From positions 473,475 to 537,474 of the forward strand of contig BCIJ01000013.1 of NCBI GenBank assembly GCA_001599935.1: DNA of 64,000 nucleotides, read 5' to 3'. This document shows, piece after piece, positions 1 through 64,000 of this stretch. The notes under the pieces were generated by a model that was given only the letters and a program-made list of their open reading frames with translations, was not told the origin of the DNA and searched no databases. The stretch's first letter is position 1. Every line of letters begins with the position of its first letter. A program made the translations under genes and the position numbers. Origin of the DNA: Holtermannia corniformis. Lineage: Eukaryota > Basidiomycota > Tremellomycetes > Holtermanniales.

Positions 1-569
1 AGCCTTGATCCTTGAGCGGAGCGATGAGAGCTCTGCACTTGGCAGAGTGAGTGCGAGCTTGCGATACGCTGCGAGGTCGGACAAAGGACGGAGCAGGCGG
101 GGTGAGCGTGATGTGGGCGAGATTGGGAGCTGCGATGGGAGTTTCGGGAGGGATTCGCCGAACCTAGCGGAGCTTAGCTGAGATCAGCAGTGAGCACGCT
201 CGACTGACCGGGTTTTAATCATTTTTGCAAACGCGGCGACTTGGGCCTTGCGCACGGTGATGTGTGCGCGACCTGATTTTTGATCGACAACGACTGTCTG
301 TGCTCAACCTGATGCCATGACCGTCGCGACCGACCGACTCACCCATCGTCTCCCAGCCAAAGCCTAGAAAGTCGCCAAACGAGGTAAAGTAGACGGCCCA
401 TGACGCATCGTACCACGGAATCGTTCGGGCCTCAAAGTAGCCGCTAGCCCGAGTTAACCTAGAGTCCCGTGTGCGTCGGCAGCTAGACGACTCACAAGAA
501 GGCGGCATAGACGGCGTGCAAGTCGGTGTCGAATTCCTGCGGGGACGCGTACTTTGCCTGGTCGGCCAT
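1..569 (-). CDS. Unrecognised protein, 5' part only (runs off the window start)
   Basis: I do not recognise the family. A start codon at 569 opens MADQAKYASPQEF. Frame-consistent exons follow across short introns: about 493-444 (GTGAGT to GCTAG), about 344-296, and a third near 214-170 ending CCGCTAG. The second exon is aromatic-rich (GYFEARTIPWYDASW, then FGDFLGFGWETM). The third carries VVVDQKSGRAHITVRKAQV, and the last part in the window is Ser/Pro/Leu-rich (SQLPISPTSRSPRLLRPLSD). Frame is kept across all three introns, which supports a real gene. The C-terminus lies outside the window. It is divergent from the ERG7-TAH18 gene, with about 850 bp between them. Confidence 0.6.
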
Positions 570-1420
570 TCTCGGCGGCGCTCAGGGGTCGCCGAGTGAT
601 GGGGGCGGTGCGGGCTGTTTCGTGTATGGCAGCGGCACCGATCGAGACGGGGAGCGAGTGCAGTGGTGTGAGAGCTACAAGACGGGCATATGCAGACTGC
701 GCCGGGTGGTGTTTGCGATTGCGATCGAGGACGGTGTGGGAGTGATTATATTGAATGCAAAGGGTGGAGCGGCGAGCGTGCTGCGAGTTTTGGGCCTGGC
801 GAAAGGGAGAGGGAAGCCGACTAGGCCTGACGGGAGAGAAGGGAGGGGGACGGGGACGGGGATGGACTGGCGAGAGACGGGCTGAAGGAGGCGACGGCGC
901 CCGGAAGCAGCACCGGCGCGAGTGGACAACCTTTGGTCGCGCCCACGTGAGCGCACGGGTGGCACGCTCGGGCGACGGTTCAAGTGGGTCACCGTGTGAG
1001 TAACAGTACAGCATGCATAGAAACAGCGAGTAGGTGACCGCTCGCAGTGACAGCGCTCAAGTCGTCTGCGCGAGCTCTGCGTTGCCGATCACAGACTCTA
1101 CAGTCGGGCAGTCGCCACTGGGTTTGCCACTGAACTCTGCTTGACCGGGCGCTTGGCGGCCTCGTTGTCCCTTTGTCGCTCCTACTTTGACTATGACCAC
1201 GTATGCATACGGGTGTTCACAGCAGTCGCTGCCATCTGGTCCTGCTCGTCGACCCCACTGCGTCGACTGCAAGCAGCATGGGTGATCGCCGCATCGTCTG
1301 TGCGCAGTGGACGTGGGAAACTCGCGGCTCGGTCTGGTGCCCCTCACTGCAAACCGCGGATCACAGCGGCCGATCGGACGACAACGTTAACTCGCAGCTA
1401 ACACGACCTCACCGAAAACC
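570..1420. promoter_or_regulatory. Intergenic region between divergent genes
   Basis: This 851 bp separates the start codon of the leftward unknown gene from that of ERG7-TAH18. Open frames here lack recognisable domains, codon regularity or splice-consistent extension. I see no gene. It presumably holds both promoters and 5' UTRs. Confidence 0.45.
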
Positions 1421-4400
1421 ATGACAGTGCCCGCGCCAGCGTACGCGCCAGAGCGCACAGACCTCTTGCGCTGGCGTCTGATCGTAGGCCACGACTCGCA
1501 CGGCCAGCACAAGTGGGTCTACCTCTCTCAAGAGCACAGCAAAGACTGGAAGCAGTCCAAGGAGGAAAAGTACTGGCTCGGCTTGGAGGTGGTAAGCCGT
1601 TGATCAGCACAGACTCGGCGTGGCGCTGAATAGAGTATAGGATGCTCCAGAGCTCGACAAGCCTCGAACGGCTCTGGACGCGGCGCGATCGGGTTTCGAG
1701 TTTGTAAAGCAGATCCAGTCAACCGACGGCCACTTTTCTGCCGAGTATGGCGGTCAGTCCCTTGCTCGGTTACAGCTAGGTGACTTATACACGTCAAGGC
1801 CCACTCTTTCTCCTCCCTGGCCTCGTCATCGCCTGCTACGTAACGGGCTGCACCCTGCTGAACGAGCAAAAGATTGAAATCAAGCGCTACCTACTCAACA
1901 AGCGCCGGAAAGAGGGCGGCTGGGGCCTGTCAGTCCTTGCACTCTCCCATCCCTGCTACACCAGTTGACGTCAGTAGCCACACTGCAGGCACCCCGACCG
2001 TCTACGGGACCGTCTTGAACTATGTCACTCTCCGTCTGCTCGGCATGGGACCCGATGAAGGTCCAATGACAGACATCAGAGCGCTGATCCATGAGATGGG
2101 TCCGTTGCCGATGAAACTGCCAAAGTACAAGACTGATCTCGGATGACCAGGCGGCGCAACGGGGATCCCGACATGGGGCAAGGTCTGGCTCAGCATCCTT
2201 GGCGCCTACGACTGGGCGGGTGTGAATCCGACACCACCCGAGATTCTGTCAGTGCTAGGGGGATGCCGACCGAAGCGCTGCTGATGCTACCTATAGGCTG
2301 CTGCCGAAATGGGTGCCATTCCACCCGCGGCGCTGGGTACGTGAAGCACTTGCACCAAACAATCACGCTGACCTCGTTGCAGTGGGTTCACGTCAGGGCT
2401 GTGTGTAAGTGGCTGCCCCAGTCTGGTCAATACGCCGAGCTCACGACTTGCAGACTGGCCGATGAGCTATCTCGCCGGCCGGCGTTACGTCGCAACCCCG
2501 ACCCCGCTCGTGTACGCCCTTCGCGAGGTGAGCGCATGCTGTGCCTCAAACTAGGCTGACTCTGCCAGGAATTGTACACACAGCCCTACGCGTCCATCCA
2601 TTGGTCGCGCCAGGGCGACAACATCTCGCCTCTGGACGAGTACAGCCCTCACCACCTCGTGCTCCGGATCGCAAACGTCTTTCTGCGCATCTACGAATTC
2701 ATCATCACCTTGCCCTTGATCGCTGCTATCCTGCCCATCCGGCAATGGGGTCTCGCGGCCGCCCTGAACCTCATCACCATGGAAGACGAGGACACGGGCT
2801 ACCAGACGATCGGACCCGTCTCCAAGTCGTTCAACATGGTCGCGCGCTACGCGGCCTCTGGCGGCGAGAGCGAGGCGTTCAAGCAGCACGTGGCCAAGAT
2901 CGACGATTTCCTCTGGCTCGGCAAAGACGGCTTGATGATGTGCGGCACCAACGGCTCCCAGCTCTGGGACCTCGCGTTCCTAGCGCAGGCCGTAACGGAA
3001 TCGGGCCTGGCCGAGGACCCGGCGAACCGCGAGTGTATGACGGGGATGCTCGATTGGCTCGATAAAGCGCAGATCAGGACCAACTCGAAGCATTACCCGC
3101 ACGACTTTAGGCATCCCACAAAGGGCGCCTGGGCGTTTTCGACGCCCGAACAGGGATACACTGTGAGCGACACGACGGCCGAAGGGCTCAAGGCCGCGCT
3201 TGCGCTTCAGGGTCTCAGGTCGGTCACCGTCTGTGCTGGAGCGGACCCAACTCGCTGACGACGGTTCACAGTTATACTAAGAAGCCGATCACGATTGATC
3301 GTCTTAGAGACACCGTCGATATCCTGCTCTCGATGCAGAACCCAAATGGCGGGTTCGCGAGCTATGAGCTCGTCCGAGGCTCGCACAAGCTCGAGTGGTT
3401 GAACGCGGCTGAAGTCTTTGGTGAGCATTCCGCGGAGCCGAGGTGGCATAGTTGACGTTGAGACGCATAGGCAACATCATGACAGATTTTTGCTACCCCG
3501 AGTGCGTTGCGTGGATGTAGGGTGTGGGAGCTGAAGCGATGTGCAGGTGCTCGACTTCGGCGTTGTCGGGTCTTGTCCATTTCACCAAGCATGATCCTGG
3601 ATACCGCGCCGACGAGATCAAGTGTGTCGTGTGGCGGGCTGAAGCGAATGGAAACTGAAGTGTATCAGGCGGACGGTCAACAAGGCGATCAAGTACATTC
3701 ACGACGTCCAGCGTCCAGACGGCTCGTGGTATGGCTCATGGTGAGCGCGTTACCGCAGCAAGCGCGACGCTAACGCACCCAGGGGCATCTGTTTCACCTA
3801 TGCTACGATGTTTGCTCTCGAATCACTCTCGATCGCCGGTGAGACGTTCGCCAACTCTGAGCGTGTACGTCGAGCGTGTGCGTTCCTGGTCGACAAGCAG
3901 ATGGAGGATGGCGGTTGGGGCGAGACGTACATGGTGAGCGTTATGGTGCTAGTGTGAGCAGGCGCTGACGCTACTTGCCTAGTCGTGCGTGACGGGTGTG
4001 TATGCACAGCACGAGCAGTCGCAGGTCGTGCAGACGGCTTGGAGTGTGCTGGCATTGATCTATGCCGATTATCCGGATAAGGAGGTCGTCAAGAAGGCAG
4101 TCGTGCTAATCGTTAGCCGACAGCAGCCGGTGAGTGCATCCCGCGAGCAGCGAGAGGGACTGACTCGCACAGGATGGACGTTGGGAACAAGAGGACACCG
4201 AAGGCATCTTCAACAAGAATTGCGCCATCGACTACCCCTGTGAGTCTCATCGCCCTAACGTAAGCCTCGCTGACGTTTGCTAGTCTTCAAACTGGTCTTC
4301 ACAATCTGGGCGCTGGGTCGAGCCGACAAATACCTTGGACCGCAACATAATACCCTGGAGCTGCACCAGGCCTCGTCGACATCATCCTTTGAATCGGACG

Positions 4401-6609
4401 AGCTTGTCCCTGACCCCGACTCTGTATTGATCTTGCATGCGTCCGAGACGGGCAACGCGCAGGATGTGGCTGAACGCGTCGGGCGCGAGTTTAGGCGGCA
4501 CGGCGCGCGCGCAGGCGTCATGGGCATGGAGGAGTTTGACATTGTGAGTCAACAGGAGCCATAGAGGAGATGTAGCCCTGTTCATGCCGTGTAGAGTGAG
4601 CTCCCACACGTCCCCCTCGTCGTCCTCGTCACCTCGACCCATGGTCGCGGCGATCCACCTCCTGCCATGAAACCGTTATGGTCGGCTCTGCTACGAGCGT
4701 CGTTACCACCGGATATCCTGGAGGACGTCAGCTTTGCGCTGTATGCGCTCGGTGACTCGGGCTATGAAAAGTTTTGCTACGCCGGCAAGATCTTGGCACG
4801 GCGCATGGTCGGCTTGGGCGCTTTGATGGTGAATGAGCCTGCGTGGGGTGATGAACGGGCGCCAGATGGGTGGGTCTGTTCTTTGCCAGTCGAGCAGGCA
4901 GCTGATACCGCGTCAGGATTGAGGAGACGTTCATTCCTTGGATGGCATCGACGTTGGAGGAGATGCTGCCAATGCTGCCGCCCCCGCCACCGCAATTCGT
5001 GCCGCCGCCGACGTCTGATATCCCACAGCCTCTGTACGCACTCGTCCCTGTCGCCAAGCATGCGCATGTCGACGGCACACGGACCGTGAGCGAGCACCGG
5101 CTGCCGCAAGGGTGGTCATGGGCGACGCTCAAGTCGGTGCAGCGTGCGACCAAGGAGGGCTGGTATCAGGATGTCCAGCAGATCGAGCTCGAGCTCGATC
5201 CATCATTGTGGGTCGAGCCGTTGGTCTGTCTCAGAGCTAACACTGTGCCGCAGGGATGTTTACCCGGCTGGTGCGATTTGCTCGTTGCAGCCTGAAAACC
5301 TAGCTTCCGAAGTCGACGCCTTTCTCGAGCTCGCAGGATTAGAGGCCGAAGCAGACCGATCGGTCCGTGTACAGTCCCTGTCGCCTGATCAGCCGCTCCC
5401 CGCGCACCTACCAAGCGCAGACACGACGACGACACTCCGGCGACTCTTGACTTTGCATCTGGATCTCAGGTCACCACCGCGCAAGAGCTTCTTCGAGTGG
5501 ATGCGGCGATTCACGACGAGTGAGATGGAGCGGGAGCGCCTGGATGAGTTCCTTGCGGATCCAGTGAGTACCACCCGCGGCGTGCAGTGTACAGACGGTT
5601 GACGATTTATGGTAGGATGAGATCCACGACTATGCGACCCGACCGCACAGGACGGTCTTGGAGACTCTGGGCGATTTCAGAGAGACAAAGATCCCGCTGT
5701 CGCATGTACTCGAAGTCTTCCCGCCGCTGCGGAGGCGGCAGTTCTCCATTGCCAGCAACGGAGCGGTAGGCATTTGGTGATGTCAAAGGATCGCACTGAC
5801 TAGGTGGCCAGACGCACCCAGGGGTTGTGCAGCTACTGGTCGCCATTGTACAGTACCAGACAAACCTCAAGGTCCCACGGCAGGGTTCTTGCACCTCATG
5901 GTTGAAGACCTTGAAGCCCGGTTGGTCCATTCACCTGACAACGGCGAAGCTGACAACGGCACAGGTGACAAAGTACCTTTGCGGCTAGAGGCGCCCACCT
6001 TGTTCTTGCCAACCGCCAAGGACACTCCCGTCATCCTCGTTGGTCCAGGCACCGGGGTCGCGCCCATGCGGTCCTTTATCGAAGAGCGGGTCAGGCAAGG
6101 TGAAGGAAAAAGTATGCATCTCACACTGGTATGCCTTGTGCTGATTCTGGGCCCTAGACACTGTTCTGTACTTTGGCTGCCGGAGTGCCGAGCAGGATCT
6201 ATTCTACGCCGCAGAATGGGCTGCGTACCGCGCGCAAGGGGTGCGCGTCCAAGTAGCTGCATCAAGGGATCAAGTAGGTCGGCCTCAAGTCGCGGTGTAT
6301 GTGCTGACACCTTTAGGAGGACAAGGTTTACGTGCAGGATCTCATCAAGCGCGACGCGTCGCTCATCAAGGAGTGGCTGGTGGACCGTAAAGGCAGCGTC
6401 TACATTTCGGGGTGCGTTGCACCTTGTGGCTGCATGTGGAGCTGACACTAGGCAGATCATCCAACGCTATGCCCAAGGCGGTACGTGCCGCGCTCGCGTG
6501 GTGCATCTCGGTCGAGTCTGGCGAGGGCGACTTGACCGAGGAGGACGCGGTGGCGTATGTGACGGATGTCTTTGAGTGTGGTACGAGGGGCGGCGAGGAG
6601 AGTTGGTAG
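1421..6609 (+). CDS. ERG7-TAH18: Lanosterol synthase fused to an NADPH-dependent diflavin reductase (ERG7-TAH18)
   Basis: The first half is oxidosqualene cyclase, which folds 2,3-oxidosqualene into lanosterol in sterol synthesis. Evidence is the start [33 protein letters not shown], repeated QW motifs (QSTDGHF, QNPNGGF, QRPDGSW, DGGWGE), catalytic Asp in VSDTTAE near 3169, and the usual C-terminal [20 protein letters not shown]. There is no stop codon. The exon 4284-4543 runs from this C-terminus through a roughly 25-residue linker into an FMN flavodoxin domain ([45 protein letters not shown]), then the FAD/NADPH module ([37 protein letters not shown]) and a C-terminal Trp. Every TAH18 exon joins in frame. 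Total is roughly 1,400 residues. TAH18/NDOR1 normally passes NADPH electrons to Dre2 for cytosolic Fe-S assembly. Fusion to ERG7 is seen in the sequence; its purpose is unknown. Confidence 0.9.
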
Positions 6610-6854
6610 GCATGAGCATGATTGCATCTGTATGTAGCATAGCAAAGGCAGCGCCATGACTGCGACGCCAAAGGAACGCCAAAACTAGTTTGCGCGCGCC
6701 GCAGTCTGGTTCTCGCATGCCGTCACTTGTCCGCCACTTGAAACCAACGACCAACCCGACTTTCGGACGAGCTCACCAGTCGTCGGATGTGACGGCGTAC
6801 CAGCGCTCGCTCCAATCCAGCAGCTGACCGATGCTACAGAGCGTCTGACTCGCA

Positions 6855-9007
6855 ATGTACATACCAAACGTCCCGCGGCGTACGGTGCAGCTTGGACTGT
6901 TTGGGATAGTGCCAACACTCTTGCTTGTGTATCTATACTTTGTCCCGTCGGGGCGCTACATCTTTCCAAGCGGCGAGGGACCTACCGACGGCTTGCTTGA
7001 TGTATCTGTGGAGGAAAGCCGGTGGAAGGATCGATGCGAGGTCAACCATGACTTTGTGGACGAGTACGGCCGGGCAAACTTGAGGATGAGCCGAGGGTAC
7101 GAGGGTGGGTGTAGCCGGATGGCAGTGACCAAGGCTGATCCACCACCCAGGTTCGCACCGAAGAATGCGTCAGGCGATCCAACGAGCGATGCGCGGGGAG
7201 AAGATCACTTTGTCTGCGATCGGAGGTTCAGGTTGGCTTCGGATCGCTTCCTCGGCTCAGAGCTGACATGGGCAGTGACAACGGGACATCATATCGAAAA
7301 GAACGAAATCTGGTTTCACGTCTTGTCTGAATGGTTCAAGGACGCTTTCCCAACTGCCAAAGTCGAGGAGCGCAATGGTGCTGCCCCCGGTGAGTCGTGC
7401 ATGGCAGACACGTTGCTCGCTGACTTGGGCGACAGCGACCGGCTCGGATTATTTCTCGTAGGCTTCACCTTGACCCAAGGTGTTCGTCGTCTGACCAACA
7501 CGCGCCAGTTTCTGCTTTCCTCTGCATATCCCTCCTACATCCGACATTATTTTTATAGAACTGGCTATCAACGACGAACCGCTGCCAGAGCATGTGGAGA
7601 ACATGGAGAATCTTTTGCGAGGCCTGTTGGCGCTACCGCAGAAGCCTGCGGTCGTGCTTGTCGAGGTACTGGCGTTCAGTACCGGTGGCATGGGCGGTGG
7701 CGGTGGACGCTACCATTTGTAAGTGTGCCGCGAGTGACAGGGTTTGCTAATGTTTGCGCCAAGGCCTGTTGCTCAATACTATGGTATGTTGCGTGCCGTG
7801 TGACCTAAGCGATGCTGACTGCTGCTGCAGACGTGCCAATAATCAAGTGAGCCATGGCTCGTGGACTCTTGCCTCTGCTTACCGTGAAGCCAACGACTTC
7901 CCCTTGCCGCGCACTTGGCCCGGCATCCTCAGCTACTCGGCCCATACTTTACCATCAAGTGAGCTCGCATCAGCACCGTGTGCATTGGCTGACCACATAT
8001 AGTGGCTGGGGCTACCCCGACACACGCCACATCAACAGCATCGGCCACCGCGACATGGCCATGCTGCTCGCCAGCTTTATCCACGACGTCACTTGTGAGA
8101 TGCTCGCCGAGCCCCACTTTAGCCTAGCAACGGCGCCGGAGATGGTGTTTGCCGGTGACACTGATTGGTTGGCGTCGTGGACTGGTCCCGAAGAGCAGGT
8201 TGTTGCACTGGGAATCGAGCAGAGCGTCCAGTTGCCCGCTCAGGCCAGGCAATGGCGCATGAAGGGAGAGGATGATGAGAGTATACTGATGCCGGGACGG
8301 TGGATGGCAGAGGCCGAGATGGGCATGATCCCGCGGGTGAGTGATAGCGCCGAGACGGTCGCCATGGCGCTGACGCCAATCGCAGTTGCGAGCGCTCGAA
8401 GGCTGGGATCCAAGCCTCGGCCATATCACCGAGCCCTTTCACCCAACATGCCTGAGTACTCGCTCACCTTATCCGACCTACAACCTGACGCCGACCGAGA
8501 ATGACGGCTGGTCAGTACCACGAGCTGCCCAGCGTGCGCGTCGCTGACACCTAGCAGGGAAGACTGGGTCCACCCGGAACACATCGACAAGCCGTACCTC
8601 GTCGCGACCCGAGTCGGCGCCAAAGTCACGTTCGAGCTTGAAACGCATCTCGGTGTTGTTAAAATGTACTCGTTGCGCTCAAAGACGTTTGGTCTTGGCT
8701 CGGTCGAGTGCTGGGCCGACGACGAGCGCGATCGGGCCGTCAAGGTGCCAGGCTGGTGGGACAATGGCAGCGTGTGAGTCTCGCACGGGCGCTTGGACCG
8801 AGCTCAGATTGACAACGCGCAGTAACATTGGACGGTTCGCGACGATCCGCACCGACCTCTCACCGGGCAAGCACCTGATCAGCTGTGAGCTGCTTGAAGA
8901 GACGGCTGATCCGGACGGCGGTCACGGCTTCCGGATGATTTCAATGATGAGGTGCGATCCGAGTGGCATGTCTGACTAGAATCTGACGCGTTGTGCTCAG
9001 CATGTAA
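6855..9007 (+). CDS. Membrane-anchored SGNH (GDSL-type) hydrolase
   Basis: A short basic N-terminus and one transmembrane segment (VQLGLFGIVPTLLLVYLYFV) suggest a type II membrane protein with a lumenal or extracellular esterase domain. SGNH blocks appear after splicing: IGGSVTTGHH with the likely nucleophile Ser (exon join near 7214-7275), ERNGAAPATGSDYF with the Asn/Gly block, IELAINDEP near 7558, LPVAQYYDVPII, and a late Asp-His block PDTRHIN followed by IGHRDMA near 8015-8060. A C-terminal beta-rich extension (VGAKVTFELETHLG to the end) follows. The last codons sit on a tiny exon ending TAA at 9005-9007. Similar fungal proteins are annotated only as SGNH hydrolase-type esterases; cell-wall or capsule glycan deacetylation is a guess. 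The substrate is unknown. Confidence 0.75.
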
Positions 9008-9279
9008 CGTGCATCCTGTAGCGACCGTAGAGCATAGACGTGGATGCAGACTGTGACGCAAAGTCGGGCGGCAAACCCCGTCGCTGGCGGCGTTTCGGCG
9101 ATTCCGCGAAAATGTTCGCTCCCGGCCACTGTCCGTTTTTGAGCCAAGCTGGTCGCGGTCCTGCCTCACCAAAAGGACTCGTTCGTGCGTATCCCTCGTC
9201 GGCACTGCTTCCAGCTCACAGCATCCAGCATACCCTCCCCTCCGCCACCTCCCTCCACTCCATCTGCGAAAACTACAAA

Positions 9280-11402
9280 ATGTCTGCCGAGGACGTCTAC
9301 GAGGGTGCCATTGGTATCGGTCAGTGTTGCAACCGGTCGAGCTGCCGGGTCGGGGCTGATGGCAGCAACAGACTTGGGTACCACGTACTCGTGTGTCGGT
9401 GTCTGGCAAAACGACCGCGTCGAGATCATCGCCAACGGTGCGTTGGCGAGCTCGAGGTGACGGCCGCTGATGAGCTGTGCAACAGACCAGGGCAACCGTA
9501 CCACGCCTTCTTACGTTGCCTTCACCGAGGGTGAGCGTTTGATCGGTGATGCCGCCAAGAACCAGTCGGCGATGAACCCTCGCAACACCGTGTTCGACGC
9601 CAAGCGTCTGATCGGCCGCCGGTTCGACGACCAGGACGTCAAGAAGGACCGTGTCCACTGGCCGTTCTCGGTCATTGACAAGGACGGTTCCCCGTTCATC
9701 GAGGTCGAGTACCTCGGTGAGAAGAAGACGTTTTCGCCTCAGGAGATCTCGGCCATGGTCCTCACCAAGATGAAGGACGTTTCAGAGGCCAAGCTCGGCA
9801 AGACTGTCAAGAAGGCCGTCGTCACGTAGGTTTCTATACGGCGAACGGCTCAACGCTGACGGCGATAGCGTCCCCGCCTACTTTAACGACTCGCAGCGTC
9901 TTGCTACCAAGGACGCCGGTGCCATTGCTGGCCTCGACGTTCTCCGCATCATCAACGAGCCCACCGCGGCCGCCATTGCCTACGGTCTTGACCAAAAGAC
10001 CAAGGAGGAGAAGAACGTTCTCATCTTCGACCTCGGTGGTGGTACTTTTGATGTCTCGCTCCTCTCGATCACCGGTGGTGTCTTTGCCGTAAAGGCCACG
10101 GCCGGTGACACCCACTTGGGCGGTGAGGACTTTGACAACACGCTCCTCGAGCACTTCAAGGCCGAGTTCAAGCGCAAGAACAAGCTCGACATTTCCGAGG
10201 ACCCCCGTGCCCTCCGTCGTCTCCGTTCGGCCTGTGAGCGTGCCAAGCGCACCCTCTCGTCGGTCACCCAGACCACTGTCGAGGTCGACTCGCTTTTCAA
10301 CGTGGGTTGCATCTAGATAATGCCTAGTCGAGACTGACCTTCGCAGGGCGTCGACTTTTCTGCCAACATTACCCGTGCCCGTTTCGAAGAGATCAACGCG
10401 GTCGCGTTCAAGTCGACGATTGACCCGGTCGACAAGGTCCTCAAGGACTCCAAGATCCCGGCCGCCAAGGTCGACGACATTGTCCTTGTCGGTGGTTCGA
10501 CCCGTATCCCCAAGATCCAGTCGCTCGTTTCAGAGTTCTTTGGTGGCCGCCAGCTCAACAAGTCGATCAACCCCGACGAGGCCGTCGCCTACGGTGCCGC
10601 CGTCCAGGCCGCCGTCTTGACTGGCCAGACCTCGGACAAGACTGCCGACTTGCTCTTGCTCGACGTTGCCCCGCTTTCGCTCGGTGTCGCCATGCAGGGT
10701 GACGTCTTTGGTGTCGTCCTCCCCCGCAACACGCCGATCCCGGCCAACAAGTCGCGCACGTTCACCACGGTCGAGGACAACCAGACCCAGGTCATGTTCC
10801 CCGTCTACGAGGGTGAGCGCACCCAGTGCCGTGACAACCGTCTCCTCGGCGAGTTTGAGCTCTCGGGTATCCCTCCTATGCCCCGTGGCCAGGCCGAGCT
10901 TGTGTGCACGTAAGTATCACACGATTGAGTGAGAACCCGAGCTGATAGCACCAGCTTTGAGGTTGACGCCAACGGTCTCCTCAAGGTCTCTGCCCAGGAC
11001 CGTGCTTCGGGCCGCAAGGCTCAGATCTCGATCCAGAACTCTGTCGGCCGTCTCTCGTCGACCGAGATTGAGCAGATGATCAAGGACTCGGAGTCGTTCC
11101 GCGAGCAGGACAAGGCGTTCTCGGCCCGCCACGAGGCCAAGTCGGAGCTCGAGTCGTACCTGCACACTGCCGAGCAGACGTGAGTTGCCAGTGCTGCCTT
11201 TGCTCCAACGCTGACCGCACCCAGCCTCACATCACCCGAGTTCTCGTCCAAGATCAAGCGGGGGAACAAGGCCGCGGTCGAGGCCGAGATTGCCAAGGCG
11301 CTCGAGGTGCTCGAGCAGGAGGACTCGACGGCGGACCAGATCAAGCGCGCGCTGCTCGGCTGCAAGCGGAGCCTGCAAAAGGCCATGGCCTCTGCTCGCT
11401 AA
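9280..11402 (+). CDS. SSB1: Cytosolic Hsp70 of the ribosome-associated SSB type
   Basis: Hsp70 chaperone with an N-terminal ATPase domain and C-terminal substrate-binding domain. Visible signatures are GTTYSCVGV (phosphate loop), [27 protein letters not shown] and the linker region [16 protein letters not shown]. It resembles fungal Ssb rather than Ssa: it has [24 protein letters not shown], a short C-terminus ending QKAMASAR with no EEVD, and the Ssb-like stretch [12 protein letters not shown]. Spliced length is about 615 residues, the usual Ssb size. Introns lie near 9320-9370, 9440-9487, 9827-9866, 10302-10346, 10911-10951 and 11181-11224. Ssb binds nascent chains at the ribosome with the RAC co-chaperones. 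I saw no clear heat-shock element upstream, which fits a constitutive gene. Confidence 0.93.
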
Positions 11403-11642
11403 CGGTCGTGTAGAGTGCTCGGCCTTTGGGATGTAGTGTATGCCTTTCACGATCGACGACCAAAAGTAGCAAGGTGCCGGTTGAGGCAAATTGGCGTCGG
11501 CTGATCGCGTCAGGCTGTCGACCGAGCGGCCAGCCAACCGTCCGTCTGGTGTTCATCCACCATCTCGGTCTCTTCTTGCTCACTTGATCGTTACTATCCT
11601 AGTGCATCCATCACCTAGCTGCACTCGAGCCCAGCCACCGCC

Positions 11643-13475
11643 ATGCGTTTCACCCTCGCCCTGCTCGCAGGCGCCCTAGGGACAGCTCTCGCCACCCCGA
11701 CCCCAGCTCAGCCGACGGCACCCTTGCACTCTGACGACGGCGCCGAGCCGATCCCAGACGCCTACATCATCCGCTTCAAGCAGGATGTAGCCCTCAACCA
11801 GATCCAGGCCCACACGCAAATGGTCCAAGGCCTCCACGGCCTCGACGTGAGTCCCTTATCGGTCCCGGTGGCGACGACGCGCGGCCTCTCGGGGCTGGTG
11901 CATGGTCTCGCTGCTGTGCCGAGCGACCTCGAGCTGTACATCGACTGCTTGCGATGGCGCTGACGCACTCCTTTGATAGCCCCTGTTCGCGTTCACAGCC
12001 GACGGCGAGCAGGTTGCATCCGGTGGCATCCAGCATGTCTACACCCCCTCGGCATCTGGCTTTGGCTACTTTGGTTACGGTACGTCTCCCATCTCAGCCA
12101 CAGACTGACGACCCCTATCAGCCGGCAAGTTTACATCCGAGACGCTCGATGCGATCCGCGCCGCGCCAGAGGTCGATTACGTCGAGCGCGACCAGATCGT
12201 TTACACCCAAGAGATCGCCCAGGGCGTCTCGGACCTCGATCCCGAGTTTGAACCCGCCTCGGCCGGGATCAGCGTCGAGCTCGGCGCTCCCTGGGGTCTT
12301 GCCCGGATCTCGCACCGGCCCGAGCTCAAGCTCTCGACGTTTACAAAGTACGAGTACGCGACCGATGGCGGTCTCGGCGTCGACGCCTATGTGATTGATA
12401 CCGGGATCAACATTGATCACGTTGAATTCGAAGGCCGCGCGTCGTGGGGCAAGACGATCCCCAAGAACGACGTTGACAAGGACGGCAACGGTCATGGAAC
12501 CCACTGCGCTGGCACGATTGCGAGCAAAAAGTATGGTGTCGCCAAAGAGGCAAACGTGATCGCCGTCAAGGTCTTGGGCTCGAACGGTTCGGGATCGATG
12601 AGCGATGTCGTGGCCGGTGTCGTTTGGGCTGCAGAGGCTGCTGCTAAGAAGGCGGCCGACGCCAAGAAGGAACTTGCTGCTACTGGCAAGACCAAGCACA
12701 AGGGTTCGGGTGCGTGCACTGGCTCGTGCTAGACACTGTACTCATGCTCCCAGTCGCCAACATGTCGCTTGGGGGTGGCAAATCGCAGTCACTCGATGAC
12801 GCCGTCGACGCCGCCGTCAAGTCGGGTCTCCACTTTGCCGTCGCGGCAGGAAAGTCAGTCGCTCGGTAGCTATCCCGTCCACAGCTCACACCTGCAGCGA
12901 CAACAAGGATGCGTGCTCGTACTCGCCCGCCGCCAGCAAGCTTGCCATTACGGTTGGCGCCTCGACGCTCGGTGATGCCCGCGCCTACTTTTCAAACCAC
13001 GGCAAGTGCGTCGACGTCTTTGCGCCCGGTTTGAACATTTTGTCGACCTGGACGGGCGGTAACGAGACGACCAACACCATCTCGTGAGTCCCTTTGCATC
13101 ATTACCGTCGCTCACCAGACCAGTGGCACCTCGATGGCCTCGCCTCACATCTGCGGTCTTTTGGCCTACCTGCTTTCGATCCACGGCTCGGAAACGTTTA
13201 CGCTTCTCGATGCCGAGTCGGGAACCGACGAGGCCGCGCTCGGCATCTACGACCGCGCCGTCTCGCTCCTGCCCAAGTTTGCCCAGACCTTGCTCGCGTC
13301 CACCGTCGCCCCCGTGCCGCGCAAGGACATTTCGCCCGTTCAGCTCAAGAAGGCGCTCATCAAACTTGCATCGGCAGGTCTCTTGACCGACTTGCCCGTC
13401 GGCACGCCCAACCTGTTGGCGTTCAACAATGCCACGACGGTCAGCAAGAAGTTTGCCGGTGAGGCGAGCTGGTGA
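11643..13475 (+). CDS. Subtilisin-like serine protease (S8, proteinase K/cerevisin group)
   Basis: Secretory serine protease. An N-terminal signal peptide (MRFTLALLAGALGTALA) is followed by an inhibitor I9-type propeptide (DAYIIRFKQDVALNQI). The catalytic triad is visible in order: Asp in AYVIDTGINIDHVEF (about 12390), His in GNGHGTHCAGTIAS (about 12490), and Ser in GTSMASPHICGL just after the intron at about 13085-13125. VANMSLGGGKS and NDNKDACSYSPA, with an oxyanion-type Asn context, fit the cerevisin/Prb1 group. A vacuolar protease B role or an extracellular protease are both possible; I cannot separate them. The 240 bp between SSB and this gene is an ordinary promoter gap. Confidence 0.9.
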
Positions 13476-13882
13476 GCGCTCCGGTGGGAGAAGCGCGAGA
13501 GAGCATACGCCCGTCCCGAGTGGCGCAGCGTAGACTTGTATGCTGGAGATGAGACTGCAGTCAGGAAGAGATGAATCGAATTGCATTGAGACGAGCGACG
13601 AGCTGCAGAGACCTCCACTTGCACTGTACGAACAAGTTTGTTACCAGCGTCTATACTCGACGTGGATCATGCTGACCACTGTATCATTGGGCATCGGCGC
13701 CGCTCTCGCCTTGTTGCTAGCCAGGCTGGCGAACGCTCCAAACGCAAAGCAATGGCTGGCATTCCTGCTTGCGATCCCGAGCTCGTCAGCCGTCTTGCTT
13801 GGAATGTCAAGGCCGAGCTGATCCAGGTCGGCACAGAGCGCCTCTGTTCCCTCGCAAGCCGCTGTGGACAGTCGACAAGGAT
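13476..13882. other. Gap that may hold the 5' exon of the next gene
   Basis: The stretch contains an open frame from 13669 coding a very hydrophobic segment ([20 protein letters not shown]). It could be a membrane anchor for the downstream dehydrogenase, but I could not join it in frame through a convincing intron. Immediately before 13883 the dehydrogenase frame reads [12 protein letters not shown], typical of sequence preceding the Rossmann core, so coding very probably starts upstream. Confidence 0.35.
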
Positions 13883-15020
13883 ATGCCAGACCTGAGCGGC
13901 AAGATCTGCATCGTTACCGGCGGGAACGGTGGGATCGGCTACGAGACCGTCAAGGTCGGTCCGTGAAACGATCCGATCCGGCGCTGACGCCGCACAGGCG
14001 CTGTACGAACACAACGCGGTAGTCTACCTCGCTTGCCGGAGCGTGTCGAAAGCGCAAGATGCGGTCACGAAAGTGCAAGCTAGCGTCCGAGCCTCGAGCG
14101 GCCGGTTGGAGGTGCTCGAGTTGGATCTGGCGGATCTGCGGAGCGTCGAGCGGGCCGTTGAAGAGTTTAACAAGCGCGAGGGAGCGGTCGATCTGCTGTT
14201 TTGCAATGCTGGCGTTATGGCTTCGTGAGTTGTAGGCCGTTGCAAAGGGCCAAACGCTGACATACGGTAGCCCGAAGGGGATGAAGACGGCGCAGGGGTA
14301 CAAGCTGCAGCTCGGGACGAATGTCGGTTATCCTGCCGTTGATCGATCTACGTATATGCGCTGATGCCACCCTAGGGCCTCGGACACCAGCGCCTCGTCT
14401 CTCTCCTCCTTCCCAGCCTGCTCGCGGCAAAGCAGCGCACCGGCTCGCCCGCGCGCGTCATCAGCACCACATCCGTCGGTCACGCATCTGCCGTCCCTTC
14501 CGGGATCGACTACACAAACTACAAAGTCGGCGACGGCCACCGCGAGTACACGCCGTTTGTAGAGTATGGCACGAGCAAGTGGATGAACATTGCGATCGCA
14601 CGATACCTCGATTTGGAGTATGGTACCACTGGGCATCTGATCAGCGTCGCGGTCCATCCTGGTGCGTTGGGTGACGGCTGGTGTGGTAGTGCTTATAGAC
14701 ACGGTATAGGCTTGATTACGTCCGAGTTGGGCCGCCACCAGCCTGGGTACGCGCTGTTGAAGGATTTCCTACTGGTGAGCACACGCTGCGGACCGCCAAC
14801 AAGCTGACATCCATAGCCCATCCTGACCTGGCCCGCCGCGCAAGGCGCCCTCTCGCAGCTCTACGCCGGCACATGCGAGATCGCAACCGCACGAAAACTC
14901 GCGGGGCAATACGTCGTTCCGTGGGCGCGTCTAGGGGTCATGCGCCCCGATCTGCGGGATGACGCCACCGTCCGCAAAGCTTGGGACTGGATGGAGGAGC
15001 AGGGTAACAAGGTCGCTTGA
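13883..15020 (+). CDS. Short-chain dehydrogenase/reductase (retinol dehydrogenase/WWOX-like)
   Basis: NAD(P)-dependent oxidoreductase with a Rossmann fold. The cofactor motif TGGNGGIG, the LACRS strand for NADP preference, [10 protein letters not shown], the NAG structural motif ([10 protein letters not shown]), and the catalytic Ser and YxxxK ([12 protein letters not shown], then EYGTSKWMN) are all present. HPG after the active site is typical of this subgroup. Introns sit near 13955-13997, 14225-14269, 14319-14374, 14670-14708 and 14774-14817. The given start, [14 protein letters not shown], is the minimal one; the preceding in-frame residues look conserved, so the true start probably lies upstream in an unresolved exon. 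Substrate is not predictable. The 3' end is only 53 bp from that of the next, convergent gene. Confidence 0.82.
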
Positions 15021-15073
15021 TGTTGACATGGATGCATACGAAAGTATAGGCCAGCTATGGACGAGTGCTTCTT

Positions 15074-16649
15074 TCAGAGCCTGCGGCGGTGACGCCTCGA
15101 GTGGCGCCTGACGACTTGAGTCGTCATCGCTGAGTGCTGTCAGTACAGCCGACACGATTCGACAGTTGACCGTACTCACCCGTAGTGTTCGACGCAGTCG
15201 TCCACGTCCCCGTCTCGACATAGTTTGGATCCGCGACTTTCGGCGTGCCCTCGCCCCACAGCGCGTTATCGCCCGGCAGTTTCGGGATCGAGCCAGCGTC
15301 TCCGATATCCTTGGCTATGTCAGCCCGTGCGCAGGCTCGGTTGACTCACCTCGTCGACCCGTTCGCCAGTGTAGACACAGGCCCTCGCTGCGTCGCGATC
15401 CAAGCTCGGCGTGAACGGCGGGCAAGTGCCCGGATCGCCCGTCTTGCACCCTGGGTCCTCGATCGCCTTTTGCAACAGGTCGACAGGCCAGCCCATGGTA
15501 AAGTCGGCTAAAGTCGGTTTGTATCAGCCGTTGCCAGCTGTCAGCGTCACGCACCGTGAAGACCGTAGCCGGTGAAATCGCCGCTGGACCAAACGCGCGC
15601 ACCCTCGACGTACGGATAATCGTCCTGTGAACGTCAGAGTCGGGCGGAGAGGTCAAGAGCCTGAACCGACCTCGAAGGAGAACTCGTACTGGAGCCTGAT
15701 GATGCGCTTTGGGTGGGTCTTTGGACACTGGTCTGCGTCGGGCCCGCTGGTCTGGTGATAAGCGATATGCTTGGAACCTTCGAGCCATGTGTTTTCTACA
15801 GCCGTTAGTCTGGATCAGGACTGGGCGCTTCCGATCCGTACCGCCATCCCTGCATGCATCAGCCTTGTCAACCCGACACCGTAGCCGCGACTGACCAGCA
15901 ATCCGGGAACACGACTTGAGCGCGTAGATCCTGCGGACACGCCTTTTCCGGGAACGCGTTGGTGTGCGGGCCATCAGTGCCCAGACACGCATACGTCATG
16001 GCCTTGTCGAGCGCGTTGGACTCGTTATAAGTACTGCGCGTCGCAGAGCCGGCTAGCATCTTGAACCCTTCGGGGAACGCGACAATCTCCTCGCCTGGCA
16101 GACTGGGTGACGGGGTTGTGAGCTGTGGGTTTGGGAATGAGCGAGGGAACGAACCCAGATGCGAAATAGTAGCTGCAGTCTGTCAGCCTGGCGCCACGGT
16201 GGCAGGAGGAAAGACTAACATGTTGGCTCGCTTGAGTGGCGCGATAGTAAAGCTGCCATCGTCGCCTTTACGGTACAGCTGCGGGGTCCAGTAATTCGAC
16301 TTGTCTTCCGTCACGTCGGCCGTTGTGCAGGTACTCGAGCGCGAGCGCTCAAACGTATAGTCCTTGTTGAACGCGTTGCCTGGTCTCGTCAGTGCCGTGG
16401 CAGTGCAGCCAGCAGAGGCGTACCGCCAACGATTGCGTGCTCTACGATCGGTCAGTTGAAGCTATGTGACAAAGATCGAGACAGACCATGCCCAGACACC
16501 TTGCCTGGGTTGACGATCGGATCGGCACGGGTGACGACGAGCTGATCGTTGCCCATGATCCAAAAGTTGCCATCTAGACCCGCGTGCACACGCAGCGCAC
16601 CAGCTAGAACCGTCACCAAAGCCCAGAGGGCACCAACGGAGCGAGCCAT
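15074..16649 (-). CDS. Secreted DUF1996 protein
   Basis: Secreted fungal protein of the DUF1996 family; function unknown, probably extracellular or wall-associated. It starts MARSVGALWALVTVLAGALRVHAG (first 20 residues a clear signal peptide) and continues into FWIMGNDQLVVTRADPIVNP, the hallmark start of the domain. Further family features are CTTADVTEDKSNYWTPQLY, YACLGTDGPHTNAFPE, AQVVFPDCW, HADFTMGWPVDLLQKAI and CPPFTPSLD. The C-terminus after the last intron is basic (VVRRHSRRHRRRL), without a hydrophobic GPI signal. Multiple introns of 40-60 nt are needed to join the exons. It converges on the dehydrogenase gene. Confidence 0.85.
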
Positions 16650-17080
16650 CAGAAGAACGATGAGGAAAACGAAAAGAGGTTAGCTACGGTTGAGGCCTTT
16701 TTCAACGCATGGCGCTTGCCGTCCGTGCCATCCTTTGTGAGTAGGAGATCAGGGGTCAGGGCTGAGGCCAATGGCGAGCGTGCAACGTCAGCAAAGCAAA
16801 GACGCTAGCGATACAGAGGCCCTTGGTGCCCTCACAAGGAGCAAGGGACCGAGGTGATTGCGTTTCACCTCGGTCGCCGATGAGCTTGGACGCTGCCGGG
16901 CCCAAGGATCAGCGGAGGGTCAGGATGCATTATTGCGCTGCTGCTCATGATCAGCCATACGCTACCGAGCGAGATTGATAGATCGTCCTTGTTGAGCTGA
17001 TTCGGTAAAGCTGAGGGGATGACGTAAGGACCGAGTTTGAAGTTGCGGTTGAACAACACTTTGCTGCAGCAACCACCACA
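16650..17080. other. Intergenic, no gene seen
   Basis: About 430 bp between the divergent starts of the DUF1996 gene and CMC4. Open frames on either strand show no family resemblance or splice support. Confidence 0.4.
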
Positions 17081-17459
17081 ATGCCAAGAGTGAGTGTTCA
17101 AGCCGAGAGCGTACGTATCCACACCGTAGTCGCTCACCCGACGCAGGCATCAGCACTCAACGCAGATCGTCCGGCGTGCCAAGACCAAGGTCTGTGCTCT
17201 GCTCGCCCGCCCCGGTCACATCTGACGTCGTTCAGCGTGTGCGATCCAGACATGCCTCTCTCGCAGTTCATGGAACGAGTCGAAATGTGCAGACTATGTG
17301 GTAGCGCTGTACCAGTGCTGTGAAGCGTTCTACAAGAGCGGTGAGGCCGACGGCCGGAGCACGGCCTGCCCGATGAAATCTGTCGTCGAGCGACGGATGA
17401 AGCGTGAGGGCGGTAACGGCGACGCGAGTCGGAGGAACAAGCTGGAGACGCAGCGATGA
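17081..17459 (+). CDS. CMC4: CMC4-like twin-Cys protein of the mitochondrial intermembrane space
   Basis: Small protein of 91 residues assembled from three exons: 17081-17089 (9 nt, MPR), 17147-17189 and 17236-17459. All joins keep frame and use GTGAGT/GTCTGT donors. The Cys pattern is C-x4-C-x4-C-x10-C-x9-C-C: ACQDQACAIQTC, then SKCADYVVALYQCC, followed by an ACP motif. This is the arrangement of CMC4 (p8MTCP1) proteins, which are imported by the Mia40 disulfide relay into the intermembrane space. The C-terminus is basic and polar (VVERRMKREGG). Because the first coding exon is 9 nt and no long open frame exists, it is easily missed. Its stop codon is 17 bp from the DPH5 stop codon, tail to tail. 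Confidence 0.8.
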
Positions 17460-17476
17460 TAGAGCGCGTATACATC

Positions 17477-18636
17477 TAGTGCCCACCCTCCCTTTCGACC
17501 CCATAGACGTCCTTGCCGACCTTCCACCACTGCCCCTGCTCTCCCCCGACACAGAACCGGCCTGCAAACTCCAACTCGAGAGGGTGCACGCGCTTGCCCA
17601 AGATGACGACCGAGTGCAGTGGCCCACCAAACTCTTGTTCCGGCAACGCCGCGAGCTCGGTTAGCGTACCCGAGATGATGCGCTGAGTGGGCGTGCCGAC
17701 GCGCGAGAGGGACATTGCGAGCGTTTGGGACGGGGGGAGAGGCGTCGGTGAGTCTGCAGATGGGGACGGGTGGCGCGAAGACTCGGTGAGGAGGATTTGG
17801 GAAAACGCAGTGTAAGGGGACATGTATCGTGGTGGCTCGTAGATCAGGCGACCGCTGTGGCATGTCAGCGTCGTGCGAGCAGACACGGATCATGCCGTGG
17901 TTGTACAGTCCACTGTCAGACCGCACAGCCGATCCAGGCGACCAGCACTCACCGCGCCATGTTCTCCTCACTCTGCTCGCGCACTTTGATATCGAGCAAC
18001 ACGAGCGTATGCAGCCCGATTGCCAGGTTCTCCTCGAGCCGGTCATACCAGCTCTCGGGCGTCCACGTTTCGGTGTAGAACACGAGGCTGATCGCCTGCC
18101 CAAAGTTGTACATTTGCAACCCGGTCGATCCGAGCGCAGTCATGATGGACGCATTGTGGATCGTCTGCGTTGGGATCTTGAGGGATTCGGCGCGGAGCAG
18201 GAGATCCGTATGCGTCGTGGCTCTGTGCAAATGTCAGGGTGCTGTCGAGCTTTGGGATGAGACGGACCCGAGGGGATCACCGACGACGAGAAACGCAACG
18301 TCGACCTTGTCTGCGTCGCGCAGGATCTCGTCTGATTCCATTTCGACAATCTCGCGGGTCGCGAGGATCACTGGCCGGCCATAGAACTCTTCCTGTGTGG
18401 ATTGTCAGCGTAAGCGCGCTTCACGCCATATCAGTGCGCTCGAGACTGACCAAGCGCTCCTTGGATACCATGAGGATGCTAGTGTAGCCTTCGAGGTAGA
18501 CTCGCTCGCATCGCTTGATCGCCTGGGAGTAGATGTCAATCAGCCCATGCACCGGATAGGTTAGTCGACGCACCTCGAGCCCCTTGACGGTGATATCCTT
18601 TTCATCGCTCAATCCCAGTCCGATCACGTACAGCAT
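17477..18636 (-). CDS. DPH5: Diphthine methyl ester synthase
   Basis: S-adenosylmethionine-dependent methyltransferase of diphthamide synthesis on elongation factor 2. The start [20 protein letters not shown] is the canonical Dph5 N-terminus. Further family motifs are LMVSKERL, a conserved [17 protein letters not shown], the [18 protein letters not shown] loop, [38 protein letters not shown] and the late [10 protein letters not shown]. The C-terminal part ([16 protein letters not shown]) is also typical. The longer open frame begins upstream, but the family starts at this MLYVIG, so 18636 is chosen. Diphthamide modification happens in the cytosol. Confidence 0.93.
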
Positions 18637-18817
18637 CTTGGAAGTATAGCCGGGCGTGCTGTCAGCTCTCCACCCCAACTTTTGGGTATTACGATTGAAT
18701 TCCTAATGGCATTAGGATAAAGTCACGTGCGATTAGGATTACCCGTACGCGTTGTTTGGTTACGCTGAGATCGACAGCATCAACTCGACGACGGTGTACA
18801 GGCAGCGGCAGCCCAGG
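18637..18817. promoter_or_regulatory. Short divergent promoter, DPH5 / SLP1-like
   Basis: Only 181 bp separates the two start codons, so the promoters must share or overlap control elements. The segment 18685-18745 is AT-rich with a small inverted arrangement around ATTAGGATAAAGTC / GATTAGGATTACC. Confidence 0.4.
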
Positions 18818-21652
18818 ATGAGAGCGGCAACAGTCTTGCACGTCCTCGGACTCGTGTCGAGTACGCTGCTGGCACCTGCTGCTGCCCACGGCGTTCAAGC
18901 TGCAGGTGTGGGTCTGCGGATGAAGACGCCCGTGGATCCGTTTCGAGAGTTTCAAGAGCTGTGCAGGGTTGAGGTGCTGGTCAGTCCGGCACCGTTGAAT
19001 CCTACCACGGATGGGAGACAGTCAGAGGAAACGGAAGGACCAGTCGTGCCAGGCGTACCGGATCAGACGGTCGACCCGGACAACCCCGAGTTTGTCTCGT
19101 TTGAAGAGTGGAAGCGACGCCGGCTGTCAGACGAGGCAAAGAAGCAGGACGCTACTACGGACAAGGAGCAAGCTGGACAACCTCAAAGCGCCGATCTCGC
19201 AGACCAAAGCTCGGACCAAGCGCACAGACCTCGTAAGGACGAAACGCCGTCAGACAACGTCGCCTCCCAGCTCCCACCCATACAACAACCTCCAGCACCC
19301 CCACCAGTCCCCAAGCAGCCAGCACAGCACCACCATCGTTACAACTATGCCTCTCCCGACTGTTCCGCCCGAATCCACAGTGCATCCTCCAAGACGCAGA
19401 ACCCTTCCTCGCTGCTGCACAAGTCGAAAGACCGATACATGCTCACGCCGTGCGCTGCCGCAGAGCACTGGGTCGCCGTCGAGCTCTGTGATGAGATCCG
19501 CGTCGAGGCCGTCGAGCTCGGCATGTTCGAGTTCTTCAGTGGCGTAGTCAGGGACGTCACGGTTTCGGTCGGTGGAGAGGACGGCGACGAGTGGGATGTC
19601 GTTGGGCAGTTTGTGGCGCGCAACGTCAGAGGTGTACAGGTGCGCGTCTCGTGCACCCTATCATCAACAACTGACAGATCCCATGCAGTCATTCACCCTA
19701 CCATCCCCCACGTCGTTTCACCGCTTCCTGCGGCTAGACTTTCCATCCCACTACGGCTCGGAATACTTTTGCCCCGTATCGTCTCTCAAAGTGTATGGCC
19801 TGAACCAGATGGAAGCGTTCAAGTCGGAACAAAAGCGCGTCAATGCAGAGCGCGAACAGGCCGGCCAGGACGAGCGCAAGCGCGATCAAGAGCGCGAACG
19901 GGAACGTCAGCGATCGGATCAAGACCGAAGAGAATGGGAGCAAGCCGAGGAGAAGCGGAGAGAGGTCGAGCTGGAGAGGTTGGAAAGAGAGGTCGAACTT
20001 GTCCGGAACGAGGTCGAGGTTGAGGTTGGGAAGGCTACGACCACGCTCGCGTCGAGTGCGGTTGCGACGTCGAGTGTGCAAGGAGACGTTGCGGTCCCGT
20101 CGGCGAATGCGACGATTGACAAGAGCGCTGGCAAAGCGCTCAACGCAACCTCTGCGGCTGCGTCGCCGTGCGCCTCGATTGTACCCGCTGTACAGAACGC
20201 CTCCGAGCCTCAGCAGGTCCCACCAAATCAACCAGCCAAGGACACCATGGCAAGCAGCTCAGCCAATGCAAACACCAGCGCCCCCGTATCGACATCATCA
20301 ACAGAGTCAGCCGCCTCTAAAACCCCAACTCAGCCGGCCTCGCAGGCCGCACATCCAAGCCGACAAGCCCAACGTGCCGAGTCATCAGAGTCCATCTACG
20401 CATTCATCATTCGCCGCTTGACAGCCCTCGAAGGGAATTCGACATTGACAACGCGGTATATCGAAGAGCAGATGCGTAGCACGCGGCAGATGCTGTCGAG
20501 GATCGAGAAAAGCTGGGCCGAGTGGCAGCGCGACAAGGAGGTTGATGAGGTTGATCGACGGCAGGTCGAGGTGCGTGTGGTGTGATCTGGGAAGATGGCG
20601 AAGCTGACGTAACCCGTAGATGATGCGCACAGAGCAGAGGATCGGAGCAATCATGTCGCAGATGGAACATCAGCGCGTCATGGCCGAGCAGCAGCGAAGG
20701 TCGGTCGAGGCGCAACTCCGAGTCCTGACAGACGAGGTGCGTGGACTCGGCCACAAACGTCGCACTCCGGCTGACAAGTCACAGCTCGCTTTCGAGCGGC
20801 GCCGCGGCATCGCTCAACTGATCATCCTGCTCGTCTTGCTAGTCCTCGGAGTCCTCACCCGCGGCGCCAAAATGGATCAAGTCTTGATGCCGCTCCTAAA
20901 TGAAGCACGACGACGCAGCGTGTCACACCGCAAGAACAAGTTCAGCGGACTCAGCTTTGACCTGGGCCGAGGTGGATTGAAGAAACCGGACGAGCCCGCC
21001 GTCTTTGACAAGCCTGCAGCTGCACCCGAGTCATCCGGTGAGTCGGTTGCAACATGACATGGTTGGGCTGAACAACAATGTAGCTATGCCACGATCACCT
21101 TCCCTACGGATCCGGCCGACTCCGCGCGGTCCCGCCACGCGAAGGCCGATGACACCTACGACGGCCAAGCGACGTTCGACGCCAGTCAGATCCGCATCCG
21201 CCCACGACGACGATTTTGTATCAGCGAGTACGCCAACGCCTATACCGAATCCTCGCCCGCGCACGTCTCTGCCGCCGAGCGGTAGACTCTCGAGCGGGGG
21301 ACCACCCCGACGATTGGCGCGCAGCGCGCATCTGCACACAATTGAAGCCGATCGCGTGCGCAGTGATCTTCGTAATGAGCATACGCCAAGTCGACGCCCC
21401 TCTCAAGCAATCTCGGTCGGTCCCAGTCCCGACTTGCGTGTTACATCACCGCTCTCCACGAGCTCACTGGCGTTTCCGGACATGCCGACCGTTCCGGGCC
21501 CGATGAGCGAAGCGGGTTCGACAGAGTATGATCTCACAGACGCTTCGGCGTCCGAAGTCGAGGATGACATCGCTGGCACCGGCGGCTCGCGAAAGAGAGA
21601 CGATCTTAAAGAGGAGCTGCGGGACGTGTGGGGGACGGGGGGCGAGCAATAG
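18818..21652 (+). CDS. SLP1: SUN-domain protein of the Slp1/Osteopotentia type
   Basis: ER/nuclear-envelope membrane protein. It begins with a signal peptide (MRAATVLHVLGLVSSTLLAP); an in-frame ATG at 18752 is possible but would bury that signal. An acidic/Pro region with FVSFEEWKRRRL, common in this family, precedes a SUN-like domain: CAAEHWVAVELCDEIRVEAV, MFEFFSGVVRDVTVS, FLRLDFPSHYGSEYFCPVSSL. A long charged coiled coil (about 19810-20010), a low-complexity Ser/Thr/Ala stretch, a second coiled coil (20620-20740), one transmembrane helix (GIAQLIILLVLLVLGVL) and an Arg/Pro/Ser-rich tail follow. Slp1 proteins act with Emp65 in ER folding of membrane proteins, known from yeast. The tail (after 21083) is long and poorly conserved-looking. 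Confidence 0.85.
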
Positions 21653-21709
21653 CCCATGCAATGCAAATACACATCTAGCGAGACCCCAAAAACTCCCAAA
21701 ACCAGTCCG

Positions 21710-24115
21710 CTAGTGGTGATACACATCTCCTAGCTCGTCGGCCCCATTGACCTTCTTTGCAACGTATCGGTACAGCGCGGTGCTTGCGGCCGCCAGGAGG
21801 AACATCACGTCGAAGAGTCGACCAAAGACGCGAAAGTCTGGTAAGGACGCCAATAGTGATGGATCTTCTTGGAAAGCCGCCACTGCATCGGCGGCATCTT
21901 GCGGTGCGAAGCCAATGGCGGTCCCGTTGACATCGTACAAGACATCCGGGAGGATCGGAACGGGCGGTAAAGACGTGCGAAGCTGGATCAGCAGCGAGAT
22001 CACGTAGGTCGACTGCGAGGCATCAGCTCTGTTGCGCGACAACAGTCCAGCGCTAGCGCACCATGAGCTGGCCCAGACTCAGCAGCAGGAACCCAACACC
22101 GACGCTCTTGCTCGTTAACCTCAGAATGCGCGAGACGCTACGCAGGACCTGCGCGAGGGAGCTGAGAATGAGCAAGCCCGTGAGCAGGAGCGAGATCCCG
22201 CGTGCCCAGAGTGAGACATCGATAACGTTGTTGGGCAATTGCGAGAGTCCGAGAGCGATCAGGAACGAGATCCAGTCGCCGTTGGTGTTGCCTTTGGGCT
22301 GAGGTCCTGTTGTGGGTTCGGCAAGATTGGCCGTCGAGAGCGGCGCAAACACGAGTGATGTCAAACACTGCGGCGGTCAGCGACCAAGCCGATGGGTAGT
22401 TCATTGACCTACCATCAGGACACGCGCGATACAGTAGGCCGCAAAGATGTAGCCAAAGGCATTGTAGCCCATACCGCGCCAACTACCACCAAAGTTTTGC
22501 CGCCTCTGGTATTCGCACATCAGCATGGCTAGATTCGTCTAGGATGCCAACGAACCTGCCTTGCCTTCATGGCGTCTACGCTGCGCGACACTTGTGACTC
22601 CATGGCCTGCAAGCCCTTGAGCTCGGCATCGAGTGACGCAAGCTCTGAATCGAGATGTCAGAACGTGCGACAACAGTCCAAGCAATCTCACCTCCGTTGC
22701 CACCAAACACCCTGCCCATCCAGTTTGAGGATGACTGTACGCAATTGGCAAAGCTCGATCAGGGCAGATTGAACACTCACTGATGACTGTCCGCTTGCCT
22801 GCTTGGCAACATTGATCTCCTCACGCTTCGCCACTAAATCGTGGCGAACTCGGTACAGCGAGCGCTCCGCCTGCAGGATGTCGTTGTCGGTCAGCCGACG
22901 CCTGCTAGCATCAGCGAATATGCACGACATCAGCATCGACGCACCCGTCGGTGAGTCCGCCACTTTCGAGCGTGACCCAAGCTGTGCGGACAGCACCAAG
23001 CCCACTGAGCAAGCCCATGACGACCGTGCCGAGTACTACGACACGACCCAAACTCGGCGCAAGCCAGCCACTGCCCTCCCATCCTTCAGGCTGAGTCGTG
23101 TCCCAGCTCGTGAGAGCTTCGAGTGCGCCGACTGAAGTGATAGGTTCTGCTGACGCAGGCAACGCTGCGGGCGCGGACGGCACCGTCGTGACGTATGGAG
23201 GGATGCGGGTGAAGAGGAAGATGTAGATTGCAAAGGGAAGTAGAGACAGGAGGATCCGTTTTGAAATGGAGAGGTTGAGGCCTTGACGGCGTGTTGGAGA
23301 CGTTGTTGATTCTACAGACGGTGAGTTGCGGTGCGTCACGGTCGATCATACACACCTCGTGAGCGGTATGTTAAGAACATACATTGTATCAGAGGAATGA
23401 CGAGGAGGATCAGGAGGAGTAGCAGGTGTAGCGAGAACGAGAAGTGTATGTGTCGTGAGCTGGGCGGGGATCAGCCTGTTCTGGGCGTCAATGGTACAGG
23501 ATGCCTCACCGCGAATGCAATATGCCGAGCGAGTGGAACATGACCAGCGTGAGCAGAATGCAGGATTCGGCAAAGCACAATGAGAACAACGTTCTGTATT
23601 GTTGCATGTCAACGTCCATTGTGGCCCTGATCGCAGCGATTGACGTACCTCGCAGCTCCTCCCAGCCCCCGCGTCGTCTTTCTCTGCGACCTGCCCTCAT
23701 CCACTCTTCCACCATGGTTAAGCACAACGACCTTCTTGGTCCGCTTGGTACCTCTGCTTCCTCCTACGTTCGACATCTCGAACCCGTCTTGCTGGTTATG
23801 CAGCGGCAGGAGTGCGGGCGAGCCCAAGGGCGAGTTCGGGTACGAGCTGTCTACATCAGAGTCCAGCTCGGCGTCCGCCCCGCGTTTGATGGGCGGCGTT
23901 AGATGTACATCTCCATCATCATCATTGAGCGAGACCTGTAGCCCTCGTGGGCTGTTGACTGTTCTCAAGTGTTCTAGCTCGGGTTTTGAAATATCGCGCA
24001 ACGTTGGGGAGACGGTGGCTAGCAGGAACCGTCGCGAGAGAAGAAAGTAGCCGCCGCGGAGCACGAGGAGGAGAGCCGAGTCTATGATGACTGGCGACTT
24101 GACTGCGCTGGCCAT
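21710..24115 (-). CDS. Golgi pH regulator / GTG (GPR89) family membrane protein
   Basis: Multi-pass anion-channel-like membrane protein that acidifies the Golgi in animals and is related to plant GTG proteins. The start at 24115 opens MASAVKSPVIIDSALLLVL. Transmembrane segments follow: FALCFAESCILLTLVMFHSL, then SLHLLLLLLILLVIPLIQCM (23560-23370), then SKRILLSLLPFAIYIFLFTR. The family signature LGRVVVLGTVVMGLLSGLGA occurs near 23030. Further on come a coiled-coil stretch (SLYRVRHDLVAKREEINVAK), FGGSWRGMGYNAFGYIFAAY, and three C-terminal helices including VIDVSLWARGISLLLTGLLI and FGRLFDVMFLLAAASTALYR. Many short introns are required. The end is 58 bp from the convergent SUN gene. Confidence 0.82.
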
Positions 24116-24505
24116 GCCCTGCTGCCTTGCCTGCTTGCTTGATGACGGTCACGGTTGATGTCGACGATTGCTGCGGTCTCCCGGAACCAGCTTCGCCGCG
24201 AGCACCAGATAGGCCAGCTTCTAACCAAAAAGGGGTCTGATAGGCTCGTCTGGAGAACTCGGCAATTTAAGCTTAAATCATGTCGATGTGCACAGTCCAG
24301 ATAACAACGTACTGTTACGGCGTCGGGTCATCGCAGGACAGCAGTTTTCACAGTACACGAACTTCGGTATAGAAGTGTTCAAGAAGTTTACAACTCACTT
24401 GTTGGAAGCCGGTGAGAAGCCTGATGCGAAAGCAAACGCAATCACACAAGCCTCGATTCGCAAAGCAGAAGCAAAAGCCAATAACCCGGGCTTGTGCAGC
24501 AAAGC
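24116..24505. other. Intergenic, no confident gene
   Basis: The region holds the promoter of the leftward Golgi pH regulator gene. An open frame at 24288-24548 (MHSPDNNVLLRRRVIAGQQF) has no recognisable features. Confidence 0.35.
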
Positions 24506-25045
24506 ATGTACTTATGCCAAGCGAAAAACAAGTCGGACCTCAAGCTAGCCTCGCCGTCTTCGGCCTTTCCTTGGCGCGACTTTTCGCAGTCGACCGTGAG
24601 ACGGTCCCGCTCCAAGCCTCTGAACCCAAGTGTAATCGAAGACCACTCAAGCACCACGACGCCAGTGCCGTTCGCTCAAATCGCGAGCCCGTCTCTCTCA
24701 GTGTCTTCCTGAACACAGAGACGGCATACGATCGCTTACCACACCATTGTTTGCCAGATCCCCAAGCGCTGCCATCCCCCAATTTCAGCTGGAAACGTCG
24801 ATCAGGAAGCGGTCGGAGCACCGTATAGATGGGCTGCGGACGTACATGAGCTTGCCAAAGCATGTCCATACGACCATGAGCTGTCAAGGCTGCCATCGAT
24901 CATTCTCGACCATCCGTTCGTTCAGTACAGGCAAGGACACGCAAAATTCGAACTCGATATCCGCGACGAGTCGGAGCACAAAATCTGCAGCCTGCGGCTG
25001 GGACTGTCGCTGGAGCAAAACGCAAGTGACACAATAGGATGGTAG
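24506..25045 (+). CDS. Doubtful hypothetical gene, two exons
   Basis: No family recognised. A frame from 24506 (MYLCQAKNKSDLKLASPSSA, then SVIEDHSSTTTPVPFAQIAS) can be joined through an intron from GTGTCT (about 24703) to TTGCCAG (about 24758). The second frame reads GAPYRWAADVHELAKACPYD, then HPFVQYRQGHAKFELDIRDE, with stop at 25043-25045. The phase fits (0/0), and the second exon has protein-like composition. A further GTGACA...CTCGCAG intron near 25027-25082 would bypass that stop and extend to about 25217. No homology is apparent, so this may be chance. An expressed sequence would decide it. Confidence 0.25.
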
Positions 25046-26464
25046 TGATGGGCGCGCTGGGCGTCACGGTCGCGTCACTCGCAGCAACCAGGCAACGATC
25101 GGCCACGGGCAAACTCGAGCATCCTAACCGTCAATCCAAGACCCGCATAACGCTACGGCAATCCTCCCAGAAACATCAGCGCGGATCAACGGCGCGCGGA
25201 ATGACAACGTCACCATGAGTAGGTTCGGAACTGGTACGTCGGTGTGACCTCTGTCGCATGCAGAGCTTCCTGTCCAGCAGACTTAATGTCAATGTGGCTG
25301 AATCGAAGTGACAAGTTCTCCAGCGCGACATCATTCCCTCGTGACCTGCTACCTGCAGATGCGAGGGTCGAGGAGGCCGGGAGTGACGGGTCCCTGGCCG
25401 AACGTGACTTGATCATTTACTTGATCTCATCGAACCCCCTGGATCAGACGCTTGCGGCAGCAACCAGCGCTTGTCAGGCTGTAGGATCAGTATGACCAGG
25501 CCTGGATCCCGCCAGACTTCGGCCAGTTCGAGTCGGAGACGGGAACGACAACGGAGGAGGCTTTGGCTGTAGACCCTCATGTATTGGGTCTTACTTCCTA
25601 CGCACTCATACAACCACAAGTAGCTGCCGGATGCTCCAGAGCTCACTCTTGACACCCGTAGTAACGCGCGAGGTTCATACGGAGTCTGCGTAGGCGATGA
25701 TATACTGCAGTCGCTCGTACTCTGCTCTGCGCAATGACAAATGCTGAACACTCTGCTAAGTTAGGCGTTTTTGGCAAAAACCTTCAGTCCCATGGAAGGA
25801 TGCATTTGCAATAAGCTTACATGGGCTATATCGCTGCACAGCCGATTCAGCACAGCCAGCGACGTTCCCTTCCATGAAAACGAGGCTCAAGGGATGACCT
25901 TGTTTTTGCTTTCACAATGATCTGCCGTGAGCTACGCAGCGGGTGAAGGAAAGTGGTGTACCGTACCCCTCAAATCGGGTATGGTCACCGCGCCGCGCTA
26001 ATCAGAGAAGCCAGCGATTTCCAAGGCCACGCTGCACGTGCATGCTGCGAAGAGAAGTAATCGCACGGCTTGGGAACTCTTTTCGACAATCTGGATGATG
26101 CCATGTTCTGAGCATCGGTAGACTGCACGGCTCATCCGCTGCCTTTCGCTGCTTCTCTCACCATGGCAGCGAAGCAGTCGGCGGTGACGCCGCTTGAAAT
26201 TTTCCGAAGCTGCACGATGACGCGTAGTCCGAGCACATGCCGTGCCGCGGCGCAGTCCCTGAGATGCACGCACAGATTCTTCGGGCGGGAAAGCGCAGCG
26301 GGCGAATCAGACGGCGCGAGGAGCGAGCACGCACCGAGCAGAACCCTTTGTGCACCTCGTCCTTTATGCGATTCCGAACTCAATCAGGCAGGAGGCAACG
26401 CGGCTGGGAATAGCCAGCCAAGCAGCACTTGCGACTGGCAACCACAAAATCGACCGTAAACAAG
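25046..26464. other. Gene-poor stretch of about 1.4 kb
   Basis: I find no recognisable coding region, RNA gene or repeat. Short open frames exist (for example 25286-25495 +, opening MSMWLNRSDKF, and 25413-25751 -), but none has a domain, signal or splice support. It is the largest apparently empty stretch in an otherwise tightly packed window. Confidence 0.4.
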
Positions 26465-27618
26465 ATGCGCGTGCAAATGAGGACAGTTTTAGCGGTGCTT
26501 GCGACTGCTGTGGGCTATGTAACGGCCAACACGCCAAACCAAGACTGCGTAAACAAGTGCACGGACTACAGCATCGTACTGGGGAATTGCAGGAATGAAT
26601 ACGGGAACAACCGTGAGTTGTATGCGATGTTGGTAGGCCAGTGTGCTTGTCCTGGCCTGTCTCGAGACGGGAAGCCTCTCAGCAGATATGTAGACAGCTT
26701 GCCAGAGTCGCACTCGACAACTGCTGCGAATGGCGTGCTCCCTGTGCAACGCGGCGTGGCATGTAGCACACGTCGCGAGCTATCGCTTAGCCTACATAGA
26801 CCACAAGCTAACCAAACGCAGCTATCTGGCACGAAGACACTGCCAACGAGTTCCTCGCGTGTCTGTGCGACGGCAAAAAGGCCGACGCAGAGCTCGGCTT
26901 CGACGCCATGAACACGGTCATTGGCGTTTGCCAGTCTTGTACTTCAACGCCTCCTGTCGTGCGGAGTGAATTATCGGTGAGTTCTCTTCTCTCCTCCTCC
27001 TCTACCCCAGCTGCTCCGATCTTCCCCTCCTTTCTCCTCCATCTGTCGTCACGGGCTGGACCGGGCAAGGCAATACCAAACCCCCCATGTACCAATAGGC
27101 TAAGGCAAAGCGCCAACGCAAAATGTGAAGAGCAACACTGCAAAGTCAACCTCAAACTCATCTCAAACTCAATCCTGAGGCGCACAAGGCTAGAAGCTCA
27201 CCACCATGTACAACAGCAAGCGCTTGATCTGTGCGCAATCTACAAGTCAGACGGCAGCTCCAAAGACGCCGTCCGCTTCACGCCAACGTCCTACAACATC
27301 GAGCCCTACTACGACTAGATTTCTCCTCTCCCTCTCTTGTCCTTTCCATTCGATCTACTCCTTCCTTCACTGTATTTGTATGACACCGACTTACACTTCT
27401 TCCCTCTGCAGCAACTCAACACGCTCTGTGCAATCTACCAGCAGAACGGGACGGTCACCAATGCCACTTCGTTCGCGCCAACATCGTACACGCCAACTCC
27501 AATCGGATCAGTTGCCAATACAACTGACGAATCGGGTGCGATGCGACTTGGGCTCGGCAATGTCGCCGCTGGTGTCGGCGGTGCTGTGGTTTTGGCGGTA
27601 GGCGTGATCGGTCTCTAG
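26465..27618 (+). CDS. Small secreted Cys-rich protein with alternative last exons (GPI-anchored or soluble)
   Basis: Family not recognised. The start MRVQMRTVLAVLATAVGYVT is a signal peptide. A Cys-rich region follows (DCVNKCTDYSIVLGNCRNEY). An unresolved intron lies within about 26600-26820. The next exon reads IWHEDTANEFLACLCDGKKA, then MNTVIGVCQSCTSTPPVVRS, and ends at 26976 in phase 0. Two homologous terminal exons then accept it in phase 0. Exon A, 27217-27318, reads QALDLCAIYKSDG and ends TSYNIEPYYD-stop. Exon B, 27412-27618, reads QLNTLCAIYQQNG, has two or three N-glycosylation sequons (NGT, NAT, NTT) and a hydrophobic tail (VAAGVGGAVVLAVGVIGL) typical of a GPI signal. Choosing A gives a shorter soluble form; choosing B gives an anchored form. 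Role at the cell surface is inferred. Confidence 0.7.
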
Positions 27619-27730
27619 TGCCTGCTGTCATAGATCTTGTACAGATAGAGCGCAATGGACGTTCATTGTTCATTCAGCTTGAGCGATTAATACAAGCGCA
27701 GGTTCTTGCTCGCCCAAGATACCGGTCTTT

Positions 27731-29053
27731 TCACTCCGAAGTCGTAGATGGCGACCATTTGAAGTCCCATTCACTAAGCCCGATTTTGCCGCCCAAGGCC
27801 CTCCATCGTTCGGTATTGCCATGTCGTATATCGATGCACTTTGCAACGAGGTCGGGAAAGTAGGTATCTGGATCGTACTCGAACTGAAGGCGTTGAGTAA
27901 GGGATGTTGCGACGATGGACGGAACTCACTTCGAGTTCACCACCGTACTTTTGGAGCAGTTGTGGTGCTGCTGTTATACCCTCTGTTGCCAAGTTGACAT
28001 TCGTTTTGATCTATTGAAGTTAATATCTGCCTCTCACGGGGGAAACGGTCTAAACACTTTAGTCTTTGTCACGGGGCTATGCTGTGTCAGCAGGCATGTT
28101 GTGAAAGCACATACACTCACTCGATGAACGGCCAGAGGAGCGTCAAGAATAGGGACCCAAGCCACGGCATGGATAAGATGGCGGCCACGCCTAGTCGTTC
28201 CTGCCGACCGTCAGATGTAAGGCCATCACTCTCCGCAACAGACTGACGACATAGTGTGTTTGCAATATGCTGAGAATTTGCCGCGAGACGTTCATGGCGC
28301 CCGAGTGCGTCTTGACCTTTCCAGAGAGATCGACGCAAAAAATCAAGTTCCTGGATTACTTAGACTCTGATCATCTGACAAGTAGNGGTGCGGACTGACT
28401 CCACGCCGGCCGGCATCAGATCGATGGCCCGTTCCGCCATGAACACTACGAATTGCACCTGGGTTATGCTTGGCATTGTAAGGTTCTTGGCCGGGATCAG
28501 GTAGAACATGGGCTGAGAGTTGACACTGTATCCCACCAAGACTTGTTTGCCCGCTTCTGCCTGTGCTACGTATGAGTTGTAGTCGATATCGACACGACCG
28601 CACAGACCTCTTCTTTGACCCTATCGGCCGACCGCTGTACATCGTAGCAATCGAATGTACGTCGCCATATAATGTGCTTCTCTAGCCGAGTCTTGGCAGT
28701 CTCTACGTTGCCTTTGACTGCAATAAGAAAGCTGCCCAGCGAGGTCAGTCTGTGCACCAAGACGACGTAGCCGTGCTCACCGAGTCAAACATTCTCGAGA
28801 CTAGTCAAACTCAGCTCCCGAGCGTTTATTTAGGAGCTTCCCTCACTAGATATTGCTTCTCAGCGTCGCTCAGCTCGGCCTTCTCTGCACTGCCCTCTTG
28901 AACGGGCAGAGCTCCGATCGCCTCGAAATGCTCCAGGAGGCTTTGGTACTTGCGTTCGCCATCCGCAACGATCTTCAGACGATCCGTCCTTGGCGGTATC
29001 TCGGTGTGTTCCGTCGGGGGTGGTACAATAGCCGTCTTCGACACTGTTGACAT
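27731..29053 (-). CDS. Sec14-like CRAL-TRIO lipid-transfer protein
   Basis: Phosphatidylinositol-transfer-type protein. After an N-terminal MSTVSKTAIVPPPTEHTEIP and a helix (KYQSLLEHFEAIGALPV), the CRAL-TRIO N domain reads LSDAEKQYL-SRECLTR-FLIAVKGNVETAKTR across three exons. The middle one is only 20 nt (28781-28800). HIIWRRTFDCYDV, VLVGYSVNSQPMFYLIPA, FVDFSGKVKTHSG, ILSMPWLGSLFLTLLWPFI and LLQKYGGELE with FEYDPDTYFPDLV complete the lipid-binding fold. It is similar to fungal Pdr16/Sfh and to Basidiomycota Sec14-like proteins. The single undetermined base at 28386 falls in what appears to be an intron. The C-terminus ends DFKWSPSTTSE. Confidence 0.83.
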
Positions 29054-29622
29054 AGCTGGTGCAAACTTGCGGGCAAGTGGACGTCATGCTGTAAGCTTGA
29101 TCGCGCCCCGTGCCTGGATCGAGATGTGTCATGTGACCTGCAAAGCTCTGATGCGCTGTAGGTATAGAACAGACGCGGACACGATGCAGCTGCCTCTGGG
29201 CACCTACAAGACGTCCACACTGGGTGTTACGCCTGCTAGGAGCTTTGAAACGACTGGAGTAGGATGGTGACACGGGGATCGGTATACTTCACCGACAAAG
29301 TGCGCTGGGAACTGTAGGCTGATCGGGAGCTACGGAGGCTGTAGAGCAGTGGGTGTTGTGCTCCTATATGATGGCAGATCCTACAGGCTGGCAGAACAGC
29401 CATACGCATGAACGATCGATTGATGCATCACGGGCGGATCCCTCCACAAAATGCCACAAACATAAATCCTCCCGACAAATCCACCGAACATACGGTGCAA
29501 AGTTGGATGGGTTGGGCGAGGTCCCTGAAACAGCACAAGTCACTTCGTGTGAGTCAGTGCTCTCAGCGATAGACTGAAGGTGACACTGACAGTGCTACTA
29601 TCAGCGCTTTTACATCTCCATC
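29054..29622. promoter_or_regulatory. Intergenic region between divergent genes
   Basis: About 570 bp between the Sec14-like and TIM10 start codons. Open frames here have no supporting features. Promoters of both genes are expected in it. Confidence 0.4.
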
Positions 29623-30043
29623 ATGTCTTTCCTTTTCGGCGGAGCCAGTACGTCACAGACCCATCGAACGTCCGATAGTCCTCGTCACTGACTTGCATCC
29701 TCTGTAGACCAAAACGCGGGTGCTGTAGACCCTGCCAAGATCGAGATGGCCATGGCTGAGCTCGATATGATCACCGATGTCTTGTACGTCAGCTCCTACC
29801 ATTGCCTACTGCGCACCCATTGACCCACTCAGTAACCGTCTTGTGACTTCATGCCACACAAAGTGCATCGCACCCAACCCTCAGCAGACGCGCTACGCCG
29901 AGCCGGATCTCAGCAAGGGCGAAGCTGTCTGCATTGATCGGTGTACGGCCAAGTTCTTTGCCGTGAATGCCAAGGTCGGCGAGCGGATGAGCGCCATGGG
30001 CGGTCAGGCGGCTAGCGGCGGTGGCTTTGGCGGTACGCGATGA
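29623..30043 (+). CDS. TIM10: Mitochondrial inner membrane translocase chaperone Tim10
   Basis: Small Tim chaperone of the intermembrane space that, with Tim9, carries hydrophobic carrier proteins to the TIM22 complex. Three exons: 29623-29649, a middle one from about 29708 to 29784, and the last from about 29832. The twin CX3C motif is clear (SCHTKC, then VCIDRC). LDMITDVFNRLV before and FFAVNAKVGERMSAMG after match Tim10. The spacer between the two Cys pairs is 21 residues, a little longer than the roughly 16 usual in Tim10; the extra piece is in APNPQQTR. The tail is Gly-rich (GGQAASGGGFGGTR). It converges with HAT1, 148 bp apart. Confidence 0.92.
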
Positions 30044-30191
30044 GCGGATGCACTGTATGATGACCCGTGCTTGTGTGTTTCGTATGAGAGTGCGGCAGTC
30101 AAGGCGCCAGGAGCTCACCTCACCAACACCTGCTTGGCTTGCTTACGTTGATTGCATTGACAAAGCCCAGCACAGTGTGATGCAATGCATT

Positions 30192-31872
30192 TCAAGCGTC
30201 ACCATCGCCAAACGTCATCGCTAGGATCCGGTCATAATCCTCTACGACCGTCTCGAATGTCTTTGCCAGGCCGTCCTTGCGCTCATCAGGCGTCATGGTT
30301 GATAGGATTTCCTGCAGTCAAGGGCATCAGTGACGGCACAATGACTGCGCGGGACCACAAACATAGTTGAAGCGGAACAATCTGGCTTTGACCTGTGTGC
30401 GTGGTAAGCAACTGCGCACGGGCGCGAATCTACGCCAAGGTCGCTCAACGCACCTGCAACCGCCAAGCCCTGTAAGCCATCCTATCGCTGCGATCGAGAT
30501 CACGCAGCAACAGCATCTCAATCAGTCTCTGGAACTGCCGCTACGAAGTGTCAGTGCCTGCCTACACGCCTCACGCTTCACCGACCTCGGCCATCTTCTT
30601 CTCCTTCCGCTTGCCCTCTTCCCACTGCGCGCGCGCCTTGCGATCACCAACCCCAACATTCAGCTTGAACCCTTCATCCCGGTCAATCCCAGCGCGCACG
30701 AGCTCGCGCAAGTCGTTGCGATCACGCAAATCTTCAAACGCTTCCGATGGGTCTTCGACGGTCAATTCGGCAACGTCGGTGCGAGACAGGGCGTGCTTGT
30801 ACAGAGCCGAGTAGAGGGCTGAGCCGTGGCCTTTGTGTTGGTACGGTGGGAGGATGACGAATTGGCTGGTTCGGTCAGTATGGAAGAGGCGCGTAGAGAG
30901 AAGACGGACCTGAGACGCAGACGGACATGGTCCGGGTAGCACCAAAAAGGATAGGCTGAGACGTAGCCGGCAAAGTGGTACGTGTACGCATCCGGCGTGT
31001 CTGGCCGCCGACGGCGTTCGAACCTAGCCATGTCGGCTCAGCGTGGCTCGTACGTGAAACAGTCAACTTACAGGGTGATAAACTCCCACGCATCCTCGTC
31101 TTCCTGAATATAGCTTCCGCCCTCGATATACAGTAACACGAAGAGCTGCACGCGCCGGTGGTACTCCTTGAAGCCGGGCGTATCCCACGTTGACTGTTAT
31201 GGGACCATCAGCACGATGCAACCGCTGGACAAAGTGCCTCACCTTGTACATCTCAAACACGACTGCTCCATCATCGCCCTCGGTCACATCGCCATTCGCC
31301 TTGCCCTTGCCCTTGCCTTTGCCGCCGCCATCCCCGCTACGAGAATACGAGCCAATCTTCTCGCCGGGCGGACGGAAAGTGACCGCGTCAGTCCTGACGG
31401 TCGCTTCAAAGTCGGCCAGGCTTTTGGTATAGTCTCAAAACCGGCATTAGCTCGCTGCAGACAAGATGGCATGGACAGGCCTCACCGGACGGAATGAAGC
31501 TGTACAGTGTCTTTTCGATATCGTCCGCAGGAGTTGCACTGGATGATAGCTTGGCATCGTGGGTTACTTGGAGGAGCTGCTTCAAGCTACCCGATGCGAA
31601 CGAGAGCTACGATGCGTCAACTTGCTACTTCCGCAGCTCGGTGAAGCTGCTCTGCAGCAAAGCGTACGCACCTGGATATCCAAGCCCTTGTATCCGAAGA
31701 TCTTTTCTTTGTCTCCAAAGATTGGATAGGTGAACTCTGGGTGAAAGCTCGCACGCTCGCCGCCTTCGCGGACTGCGGTCGTTAGCTATGTTGAGTTTTG
31801 TGACTCGACATTAGCACACGTACCGAGACTGAGCGTGAGCGCCTCGTTCGAGTCTGCAAGCCAGGCGTCCAT
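30192..31872 (-). CDS. HAT1: Type B histone acetyltransferase catalytic subunit
   Basis: Acetylates newly made histone H4 (K5/K12) with Hat2. The canonical start MDAWLADSNEALTLSL is at 31872, although the frame is open further upstream. Family sequence follows: FHPEFTYPIFGDKEKIFGYK, STWDTPGFKEYHRRVQLFVL, EDEDAWEFITL and YVSAYPFWCYPDHVRLRL. The acetyl-CoA motif A is FVILPPYQHKGHGSALYSAL (Q-x-x-G-x-G), then DVAELTVEDPSEAFEDLRDR. The C-terminal helical domain ends near TPDERKDGLAKTF and FGDGDA. A Lys/Gly low-complexity loop (GGKGKGKGKANG) sits in the N-terminal domain. At least seven short introns. Confidence 0.92.
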
Positions 31873-32874
31873 GTCTGTGGCTCGTGGTCTATGCAGAGCT
31901 GAGAAAGACACGAGAAGAGGCCAGGGTAGACGCGACTTGTTCGCGGTGGGTTTACGATCAGGAGTCTTCACCGGTGCAAATCGATCCATGTCTCCAATGC
32001 GTTGCCATACCGATTGACGGTATCTCTGATCCGTCGCTAGCGATCCGGTACTGACCGCTTGATGACTCTTTGTTAGTGCGGCCCGGCCGAGCTCTAGCAT
32101 CGTCTGCATGGTGTGAGGGACATGTTTCAGCTCAACATCAGAGTTATACCAGCCGCGCCGGAGAGGCGTAGAGTCTCCAAATGCATTCAAACATCCATGA
32201 GCAAGCCACTGTAGGATGCAGCGTTGGCACTGGCGTCGATATGGCTTGCGGGAGACAAAAAGCACGTAACCTGCTGCGTCAGATTTGCCACCGTGGCACT
32301 CTGCGTCTAGTTGCTCAGTCAAGCATCGGGACCGCGCGTCTCTCGATGACAGGGGTCGGCAAGTCTCATCCAGATATAACGCGGTCTGCAGAGAACCCTA
32401 TCAAGACTACTGAATCGCACGACGTACGCTTGTCGCAGACTTTAATCTCAGTGGGCTACAGTGATTACGTAATAGTCACGTCTCGCACGGTAAAGCTGAA
32501 ACGTCTCAGTCGGCGCAAACAGTGAGAAAGGACAGCACCGGCGGCGGCGACGGCGACGATAGCAACGAGCTCTGCTGATACGGGTGCCATTGACAAGAGA
32601 CAGCGCAGGCGCAGGCAAACGGCAGTGACAGAGCGATACGATCATTAGGCGGCGGCGGCGCGAGAACGCTAGGGCGAGCAAAGGCACCGCGCTCAAGGGC
32701 TCAAGCGTACGTGACCCGCGCAACGATTTTCCCATCGGCGACACGTCTGGACCAACATCATTATAATCGAGGACTGGACGGTGTACTGCTTGGTCAGAGG
32801 CATAGCTAGGACGTCCATCGGAGAATCAAGGTCGAACCGGCAGTCAAAGTATCCGATCACGCCACGCAACAATA
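31873..32874. promoter_or_regulatory. Intergenic region between HAT1 and SPA2
   Basis: About 1 kb between divergent start codons. A short GGC/GAC-rich triplet run occurs at about 32537-32560 and again at 32650. The leftward frame stays open upstream of HAT1 but has no conserved features. No gene is supported. Confidence 0.4.
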
Positions 32875-35800
32875 ATGTCCATCGCCTCACGACCACCCCC
32901 GTCGTCCAACAACAGTCCGCTCTCGCCAGCGCCTACAACGGCGTCATCGATGGGATACAGTGCCTACGCGGCCTCGTCGGCACCTAGCAGGATGCGGCAA
33001 CCGTCACGCTCACGCCCAAGCGACGGTGATAGAGTCGATTCGAGGGAGATTGCTAGGGTTCACTGGGCTGCACTGAGAGAGTTTCTTGCGAGCTGGCTGG
33101 CGAGAGGTGTGTAGCGTCCTGTGATGCTGAGATGGGGCTCATACCGGGTAGAATCGCCAACCTCTCGAGCGTCGGCGAGGGAAAAGCTGACTCGCCTGAC
33201 CAAACTTCAATTCCAAGAGCTCTCCACCGATGTGTACGATGAGCTTGTACGGCGTCAGGATGCAGAGAGGGGTGGACCCAATGGCGGATCAGGTCTGTCA
33301 TCTATCACACGAATGAAAGTTCTCTTCTGACTGCGCCGCAGCGGCTCCTTTCCTACCTGTTCGCGACGACTTTCACCCGAAACGCAACCAGGCCCGACAG
33401 AAGCTTGCAACATTGCCGCGTAACCGGTTCAAGGACCTCGCAAGCGACGTCTTCTATGAGCTTCGCAGGCGATATCCCGAATTTGAAGAGGCAGAGAACC
33501 CATCGGACGCTCGATCTGAAATCTCATTCAATACCCCTCCTCCCGCACCAGGCCCTATTTCGGGCCACTCGTCCCGGCCATCTTATCATAAATCATCATC
33601 ATCCATGTCGCAGCAACAGCAACAACCCCAGCAGCCCGTGCTGAATCGGCTTGCGTCTGGTTCCTCACAGCGCTCTGGGAATGTCTCGATCCCACGCGCA
33701 GATAGCAGGGAACAACAGCTGCAGGCGAGTGCGGCTGCGAATGAAGTCGTCGTGCCGAACAAATCACGACTACGGGAGGAAGAGATTGAAGTGCCGTATG
33801 CTCGCGAAAGCATGGCGCACTCGAGTTCGCGAAGGAGCAGCCTCGCAAGGGAGAGCTATGCTTCTGCTGGCCAGCAACAGCGAATCAGCCGTGCTCAGTC
33901 ACAGGAACAAGAAACGTCGCCGGTCCCGACAGAGAACAAGGACTACTTTGATCGCATGTCGTTCAGCTCCAACGTGACAGGCGCTTCGAGGAGCCGAAAT
34001 GTGAATGGCGGTGGTGGTTCTGGCTGGGACGAGGAGAGGGTCGATGCGATCCGCCGAGATTACGAATTGAGGATTGCTGGACTTGAGCGGCGGTTGACGG
34101 CTATCGAGGGTGAGAGGGATGAGGCGCGGCGGGTGGAACGCTTGGAGAAGGAGCGGGCGCGGGATCTCGAGGATGAAGTCCGAGGTATGAAGGAGGTGAG
34201 TGCGCCGCGTCTGTGTCGAAGCGGCAACTCATGCCATCAGCGCGCTGCAACTCATGCGAACGCGCTGCGATCCGTTCAGCATGAGCTTGATGTCGCCAAC
34301 GACGCAGTCAATGCCGCACGGCGGCAAGGCGAGCAGAGTGTTCACGACGCTCGTGAAGAAACGGATCAATGGCGCGATCGCTGCGCTCAACTCGAAGATG
34401 AGCTACAACGACTCGAGGCCTCTGGTGGTCACGCCCGGGATGGAAGTAGCGACGAGGCCGTGCAGCTCAATCATGAGCTGCAGAACGAGGTCGTCAGTCT
34501 CCTGGACGAGCTCAAGGCGCTCTCGATCCGGCAGGATGAGATGCAGAATGCGCGCGATCAGGACGCAGCCGCCGTGAGGGAACTCGAGGACCGAGCGGCA
34601 GACTACAAACGGAAATGGGAGACGGTGCGGATGGAGCTGCGGAATCTCAAGGGTGCGCTGGGTTCGGCCGCGACCAGATTGTGGCTAATCAGGATAGCTA
34701 CATCAACCATGTTCGTCTCGAAGCCAGTCACGGACGACCACCTGCCCGCATCGGCGGATGGCAATGTTGCAGACGTGCACGTGCATGCGTTCCAGGCGGC
34801 TATTGATGCTTTGTTGACTGCTGCGAGGTCAGTCGAAGCCAGGTTGCCCGAGTTTCCCTGACAGCCGTAGATCGTCAACCCCATCAGGTGTCCTGCCGGC
34901 TATGAAGGGCGTCGTGATCGCAACGGCCGACATCTCCGAAGATGTCAAGGCATTCGAGGGGCACCCAAACCTCGACGTCGATGTCTCCCACCTAGAATCG
35001 CTCAAGCACCAATCCACAGCAACGCTCAACGCCCTCATGCAAGCCGCTCGAAGTCATGCCATGTCTTCCGGCTTGTCGCCCGTCAGCCTACTTGATGCCG
35101 CCGCAGGGCACGTAACAGCCAACGTGGTGGAGATCATCAAGTTGCTCAAAATCCGTCGAGTTGGCAAGCCCGATCCCCGGAACAGCATCTTCATGCGCGA
35201 CTCCATTTCAGGGCCATCGAGCAAGATGGAGCGCTTGCGTGAGGAACCCGTGCGGCGCGGCTCATCTTCATACGACTCGCCGAGCCGCAGTAACACTGCG
35301 TCGCCGGCTGGCGGGTACGCGAATGGCTATGCGTCAGCATCAGCACCTGCCGTGCGGCCTCCTGCTCGAGGCATGAGCTTTCAGAGCGACTCGTTTGAGC
35401 TTGAGCGCAAGCCGTCGGCTGCGAGCGCGACGGATCGCATGCCAGAGCCCCCATCGAGGTCACAGAGCGTCAACAACCGGATTTCGCAAAGTTCGGCAAC
35501 GACCTCTGGCGCTTCGAGTGCACCCCCACCGGCTGTTTTCGATACGCCAGTGGTAGCCGAGTACCCGCAGTACGGTCGCTCCAGTGATGAGTCACATACA
35601 CCTGAGCCAGAGCCGGAGCCACAGTTTGTTGACGGGGCTGATGATCGCGAATGGGAGGAGCTCAAGGTATGTAGGCCTGACGTCAGCTGCTTCGAGCTGA
35701 TCTGTCGCAGCCATACCTGGAGAAGCAGTCCTCGGCACTCGTCAACTCGATCCAGAACTTGTTGGCTGCCATTCGATCTGGCGGACAAGGTCCGGCACTG

Positions 35801-36046
35801 AACGAGCACCTCTCCGAGGTGATCGCCATTGGCTCGTCAATTGTCGCCGTCGCCACGGATAGCTTACCGGGATCGCTACGGATCGAAGGCGACGCTCTGC
35901 TCAAGGACTTGGTCGAGAACACGGACAAACTGAGCGAGGCACAAAACCAGCCAGAGTTCACAAAGGTCATCCGGCAGCAGATTGCAAGTGCAAGCTTTGG
36001 GCTTGCAAAGAGCTTGAAGGCATTGATGAAGCTTGGGACCGAATAA
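32875..36046 (+). CDS. SPA2: Polarisome scaffold Spa2
   Basis: Polarity scaffold at sites of apical growth and septation that binds formins, MAPK components and Bud6-type partners. Two Spa2 homology (GIT) repeats are visible at the N-terminus: KLTRLTKLQFQELSTDVYDE with LVRRQ, and LPRNRFKDLASDVFYELRRR with YPEF. Before them lies AALREFLASWL. A Ser/Gln-rich disordered region with a short polyglutamine-type run (33612-33640) follows, then a long coiled coil (about 34030-34200 and 34260-34650, ERRLTAIEGERDEARRVERL). The C-terminal region has GVVIATADISEDVKAFEGHP and a helical domain ending FGLAKSLKALMKLGTE. This order matches fungal Spa2. Confidence 0.88.
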
Positions 36047-36239
36047 GAGTCTTGATGGATGAGAGGTTGAATCTTGGGCAAGCGGGGTACCATTGATCTT
36101 TACTATGTCACTTGCTGCATGATCACCTTTGCCGCGGGAGCGCTAGCATCCCCAAGTGCTAGTACATTGCTAGCAGAACGATCGGCTATGTTTGTGCTTG
36201 TCTTTTTTGGTTGAAGGTAGGTACAGTACGCAAACGGCG

Positions 36240-37955
36240 ATGGAGGAGCAGCTATGGGCAGCTCTGGCCAACTGGATCAGCACAGAGCATGTCGGAGTCG
36301 AGCTTAATGTCGAATGGAAAACGGTGCCCGGTGCGTCGAAGCATGGTTCATTAGCATCTGCTGACTCTCATGCAAGGTGCCGGTCGAGGCTTGTTCATCA
36401 AAGATGACTTGGACGTGAGCGATCTATATCGAGCTGAGAGAGAGAACAAGCTGATATAGCTGCAGGAGGATCAGGTACTCCTCGGTGTACCCAAGACGGC
36501 CTTGCTCAATCCAGTCACGCTCTCTGCTGCGGGAACGTCAATGCCAGCGGCACTTTTTCATACCCCTGCTCCGATCAAGAACGGCAAGAAGAGAAAGGTG
36601 CCAAAGACAGGATCCTCGAGAACAGCAACGTCGGCCAAGTCAGATATACCACTGCCTCTTACATCTACGGCACTTTTATCGTTACACCTTGCCTTGACTC
36701 GAGATCCACAGAATCGGCATGCTTCACCGTGGAAGCCCTACATTGACGCCCTGCCTCAAGCATTCAGACCCTGGCACCCGCTCAGCTGGGTTGTGGAGCC
36801 TGGTTCCGATAGTGATGATCCTGCGACACTTCAGTGGTCTTGGTGGCATGAACTCGCAGAACAGGGAATGAGCTACGGCGCAAAGAAGAAGCTACGCGAG
36901 ATCAAGGAGAGATGGGACGATGATCACAAGATTCTGGAATCGGTTCTGGTAGGCAGTAGATCGGTGCGCGTGGGTCGTGCTGTTAATCTGGCTTAGCGCG
37001 ATATGGAGCCTTTCAAATCTCAGAACATCCTCGAAGTCGTCAATACTGAGGCCCTGCTATGGGGATGGTTGTGCGGTCAGTTTTGGCGCTCTGTAATGAA
37101 GTTGCGCTCAGGCGTATGCAGTCAACACTCGTTCCATCTCCGTCGACCTCGGTCTGCCCCCACCACATCACCTCAACAACCACACGCTCTGTCCAGTCCT
37201 CGATATCGCAAACCACTCGTCTAGTAAAGATCTCATCATCCCATCACCCCGCAGCTTCCTATCACCGACAAATAGTGGACCCAAGGTACAAGGCTTCGAG
37301 ATGATGACCCGACGCGGCGGCATGAAGAAAGACGATGAGGTATTGTTCGAATACGGTCGTCATTCACCGGCCACGCTGTGCGCTGAATATGGGTTCATTG
37401 AGGATGTTGGAGAAGATGGCATGGGTGGCCGACTCGGAGAAGTCGACATTGGGCAGTGGGTCGCAGACTTGTGGACCTCTCTACCACCTGAGGAGCGTGA
37501 ATGGAAGGAGGAGATCTTGGTCAATGAGGGATACTGGGGGTATGTCAAGGTGCAGATTGAACGACATTCCTGACGTCAAGAAAAGCGATTACACTCTACA
37601 CCCACATCCGTCCCCTGCTCATCCATCGTACCGCGTGCAGGTCATGCTGAGGTGTTTTCATCTCCCACCGAACAAGGGGTCTAATGCGACATTACTCTTC
37701 TTGCAGACCTTGACAGGGCAGCAAGAGACTGTTTCAGCCAAGAATGAGAACAGTGTTCGCAAGTCCTTGGTGGATGCCTGTGTCGCTGTCGGAGAGGCGT
37801 CCGAGGCGGGCCTGGCGCGACTGCGAGCTCTGATCGTTGATGGTATGGCGCAGACGCGGGTTGACGCGGTACGCATGTTACGGAGCATATGGGAGCTCGA
37901 GGCAGCCATCGCCAAGGGTGTGCGTGCCAGTATAGACGAAGGAGTTGTCTTTTGA
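36240..37955 (+). CDS. SET-domain protein lysine methyltransferase (SETD/Rkm type)
   Basis: Probable non-histone (ribosomal or other) lysine methyltransferase. It starts MEEQLWAALANWISTEHVGV, continues PGAGRGLFIKDDLD, the usual first SET strand, and then EDQVLLGVPKTALLN. The SET insert includes WKPYIDALPQAFRPWHPLSW. The AdoMet-binding core is VLDIANHSS with the NH motif, and DDEVLFEYGRHSPATLCAEY forms the end of the SET pseudoknot. A RuBisCO-LSMT-like substrate-binding C-terminal region follows (YRVQVMLRCFHLPP; ENSVRKSLVDACVAVGEASE). A basic linker (KNGKKRKVPKTGSSR) could be a nuclear or nucleolar signal. Substrate cannot be read from sequence. Confidence 0.82.
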
Positions 37956-38064
37956 TGCATCGCTTATCATGGATCATCCAGGTGGCACAGCAATGTTGTA
38001 CATGGACGGAAGCGTGGAGTGATGTCCATTCCCAGCATATCTCGTGCAACTGACTATCTTCAGG

Positions 38065-39747
38065 TCACTTCTTGTGCCTCTGTCCATAAGCCTTCGAGGC
38101 GTACTGAGTGGCCGATCAGTCCTGTGACCGTTCGTACCGGTTGACGCTTACCTCGCCGTTGATCACAATTACATTGGCAGGATCCTGCTCCTCTTGCGCG
38201 AGGTAACGCCGAATGATCTCCTTGGCGCCGTTTGCATAGCGCGCTTGCGCGTCCAACGTGGTCCCGCTGTAGTGGGGTACCATACCGTTGCCCGCACCTG
38301 CATTGCATGTCAATCCATGCGGACGCTGCGACCACTCTGTAGCTCACCGTGAGGGTTCCTCATCGTACGCCAGGGGTGGTCAGCCGGCGCAGGCTGGACA
38401 TCCCACACGTCGCCAGCATAGCCAAGCAGATGACCGCTCTCAACGGCATTCTTAACAGCTTGCCTGTCGCATATTGCCCCGCGGGCCGTGTTGACGAGCC
38501 ACGAGCCGCGTTTCATCTTGCTGATGAGGGTAGCATCGAAGAGTCCACGCGTCTTCTCATGTAGCGGGCAATTCTGTTTGAGAGTCAGCGGATGCAGTAT
38601 CAGAGCCGAGTCGAGACACACGATGGTGACCACGTCGCACTGAGCCACCATCTCTTCGAGTGACTCGACACGGCGAGCCTTGATGCCGCTCTCAGCCTCT
38701 AGATCACTCGTGAGTTGCCGTACACCCCGCAAGATAGCGCATACCAGGCGGGAGATCTGCATAGTCGAACCACAGGAGCTCCTTGCAGTCAAATGGCCGG
38801 AGTCTCTGTAGGACCCTGTAGCCGATGCGCCCGCACCCAACGGTGCCAACAACTTTGCCTTCGAGATCATAGGCATCACGCGCGATCTTGGCAACATGCC
38901 AGTCACCGCGAGAGATCATTTCGTGCGCCGGTGTATAGTTGCGTACCTGTCATACGACTTCAACGTCTCTTCTGGGGTGCCCTGTTCACGAGAGCCGTCA
39001 TTGCAGACCTACAAGAAGCAGGATGGACATGACGACGTGTCTGAGAGAATGCGTCAGACTTCTCGAAGACGCTCACTGGCTGATCTCACTCGGCAACCGA
39101 TACAACGTTGGAGCCAGAGACCTGCAGGTGTCAGATCATGTTGTTTTGAGCCGTACGTGCACAGCTGCCTACCTCAGCCACCGTGATCCTGGCGTCGTTG
39201 GCAGCATTTAGATCGATATGGCTTGGAATGTCAGCTGCGTGTCAACAGTCTTGCGCTACGCACTCGGAGCCAACTCCCGCCGTCACACATAGCTTGAGCT
39301 TCGGCGCCTTCTTGATCAAGTCTGCTGTGAGATACCCGGGATGGAAAGGCGTGGTGATTAGGATCTCCGTCTATTGAACGATCAATGACCGACACCAGCG
39401 GCCAGGGTGTAAACGCACGTCGGGCAGATGCTGCTGAAACTCGGACTCGGGACCTTCCTTGTCATCTGTGATGACGAATCTGCGTTGTATGTGTCAGAGT
39501 AAAGGACGATACAGGTGGGATGTACGGACTCGTGACCTTCGGCTTCGAGCCACTCCTTGATGCCAAGGGAGTTCTCGATGGTACCAAGCAGGCGCTTCTC
39601 ATCCTTCGCGACTGTACGTGTCATCACACACTGTAAACGTGGCGACTTAGAGACTAACCTTGACCCCCACTGTATAGAATAGCTAGAACCTGATCGTCCT
39701 GTCAGCAACCGCCACTGTGCCCCGGACGGTGCACACACTTTGACCAT
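38065..39747 (-). CDS. FDH1: NAD-dependent formate dehydrogenase
   Basis: Oxidises formate to CO2 with NAD+. The start [22 protein letters not shown] is assembled from two very short exons (9 nt and about 31 nt). Then come [35 protein letters not shown] sequence around 39300, [26 protein letters not shown], the nucleotide motif [16 protein letters not shown], the catalytic Arg region [14 protein letters not shown] and the catalytic Gln-His pair in [36 protein letters not shown] and a basic C-terminus complete it. No mitochondrial presequence precedes the start, so a cytosolic enzyme is expected. It detoxifies formate or serves methyl-group and oxalate catabolism. Confidence 0.92.
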
Positions 39748-40179
39748 CTTGTTGTAGCTATCATACGAAGCTCTGCTGGGACGTTATATACCATCGCATC
39801 CGAGCCAGGTCATATGAGGTGCATCCGCAAGTGTACCTCCGACCCGTGCAGCTGACCTGGTTAGTGCCGGGCCACGGACACCGCGGACGACGGGAGTGGA
39901 GGTCGCATCGCCGGTGATGGCGCTTCCCTGGCAAACTGCTATACATATGATCGAAAGGTATGCAGCAAGTCGGATGAGGACCTGCGCTGCGCACCTCAGT
40001 CCATGTTCGTGGTTGACCGCAGTCAGCACAGACACCTGCCACAAGTGGAGGTATTGACACGTGACTGTCAGGCACACTCTTCGGACACATGAAACGCGCG
40101 AATCGATGCGATCCGACATCGCCACTTGCAACCACCAACCGGTCTATCAGCAAAACTTCCTTAATTACCTGCATAAGCC
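39748..40179. promoter_or_regulatory. Intergenic region between FDH1 and the unknown gene
   Basis: About 430 bp between divergent starts; no gene seen. Confidence 0.4.
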
Positions 40180-41782
40180 ATGGCCCTGCGGGATCTTGCC
40201 TGCTACACGCTTCTGCTTGCACCGCAAGCTGGGAATTCGCGGGTCTTGAACGTGCAAGAGAAAGGAAGGGCAGGCGTCAAATACTGCCGGGTACGTGAAG
40301 TGGGGACGGAGACGGAGCCATACCAAGCGTCCATCTACGGTATGTGCAGTGGGCGGATACATGACAACAGCTGATATCTATTGAGATGCCCATACGCGTG
40401 CCAAACTTGCCCAAGTGGGTGCAGCCAGTGGCCTACCGAAAACGCGGCGGTTGGAGTTGCTGAATCCAGAGTTGCTCGTGCCGTTCGCATTCACCGGACG
40501 AATGTGAGTCGTCCGAGTATAAGCCGTGACATCGTACTGATGTTACTATATAGATCTTTTGTAAGTAGCGGAATGTGCAGACTTCTCCGACTGACAATGA
40601 TCCGAGGAATGGACATTCACTTTCGAGGCGTGAGTGATCATTGAGTGAATGCATGACAGGCACTGAGACTGTACCAGTCAAAAATACCATTGGCAGCGAG
40701 AAACGCTCGGCAAGAATTACATCTGCTGGCTAGACCGCAAGCCGGATCCCTCGGTGCAAATAGCGTTGTGCGCGCGATATCTCGGGTACCCACAAACTAG
40801 TTGACGCAGTCTCAGGGCCACGCCTGCCTACAGGCGTACCCCCGGAATTCTCGAAATCCAAGATTACAACCTCGACCGATTCAAGTATGAGATCACGGAT
40901 CACAAGGGTTTGGAGGTCTTGATGGTGACGACGTGAGTAATGGTGTCGAATTGTAGGCTTGAAAACTGACGCTGCTCATAGCTTGATCGCGTTGATGGAT
41001 GCGGCAGAGGACCGTTTGAGCTCGGCCGGGTCATCTAGGACACCGCCAAAGCCACCGTCCAAGGCTGGTCTCGTTTTGCCGGCGACGATGACTAGAGTGA
41101 TCTCAGAAGATGACTTTGAAGCGGTGCGTGGACGATTGTCGAGCGCAAGTTCACATAGCACTTACTATCACGGCAGGAAAATCCGAACGAAGTGTTTGTG
41201 TCGCGCGACGGCTCGACCGATACATATGCCGCGCGCTGTGTCAGGCTGCTAGAGGTGAGTGGCGTGTCATGACTCGAGGCACTTTTCTGAGAGAGCATAG
41301 GACGACTCGATTTTGTTCATCATCATTCGCACACGCACTGCCGAAGCAGCTGGTAAAGCGGTCGAAGCGGCTCACGCTGTCAAGCGGTCGGTTTCAACGC
41401 ACAAACTGTGCGTTGTGAGTAGGCTGACCGGCGCAGGATACGGCATCGCGCCGGACTCGACCAAGACGGCGACGAGCTGCATCAATACGTCGTCGAGGAG
41501 CCCGAGAGACCGTCTTTGCCCTCTCCTGTCGGTTCCGGGTCGTCATTGTCGAGCAGAAAGAGCAAAGGCCCCAAGGTTATCAACCTTGATGCGCCACCCA
41601 CCCCGTAAGCCGCATCACAGCGATTGACGAAGCTTGACTGAGCCTATCGTAGACCATCACGACCGCCGGGGGTCAAGACCCCGAAAGCATGGGCGCCGCC
41701 GCCTAACATTTCAGTGTATCTGAGCAAGATTGATCTGCCGGATCTGGCCCCAGGTCGACGTGGTGCCGGACTGACCCGGTAG
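40180..41782 (+). CDS. Fungal protein of unknown function
   Basis: No named function. Exons join in frame: MALRDLACYTLLLAPQAGNS, VLNVQEKGRAGVKYCRVREV with GTETEPYQASIY, then LLVPFAFTGRI, a 7-nt exon at 40554-40560, EWTFTFEAQKYHWQRETLGK, CWLDRKPDPSVQIALCARYL, TPGILEIQDYNLDRFKYEIT with DHKGLEVLMVTTLIAL, then ENPNEVFVSRDGSTDTYAAR. The Trp-rich beta strands followed by an ILE-DYNLDR-x-KGLE stretch look like a compact beta domain that I believe recurs in fungal proteins of unknown function. The C-terminal third is Ser/Pro-rich (PERPSLPSPVGSGSSLSSRK) and ends LAPGRRGAGLTR. The start codon is the least certain part. No signal peptide or membrane segment is clear. Confidence 0.65.
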
Positions 41783-42041
41783 GCGGCGATCGTTGCAGAC
41801 GGGCCGGCGGTGCTCAGCATCGCTCGTTCAGCCTCGAACCTCCCCCGCCGAGTAACACGAGCATCCTGCCTTGGCGACGACTGACGAAGAGACGACCGAA
41901 TAGATGAATACCCTTGATGACCGATCATCCACAATCTATCCATCCACAATGCACGGGCCTAGTAAAGTACAGCTTTTTGCGCTCCGGGATACGCTACAAT
42001 GCACACTCGCTCGCAAAGGCAAAGAAGACATGTCGGGCGCG

Positions 42042-42669
42042 CTACTCCTGCTCTGCGTAGAAGCGACGGAGCCAGCCGCTAGCCTCTTGGTAGTCTTGCT
42101 GAACGATGACGAGGAGTGCACGGATCTTGTCGAGTGCCTGTTGTACCGTCAAGTCGACGCCGGCGGCCTCGTCTCGTTGGTTGCCATAGTGTTGGATCTT
42201 TTCACACGATGCTTGGACCTTCATGACGCCCAGAGCGGCCGATGAGCCTTTGAGGAAATGACCGCGTGACGAGAGGGTCGGGAGATCACGCTCTTTCCTG
42301 CAGGTGGGCCAAGGCGTCAGCGGGCTCCAATACCACCGTCCGTCGGAGAAGACTCACAGGGCCTTTTCCATTGTCTCAAACGTCGCCTCTGCCTGCTCAA
42401 AGAAGCCCCAAACGATCCCACGCGAAAACTGTTCCTCCTCATCCTCGTCCTCCTCCATCCCGTCCATCTCCAAGATCTGTGAGAACACGTCCATCTCGAT
42501 GATGCCGTCTGGTGAGCGTGGGATCTGGCACGGTGCAGGTGAATGATCAGCGGTTGCGTGGCTGCGGCGTGCACAGACGGACCTCTTTGGCGGCGGCAGC
42601 AGCAGCGGGGGCGGGTTTGGACAAGCCAGCGTCGACCGCTGGCGCCGTCGTCGTGGAAGCAGTAGCCAT
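42042..42669 (-). CDS. YPD1: Histidine phosphotransfer protein of the HOG osmosensing phosphorelay
   Basis: HPt protein that relays phosphate from the hybrid histidine kinase to response regulators Ssk1 and Skn7. The start at 42669 gives MATASTTTAPAVDAGLSKPA, a low-complexity N-terminus. It continues DGIIEMDVFSQILEMDGMEE with an acidic loop, then FSRGIVWGFFEQAEATFETM. The phosphoacceptor His is in SRGHFLKGSSAALGVMKV, just after an intron near 42298-42358, and is followed by ASCEKIQHYG. The C-terminal helix runs VQQALDKIRALLVIVQQDY to FYAEQE. This is the standard fungal Ypd1 layout at the expected size of about 165-170 residues. Confidence 0.93.
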
Positions 42670-43160
42670 GGTTGGTAATAAGCTTTGTCTCGATCAAAGG
42701 CCTCGACGACAGTGAAGGACGGGGGTATGCAATCGACCGTGCCTCGCCGACAGCCTGGGATTCCGATTGCGAGATCAGCCAACTGTCGCCTGCGTACACG
42801 ACGTCGCCTGCTCACCGCAGAGTGTCAAGAGACTGTCTAGGAGACCTTGGAGGCGCGGATGGGCTCTAGAGAAGGCAAGGGCAGTGTTCCCCCTTTTGAG
42901 ATATTACGATCCACGGTCTCAGGTCGACACGCCACAATGACGTAAGTCGTGCGTGACGCATTCCTGTGCGGCAACGACACGGCGCTCGGTAGCGTCAACA
43001 CTGTATCTAGCACCGAGTATACATCCAAGACTGTAACACTGTACAGACGATCACACGATACACACCGACTCGGGGTCAGATACCTCGGACCCAAACTTCA
43101 AACGTCATGAATCCGGCCGACCATCCGAACCGAGGCACGCGGCACGCGGCCCCGGGTCCG
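42670..43160. promoter_or_regulatory. Upstream region of YPD1
   Basis: About 490 bp between the YPD1 start and the end of the next leftward gene. No coding or RNA gene recognised. Confidence 0.4.
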
Positions 43161-44950
43161 TTAATCGAGCGACCAGGCGCCAACGAGAGCGTCGAAGAAG
43201 GCGCGATCGCGCTCGGACCAGGCCGAGAGCGCGAGACTTGACATCTCGTGGCTGCTGAGCGTATGCACGCCGCGCTGCGCAATGAGGAGTTTGAGTCGGG
43301 CGTGCAGGTGGTGCGAGTGGTGGAACAGGTGGTTGAGCACTTGTTGGCCGGCTTGAGGGTTTTGCTCGGTTCCGCGTGGGGCGTCGCCATCACCATCGTC
43401 GTCGTCGCTCGCAAGCAGGCCTTGCCGCTCATCGCCATCGCCGAGACGGATCGGTCCATTGGTATAAGCGCGACCGAGGGCGTATTCGCACACGCCAAGG
43501 CAGAAGCCGTACAGTGCACCGAAAACGGTATACGCCGTCGACCAGAACGCGGTGCTGAGCCCGCCACTGATAGGCGCTTCGGGCGAGTCGAGCACCGCCG
43601 ATAGCGATCGATACAAAGGGATATCTGAGAATGTAAAGGAAACAGGCCGGGCAACGAGTTTGCCGTCTGGCTGAGTGATGGACGCCAGCAATTGCGGTGG
43701 CGTTGGTGCCGATGCTGCATCTGCCTCCGTCTCGAGAGTCGACATGATGAGCGACTCGGGCGTTGGCACGGGAGGCAAGTTTGTATCCGTCAAGTCGACC
43801 AGTAGATCCCAGTACTCTGGTCGAGACTTGTAGAGGGCATCCGAAGTTGCTAGACCAAACTCAGCTCGGCGGCGCAGCTCAAAGTTGCAAACTCACTCGC
43901 AACCCATCCACCCTGATCCCGCCGCTTCAACTGGTCCATAGAGCTCAGTCCGACATTGCCTAGGTAGCGATGTGGCGCTGGATCACTGGCTGTTCTTGGC
44001 GGCAGTCCGATAGCCCAGGTACACCAAGCAGCTTGCACGGCTGGGTGCAGGGGCGGTTGCGTGTAGAATAGCTGGGGTCGAATGAGCACCGCACAGTGGG
44101 TCGCAGCTTGTTGTTGACTCACAATGCGCTTGGCCCCGAGCGAGAATTTCCAGAGCGTCAAGAAAGACGGGCCTGTGAGTCTGAACAGTGCAGGGAGGTA
44201 TAGTAGCGGATGAGGGATCTACAAGGCGTCAGCAAGCATTCATTAATCCGCACCGTTCGTTGACAACAAGTCGGCGAGCACTTGCGAGAAAGGTGTCGGA
44301 GCACTGACCTGAATTGCAGCGCGTGTGAGGTCTTGTGGGTCTTGGTATGTCTTGATATGCACGTCCGCATCTCGGTCTACTTTGTGCTCGGCCCAAAACC
44401 GCTCGAGGTCGCCATAGTCATCCGTGTCTTCATCCACCAGCTTGACACCACCTTCAGCTGCTTCCAGCGCCGTATGCAGGTCAGCGAGAGGGCCAGCCAG
44501 AGCGAACCCTGCGCCATGACCTTGCGGATCAGCTAGGGCATGATCAGCTGCCTACTCTGGTAGTCGGTGATCCACCAACAGAAGACGACGCCGATACTAC
44601 GCATCCGTCTGCCCCTCGAGCGACCTCCGCTGATCCGATTCGCCTCCTTGAGCTCTGCAGCGCTCAGCTCGTGGTTCCTGAACACCGCGAGGCCCGGACG
44701 ACCGCCATGATGGAACGTAAATGTGTCTTCGACCACCAAGTGCAAGCCGGATGGCAGTGCTGCAAACTCTAGTCCGGTGAGATCAAACCCTTTATAACGA
44801 GCAGTCAGTGGGCGTCGGCGATCTGGATGAAGCCGACGTACCGTCTGTGTTCCGATTCCAGCAGATGGTTTGACCCGTGATGTCGTCGAATACCGCCAGG
44901 AAGAGACAAGAGATCCTGGGTGGATGTCTGCTTGAGCTTGCTGCTGCCAT
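43161..44950 (-). CDS. DENN-type protein of the LCHN/DENND11 (DUF2347) family
   Basis: Likely a Rab GEF-type DENN protein of the LCHN/Anr2 group acting in membrane traffic; the exact role is unknown. The N-terminal longin-like part reads CLFLAVFDDITGQTICWNRN, FDLTGLEFAALPSGLHLVVE with DTFTF, and AVFRNHELSAAELKEANRIS. The middle has LADLHTALEAAEGGVKLVDE and LERFWAEHKVDRDADVHIKT, then IPHPLLYLPALFRLTGPSFL and LWKFSLGAKRI. The C-terminal DENN part includes WCTWAIGLPPRTA, VGLSSMDQLK, SRPEYWDLLVDLTDTNLPPV, SFTFSDIPLYRSLSAVL and a last hydrophobic stretch near AFWSTAYTVFGALYGFCLGV. It ends LVGAWSLD. An in-frame upstream Met near 44999 is an alternative start. Confidence 0.75.
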
Positions 44951-45126
44951 GATGCTCGCTCGCTGAGTGATCACCGCATCAGCAGCATCAGAGCCACGCA
45001 CGGACCGGGTTTTGCTAGACGGTTGCTAGCAAATGACCGGCCACGTGACCATCGGATTTTCTAATCGTCTATACCAGCAGCAGTCGCTCTTTCATCGACC
45101 ACAGACATCTTAGCAAGTGTACCAAC
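44951..45126. promoter_or_regulatory. Short divergent promoter, DENND11-like / NOP9
   Basis: Only 176 bp separates the two start codons. No distinctive element beyond an AT-richer core around 45056-45066. Confidence 0.4.
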
Positions 45127-48111
45127 ATGCCCAAAGAGGTCGTCAGGAAGCGAGGAAAGCGCAAGCCCAAGACAGATCCGGCCGAAGGGGCGGCTGAGCC
45201 GGTTCAAGCGGTACCGAGCTACGCCGCCGAGCCGTCCACTTCTGCTCCTTCGCAGCCGGCCTTGCACCCTTCGCGTTTGGCCTTACTAGCTGGGAACGCC
45301 AAGTCGAGCTCGAGCTTTATCCCGCCGGCTGCTCAAGAACAAAGCTTCATCCCGGTACCGGGTGACGAACCGGAAGCACAGCTTGAATGGAGTCGACAGC
45401 CTGTATTCGACCCGTCTGCGCCGTTTGGGTTGTTGGACCCAGATGTCAAGGCGTACTTTCGCCAAGTCGAGGAACGGATCGCAGAATGGGAGAACGTTCC
45501 GGTTCAGCTGGGTGAAGACGGCGAGGAGGAACGCGAGGGTGTGTGATATCAAGGTGTCAGGCCGAGCTGGCTAAATGCTGATGCGCGATCCTTAGACCGG
45601 AAGAACTTTTTGGCCTCTGTACTGTCAGAGCTACGGAATCAAGAGTTGCAAGTTGCGACGGACCCGGATTGTGCTCTCGTGCTCGAGCGGCTGTTACATA
45701 GCATGGGCGACTGGGGTCGGCGCGTTGTTGCCGATGCGTTTGCTGGCAAGTGCGTGCGGATGAGTTCAGACGTGCTATGGCCACTTACGCGAGCTTCTAG
45801 CTACCCGATGTTGATCCAGCATCGCTTCGGGAGTCACGTCTGCCAGACTTTGTTCCTGCTAGGTGCCGAGACTGTCAATCGCGAGGCAAGTCACATTGCG
45901 ATGGTCCGGTTGCTCTGTGTCTAACACACGTCAGGCCAAGGGCAACTTTCCTCCGCAGCATGTAGCCCAAGCCAAGAATGTCCTCGAAGACCCTAGCATC
46001 GGCATCTTGCCAACCATGACCGCCCTTCTGCTCGATCTATGCACTTCACTCCTCCCAACCCTTCCCGAGCTCCTTACATCGCCACACGCATCCCCACCTC
46101 TTCGTCTTCTCTTCATCATCCTCACGCCAAACCGAGCGCTCCCGACACCAGACGGACAGGGCGAGGATCTGATTCGCTCCAAGCGTTCGACAAAGTACCG
46201 CGCGAACAAGGGCGTCAAGGGCAAGTCGATCATGGAGTCTGCTGCGGGAGGAGACAAGGGAAAATCCAAGGAAGAGGAGCGCTTGGTACCGGCAGAGCTG
46301 GCGGAGATGAGGATCACGATGCGGAAAGAGTTGATGCAGAGGTTGAGTGCGATCGAGTGGCGTTCTGTCGGGGTCGAGAAGGTTGGCAGCGCCATGGTCC
46401 AGGTGCGTGATTCGTTTCAGGGCGGACAAGAGTGCTTATGGTGTACAGCTGCTGCTCGAGTTCGAAGTGCAAGATAATGAAGCGGACAAACCCGACTCTC
46501 TTCTCGACTACCTCACTGCCGGTCTCATCACCCAGCGCAGTGTGTATTCATACAATACCCTAGCTGCTTCACTGACCCACCTCAGCCAACAATCCCGAGA
46601 CGGCTCCGACTCAAACAGACTATGTCCTCTCTCTACTCCAAGACAGCACAGGCTCGCATCTCCTTCAATCACTCCTGAACCTCTCACCACAACCCATCTT
46701 CACAGCACTGTGGCAAACATACTTCATCGGCAAGATTGGCAGGTTGGCAGGACATCCGGTGGCCAACTTTGTCGTCGCGAGTGGCGTGAGCAGAATCGAT
46801 GCCGCTGGGGTCGAGGTCGTGGTCAGGGAATGTACGGCGTTTGGTGCAAAGGCGTATATCAGTGAGTTCAGTCAAGGCGGCACAAGTTCAGGGTATTGAT
46901 TTCATGTTAGAATCGGCACGGACAAGTGTGCTGAAGGCATTGGTGGATCGCGTGACTGTGTTGCAGGAGAGGCAACAAGAGGTGGCTGAGGTGCGTGGTC
47001 TCGCACGACCTGTCGGAAGTGTATTGACGGGCGCGCCTGTAGCTGGTCTGTACTGCTGTCGAGCTTGTCACCGCAGAAGACAAGAAGCTGCTCGTCCCTT
47101 GCTTGATGAGTCTTAAGATTTCAAAGGTCAGGAGTCATTGTATGAGGAGATTCAGCATTGACGCTCGCTTCAGACGTACAAAGCACTGCTCGCAGGCGAA
47201 GAGCCAGAGCAAGACGATGCGCCTGAAGCTCCGCTCAACCCCGAGGACGCCACGGCAGAGGCGGCAGCTGCAACTGCTGCTGGTATCGCGGCGTGGCAGA
47301 ATCGTCGGCGACCCAAGCAAGACGACGCGCTGGCCCCCAACATGCAAGGCTGCTTGTTGTTACAAGCGCTTGTGGGTATGGCTGGTGGCAACGAGGTTGT
47401 TTTGGAAAGGTGCAGGTTCCGAGGGTATCTTCTGGCGCATACTGACTTCCTCTGCAGTCTGCTTGCCCAACCCACGCAGACATTGCTGGCGTACGCCCAC
47501 AGTCCCATCAGCTCGCACCTCCTCGACGCTGTACTCGTGTCACCCGGTGTACCCCCAAAGTACAGACGACGGCTCCTCATGGCCTTCATGGGTTCGTACA
47601 AAGAGCTTGTTGAAGACCGCATGGGCAGCCGCGTAGGCGATACCATCTGGGATCGGGCGGATGGGTTCATGCGAGTACGTTGCGATAGGTCTACGGACAC
47701 GATGCGTTTGTTGATGACCTGGCGCAGGAAAAGATCGCTCGATCCCTCATTCCTCACGCGACAGCGCTCTCGACAGCTCAATATGGCCGCTTCTTCGCGC
47801 GCAAGCTCAACCTACACTTGCTCGAGCGGCGGCCTGACGAATGGCGACAGGCACAGCTCGGCGTCGTACACCACTTTGCACATCAAAAGAAGAGTGGAGT
47901 CGGGGCACCAGCTGTCGCAGCTCCTGCTCCTGTCACTGCCGTAGGAGCAGCGGCCACCCCGATCGACGAGCAAAGCAACGAGCAGTCCGCCGCAGATGCC
48001 AAGGCGGAGCGCAAGAAGCGCAAGCGCGAGGCCAAGTTCAAAGCGTTCCACGGCGGACCCGACGACGAGATTGACACCCTGTTCGCGGCTCCGAAGCGTA
48101 TCAAGCAGTAA
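45127..48111 (+). CDS. NOP9: Nucleolar pumilio-like protein Nop9
   Basis: Required for 18S rRNA processing in 40S subunit biogenesis. Start MPKEVVRKRGKRKPKTDPAE is basic, as in Nop9. Then FGLLDPDVKAYFRQVEERI, FLASVLSELRNQELQVATDP, DCALVLERLLHSMGDWGRRV and HRFGSHVCQTLFLLG show the first pumilio-type repeats. Later repeats are SLLQDSTGSHLLQSLLNLS, LAGHPVANFVVASGVSRID, NMQGCLLLQALVGM, YAHSPISSHLLDAVLVS and LVEDRMGSRVGDTIWDRAD. EKIARSLIPHATALSTAQYG and a Lys-rich C-terminus (AKAERKKRKREAKFKAF) complete it. Spliced size of roughly 800 residues fits the family. The stop is at 48109-48111. Confidence 0.9.
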
Positions 48112-48333
48112 CGCAACCCGCTCAACGTGGTTCGTGCGGGGCGTAGGACATGACGGGGGCGTCGTCTGTCGTGCCTGAGGCAATGATCGTCATCGATCGC
48201 AACGACCGATTCCAGGCTTTCTTTTGTATCGTGTATGTCTGCGGGTGACGTCGAGCGCAATGACGGCGCGATGTATATATCCTCAGCTGCACACTCTTGC
48301 GCGCTGGTACCCTGTGCAACCTCCAGCGCAGCA

Positions 48334-50298
48334 ATGGCACCTGTCCTGCCAACGACCAGAACTGATGCCGTTCCGGGCGCACAGACCAATCGTCGGAGGT
48401 TTGGCCAGTTGCGCAAGCCCCGGCAGGGTCCCGCAGCGTTGGCCATAAAGAATCGTGAGTACGATGGGCGAGATGACTTGGTATTCGTACTGACGGTCGA
48501 CAAACCAGACTTTGTTGGTGAGCATGACTTACGGTGATGACGGCTCGAGACTGACCTCGTATCAAGCCATGATCGGTGAATATGTCAGTGCCTTTCCTGT
48601 CGTGTAGTAAATGTTGCTGACATACATCAGGTCGGAACAGTGCTGTTCATGATCTTCGCACTCGGTGGAACCAAGTGACTCGACTGCGTGACATCGAGGC
48701 CTGCGCTGATTGATCCTAGCGTCGCCAACATTCCTACCACATCAGTCACAGGCGCTACGACTGCCGGACAGGATGGCACAGCCGCCGCAACCGCCAACAC
48801 ATCCAACTTGCTCTACATCGCGCTGTCCTTCGGCTTCAGTCTCGCCGTCAATGCGTGGATCTTCTTCCGCGTCTCGGGTGGGCTGTTCAACCCGGCCGTA
48901 TCTCTTGGCATGGCTCTCGTTGGCGCACTGACCCCGTTGCGCGCGGTGCTGCTCAGCATCAGCCAGATACTAGGAGGCATCACGGGTGCCGCCATCATCC
49001 AGGCCATCACGCCCGGCACGCTGAACGTCCGGACAACGTTGGGTGGCGGCACCACTATCGTGCAGGGTCTGTTCATCGAGATGTTCTTGACGTCGCTGTG
49101 AGTTGTGCTTCGTTCATTGGACTGTTGCTGACCAAGTGGCAGTCTCATGCTAGCCATGTCGGTGACCACACATCTCCGCTAGTGCTTGCTGATATGTTGA
49201 TAGCCTCCTACTGGCCGCTGAGAAGCACAAGGTTCGTGTTGAGACCACTTGGGCAACAGGCAGTCTGACGATCACCAGGCGACCTTCATTGCACCAATCG
49301 GTATCGGATTGGCTCTCTTTGTCGCCGAACTGCTCGGTGTTTACTACACTGGCGGCTCTTTGAACCCGTACGTTACTTGTGACCCGATGCTACCGGAAAC
49401 TGATGAAGGGCAGGGCGCGAAGCTTTGGCCCAGCTGTTGTTCTTCGGACATTCTGTGAGTGGTATCGCACTCCAAAGCCCCCGCTGACGATCTGCAGCCG
49501 GATATCGTAAGTGACTATGAATGCTCACGCCAAGTTGAATCACTGACGCGTGACTTTGTGCAGACTGGATCTAGTGAGTGCGCCGCTTGCGCCACATCCA
49601 CTGTATTAACAATGCTCAGCTGGGTCGGTCCTTGCCTGGGTGCGACACTAGCTGCGGGTTTCTACAAAACGCTCAAGCACGTTGCTCGTCACTTTGCACA
49701 GCAGCCTCGCTGACAGCACCAGGATCCTACAATACGAAACTGTACTCGGTCCCGAGTCTGACGAGGATCTCGTCAATGCGCACGGTCACGGACAGGACCC
49801 TGAGAAGGGTGAACGCGAAAAGACTTTGGCCGTGACTGGCCCTGGTCTCGGCGATCTTCTGACCGCTGGTCCCACTGCCGAGGTGAGCCGAGCGCGAGTG
49901 TGGTTCGCACACGGCGACGTGCTGACGATCGAGGACAGGTCTTCGATTTGACGCAATCACCGTCCGAGCACGAGCTCCGGCTCAAGCGTGTCGAAGAACT
50001 CCTGCTCCGCGTGCTCGAGCGTGACTCTGCGCACCCACCCCACGGGCGAGTCTCCCAGCACACTGTCGTCGAGCACGACGCAGCGGGTCTCAACGATGGC
50101 AAAGGTCACCGCAAGCCCGTGAACGACTATCAGACCGACGGCTTTGCGGACGGTACTGGCCCTGGCGTGCCGAGTGCGCACGGGCTCGGCGCACTCAAGC
50201 GTGATGGATTGGCCGCCAACGAGGGCGACTTTGATCACCCTTTCCAAGCTGAATTCTCGCCCGCATTTGAAGGCACCCTCGGGCGGCCGATCAACTGA
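48334..50298 (+). CDS. Aquaporin (MIP family) with micro-exons and a long C-terminal tail
   Basis: Water/glycerol channel. Both NPA boxes are present: GGLFNPAVSLGMALVGALTP (48880-48940) and GGSLNPARSFGPAVV (across an intron at about 49368-49412). The first helix HFVAMIGEYVGTVLFMIFAL is built from exons of 9 nt (48510-48518, ACTTTGTTG), 17 nt (48567-48583) and the next one. The hallmark GYHWIYWVGPCLGATLAAGF crosses exons of 9 nt (49498-49506) and 10 nt (49564-49573). All joins keep frame. The second half has AAEKHKATFIAPIGIGLALF. The N-terminus (MAPVLPTTRTDAVPGAQTNR) and a C-terminal tail of about 190 residues, rich in charged residues with a helix (HELRLKRVEELLLRVLERDS), are cytosolic. Water-only versus glycerol transport cannot be told by eye. 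Confidence 0.88.
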
Positions 50299-50404
50299 AC
50301 AGGGGACGAGCAAAGCTCGGAAATGCAAGCGATAAGTATGATCCTGGACCCGACTGTATCCGTAGTGATGTCGTATAATACAAGCATGCGATGTACGATG
50401 ACGC

Positions 50405-51581
50405 CTAGAGCTCTTGCAGATATGTTACGGGAACAAGACCTCGTTTGCTGCGCCGTGGATAGTCTTCGCATGTCCACCCTGATGATATCAGCCTTTGATA
50501 CAGAATCCGGATCGAGACTGACAATCGCTCGAAGTCTTCTCGATGACGACCACGACATCGCGTGCCTTGACACTGAGGTCGTTTGCATCCTAGAGTGCGC
50601 GCGTCAGCAGTGCTACCCAATGCGATCGCAATCCTCACCTGACCGGCAAAGTCGTACAGCGCCTCAGCCTTGTCCAAGTTGTCATCGGGGTCATGCTGCG
50701 GTTCTTGGACGGGCGGCGAGGCAGCAGGTACGCTACGCCGCGGCGGTGGTGGCAAGTTGGCTCTGCGCGATTCCAGCGCCGGCGCCGAGTATTGAGGAGC
50801 CGTCTGTGCGGCTTGAGCTGCACAGCGTGTCAGCACGGGTCACTGGCGAGCCAAACCGCCGTCTGACTCTTCTGGGGATCGCGCCACATGGACGTCAGGG
50901 TGCTCATTTTGCTAGATGTATCGACGTGTCCGAATGACTGTGTAGGACCAAGTCAGGGTTTCCTACCCCGAGCATACGCAGCACCGCACAGACCTTGGTA
51001 GACATGAGCCCCGACACGCCATTCGAAGTCTTTGCAGGCGGCGCCGTCTGACTCCCACCCCTCGCAGGCGGAGGCGGCGGCGCCGAGCTCCCACCACTTT
51101 TCGCCAAGCCAGCAGCGCCCATACTGCCCAAAGCTCCCGCGACCTGTCTCCCATCAATGCCCAAGATCATCATCACCCCCACGCACCTTGTCATTCGACA
51201 ACGCCTTGCTCCAAGGTGATTTCGGGTTCGCCTGTGCACCACCCTTGATCCCCGACGTGATCATGCTGCCCGCTAGTTTCGGGTTGGAGGCCGCAAAGCC
51301 CGAGATTGCCTTTTGAGCTCGGTCTTGGGCGTTTGGCGGATGCGCGGCAGCTGGCCTGCTTTCAAAGTATTCATCGAGCAGGTCTGCAAGCGATCAGCTG
51401 CGAGCTTGCAAGATGCCGCTTGTTACGCACCGAAAAAGGCGAGCTGGCAACGGCGCCGTGGTTAGTTCTGCACAGGGAATGGCGGTGACCGTCACAACAG
51501 ACCTTATCTGCGATTGGCATCAGCTGTAGATCTTCATCCCCTCGGAAGCTCACCCTCATGAGTCAGGTTTGCAAACACCAT
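50405..51581 (-). CDS. SH3-domain adaptor protein
   Basis: Adaptor of the kind found in fungal endocytosis/actin or septation modules; precise role unknown. It starts MVFANLTHE, with LLDEYFESRPAAAHPPN close behind. A middle region follows (KAISGFAASNPKLAGSMITS, GALGSMGAAGLAKSGGSSAP) with Pro runs (PPPPPARGG, NLPPPPRRS) that could bind other SH3 or profilin proteins. A single SH3 domain lies at the C-terminus: KAEALYDFAGQ, NDLSVKARDVVVVIEKTSSD, WWTCEDYPRRSKRGLVPVTY, LQEL-stop. The WW and LVPVTY positions are standard SH3 landmarks. Several short introns are needed. It converges with the aquaporin gene, 106 bp apart. Confidence 0.72.
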
Positions 51582-51839
51582 TGTTGCAGTGCGCTGTCAG
51601 TCGTTCAGCCGCAAGTCGACGTTGTTGCGTTGACGTCGACTGGTGCGGGGCCGGATCCGCAGTGGCAACGCGGTGCCTGGATGCTGCGCTTCTTCTACTC
51701 GTAACGCAGCAGGCTCAAGCCAGCTCGAGTGCTTCAGCTCTCAGACAAGCCGCTATGACCCACACAAGTCTCCAAGACCGCCCTTAACATGCGTAATCAT
51801 CGATTCATCAGCGATGTCTAACCCACTGCCCAAGCCTAG

Positions 51840-53553
51840 CTACTGCGAAAACACCTTTTGCTCCTCCTTCTCACGGCCTCGGAGGAAAGGCGGCTCGGTG
51901 CCCTTGTACTATCCCGACTGTCAGTCACCTATGCGCCAAACCAAAGATCACCCACGTAAACGTCGGTCCAAAAGTCGCTGAGATCCGGCTCGGGGCTCGC
52001 CTTGGACTCTTCGACGGCCTTGTCGACTTCAGCCTTGGCGTCCTTGTCAATCTGCTTGAGGTCGCTCTCCTGGGCGATCCCCCACTCGGTGAGGTAGCGC
52101 TTGAGGCCGTTGATCGGGTCCTGGCTCGAGCGCATCTTTTGCACCTCTTCACGCGTGCGGTAGGTCGTGCCCGGGTCGGACATGCTGTAGTGTGGTGGAT
52201 GAGCGGCTGACACGAATCGGATAAGCAACGCACGAGTGACCTCCGTATCGGTAGGTTACGAATTCGATCAGGAGCGGGCCCTTGCCGCTGACGGTCCACT
52301 CCTTTGCAAACTTGCAAGCCTGGTGGACGGCGAGGACGTCCATACCGTTGACCTGTGCGTGTCAGTCGCGCACAGACTACAGACGGCATGAGCAACCTAC
52401 CTGGATACCAGGAATCTGGTCACCACGGGTAAAGTACGAAGTGTTCATGGACGAGCGCTCGGCCGAGGTACCCATGCCGTACTTGTTGTTCTCGCAGACA
52501 AACACGCAAGGGAGGTCCCAGAGCTTGGCCTGAGCCGTCTCAGCGAGCTCGCAGCTGCCAACGAGCAGGCCGACGTACCATGTTGTAAGCCTCAAAGACC
52601 TGACCCTGGTTCGAGGCGCCGTCACCGTACATTGAGAACGTGACCGTCTTGTTCTTGAGGTACTTTTGGGCAAACGCGATGCCGGCGCCGACGGGCACCT
52701 GGGCACCGACGATACCGTTCCCACCAAAGAACGAGGGGGTGAACATGTGCATGGAACCACCCTTGCCGTTGGACATGCCGCCCTGGCGACCTGGTCATCG
52801 TCAGTCCAAGCCTCTCAAGCCATGGCGTGAAGCGCACCCATCAACTCGGAGATGACGCCCTTGATCGAGCCGCCACGGAGCACGGCAGCCGGGTGGCACC
52901 GGTAAGCCGTGATGACTCGGTCGTTCTTGTCGATTGCAGATTCCATGCCGACGTAGACGGCCTCCTACACGGTGCAAACGAGCGCCGATCAGCGCCGATC
53001 CGATAAGGGCGGACGAGCCGAGCGTGCTTACCTGCCCGATAGCCAAGTGGCAGAACCCACGGATGAGCTTGGCCTTGTAGAGCGCGTCGGCGGCCTGCTC
53101 CATACGGCGCATGCGAGTCTACGCAATGTCAGCCACGCGCTGCAGCCACCAATCGCGACGCGCGCACCATGGTCTGGAACAAGTCGACCATCTTGTTCTT
53201 GGTCGTCTCGACCTCGAGCGAAGGCGAGTCGCACCGGTACGACTGGAAGCTGTCGGGGTGCAACCGAACGGTAAACTAGATCATGCCGCTCTGTCAGCTC
53301 GCTGCCGTTCCTAGTCTTGCCATCTCGCACGCACAGTCTCATCGCCATCCTTGGGGATCTCCGAGTGCGGCTCCGACTTGTCGGCCGCCGTCTCGATGAA
53401 GCGCACCGAGGGGAGGGTGGAAGCGAGTGGGCGCTGTGATACGGTTGATCAGCTCGAGCACGCGCGTGACGACATGACAGCCAAACGAACGACTGCCTTG
53501 GCGGTACGGAGTGACCTGAGACCTGTACGGCCTAGGATGGTGGCGAGTGACAT
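51840..53553 (-). CDS. PDA1: Pyruvate dehydrogenase E1 alpha subunit, mitochondrial
   Basis: Thiamine-diphosphate subunit that converts pyruvate to acetyl-CoA with the E1 beta, E2 and E3 subunits in the mitochondrial matrix. The start [11 protein letters not shown] opens a presequence, then [16 protein letters not shown]. Core motifs: [94 protein letters not shown], and the ThDP site [20 protein letters not shown] to [15 protein letters not shown]. The regulatory Ser loop is [20 protein letters not shown], so kinase control is likely. The C-terminus reads [11 protein letters not shown] and ends [12 protein letters not shown]. About eight short introns. Confidence 0.94.
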
Positions 53554-53718
53554 GGTCGTTTGGTGCTGAACGCACTCTGAGTGAGATTTCCGTCACAGCG
53601 GCTCTCCGGCAGCTGGGGCATCCAGGGGGTCACCGCCACTCTCGGCGTTATCCCGCGCGCTCGGCGTTATGATGGGGTTTGGCAGTCGACTTGCACTATC
53701 ACACGCTACAACACCTCC

Positions 53719-56700
53719 CTAAGCCTCGTCGAGATCCATGACGTCTCCCGCAGGCTGCGCTTTGCCCTCGGCGACCCAGGCATCGATCCGCGCCTTGAGC
53801 GCCGTGTCGGGGATACACTCTTCGAACTTGAGTCTGTGCAATGTCAGCAGGGCTTCGTTGGAAGGCAGCAGCACTGACGGCACATTGTTGAACGGATCAA
53901 CCTCTTTCGAGAGCAACACGGCCCGGATCGTCCCTCGATCAATCACCTGGCGCGAGACCGGAAGGATCACGGGGTCCTTCATCACTACGCCACATCATCA
54001 GCTAGCTGCCCCGCACCACACTGCAGCACTCACAAGTCGCCAACAGCGGATCCAAAAACTCGTCTGGGATCTCGCGCTCGTCCTCAATCTCAATCGTCGC
54101 TTTCATGTCTTCGACGCGCTGACAAAAGGCGAGGATCTCTCGCACTTCGGAATCGACCATGATCGCGCGCTTGCTCAACAGGCGCGCAAAACCCTCGAAC
54201 AGCGCTTTCGAGTAGCTCCGGCCGTCGTTGGCGACGGCGCGCACGAATTCAGGCGAGGACCCGAGGTTGATGTAGACTTGAGAGATGCCGGCGAGCAACT
54301 CTTTCGGCTTGAAGCTGAACGCGTCCGGATCCGATAGCTTGAGATCTTGCATCTTGGGACCCACGAGGTTGACCAGGTTTTCATCCAGCGTCTGCGCTCC
54401 CATCAGTATGCGCGCCAGTCCAGACCGAACCCACACACCGCAGCAAGTCGATCAACAATCTCATCAGCCAAAAACGGCTCCTTGGTCGTCGCCGTAAACT
54501 GTTGCAACAGCTCGACATGGTCCCGACCCATGGAAGTGTGGAACGGTGCAGATCCCTCAGCCTGGTGCATCTGCGCAACCAGATCCTTGCGCTCGGCTTC
54601 GGGCCGCGCGTCCCACTCGGCCTGGTTGGCCATCATGTTGCGCGTCTGGTTGATCTTGGTCAAGTTGGTCAGGGACTCTTCGAGGTGGAACGTCGTGTCG
54701 CTCATGAGCATGTTGATAAACTTGATGAATTGGTCAAAGTTGTCACTGGGGGGCATTAGCTCGGCGTGAATGTACAGTGGGAAGCGACTGACTGCCGGGA
54801 TTTGACAAAGGCAGCACGGTGCAACGGGTTGTTCCACAGCTTTTTGAACAAGCGGCTCATGTGGCGTCTGTACATTCAAAGTCAGTGCAGCCTCCGAGAA
54901 CAGTCGAGGACGATTTACCTCATGTTGAACTTGTCTTGAATCATCGATCGTCAGTATTCCATCCTCGTCCACCTCGACCCCTCACCCCTGCACAGACGTC
55001 AGTGACTGATAGCATCGCCAACCGCCAAACATACCAGAACTGCGTATGGCCACCGGTCGCCTCGACCTCTGCGCGTTGCTCAATCACAAGGCATCGACTT
55101 GGTGCACGGGCGAACTCACCAATGAAGAACCTAACAAGCGTCGGCATCAAGTAATCCGTCGACAGCGGGTGATCGTTCAGCCGATCAAACATGAAACCAT
55201 TGCGATAGTAGCCGGCCGGGTACGTGCCATTAGCAAGGATCTGCAGTTCTTCAGTCATGTGCAGGTTGCGACAAGCAATCCCACTGACGCCGACAAACTT
55301 GGCTTTCAAGAATGGGTTGTTGACATAGCCCGGCGAGAGGAAGACGAGGATGAATGTGATGAGCGTATCCTTGTCAACGTTCTCGAGCGCGTCGGGCATG
55401 TACCTGGGTACGTCAACGTCGATGCCGTTGCGTGGCGGTCAGACTAACCGAGAGACAAAGTCGAAGAACTCGGCAATGTTTTCGATGATGTACTCTGGCA
55501 GCATCCGGAAGTTGAGGGGCGACTCGGCAGGCAGCGGCAATCTGGTCACGGGTCAGCATAGCGTACTGGACGCAGCACGGGCGACCAACGTAATGGGCAC
55601 TTTCGGATGCTGATGCTTGGGATCCACAAGCCGAACGAGCCACGTCATGGTGAACGAAAGGAAAGCGACCACTCGCTGGATGAACACTGGGTCCTGCAGC
55701 TGCGTATCGTATGCGTGGATCGACGCATGCAGCGTTGCGATATCCGACTGAGAAACAACCGTCAGAACCAGCAAACCATACGTCGTCCCACCCACCTTGA
55801 GCTTTTTGATCGCCGCGTCGCCTTGTGCCTGCAGTGCCGCGTTCTGAACAGGTCAGTCTAGTACCGAGACGAGCCGCTACACGCACCCCGGCCCAATCCC
55901 CAGCCGAAGCCTCCGTCTTCTTGAGCTCCTTTTCCATCTCACCAATGTTCTTCTCGGCCCGCAACCGATTGCTGATCGTCTTGACGACGCCCAGGTACTG
56001 AAAGGCATTGGTGAGGAAGAAGAGCTCGGTGATGAAGTTTGCCGGGTTCGAGGGGGTTGGCGACTTGGCAGAGTCGACTGGTGCGTGGGATCAGCTGAGA
56101 ATGCTCACATAGATGAGTAGACGTACCATCCATGGCGTCGTCCGAGACACCAAAGTATGCGTCTGCCTCTTCCTTGGTAGCCTTGATCTTTGTCTCGTCC
56201 GCAATCGACAGCCGCTTGGAGTACCTGAAGTAGTCCACGTCGACCTTGTCGATCTGCAGGGTAGGTCAGCTGTGCTCCGATGGGATATCAATATTACCCA
56301 CCTTGGAGAACTGGACGTCCATGACGGGCTCAAATAAGCGCATCAGCACGACCTGAAGGTTGATCATGAACCCGTCTGTCGCGACTGTCCTAGGATCCAC
56401 CTATCACATTCAACGTCAGCCTCGTACTGTTGCCAAAGCACTGGCGTCACCCACCCTCGACCCCGAGCGCTTCGTGTTCAGCGTCGCGACCTGTGCGAAA
56501 TAATCCAGTGCGCCTTCCCTTGCGTCCGGAGCAGCGCGCACAATCGTGTTGAACACGATGAACAGGCTGTCGTGTAGCCCACCGAGTGTATGGCGCAGGT
56601 TGGTCTTGTTGGCCTCGATGTCACCGACTTTGCGGTCGGTGGGCTTGGAAAAGTATGTCTTCCAGATTTGTGGCTGCGCCGGTCAGTGTGATGACGCGGC

Positions 56701-58361
56701 GATGGGCGGAGCAGGGTACGCACAAAGTCACGAGGGAAGACGCTGAGACGGCTCAGTGGGCCGAGCAGAGACATCCACTCGATCTTGGCGGCTGTGGCAC
56801 TGGGCGCGACCCAGATGCTCATCTTGGGCAGCTATTCGCGCGTGAGCGATCAGACGGAGTCTCCACCTCGCGTGACTCACCAATGCTGCGATCGACTTGA
56901 CCTGTACGAGCACGCTCAGAGCACCGAGATACCGTCGCCACTCTGTGCCGAGGATATCAGGGGTCGGCGTGATCGCAAACCATTGCTGGAACAGGTAGCT
57001 GATCGTCGGCTCAATGACATTGTGCAGTTCAGATGCGTCAGCGCCGAAGCGTCCAGCCAGGTCGTTGAGGAACGGCAAGAGGTCACTGTTGGCCAAGGCG
57101 AGCTTTGGCGTTGGCGTGGTCGAGACTGATGATGTGAGAGGGTCGGAGCCGCCAGATGAGATGTGTGTCTGAGCGAGCAGGATTGGAAGGAATTCTTGTG
57201 GACCGACGGGTTTGCTGCGGCGTGATCAATGATGATACGAGCCTAGGTTGACAATCTACGCACCCGGCTGGTTGTGGGAACATGGAAGGATCCTCGAGCG
57301 TCAAACCGCAGTACGAGATGATCAGCGTCTTGATCGTGTCGAAGGCCTTTGCCCAAGACGCCTTGTCGTCTGCCGAGTAGGCCTACAGTGGTCAATAGAG
57401 GATGCAATGACGCAACGCGACGCTCACTATTCGATGCGTCTCCCGGTTCGCAATGTAGAGCCGGCGCCAACAGCCCGTGAGGTATTCAAAGACTGTCTCG
57501 TTCTCGGGTAGACCCGCGAGGATGGCGAGTTGATCGGGGTCATTGCTATTCACGGGATCAGCAACGTCACATCTCCCTGCAGGACATCAAACGCACGAAG
57601 CAGCCAGCACAGCAGGGTCCACTTGTAACCGAGCGATCAGAAGGCGATCGATGAGATCCAAGGACGTCCGTAGCGGTCGAACACGATCTGGACACGGTGT
57701 CAGTCACTCGAGGTTGAGACCTGCCGCAGACTAACCTGGCTCTTCATCCTCGATGTCTTTCTGCAGCTCCTTGAGCCAGCACAACTCGTAGTTGCTCTGA
57801 TCGGCCTCTGCTTTCTGTTGCCACCGATTTCATCAGCGAGCCGTCCATGCCTCGCGGAGACACCCACATCTAGAGTGACAGAGAACACGCGACCGACTTT
57901 CTCTGCCTCCCATTCACTGTACGGCTTGCTAGGCTGCTGGAGCTGCACCGTACTCGGAGAACTGACGACCCGAGGGCCGACCGGATCCAGCGACCTGCTG
58001 GCTGAATAGGTCACTGTCGGCTTTTTGGATGGTGCAGCTGGTGCCGAGTATGAGCCTCTGGCCGTCGTATTGATTGACCGCTTTGCAGGTCCCGTCGAGG
58101 ACGAAGGCTGCGAGGCGGTTGAAGGGGTGGAGGAAGGGGATGGGGTGGATAGCAGACGCGAAGCCGAGCTCGGTCCAGCCTGTCGGATCGGCGTCGGTTC
58201 TGCTGGAGGTGCAGCTGGCTGCGGTGTCACTGCTGGCTGAGCTCCCAGACGTGCCAGTCGCTTGAGCCGAATCTACGTTGAGCAGGATCAGCACCTCTGC
58301 ACGTCCTTCCGCCACCGGTGTCGACCTTTTCCTGCTCGTCTGCAGCATTGTTACCCGACAT
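53719..58361 (-). CDS. UFD2: Ubiquitin conjugation factor E4 (U-box ligase)
   Basis: Extends ubiquitin chains on substrates handed over by Cdc48. The start at 58361 gives MSGNNAADEQEK, joined by an intron to IRLKRLARLGAQPAVTPQPA, the usual Ufd2 opening; a Ser/Pro linker and KPYSEWEAEKVGRVFSVTLD follow. The Ufd2 core is visible throughout: ATRQMRNMMANQAEWD-like text around 54630 (TKINQTRNMMANQAEWDAR), IHAELMPPSDNFDQFIKFIN, VNMRRLFKKLWN-type sequence near 54850, CRNLHMTEELQILANGTYPA and FLSPGYVNNPFLKAKFVGV. The C-terminal U-box reads MMKDPVILPVSRQVIDRGTI, then SKEVDPFNNVPSVLLPSNEA. It ends AGDVMDLDEA. Roughly 1,200-1,300 residues in many exons, the largest leftward gene here. Confidence 0.93.
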
Positions 58362-58549
58362 TGCTTCTACCGCGCTGTGCTGCTTGTGGACTGTCAACTA
58401 GCTATGCCAGATCTCGACTTGACTGTACAAGATCGATGGCTGATGATGCGGCCGTGCTCAACTGTCCCACGCCCATCAGCAACCGCCGAGTGTTAGTCGA
58501 TCGTGTTTGCCATCATCAACCGCTCCGTCGAACCATACAAGCAATCACA
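58362..58549. promoter_or_regulatory. Short divergent promoter, UFD2 / CBC2
   Basis: Only 188 bp separates the two start codons. No specific element recognised. Confidence 0.4.
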
Positions 58550-59526
58550 ATGGCAGAGGTCGTGCAACCCCTCGACGTCCCGTCCTCGTACAAGGACTTT
58601 CGGTCAGAGGTATGCTTCCGAGCGATATGGACCAAGGCTGACCGCGCTCCAGCTCGACCGCGAGACCGAGCGCAAGTTGCTCGCCCAGTCATGCACCCTC
58701 TACGTGGGCAACTTGAGCTTTTACACGACCGAGGCGCAGATCTACGAGTGTCAGTACACTTATGGTGGCGCTCGTGTAGCCACTGATTCCTATACAGTGT
58801 TCTCGAGCTGCTCTAGCCCAGAGTCCGGCGGCGGTATCAAGCGGTGAGCAGTTTGGTTCAGGAGCGGAAGAGAGCTAACGGTTCACCCTAGTATCATCAT
58901 GGGTCTCGACAGAAATCAAAAGTCGGTACTCGAGCCGACATGACCGTCTCGGCGCTGATCCATCACTCAGAACACCCTGCGGCTTTGCTTTCGTCGAATA
59001 CTACCTGCATTCAGAGGCAGCCGCTTCACTCCGCTACATCTCGGGCACAAAGCTCGACGAGCGTGTGATCCGGTGCGACCTCGATCCAGGCTACAAGGAG
59101 GGTCGGCAGTTTGGTCGAGGACGGAGCGGTGGCCAAGTCCGAGACGAGTTCCGTCAAGAGTTTGACAGTGGCCGAGGTGGGTACGACGACTTGTATGGCG
59201 CTACGGGCTGACTCTGCAGGCGGATGGGGTCACCAGCGACTGGAGGCGGAGAGGTTGCGGCAACAAGAGCAGGACAGCATGCGTGAGCGCGCCCAATACG
59301 ATACGTATGCGAGCGCACAGGGTGGTCTCGGTATGGCTGGCGCGGACGTGCCGACGGGCGAGGGTCCGGAACGGGGCAGTGGTGCCGACCGCAAGCGTGG
59401 GCGGAGCGACGACTCGGACGACGACGACGCCAAGGTCAGTTGCAACCGACACATCGATCCGATAGCTGATCGTGATCAAAGCGTCAACGAGACGACGAAC
59501 GCGACTAGTCTCTCGTGCCACAGTAA
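58550..59526 (+). CDS. CBC2: Nuclear cap-binding protein subunit 2 (CBP20)
   Basis: Binds the m7G cap of nuclear transcripts with CBP80. It starts [20 protein letters not shown], then [20 protein letters not shown] with [14 protein letters not shown] (RNP2 region). [20 protein letters not shown] with VEYY carries RNP1. [20 protein letters not shown] and [20 protein letters not shown] with VRDEF are the conserved cap-binding C-terminal part. A DSGRGGWG segment, a charged coil ([20 protein letters not shown]) and an acidic [14 protein letters not shown] follow. The most economical end uses an intron from GTCAGT (about 59434) to GACTAG, adding SLVPQ and TAA at 59524-59526. That last exon is the weakest part of the model. 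Confidence 0.9.
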
Positions 59527-59648
59527 ACCAGTCATTTGTGCCATGCATTGCATTCCCCTATTGCTACAACTTGGCGCCATCAGGCCCGAATCTAGATCTA
59601 TCATAGCATGCCACCGGCCTTTGCTGCTACCTCTCGCTTTGCCGCCTC

Positions 59649-62197
59649 TTAGGCATGTTGTGCAGAACGCTCTCCGGCTGAAGGTTCTTTATCCTTGGCA
59701 TGCTTCAGCTTGCGTTCGGCTATACGCGCCTTGGCCGCCTCTTTCTGCGCCGCGTCATCTTCGCGATTCAGTGGATCTAGAGCCAAGCGTCAGCCCTGAG
59801 CCCATCGAGTAAAGTCAGACGTACGCGACTTGATGAACAAAACGGTCAGAACCAAGCAGAGCGCAATCAGCGGCGCCAACATTAGAAAGATGCCGCGGAT
59901 GCCTTGCGCTGCAGACGTTGTCAGTTTCGCGACTGATCGACGATCACCGAGGACGGACTGTAGGCTTCAAGGGCGAGATCCACCTGGTCGTCCGACAGAC
60001 CAAACGTCCGCAGACCCGTCGGGTCATTGATGAACCGCTCAATGTCGGACGCTGTGACGGTTGACCCTCGAAGGTGTTGCTGGACGACATTGTTCAGGAT
60101 CGCACTCGATGCTGGACGAGCGCAGACTGTGAGTCTGGGGTAGAAGAGAGGTAGTGGGGAACGCACCGGCCAATGCGATGGTACCACCGAGCATCCGGAC
60201 AAACATGCGCGTCCCGCTCGCGACGGCCATATCGCTGCGCGCGACGGCGACCTGGATCGCGACGAGCGCCGTTTGTGTTGTCTAGCACCGATTCAGTATT
60301 GGCAATTGGCGGATTCATCAGACAAGAACATACAGGACCAGCGCCGATACCGCACATCAACTGATAGCCCACCAGTTTGGCGATCGACGTGTGTCTGTCG
60401 ATCGTCGAGAGCAGACCTAGACCGATCGACCAGACAGTGAAGCCGAAGCGAAGATTCCACTGACAGCGAAAGGGATCAGCGAGTGTACCCTGGATGGCTG
60501 AGCAGAGACGCACGCGGTAATCCCCAGTCTTGGACACGATCAATCCCGAGATGAACGACGCAATGGTCAGTGTTGTGAGAAAGGGGATGAGGAGGACTCC
60601 TGAACGCGTCGCGCTGAGACCGCGCACGACTTGGAAGTACGAGGGGAGGTCTATAGGGCGTGAGCTTCCCTTTCGTGATACCGATAGCTTACAATATAGC
60701 GGGCCGTCTGTGCGTTCGGCTGATCAGCATGGCCACCAGAACCGCCTGCGCAGACTTACAAGTAGCCATGCCGCCCAGCAAAGCTGTTGCCATCGCTGCC
60801 GAAACGGTCGAGATCCGAAAGATGTGCACTTTGATCGCTGTTAGCCATCTGTCCTGCAAACAAGTATTCCACTCACTCGGAATGATCGGTAGCTTGACCC
60901 AGTAAGCCTCTAGCCACACAAAGAATGCGGCAAGCGCAATGCCAATGATCAAGCAACTCAGCACCGGCGCCGAGTCCCACGCAAACGTCTTGCCACCCCA
61001 ACTGAGCGCGAGCAAGATCAACAGTGCCCAGACGAGTGACAAGGCTGAGCCGGCATAGTCGAGCTGGCGGAGCTTGGTCTTGATGCTGCCTGTGACGGGT
61101 TTGAAGGGGAGGACGAAGAAGACGATCAAGATGGAGATGAATGTGAACGGTAGAGAGATATACTGCATTTTCGTCAGCTTGAGATGAAGGTTGATGGAGA
61201 GGGCGCACAAAGCACCAGCGCCAGTTGAGTTTCTCGGTGAAGATACCGCCGAGGATTGGACCTAGCGAGTTGCCAAGGGCCACGACGACGCCCATGTAAC
61301 CCTGATACTTTCCTCGCTCTTTCATCGTGACAACGTCGGAGACTAGAGTGCCGACTCAGTGGTTGATCACGACGGGGTAATCGACCTCGACATACTGATG
61401 ATCATAGATAGTGTGATAATGCCACCTCCACCCATGCCTTGTATCGCCCCTGCAAACTGTCAGCGGGATGATCCAGTGAGTGATTGCACTCACGGAAGAT
61501 GATGAGCTGAACGAGCGTCTGTGCAACGGCGCAAGCAATGCTACCAATGAAGAAGATGACCATTGCAAACATGAGCATCGCCTTGCGACCAAAGACATCC
61601 GACAGGCGACCGTATAGTGGTTGGCATGCTGTAGAGGTAAGGAGGTAGGCTGTACCACTGTGTGGTGTCAATGCTGTCACGGGATTCGTAAAGCAACGCA
61701 CACCCAGGCGACAATGTCTGCTCGACCAAAGACCTGTCCGAGCGTCGGTAGTGCCGTCGAGACGCTGTTGCCATTGTCAGCTGAGCCCTTGATTGCGTGT
61801 CTACTCACATTGTCTGGTCCAGCAAGCTACAGAACAAAGCAGAGGACAAGCCAACAAAGACCATAATGACCTGCTTTGTCGGTAACAAGTTTGTCTGGTC
61901 TTGGAGCTGGTACTTGTCCTTCTTGCCACCGGCCGCTTCGTCTTGACCCGGTTGCACGGCGATCGAAGCGTCCGAGCTACGCCGGGCGGGTCTCTCATCC
62001 TTTTCGTCCACATCGTTGTCCCGCTCAAGTTGGTTCTCGACATCCGGCGCGACTTCCACCTCCTCATGCTTGTCCATCGGCACATGGTGTCCAGTCTCGT
62101 TGGTCACCATGCGACGAAGTGACGTCCTCACATGGTCCGCAGACGATGCCGATGCCGTCCGCGACAGGCGCGAAGCACTGGTAGGATGGGCTACCAT
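59649..62197 (-). CDS. MFS drug:H+ antiporter, 14-helix (DHA2) type
   Basis: Plasma-membrane or vacuolar efflux pump. A long hydrophilic N-terminus ([20 protein letters not shown], then [20 protein letters not shown]) precedes the first helix [20 protein letters not shown] with QTI, then [12 protein letters not shown]. Motif A is [40 protein letters not shown] is the helix-4 motif. Further family marks are [20 protein letters not shown] (motif C), LNWRWCFV, a [20 protein letters not shown] helix and [20 protein letters not shown]. It ends on a long charged tail ([20 protein letters not shown]). Substrate is unknown; relatives export toxins, azoles or amino acids. It converges with CBC2. Confidence 0.88.
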
Positions 62198-62475
62198 GAG
62201 AAGGACGCGCTGGGGCGCAGTGGGACGATGGTCGTTGCTATCTGCTCGTGTGCATCCTTCAACTCGACAAGTACCATGCGAGAGCCAAACTGTGGCCGAT
62301 CACCGTCCGAGCCGAGTTCGGCACGGACATGGCCGATGCGGTGGGAGTGGCAGTCCGGTGACCGGGCTTGCCTGCTTATCAGCTGTTGTTGGTCTCGCAG
62401 CAATCTCGTAGGGAATGGTTGCACTGTTGCATCGCAAGGAGTTGCTTCAGCCCAAAGTGCGCCGTGTCACTACAA

Positions 62476-63066
62476 TCAGGAAGCTGTAAACCCCTGTACA
62501 TGACCCAAGGCAGCCCACCACGCGCTGCTCATGCTCTCCAGCTTGACGCCTTGCACTATGCTTGCGTCCTCTGCATTCGTGCCACTTTTCGTTTGGATGT
62601 GACCGTCTTGGAAGTCGCCTTGGTGCGTGTAACGCACGATGCTAGGCGACCCAGAGGGGTTGGCGAGCCATGTAGGACGTTGCGCTTCGAATAGCCGATC
62701 TGGGGAAGCGTCGAGGAACGTGCCAGCCTTCAGCGTGACTACCCGTTGGTACTGTTCGTTGAGACTTGCCAAGTCTTCCAGGCTGCTGCCCGTATCCACG
62801 ATCTGAACGTTGCGCCGAAGTAACGCTTCGCGTTTGTGCCGATTCGTTTCAGGCGGGACTAGTGCTACTATATCCCGGGAGGTTTTGGTAGCAGGGTCGG
62901 CAGTCAGGTGGAATATGGTAGTTAGGAGGGTAGACCAGGCATGATCGGGCTCTAGGCCTTTTGATGGATCGAACTGTACTACCACCGCTTCCCTGGGCGC
63001 GATAGCGCGTCCACCTAGGTCTTGCGGGGCGTACTCAGCGACGCGATGCAGCAAAGGAGACGCCAT
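62476..63066 (-). CDS. Unrecognised protein, possible degenerate glycosyltransferase-like
   Basis: Family not recognised. From MASPLLHRVAEYAPQDLGGR a single uninterrupted frame runs to the stop. The frame is also open upstream and encodes a hydrophobic segment (RRALVVIAVASAVVAW), so the full protein may be a type II membrane protein whose first exon I cannot place. PREAVVVQFDPS, LLTTIFHLTAD, RDIVALVPPETNRHKREALL and LASLNEQYQRVVTLKAGTFL with DASPDRLFEAQRP resemble the layout of GT8 (glycogenin-like) enzymes, where the equivalent place reads Leu-Asp-x-Asp. Here it is LKAG, so the metal-binding DxD would be missing. This comparison is from pattern memory and is weak. End at 62476. Confidence 0.5.
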   Translation of the reverse strand: MASPLLHRVAEYAPQDLGGRAIAPREAVVVQFDPSKGLEPDHAWSTLLTTIFHLTADPATKTSRDIVALVPPETNRHKREALLRRNVQIVDTGSSLEDLASLNEQYQRVVTLKAGTFLDASPDRLFEAQRPTWLANPSGSPSIVRYTHQGDFQDGHIQTKSGTNAEDASIVQGVKLESMSSAWWAALGHVQGFTAS

Positions 63067-63321
63067 GACCGCCAGCTGGCTCTTCCAAGCTACAACTGCT
63101 GATGCCACTGCAATGACGACCAGAGCGCGACGCCACAGCTGTTGCTTGCGCTCAGCGGGCCGTCGAGATTTGTCTGCTTGCAGTCTGTAAGACCTGCAAG
63201 ACGCAGCAAGTCTTGGTATGGTAGAGTGGATGCATCAACTGTACAAGTTGAGAGCGGTTGTGGGTCCCGCCTCAGTCACGTGACTACACACTGTACACGG
63301 CCCTCCCTCACATCCCGGCCT
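63067..63321. other. Region between the unknown gene and the retroelement fragment
   Basis: The part next to 63066 probably carries the 5' coding exon of the leftward unknown gene (hydrophobic frame up to about 63225). The rest shows nothing I recognise. Confidence 0.35.
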
Positions 63322-63807
63322 TCAACACAAGCGCAGGGCCTGCCGTTCATCTTCGACCTCGATCGTGAAGCCCTCTCCGTATTTGAGTGCGGCCTGGCGT
63401 AACCAGTCATCTGATAGTGGTTCGGTCATGCCAGGCTTGATGCGTGAGAGGGCGTCGACATGTGGTAGCTCTTTGCCGGGTCGGTAGATAATGGTCATGT
63501 TCGGGAGGAACGGTTGTAGGATCATTCGAAAGCGGTCCACCCGTCGGTTGTGGAGTAGGTGAGAGTTGGTTGCGAGGATGGTGAGGAGGGGTTTGTGGTC
63601 GGTCACGACCGTGAACGCTTGCCCATCGAGGAAGTGCTCGAACTTGAGAACACCCCACGCGAGGCCAGCGAGCTCGAGTTCCGTTATGTCGTAGTTTCGT
63701 TCATACGGACGGAGCAGGCGTGACGCGAAGGCGACTGGCCGTTCAACGAGGTCCCGTTTGAGTGGCGAGGTTGAGGGGGAAGTGTTACGGGCCAGGCGGA
63801 GGGACAA
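63322..63807 (-). mobile_element. Ty3/gypsy retrotransposon fragment: RNase H domain
   Basis: A 161-residue open frame shows the RNase H-like domain and tether of a Ty3/gypsy polyprotein: ERPVAFASRLLRPYERNYDI, TELELAGLAWGVLKFEHFLD, FTVVTDHKPLLTILATNSHL, RVDRFRMILQPFLPNMTIIY and RPGKELPHVDALSRIKPGM. The expected Cys-Asp-Ala start of RNase H and the reverse transcriptase upstream are replaced by unrelated Ser/Pro-rich sequence, and no integrase follows on the 3' side within the window. No LTR is visible. It looks like a truncated copy, though the frame is uninterrupted. Confidence 0.8.
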
Positions 63808-64000
63808 GAGGGGTTAACGGAGGGGTTGGGGGAATACGGGGATTGGCCGCGGCAGTGGCTGCGGCGGGGGACTTCTCGAACAATTGTACAAGCTCGAGTC
63901 TTCGAGAGCTTTAATCATAGGTTCTAAGCAAAGGCTACCCTAAACTCCCGAGGCCGCTTCCTGGTCCTCGTCTTGCCCATTACTCGTTACTCTACTTGCC
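63808..64000. other. Window end, no gene recognised
   Basis: 193 bp upstream of the retroelement frame. On the minus strand it encodes Pro/Ala-rich text without domains. A reverse transcriptase frame is not seen here. Confidence 0.3.

Follow-up and report, generated by a model that had tools for sequence, protein, structure and literature searches.

A putative gene fusion of oxidosqualene cyclase (Erg7) and a Tah18-type diflavin reductase in Holtermannia corniformis

Introduction

Erg7, the oxidosqualene cyclase (lanosterol synthase), acts between Erg1 and Erg11 in the sterol pathway, and the cyclisation of oxidosqualene requires no electrons. In yeast, Erg7 is present in all the lipid-droplet proteomes compared and is active mainly at the droplet (available text of PMC4076087). 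Yeast Tah18 is cytosolic; GFP-Tah18 is functional and cells that carry Dre2-Tah18 as a single protein are fully viable (available text of PMC2633045), indicating that a partner at the N-terminus of Tah18 is tolerated. In Cryptococcus neoformans, the locus tags of ERG7 (CNAG_01129) and TAH18 (CNAG_06558) are far apart, and both genes respond when the iron regulator Grx4 is lost, with opposite responses in three out of four comparisons (PMC6282196). Diflavin reductases fused to their own electron acceptor are known from P450BM3 and the nitric oxide synthases (available text of PMC2257935).

The window analysed here, a stretch of 64,000 nucleotides from contig BCIJ01000013.1 of the tremellomycete Holtermannia corniformis, contains a gene in which complete Erg7 and Tah18 coding regions appear to be joined.

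Gene structure and domain composition

The gene model was built by hand with both protein families in view. It has 26 exons and a spliced coding sequence of 4020 nt, which translates into 1339 residues and ends at a stop codon at 6607-6609. The 25 introns are short (41-53 nt each) and all GT-AG, and the frame is open throughout. Five Pfam matches, all above their curated cut-offs, follow one another along the protein: SQHop_cyclase_N (80-373), SQHop_cyclase_C (387-718), Flavodoxin_1 (754-891), FAD_binding_1 (952-1163) and NAD_binding_1 (1194-1299). This agrees with a previous sequence-only reading, which had proposed that both enzymes are encoded as one polypeptide, and the predicted product would comprise a complete Erg7 followed by a complete diflavin reductase of the Tah18/NDOR1 type, with a mass estimated from its length at near 150 kDa. 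The features of the locus are:

1421..6609, forward strand: entire fusion gene (hand-built splice model, 25 GT-AG introns, 1339 residues plus stop)
1421..4321, forward strand: oxidosqualene cyclase (Erg7) half, residues 1-717, exons 1-17 (PF13249, PF13243, TIGR01787)
4284..4543, forward strand: exon 17, spanning the cyclase end, linker and first part of the FMN domain (no stop in the coding frame)
4322..4441, forward strand: linker, residues 718-757, between WALGR (713-717) and SETGN (from 758)
4348..4350, forward strand: out-of-frame TAA, one of seven off-frame stops in exon 17
4430..4941, forward strand: FMN-binding flavodoxin domain, residues 754-891 (PF00258, 102.8 bits, cut-off 25; coordinates derived from the exon table)
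5122..5901, forward strand: FAD-binding domain, residues 952-1163 (PF00667, 106.7 bits, cut-off 32.3)
6036..6486, forward strand: NADPH-binding domain, residues 1194-1299 (PF00175, 54.4 bits, cut-off 22)

The N-terminal half contains both cyclase domains in complete form (PF13249 and PF13243) and scores 652.2 bits with TIGR01787, above its cut-off of 322.7. Two other NCBIfam models, which were made for prokaryote annotation, score below their cut-offs: TIGR03463 (2,3-oxidosqualene cyclase; 574.8 against 851) and the hopene cyclase model (248.4 against 431.1). The D-x-TAE motif, which contains the catalytic Asp of oxidosqualene cyclase, is present as DTTAE. Among 61 fetched proteins that match this pattern, 56 have DCTAE and five DTTAE, and the rarer form is a point against the explanation preferred below. 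Out of 171 positions that are invariant in chosen relatives, 167 are kept; when each of the 26 relatives used as a control was omitted in turn, it kept 94-100% of the invariant positions. The half shares 68% identity with Erg7 of C. neoformans (P0001) and its C-terminal part up to 81% with that of Kwoniella newhampshirensis (P0241), and corresponds to the same cyclase; the Erg7 proteins of Cryptococcus and Kwoniella are, in contrast, separate proteins of about 680-740 residues. No redox domain was detected in the cyclase half by the Pfam scan.

The C-terminal half shows the FMN-FAD-NADPH domain order of Tah18/NDOR1. Its earlier assignment to this type is borne out by full-length matches of 54-60% to Tremellomycete proteins, many of them named NADPH-dependent diflavin oxidoreductase 1, the best being Tah18 of Cryptococcus sp. 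DSM 104549 (P0121, 60% identity), and identity to the other flavoproteins of the same genome is 28-30%. P450 reductases give the best PDB matches, which is a point against a closest relationship to Tah18, and the sole NDOR1 chain in that database (4h2d, 4e-30) covers only the FMN domain (165 residues). The half keeps 82 of the 85 positions invariant in chosen relatives (88-100% in the control, in which 24 relatives were each omitted in turn), and shares a Glu-Glu-Ser-Trp C-terminal end with several of them. The difference from Tah18/NDOR1 lies at the other end: all 26 relatives have a free N-terminus 7-39 residues ahead of the P-loop. The fused half lacks such a free end, being part of a longer chain, a departure that concerns architecture and not chemistry. 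The genome also encodes a candidate Dre2 (one CIAPIN1 match, 85.7 bits, cut-off 22), to which the C-terminal half may pass electrons.

The junction in exon 17

The translation of exon 17 includes ...[65 protein letters not shown]..., and the coding frame across this exon has no stops, while the other two frames have one and six. The earlier description of this exon as joining the cyclase end, a linker and the FMN start without a stop is thus correct, as is the claim that no ATG is available for a separate reductase, on which the genomic scan (3701-4600) and the spliced frame agree. Between the flanking ATGs at 4174 and 4437, none starts in any frame from 4175 to 4436, and the next in-frame ATGs (4520 and 4526) lie past the FMN P-loop. 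In the spliced protein, residues 633 and 784 enclose a stretch free of Met, within which the P-loop SETGN begins at 758.

The linker (40 residues) is rich in Ser, Thr, Glu and Asp, and separates the conserved cores of cyclase and reductase by about 120 nt. Its length is close to the sum of an ordinary Erg7 tail and an ordinary Tah18 head; out of 23 Erg7 proteins of relatives examined, 21 matched the motif, and these terminate 7-27 residues past WALGR. The TAA at 4348 begins 27 nt past WALGR, near the position at which Erg7 of relatives ends, and is possibly the old ERG7 stop or a product of chance. An origin of the linker from the acidic Tah18 heads of Filobasidiales was considered and is unsupported, since shuffled linkers equalled its score in 413, 82, 451 and 321 cases out of 1000 for the four heads compared.

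Genome content, relatives and ancestry

A search of the 20.2-Mb genome for separate ERG7 and TAH18 genes, which the sequence-only reading had suggested, found no second copy of either. The genome does contain a P450-reductase-like gene (on contig C26), a squalene-epoxidase-like (Erg1-like) gene and an Erg28-like gene, so that the usual electron donor seems not to be missing. Aconitase was used as a synteny marker because the number of ACO1 in C. neoformans (CNAG_01137) is close to that of ERG7; the genome has nine aconitase matches, none of them on contig C13.

Separate Erg7 and Tah18 proteins, as the sequence-only reading had stated for other organisms, were seen in the Tremellomycetes compared. 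No fused relative appeared among the matches listed from a database of 5.8 billion proteins, and cyclase and flavodoxin motifs occur together in none of 336 fetched proteins. The absence of a second fused species from these searches bears on the maintenance of the fusion over time, and is a point against the preferred explanation. The literature searched contains no description of this fusion, in line with the earlier statement that it was undescribed, and the searched text of PMC12016551 does not mention Erg7.

In trees, both halves group with Tremellomycetes, and a horizontal transfer of one of them is unsupported. The exact placement differs: the cyclase half is sister to Tremellales plus Trichosporonales, whereas the reductase half groups with Filobasidiales (support 89/97). 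The fusion has long branches in the two trees (0.51 and 0.50), which also weighs against the preferred explanation; the reductase branch of Phaffia is very long.

The two genes do not appear to be old neighbours. They lie on different contigs, as judged from the contig sizes given in the protein database, in all nine Tremellomycete species with unambiguous data, that is, with one member on one contig in both listed clusters (K. newhampshirensis, K. shivajii, Kwoniella sp. DSM 27419, Cryptococcus sp. DSM 104549, Kockovaella imperatae, Naematelia encephala, Cryptotrichosporon argae, Phaffia rhodozyma and Naganishia adeliensis), a count in which TAH18 of C. argae is a doubtful model and the scaffolds of N. 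encephala and N. adeliensis are short. Species with clusters of several members or contigs were left out; contig sizes differ for Tremella mesenterica, K. shandongensis and Kwoniella sp. CBS 9459 within this group, and Vanrija pseudolonga shows an equal contig size (4733269) for both genes, so linkage may exist there. The ERG7 and TAH18 locus tags are distant in Naganishia liquefaciens (6830 and 2827) and N. adeliensis (002763 and 005285).

Origin and possible function

The locus probably represents a true fusion that has kept both chemistries, in which the cyclase anchors the reductase and one promoter serves two enzymes that are separate genes in relatives. Chance is not a good account of it as far as the sequence goes, because both halves are complete and conserved, their cores are only some 120 nt apart and a second copy of neither was found. 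A rearrangement in this tremellomycete would have brought ERG7 and TAH18 together in one reading frame, from which the stop of ERG7, the DNA between the two genes and the start of TAH18 were lost. The N-terminal half would still cyclise oxidosqualene, and the C-terminal half would transfer electrons from NADPH through FAD and FMN to Dre2, for Fe-S assembly in the cytosol. The likeliest mechanism would be a passive tether, the cyclase holding at the surface of the ER or the lipid droplet an electron donor that is normally cytosolic, with a single promoter determining the amount of both halves. Expression as a single chain, membrane tethering, retention of both activities and any benefit are all presumed here, and the opposite responses in C. 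neoformans suggest that a shared promoter would carry a cost.

That cost would be avoided if the locus were divided at the level of transcript or protein, so that the cell uses separate Erg7 and Tah18, an alternative that we regard as doubtful. On this reading, the transcript could be polyadenylated early or spliced alternatively, an internal or a non-AUG start could be used, or the fused protein could be cut in its linker. The composition of the linker could make it cleavable and exon 17 contains cryptic GT...AG pairs, but its cryptic donors are absent from the 25 donors of the model, and any AUG that preserved the whole P-loop would bring at least 120 cyclase residues with the reductase. An assembly chimera of two misjoined genes, or an indel masking a stop, appears very improbable. 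The different contigs in the nine relatives would fit a misjoin, and a one-base slip near the TAA at 4348 could hide a normal stop, for which chance is just as likely given seven off-frame stops in the exon. However, a chimera would leave the true 3' end of ERG7 and 5' end of TAH18 elsewhere in the genome, where neither was found, and its join must fall between the last and first conserved motifs, on the same strand and in frame; with an indel, the reductase would still be without an ATG, and a terminator and a promoter would hardly fit into some 120 nt.

It is also improbable, if slightly less so than an assembly fault, that the protein works as a catalytic unit whose reductase half gives electrons locally to squalene epoxidase, lanosterol demethylase or cytochrome b5-dependent steps. 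The place of Erg7 between Erg1 and Erg11 and the membership of Tah18 in the diflavin family of P450 reductase, the source of the best PDB matches, would suit such a role, but the P450-reductase-like gene on contig C26 and Dre2, the usual Tah18 acceptor, are both present, and the reductase half is nearest to Tah18/NDOR1 and distant from the other flavoproteins of the genome. Of the two functions proposed in the sequence-only reading, the supply of electrons to sterol oxidases is therefore the weaker, and Fe-S assembly may be tied to sterol synthesis through shared location or joint expression. It seems unlikely that the fusion is a working two-pathway enzyme, one that takes an NADPH electron source facing Dre2 to the surface of the ER or lipid droplet and there either feeds sterol oxidases or makes cytosolic Fe-S assembly and sterol synthesis change together as one regulated unit, where Cryptococcus shows opposite responses.

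On the preferred reading of a true fusion with a passive tether, genes of two unrelated pathways, for a membrane or lipid-droplet enzyme and a cytosolic one, would now be one gene, with no spare copy found. If the product is used as a single chain, the Tah18 supply of the cell would operate anchored to a sterol enzyme, raising the questions of whether the electron donor of cytosolic Fe-S assembly must diffuse freely, and of how the cell copes when the fusion overrides regulation that is opposite in C. neoformans. The fusion is, in addition, a marker to be sought in unannotated relatives.

Comparison with other fused enzymes

Some long cyclases in databases also carry a second joined domain, namely P0028 and P0037 from chytrids (with PF01501) and P0053 and P0120 (with CS/SGS), but the flavodoxin motif is absent from all four, and some of them may be merged gene models. 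P450BM3 and the nitric oxide synthases have in common with the fusion a diflavin reductase at the C-terminus of a larger enzyme. Their partner takes the electrons, whereas the partner here is a cyclase without a Pfam redox domain and is not an electron acceptor of the P450BM3 type. The laboratory-made Dre2-Tah18 of yeast is similar in that Tah18 functions with a protein ahead of it, and differs in being artificial and in having as partner the electron acceptor of Tah18 itself (available text of PMC2633045). The metC-mevalonate kinase fusion involves other enzymes and is reported from 12 basidiomycetes, against one genome here; like the gene of H. corniformis, it is a natural fusion of a sterol/terpenoid enzyme with an enzyme of another pathway (available text of PMC3342255).

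Gene model and domain architecture

Exon-by-exon reading resolves the fusion gene into 26 exons, assigned by hand with both protein families already in view. This hand-built splice model yields a coding sequence of 4020 nt (1339 residues plus the stop codon) and 25 introns, each GT...AG and 41-53 nt long. The domains of the spliced protein are all above the curated Pfam cut-offs:

1421-6609, + strand: fusion gene, 26 exons
residues 80-373 and 387-718: two cyclase domains
residues 754-891: flavodoxin
residues 952-1163: FAD-binding domain
residues 1194-1299: NAD-binding domain

In NCBIfam, the cyclase half scores 652.2 bits with TIGR01787 (cut-off 322.7) and 574.8 with the narrower oxidosqualene cyclase model TIGR03463, below its cut-off of 851.

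The surroundings of the gene were read by eye:

about 490-569, - strand: possible first exon (MADQAKYASPQEFDTDL...), perhaps with a promoter region in common with the fusion gene
6849-9830, + strand: protein with an N-terminal membrane-anchor-like stretch, followed by an HSP70-like gene

The two halves meet in exon 17 (4284-4543, coordinates that agree with the sequence-only reading), whose coding frame contains no stop, as had been claimed, the other two frames containing one and six. Forty residues separate the final conserved motif of the cyclase, WALGR (713-717), from the FMN P-loop, SETGN (from 758). Close cyclases end 7-27 residues past WALGR (median 8, in the 21 of 23 that match the motif, two Botryobasidium rows being left out as unmatched), and all 26 close Tah18 proteins start 7-39 residues ahead of the P-loop, so that the linker approximates a normal Erg7 tail plus a normal Tah18 head. 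At 4348 there is a TAA, out of frame and close to the point where Erg7 usually ends in the relatives. It may be an old stop shifted out of frame by one indel, or a product of chance, since the exon's two non-coding frames contain seven stops in all; it would supply no start codon for the reductase.

Copy number in the genome

The genome (20.2 Mb, 55 contigs) was searched by scoring only the best candidates, with no completeness figure, so absence here means not found. Within it the cyclase domain has a single match, in the fusion gene, and the cyclase query gives 11 matches, every one of them in that gene too. The reductase query gives 13 matches, nine in the fusion gene and four (28-30% identity) in three other genes, assigned by domains and eye:

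contig C26: P450-reductase-like gene (flavodoxin and FAD domains)
contig C14: sulfite-reductase-alpha-like gene (FAD domain, reading frame)
contig C38: sulfite-reductase-beta-like gene (flavodoxin and NIR_SIR_ferr)

Neither a separate ERG7 nor a separate TAH18 was found elsewhere. The earlier claim of one fused gene is confirmed, with an open 26-exon frame, five domains and no second copy found. For Dre2 the search gives a single match, whose reading frame shows the cysteine motifs, and squalene-epoxidase-like and Erg28-like genes are also present.

Searches for fused relatives

A database of about 5.8 billion proteins, covering annotated proteins within the search length limits, was queried with the full-length fusion (418 matches among 7991 scored candidates) and with 500 residues around the junction (2778 matches, 7996 candidates scored). 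The best 120 full-length matches contain cyclase domains, with a query coverage no higher than 56%, and the best 120 junction matches reach 58% at most. A fused relative should have outscored these matches and appeared among them; none did. Of the 336 proteins fetched, none combines a cyclase motif with the P-loop motif of flavodoxin, and among the matches listed the closest Erg7 and Tah18 are separate proteins, in line with the sequence-only reading. Its further remark that it knew of no description of the fusion stands for the literature searched (most subscription papers lying outside its scope), in which no report joining lanosterol synthase with TAH18, NDOR1 or diflavin was found; in the excerpts consulted, C. 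neoformans ERG7 and TAH18 are listed as two genes (PMC6282196), and the natural fusion in PMC3342255 is of metC and mevalonate kinase. As far as these searches reach, the architecture appears new, as a variant built from two well-known families and no new kind of enzyme.

Other unusual proteins were seen among the matches. Two chytrid proteins, P0028 (Phlyctochytrium bullatum, 1556 residues) and P0037 (Blyttiomyces sp., 1449 residues), combine oxidosqualene cyclase with PF01501; the pairing occurs in two genera and could be a genuine fusion. CS/SGS or ABC transporter domains are attached to further long cyclase proteins (P0053 from Aspergillus varians, P0120 from Dactylonectria estremocensis, P0069 and P0090 from lichen fungi), perhaps through the merging of gene models. 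In P0153 (Cryptotrichosporon argae), probably a bad gene model, PF00929 replaces the flavodoxin domain ahead of the Tah18 FAD and NADPH domains, and P0232 (Amanita inopinata) carries a PF02201 domain after Tah18.

Conservation and origin of the two halves

Both halves look functional from their alignments. The cyclase half (1-735) keeps 167 of the 171 columns invariant in 26 chosen relatives (changes Y323L, N332D, P430S and M677V) and the reductase half (750-1339) keeps 82 of the 85 invariant in 24 (G842A, R970Q and M1327V), values within the normal range, since relatives left out in turn keep 94-100% (cyclases) and 88-100% (reductases). At its catalytic motif the cyclase half carries DTTAE, the rarer form (5/61 of the fetched proteins matching the pattern, DCTAE accounting for 56/61).

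With 27 cyclases and 25 reductases in the respective trees, both halves group with the Tremellomycetes, on long end branches (0.51 and 0.50 changes per column, respectively). Their exact placement differs between the trees, which suggest a deep lineage. ERG7 and TAH18 lie on contigs of unequal size in all nine Tremellomycetes with unambiguous contig data, and C. neoformans and two Naganishia species have widely separated locus tags for them, which favours a rearrangement over read-through between genes that were already neighbours. In Vanrija the contigs of both genes are equal in size, and the two genes may lie side by side in some near relative.

Regulation and products

Values for C. neoformans genes (Table 2 of PMC6282196, as excerpted)
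Comparison: TAH18; ERG7; DRE2
WT, low vs high iron: 0.81; 1.66; 0.50
grx4 vs WT, low iron: 3.20; 0.43; 3.10
grx4 vs WT, high iron: 1.82; 0.54; 2.41
grx4, low vs high iron: 1.41; 1.32; 0.63

According to these data TAH18 and ERG7 move in opposite directions in three of the four comparisons, some changes being small, and DRE2 moves with TAH18 in three of four; loss of Grx4 raises TAH18 and DRE2 transcripts and lowers ERG7 at both iron levels. The fusion would mean the loss of this independent regulation unless separate products are made, and the main alternative to a single chain is that the fused gene yields separate Erg7 and Tah18 products and escapes that loss. The earlier claim that no ATG is available for a separate reductase holds: none starts at 4175-4436 in any frame and no Met falls between residues 633 and 784 after splicing, therefore an AUG-started reductase with a whole P-loop would need a long piece of cyclase. 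Cryptic GT...AG pairs are present in exon 17, as chance would give, and the donor hexamers of these pairs occur at no intron of the model.

How the fusion may work

Tah18 passes electrons to Dre2. We infer that both activities are retained, that the protein is used as one chain and that the cyclase serves as a tether, the simplest and most likely mechanism: the cyclase would anchor the reductase at the face of the ER or lipid droplet, and soluble Dre2 would travel to it. The reductase half could possibly feed electrons directly to sterol oxidases, although this supply would not be needed because the genome has a P450-reductase-like gene; a function beyond the sum of the two halves is unproven. 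For the tether, the excerpts consulted report yeast Erg7 as one of the twelve proteins common to all lipid-droplet proteomes compared and name it as mainly droplet-active (PMC4076087). Yeast GFP-Tah18 is diffuse and functional, and yeast with Dre2-Tah18 as a single protein is fully viable (PMC2633045, as excerpted); therefore, an N-terminal partner is compatible with Tah18 function.
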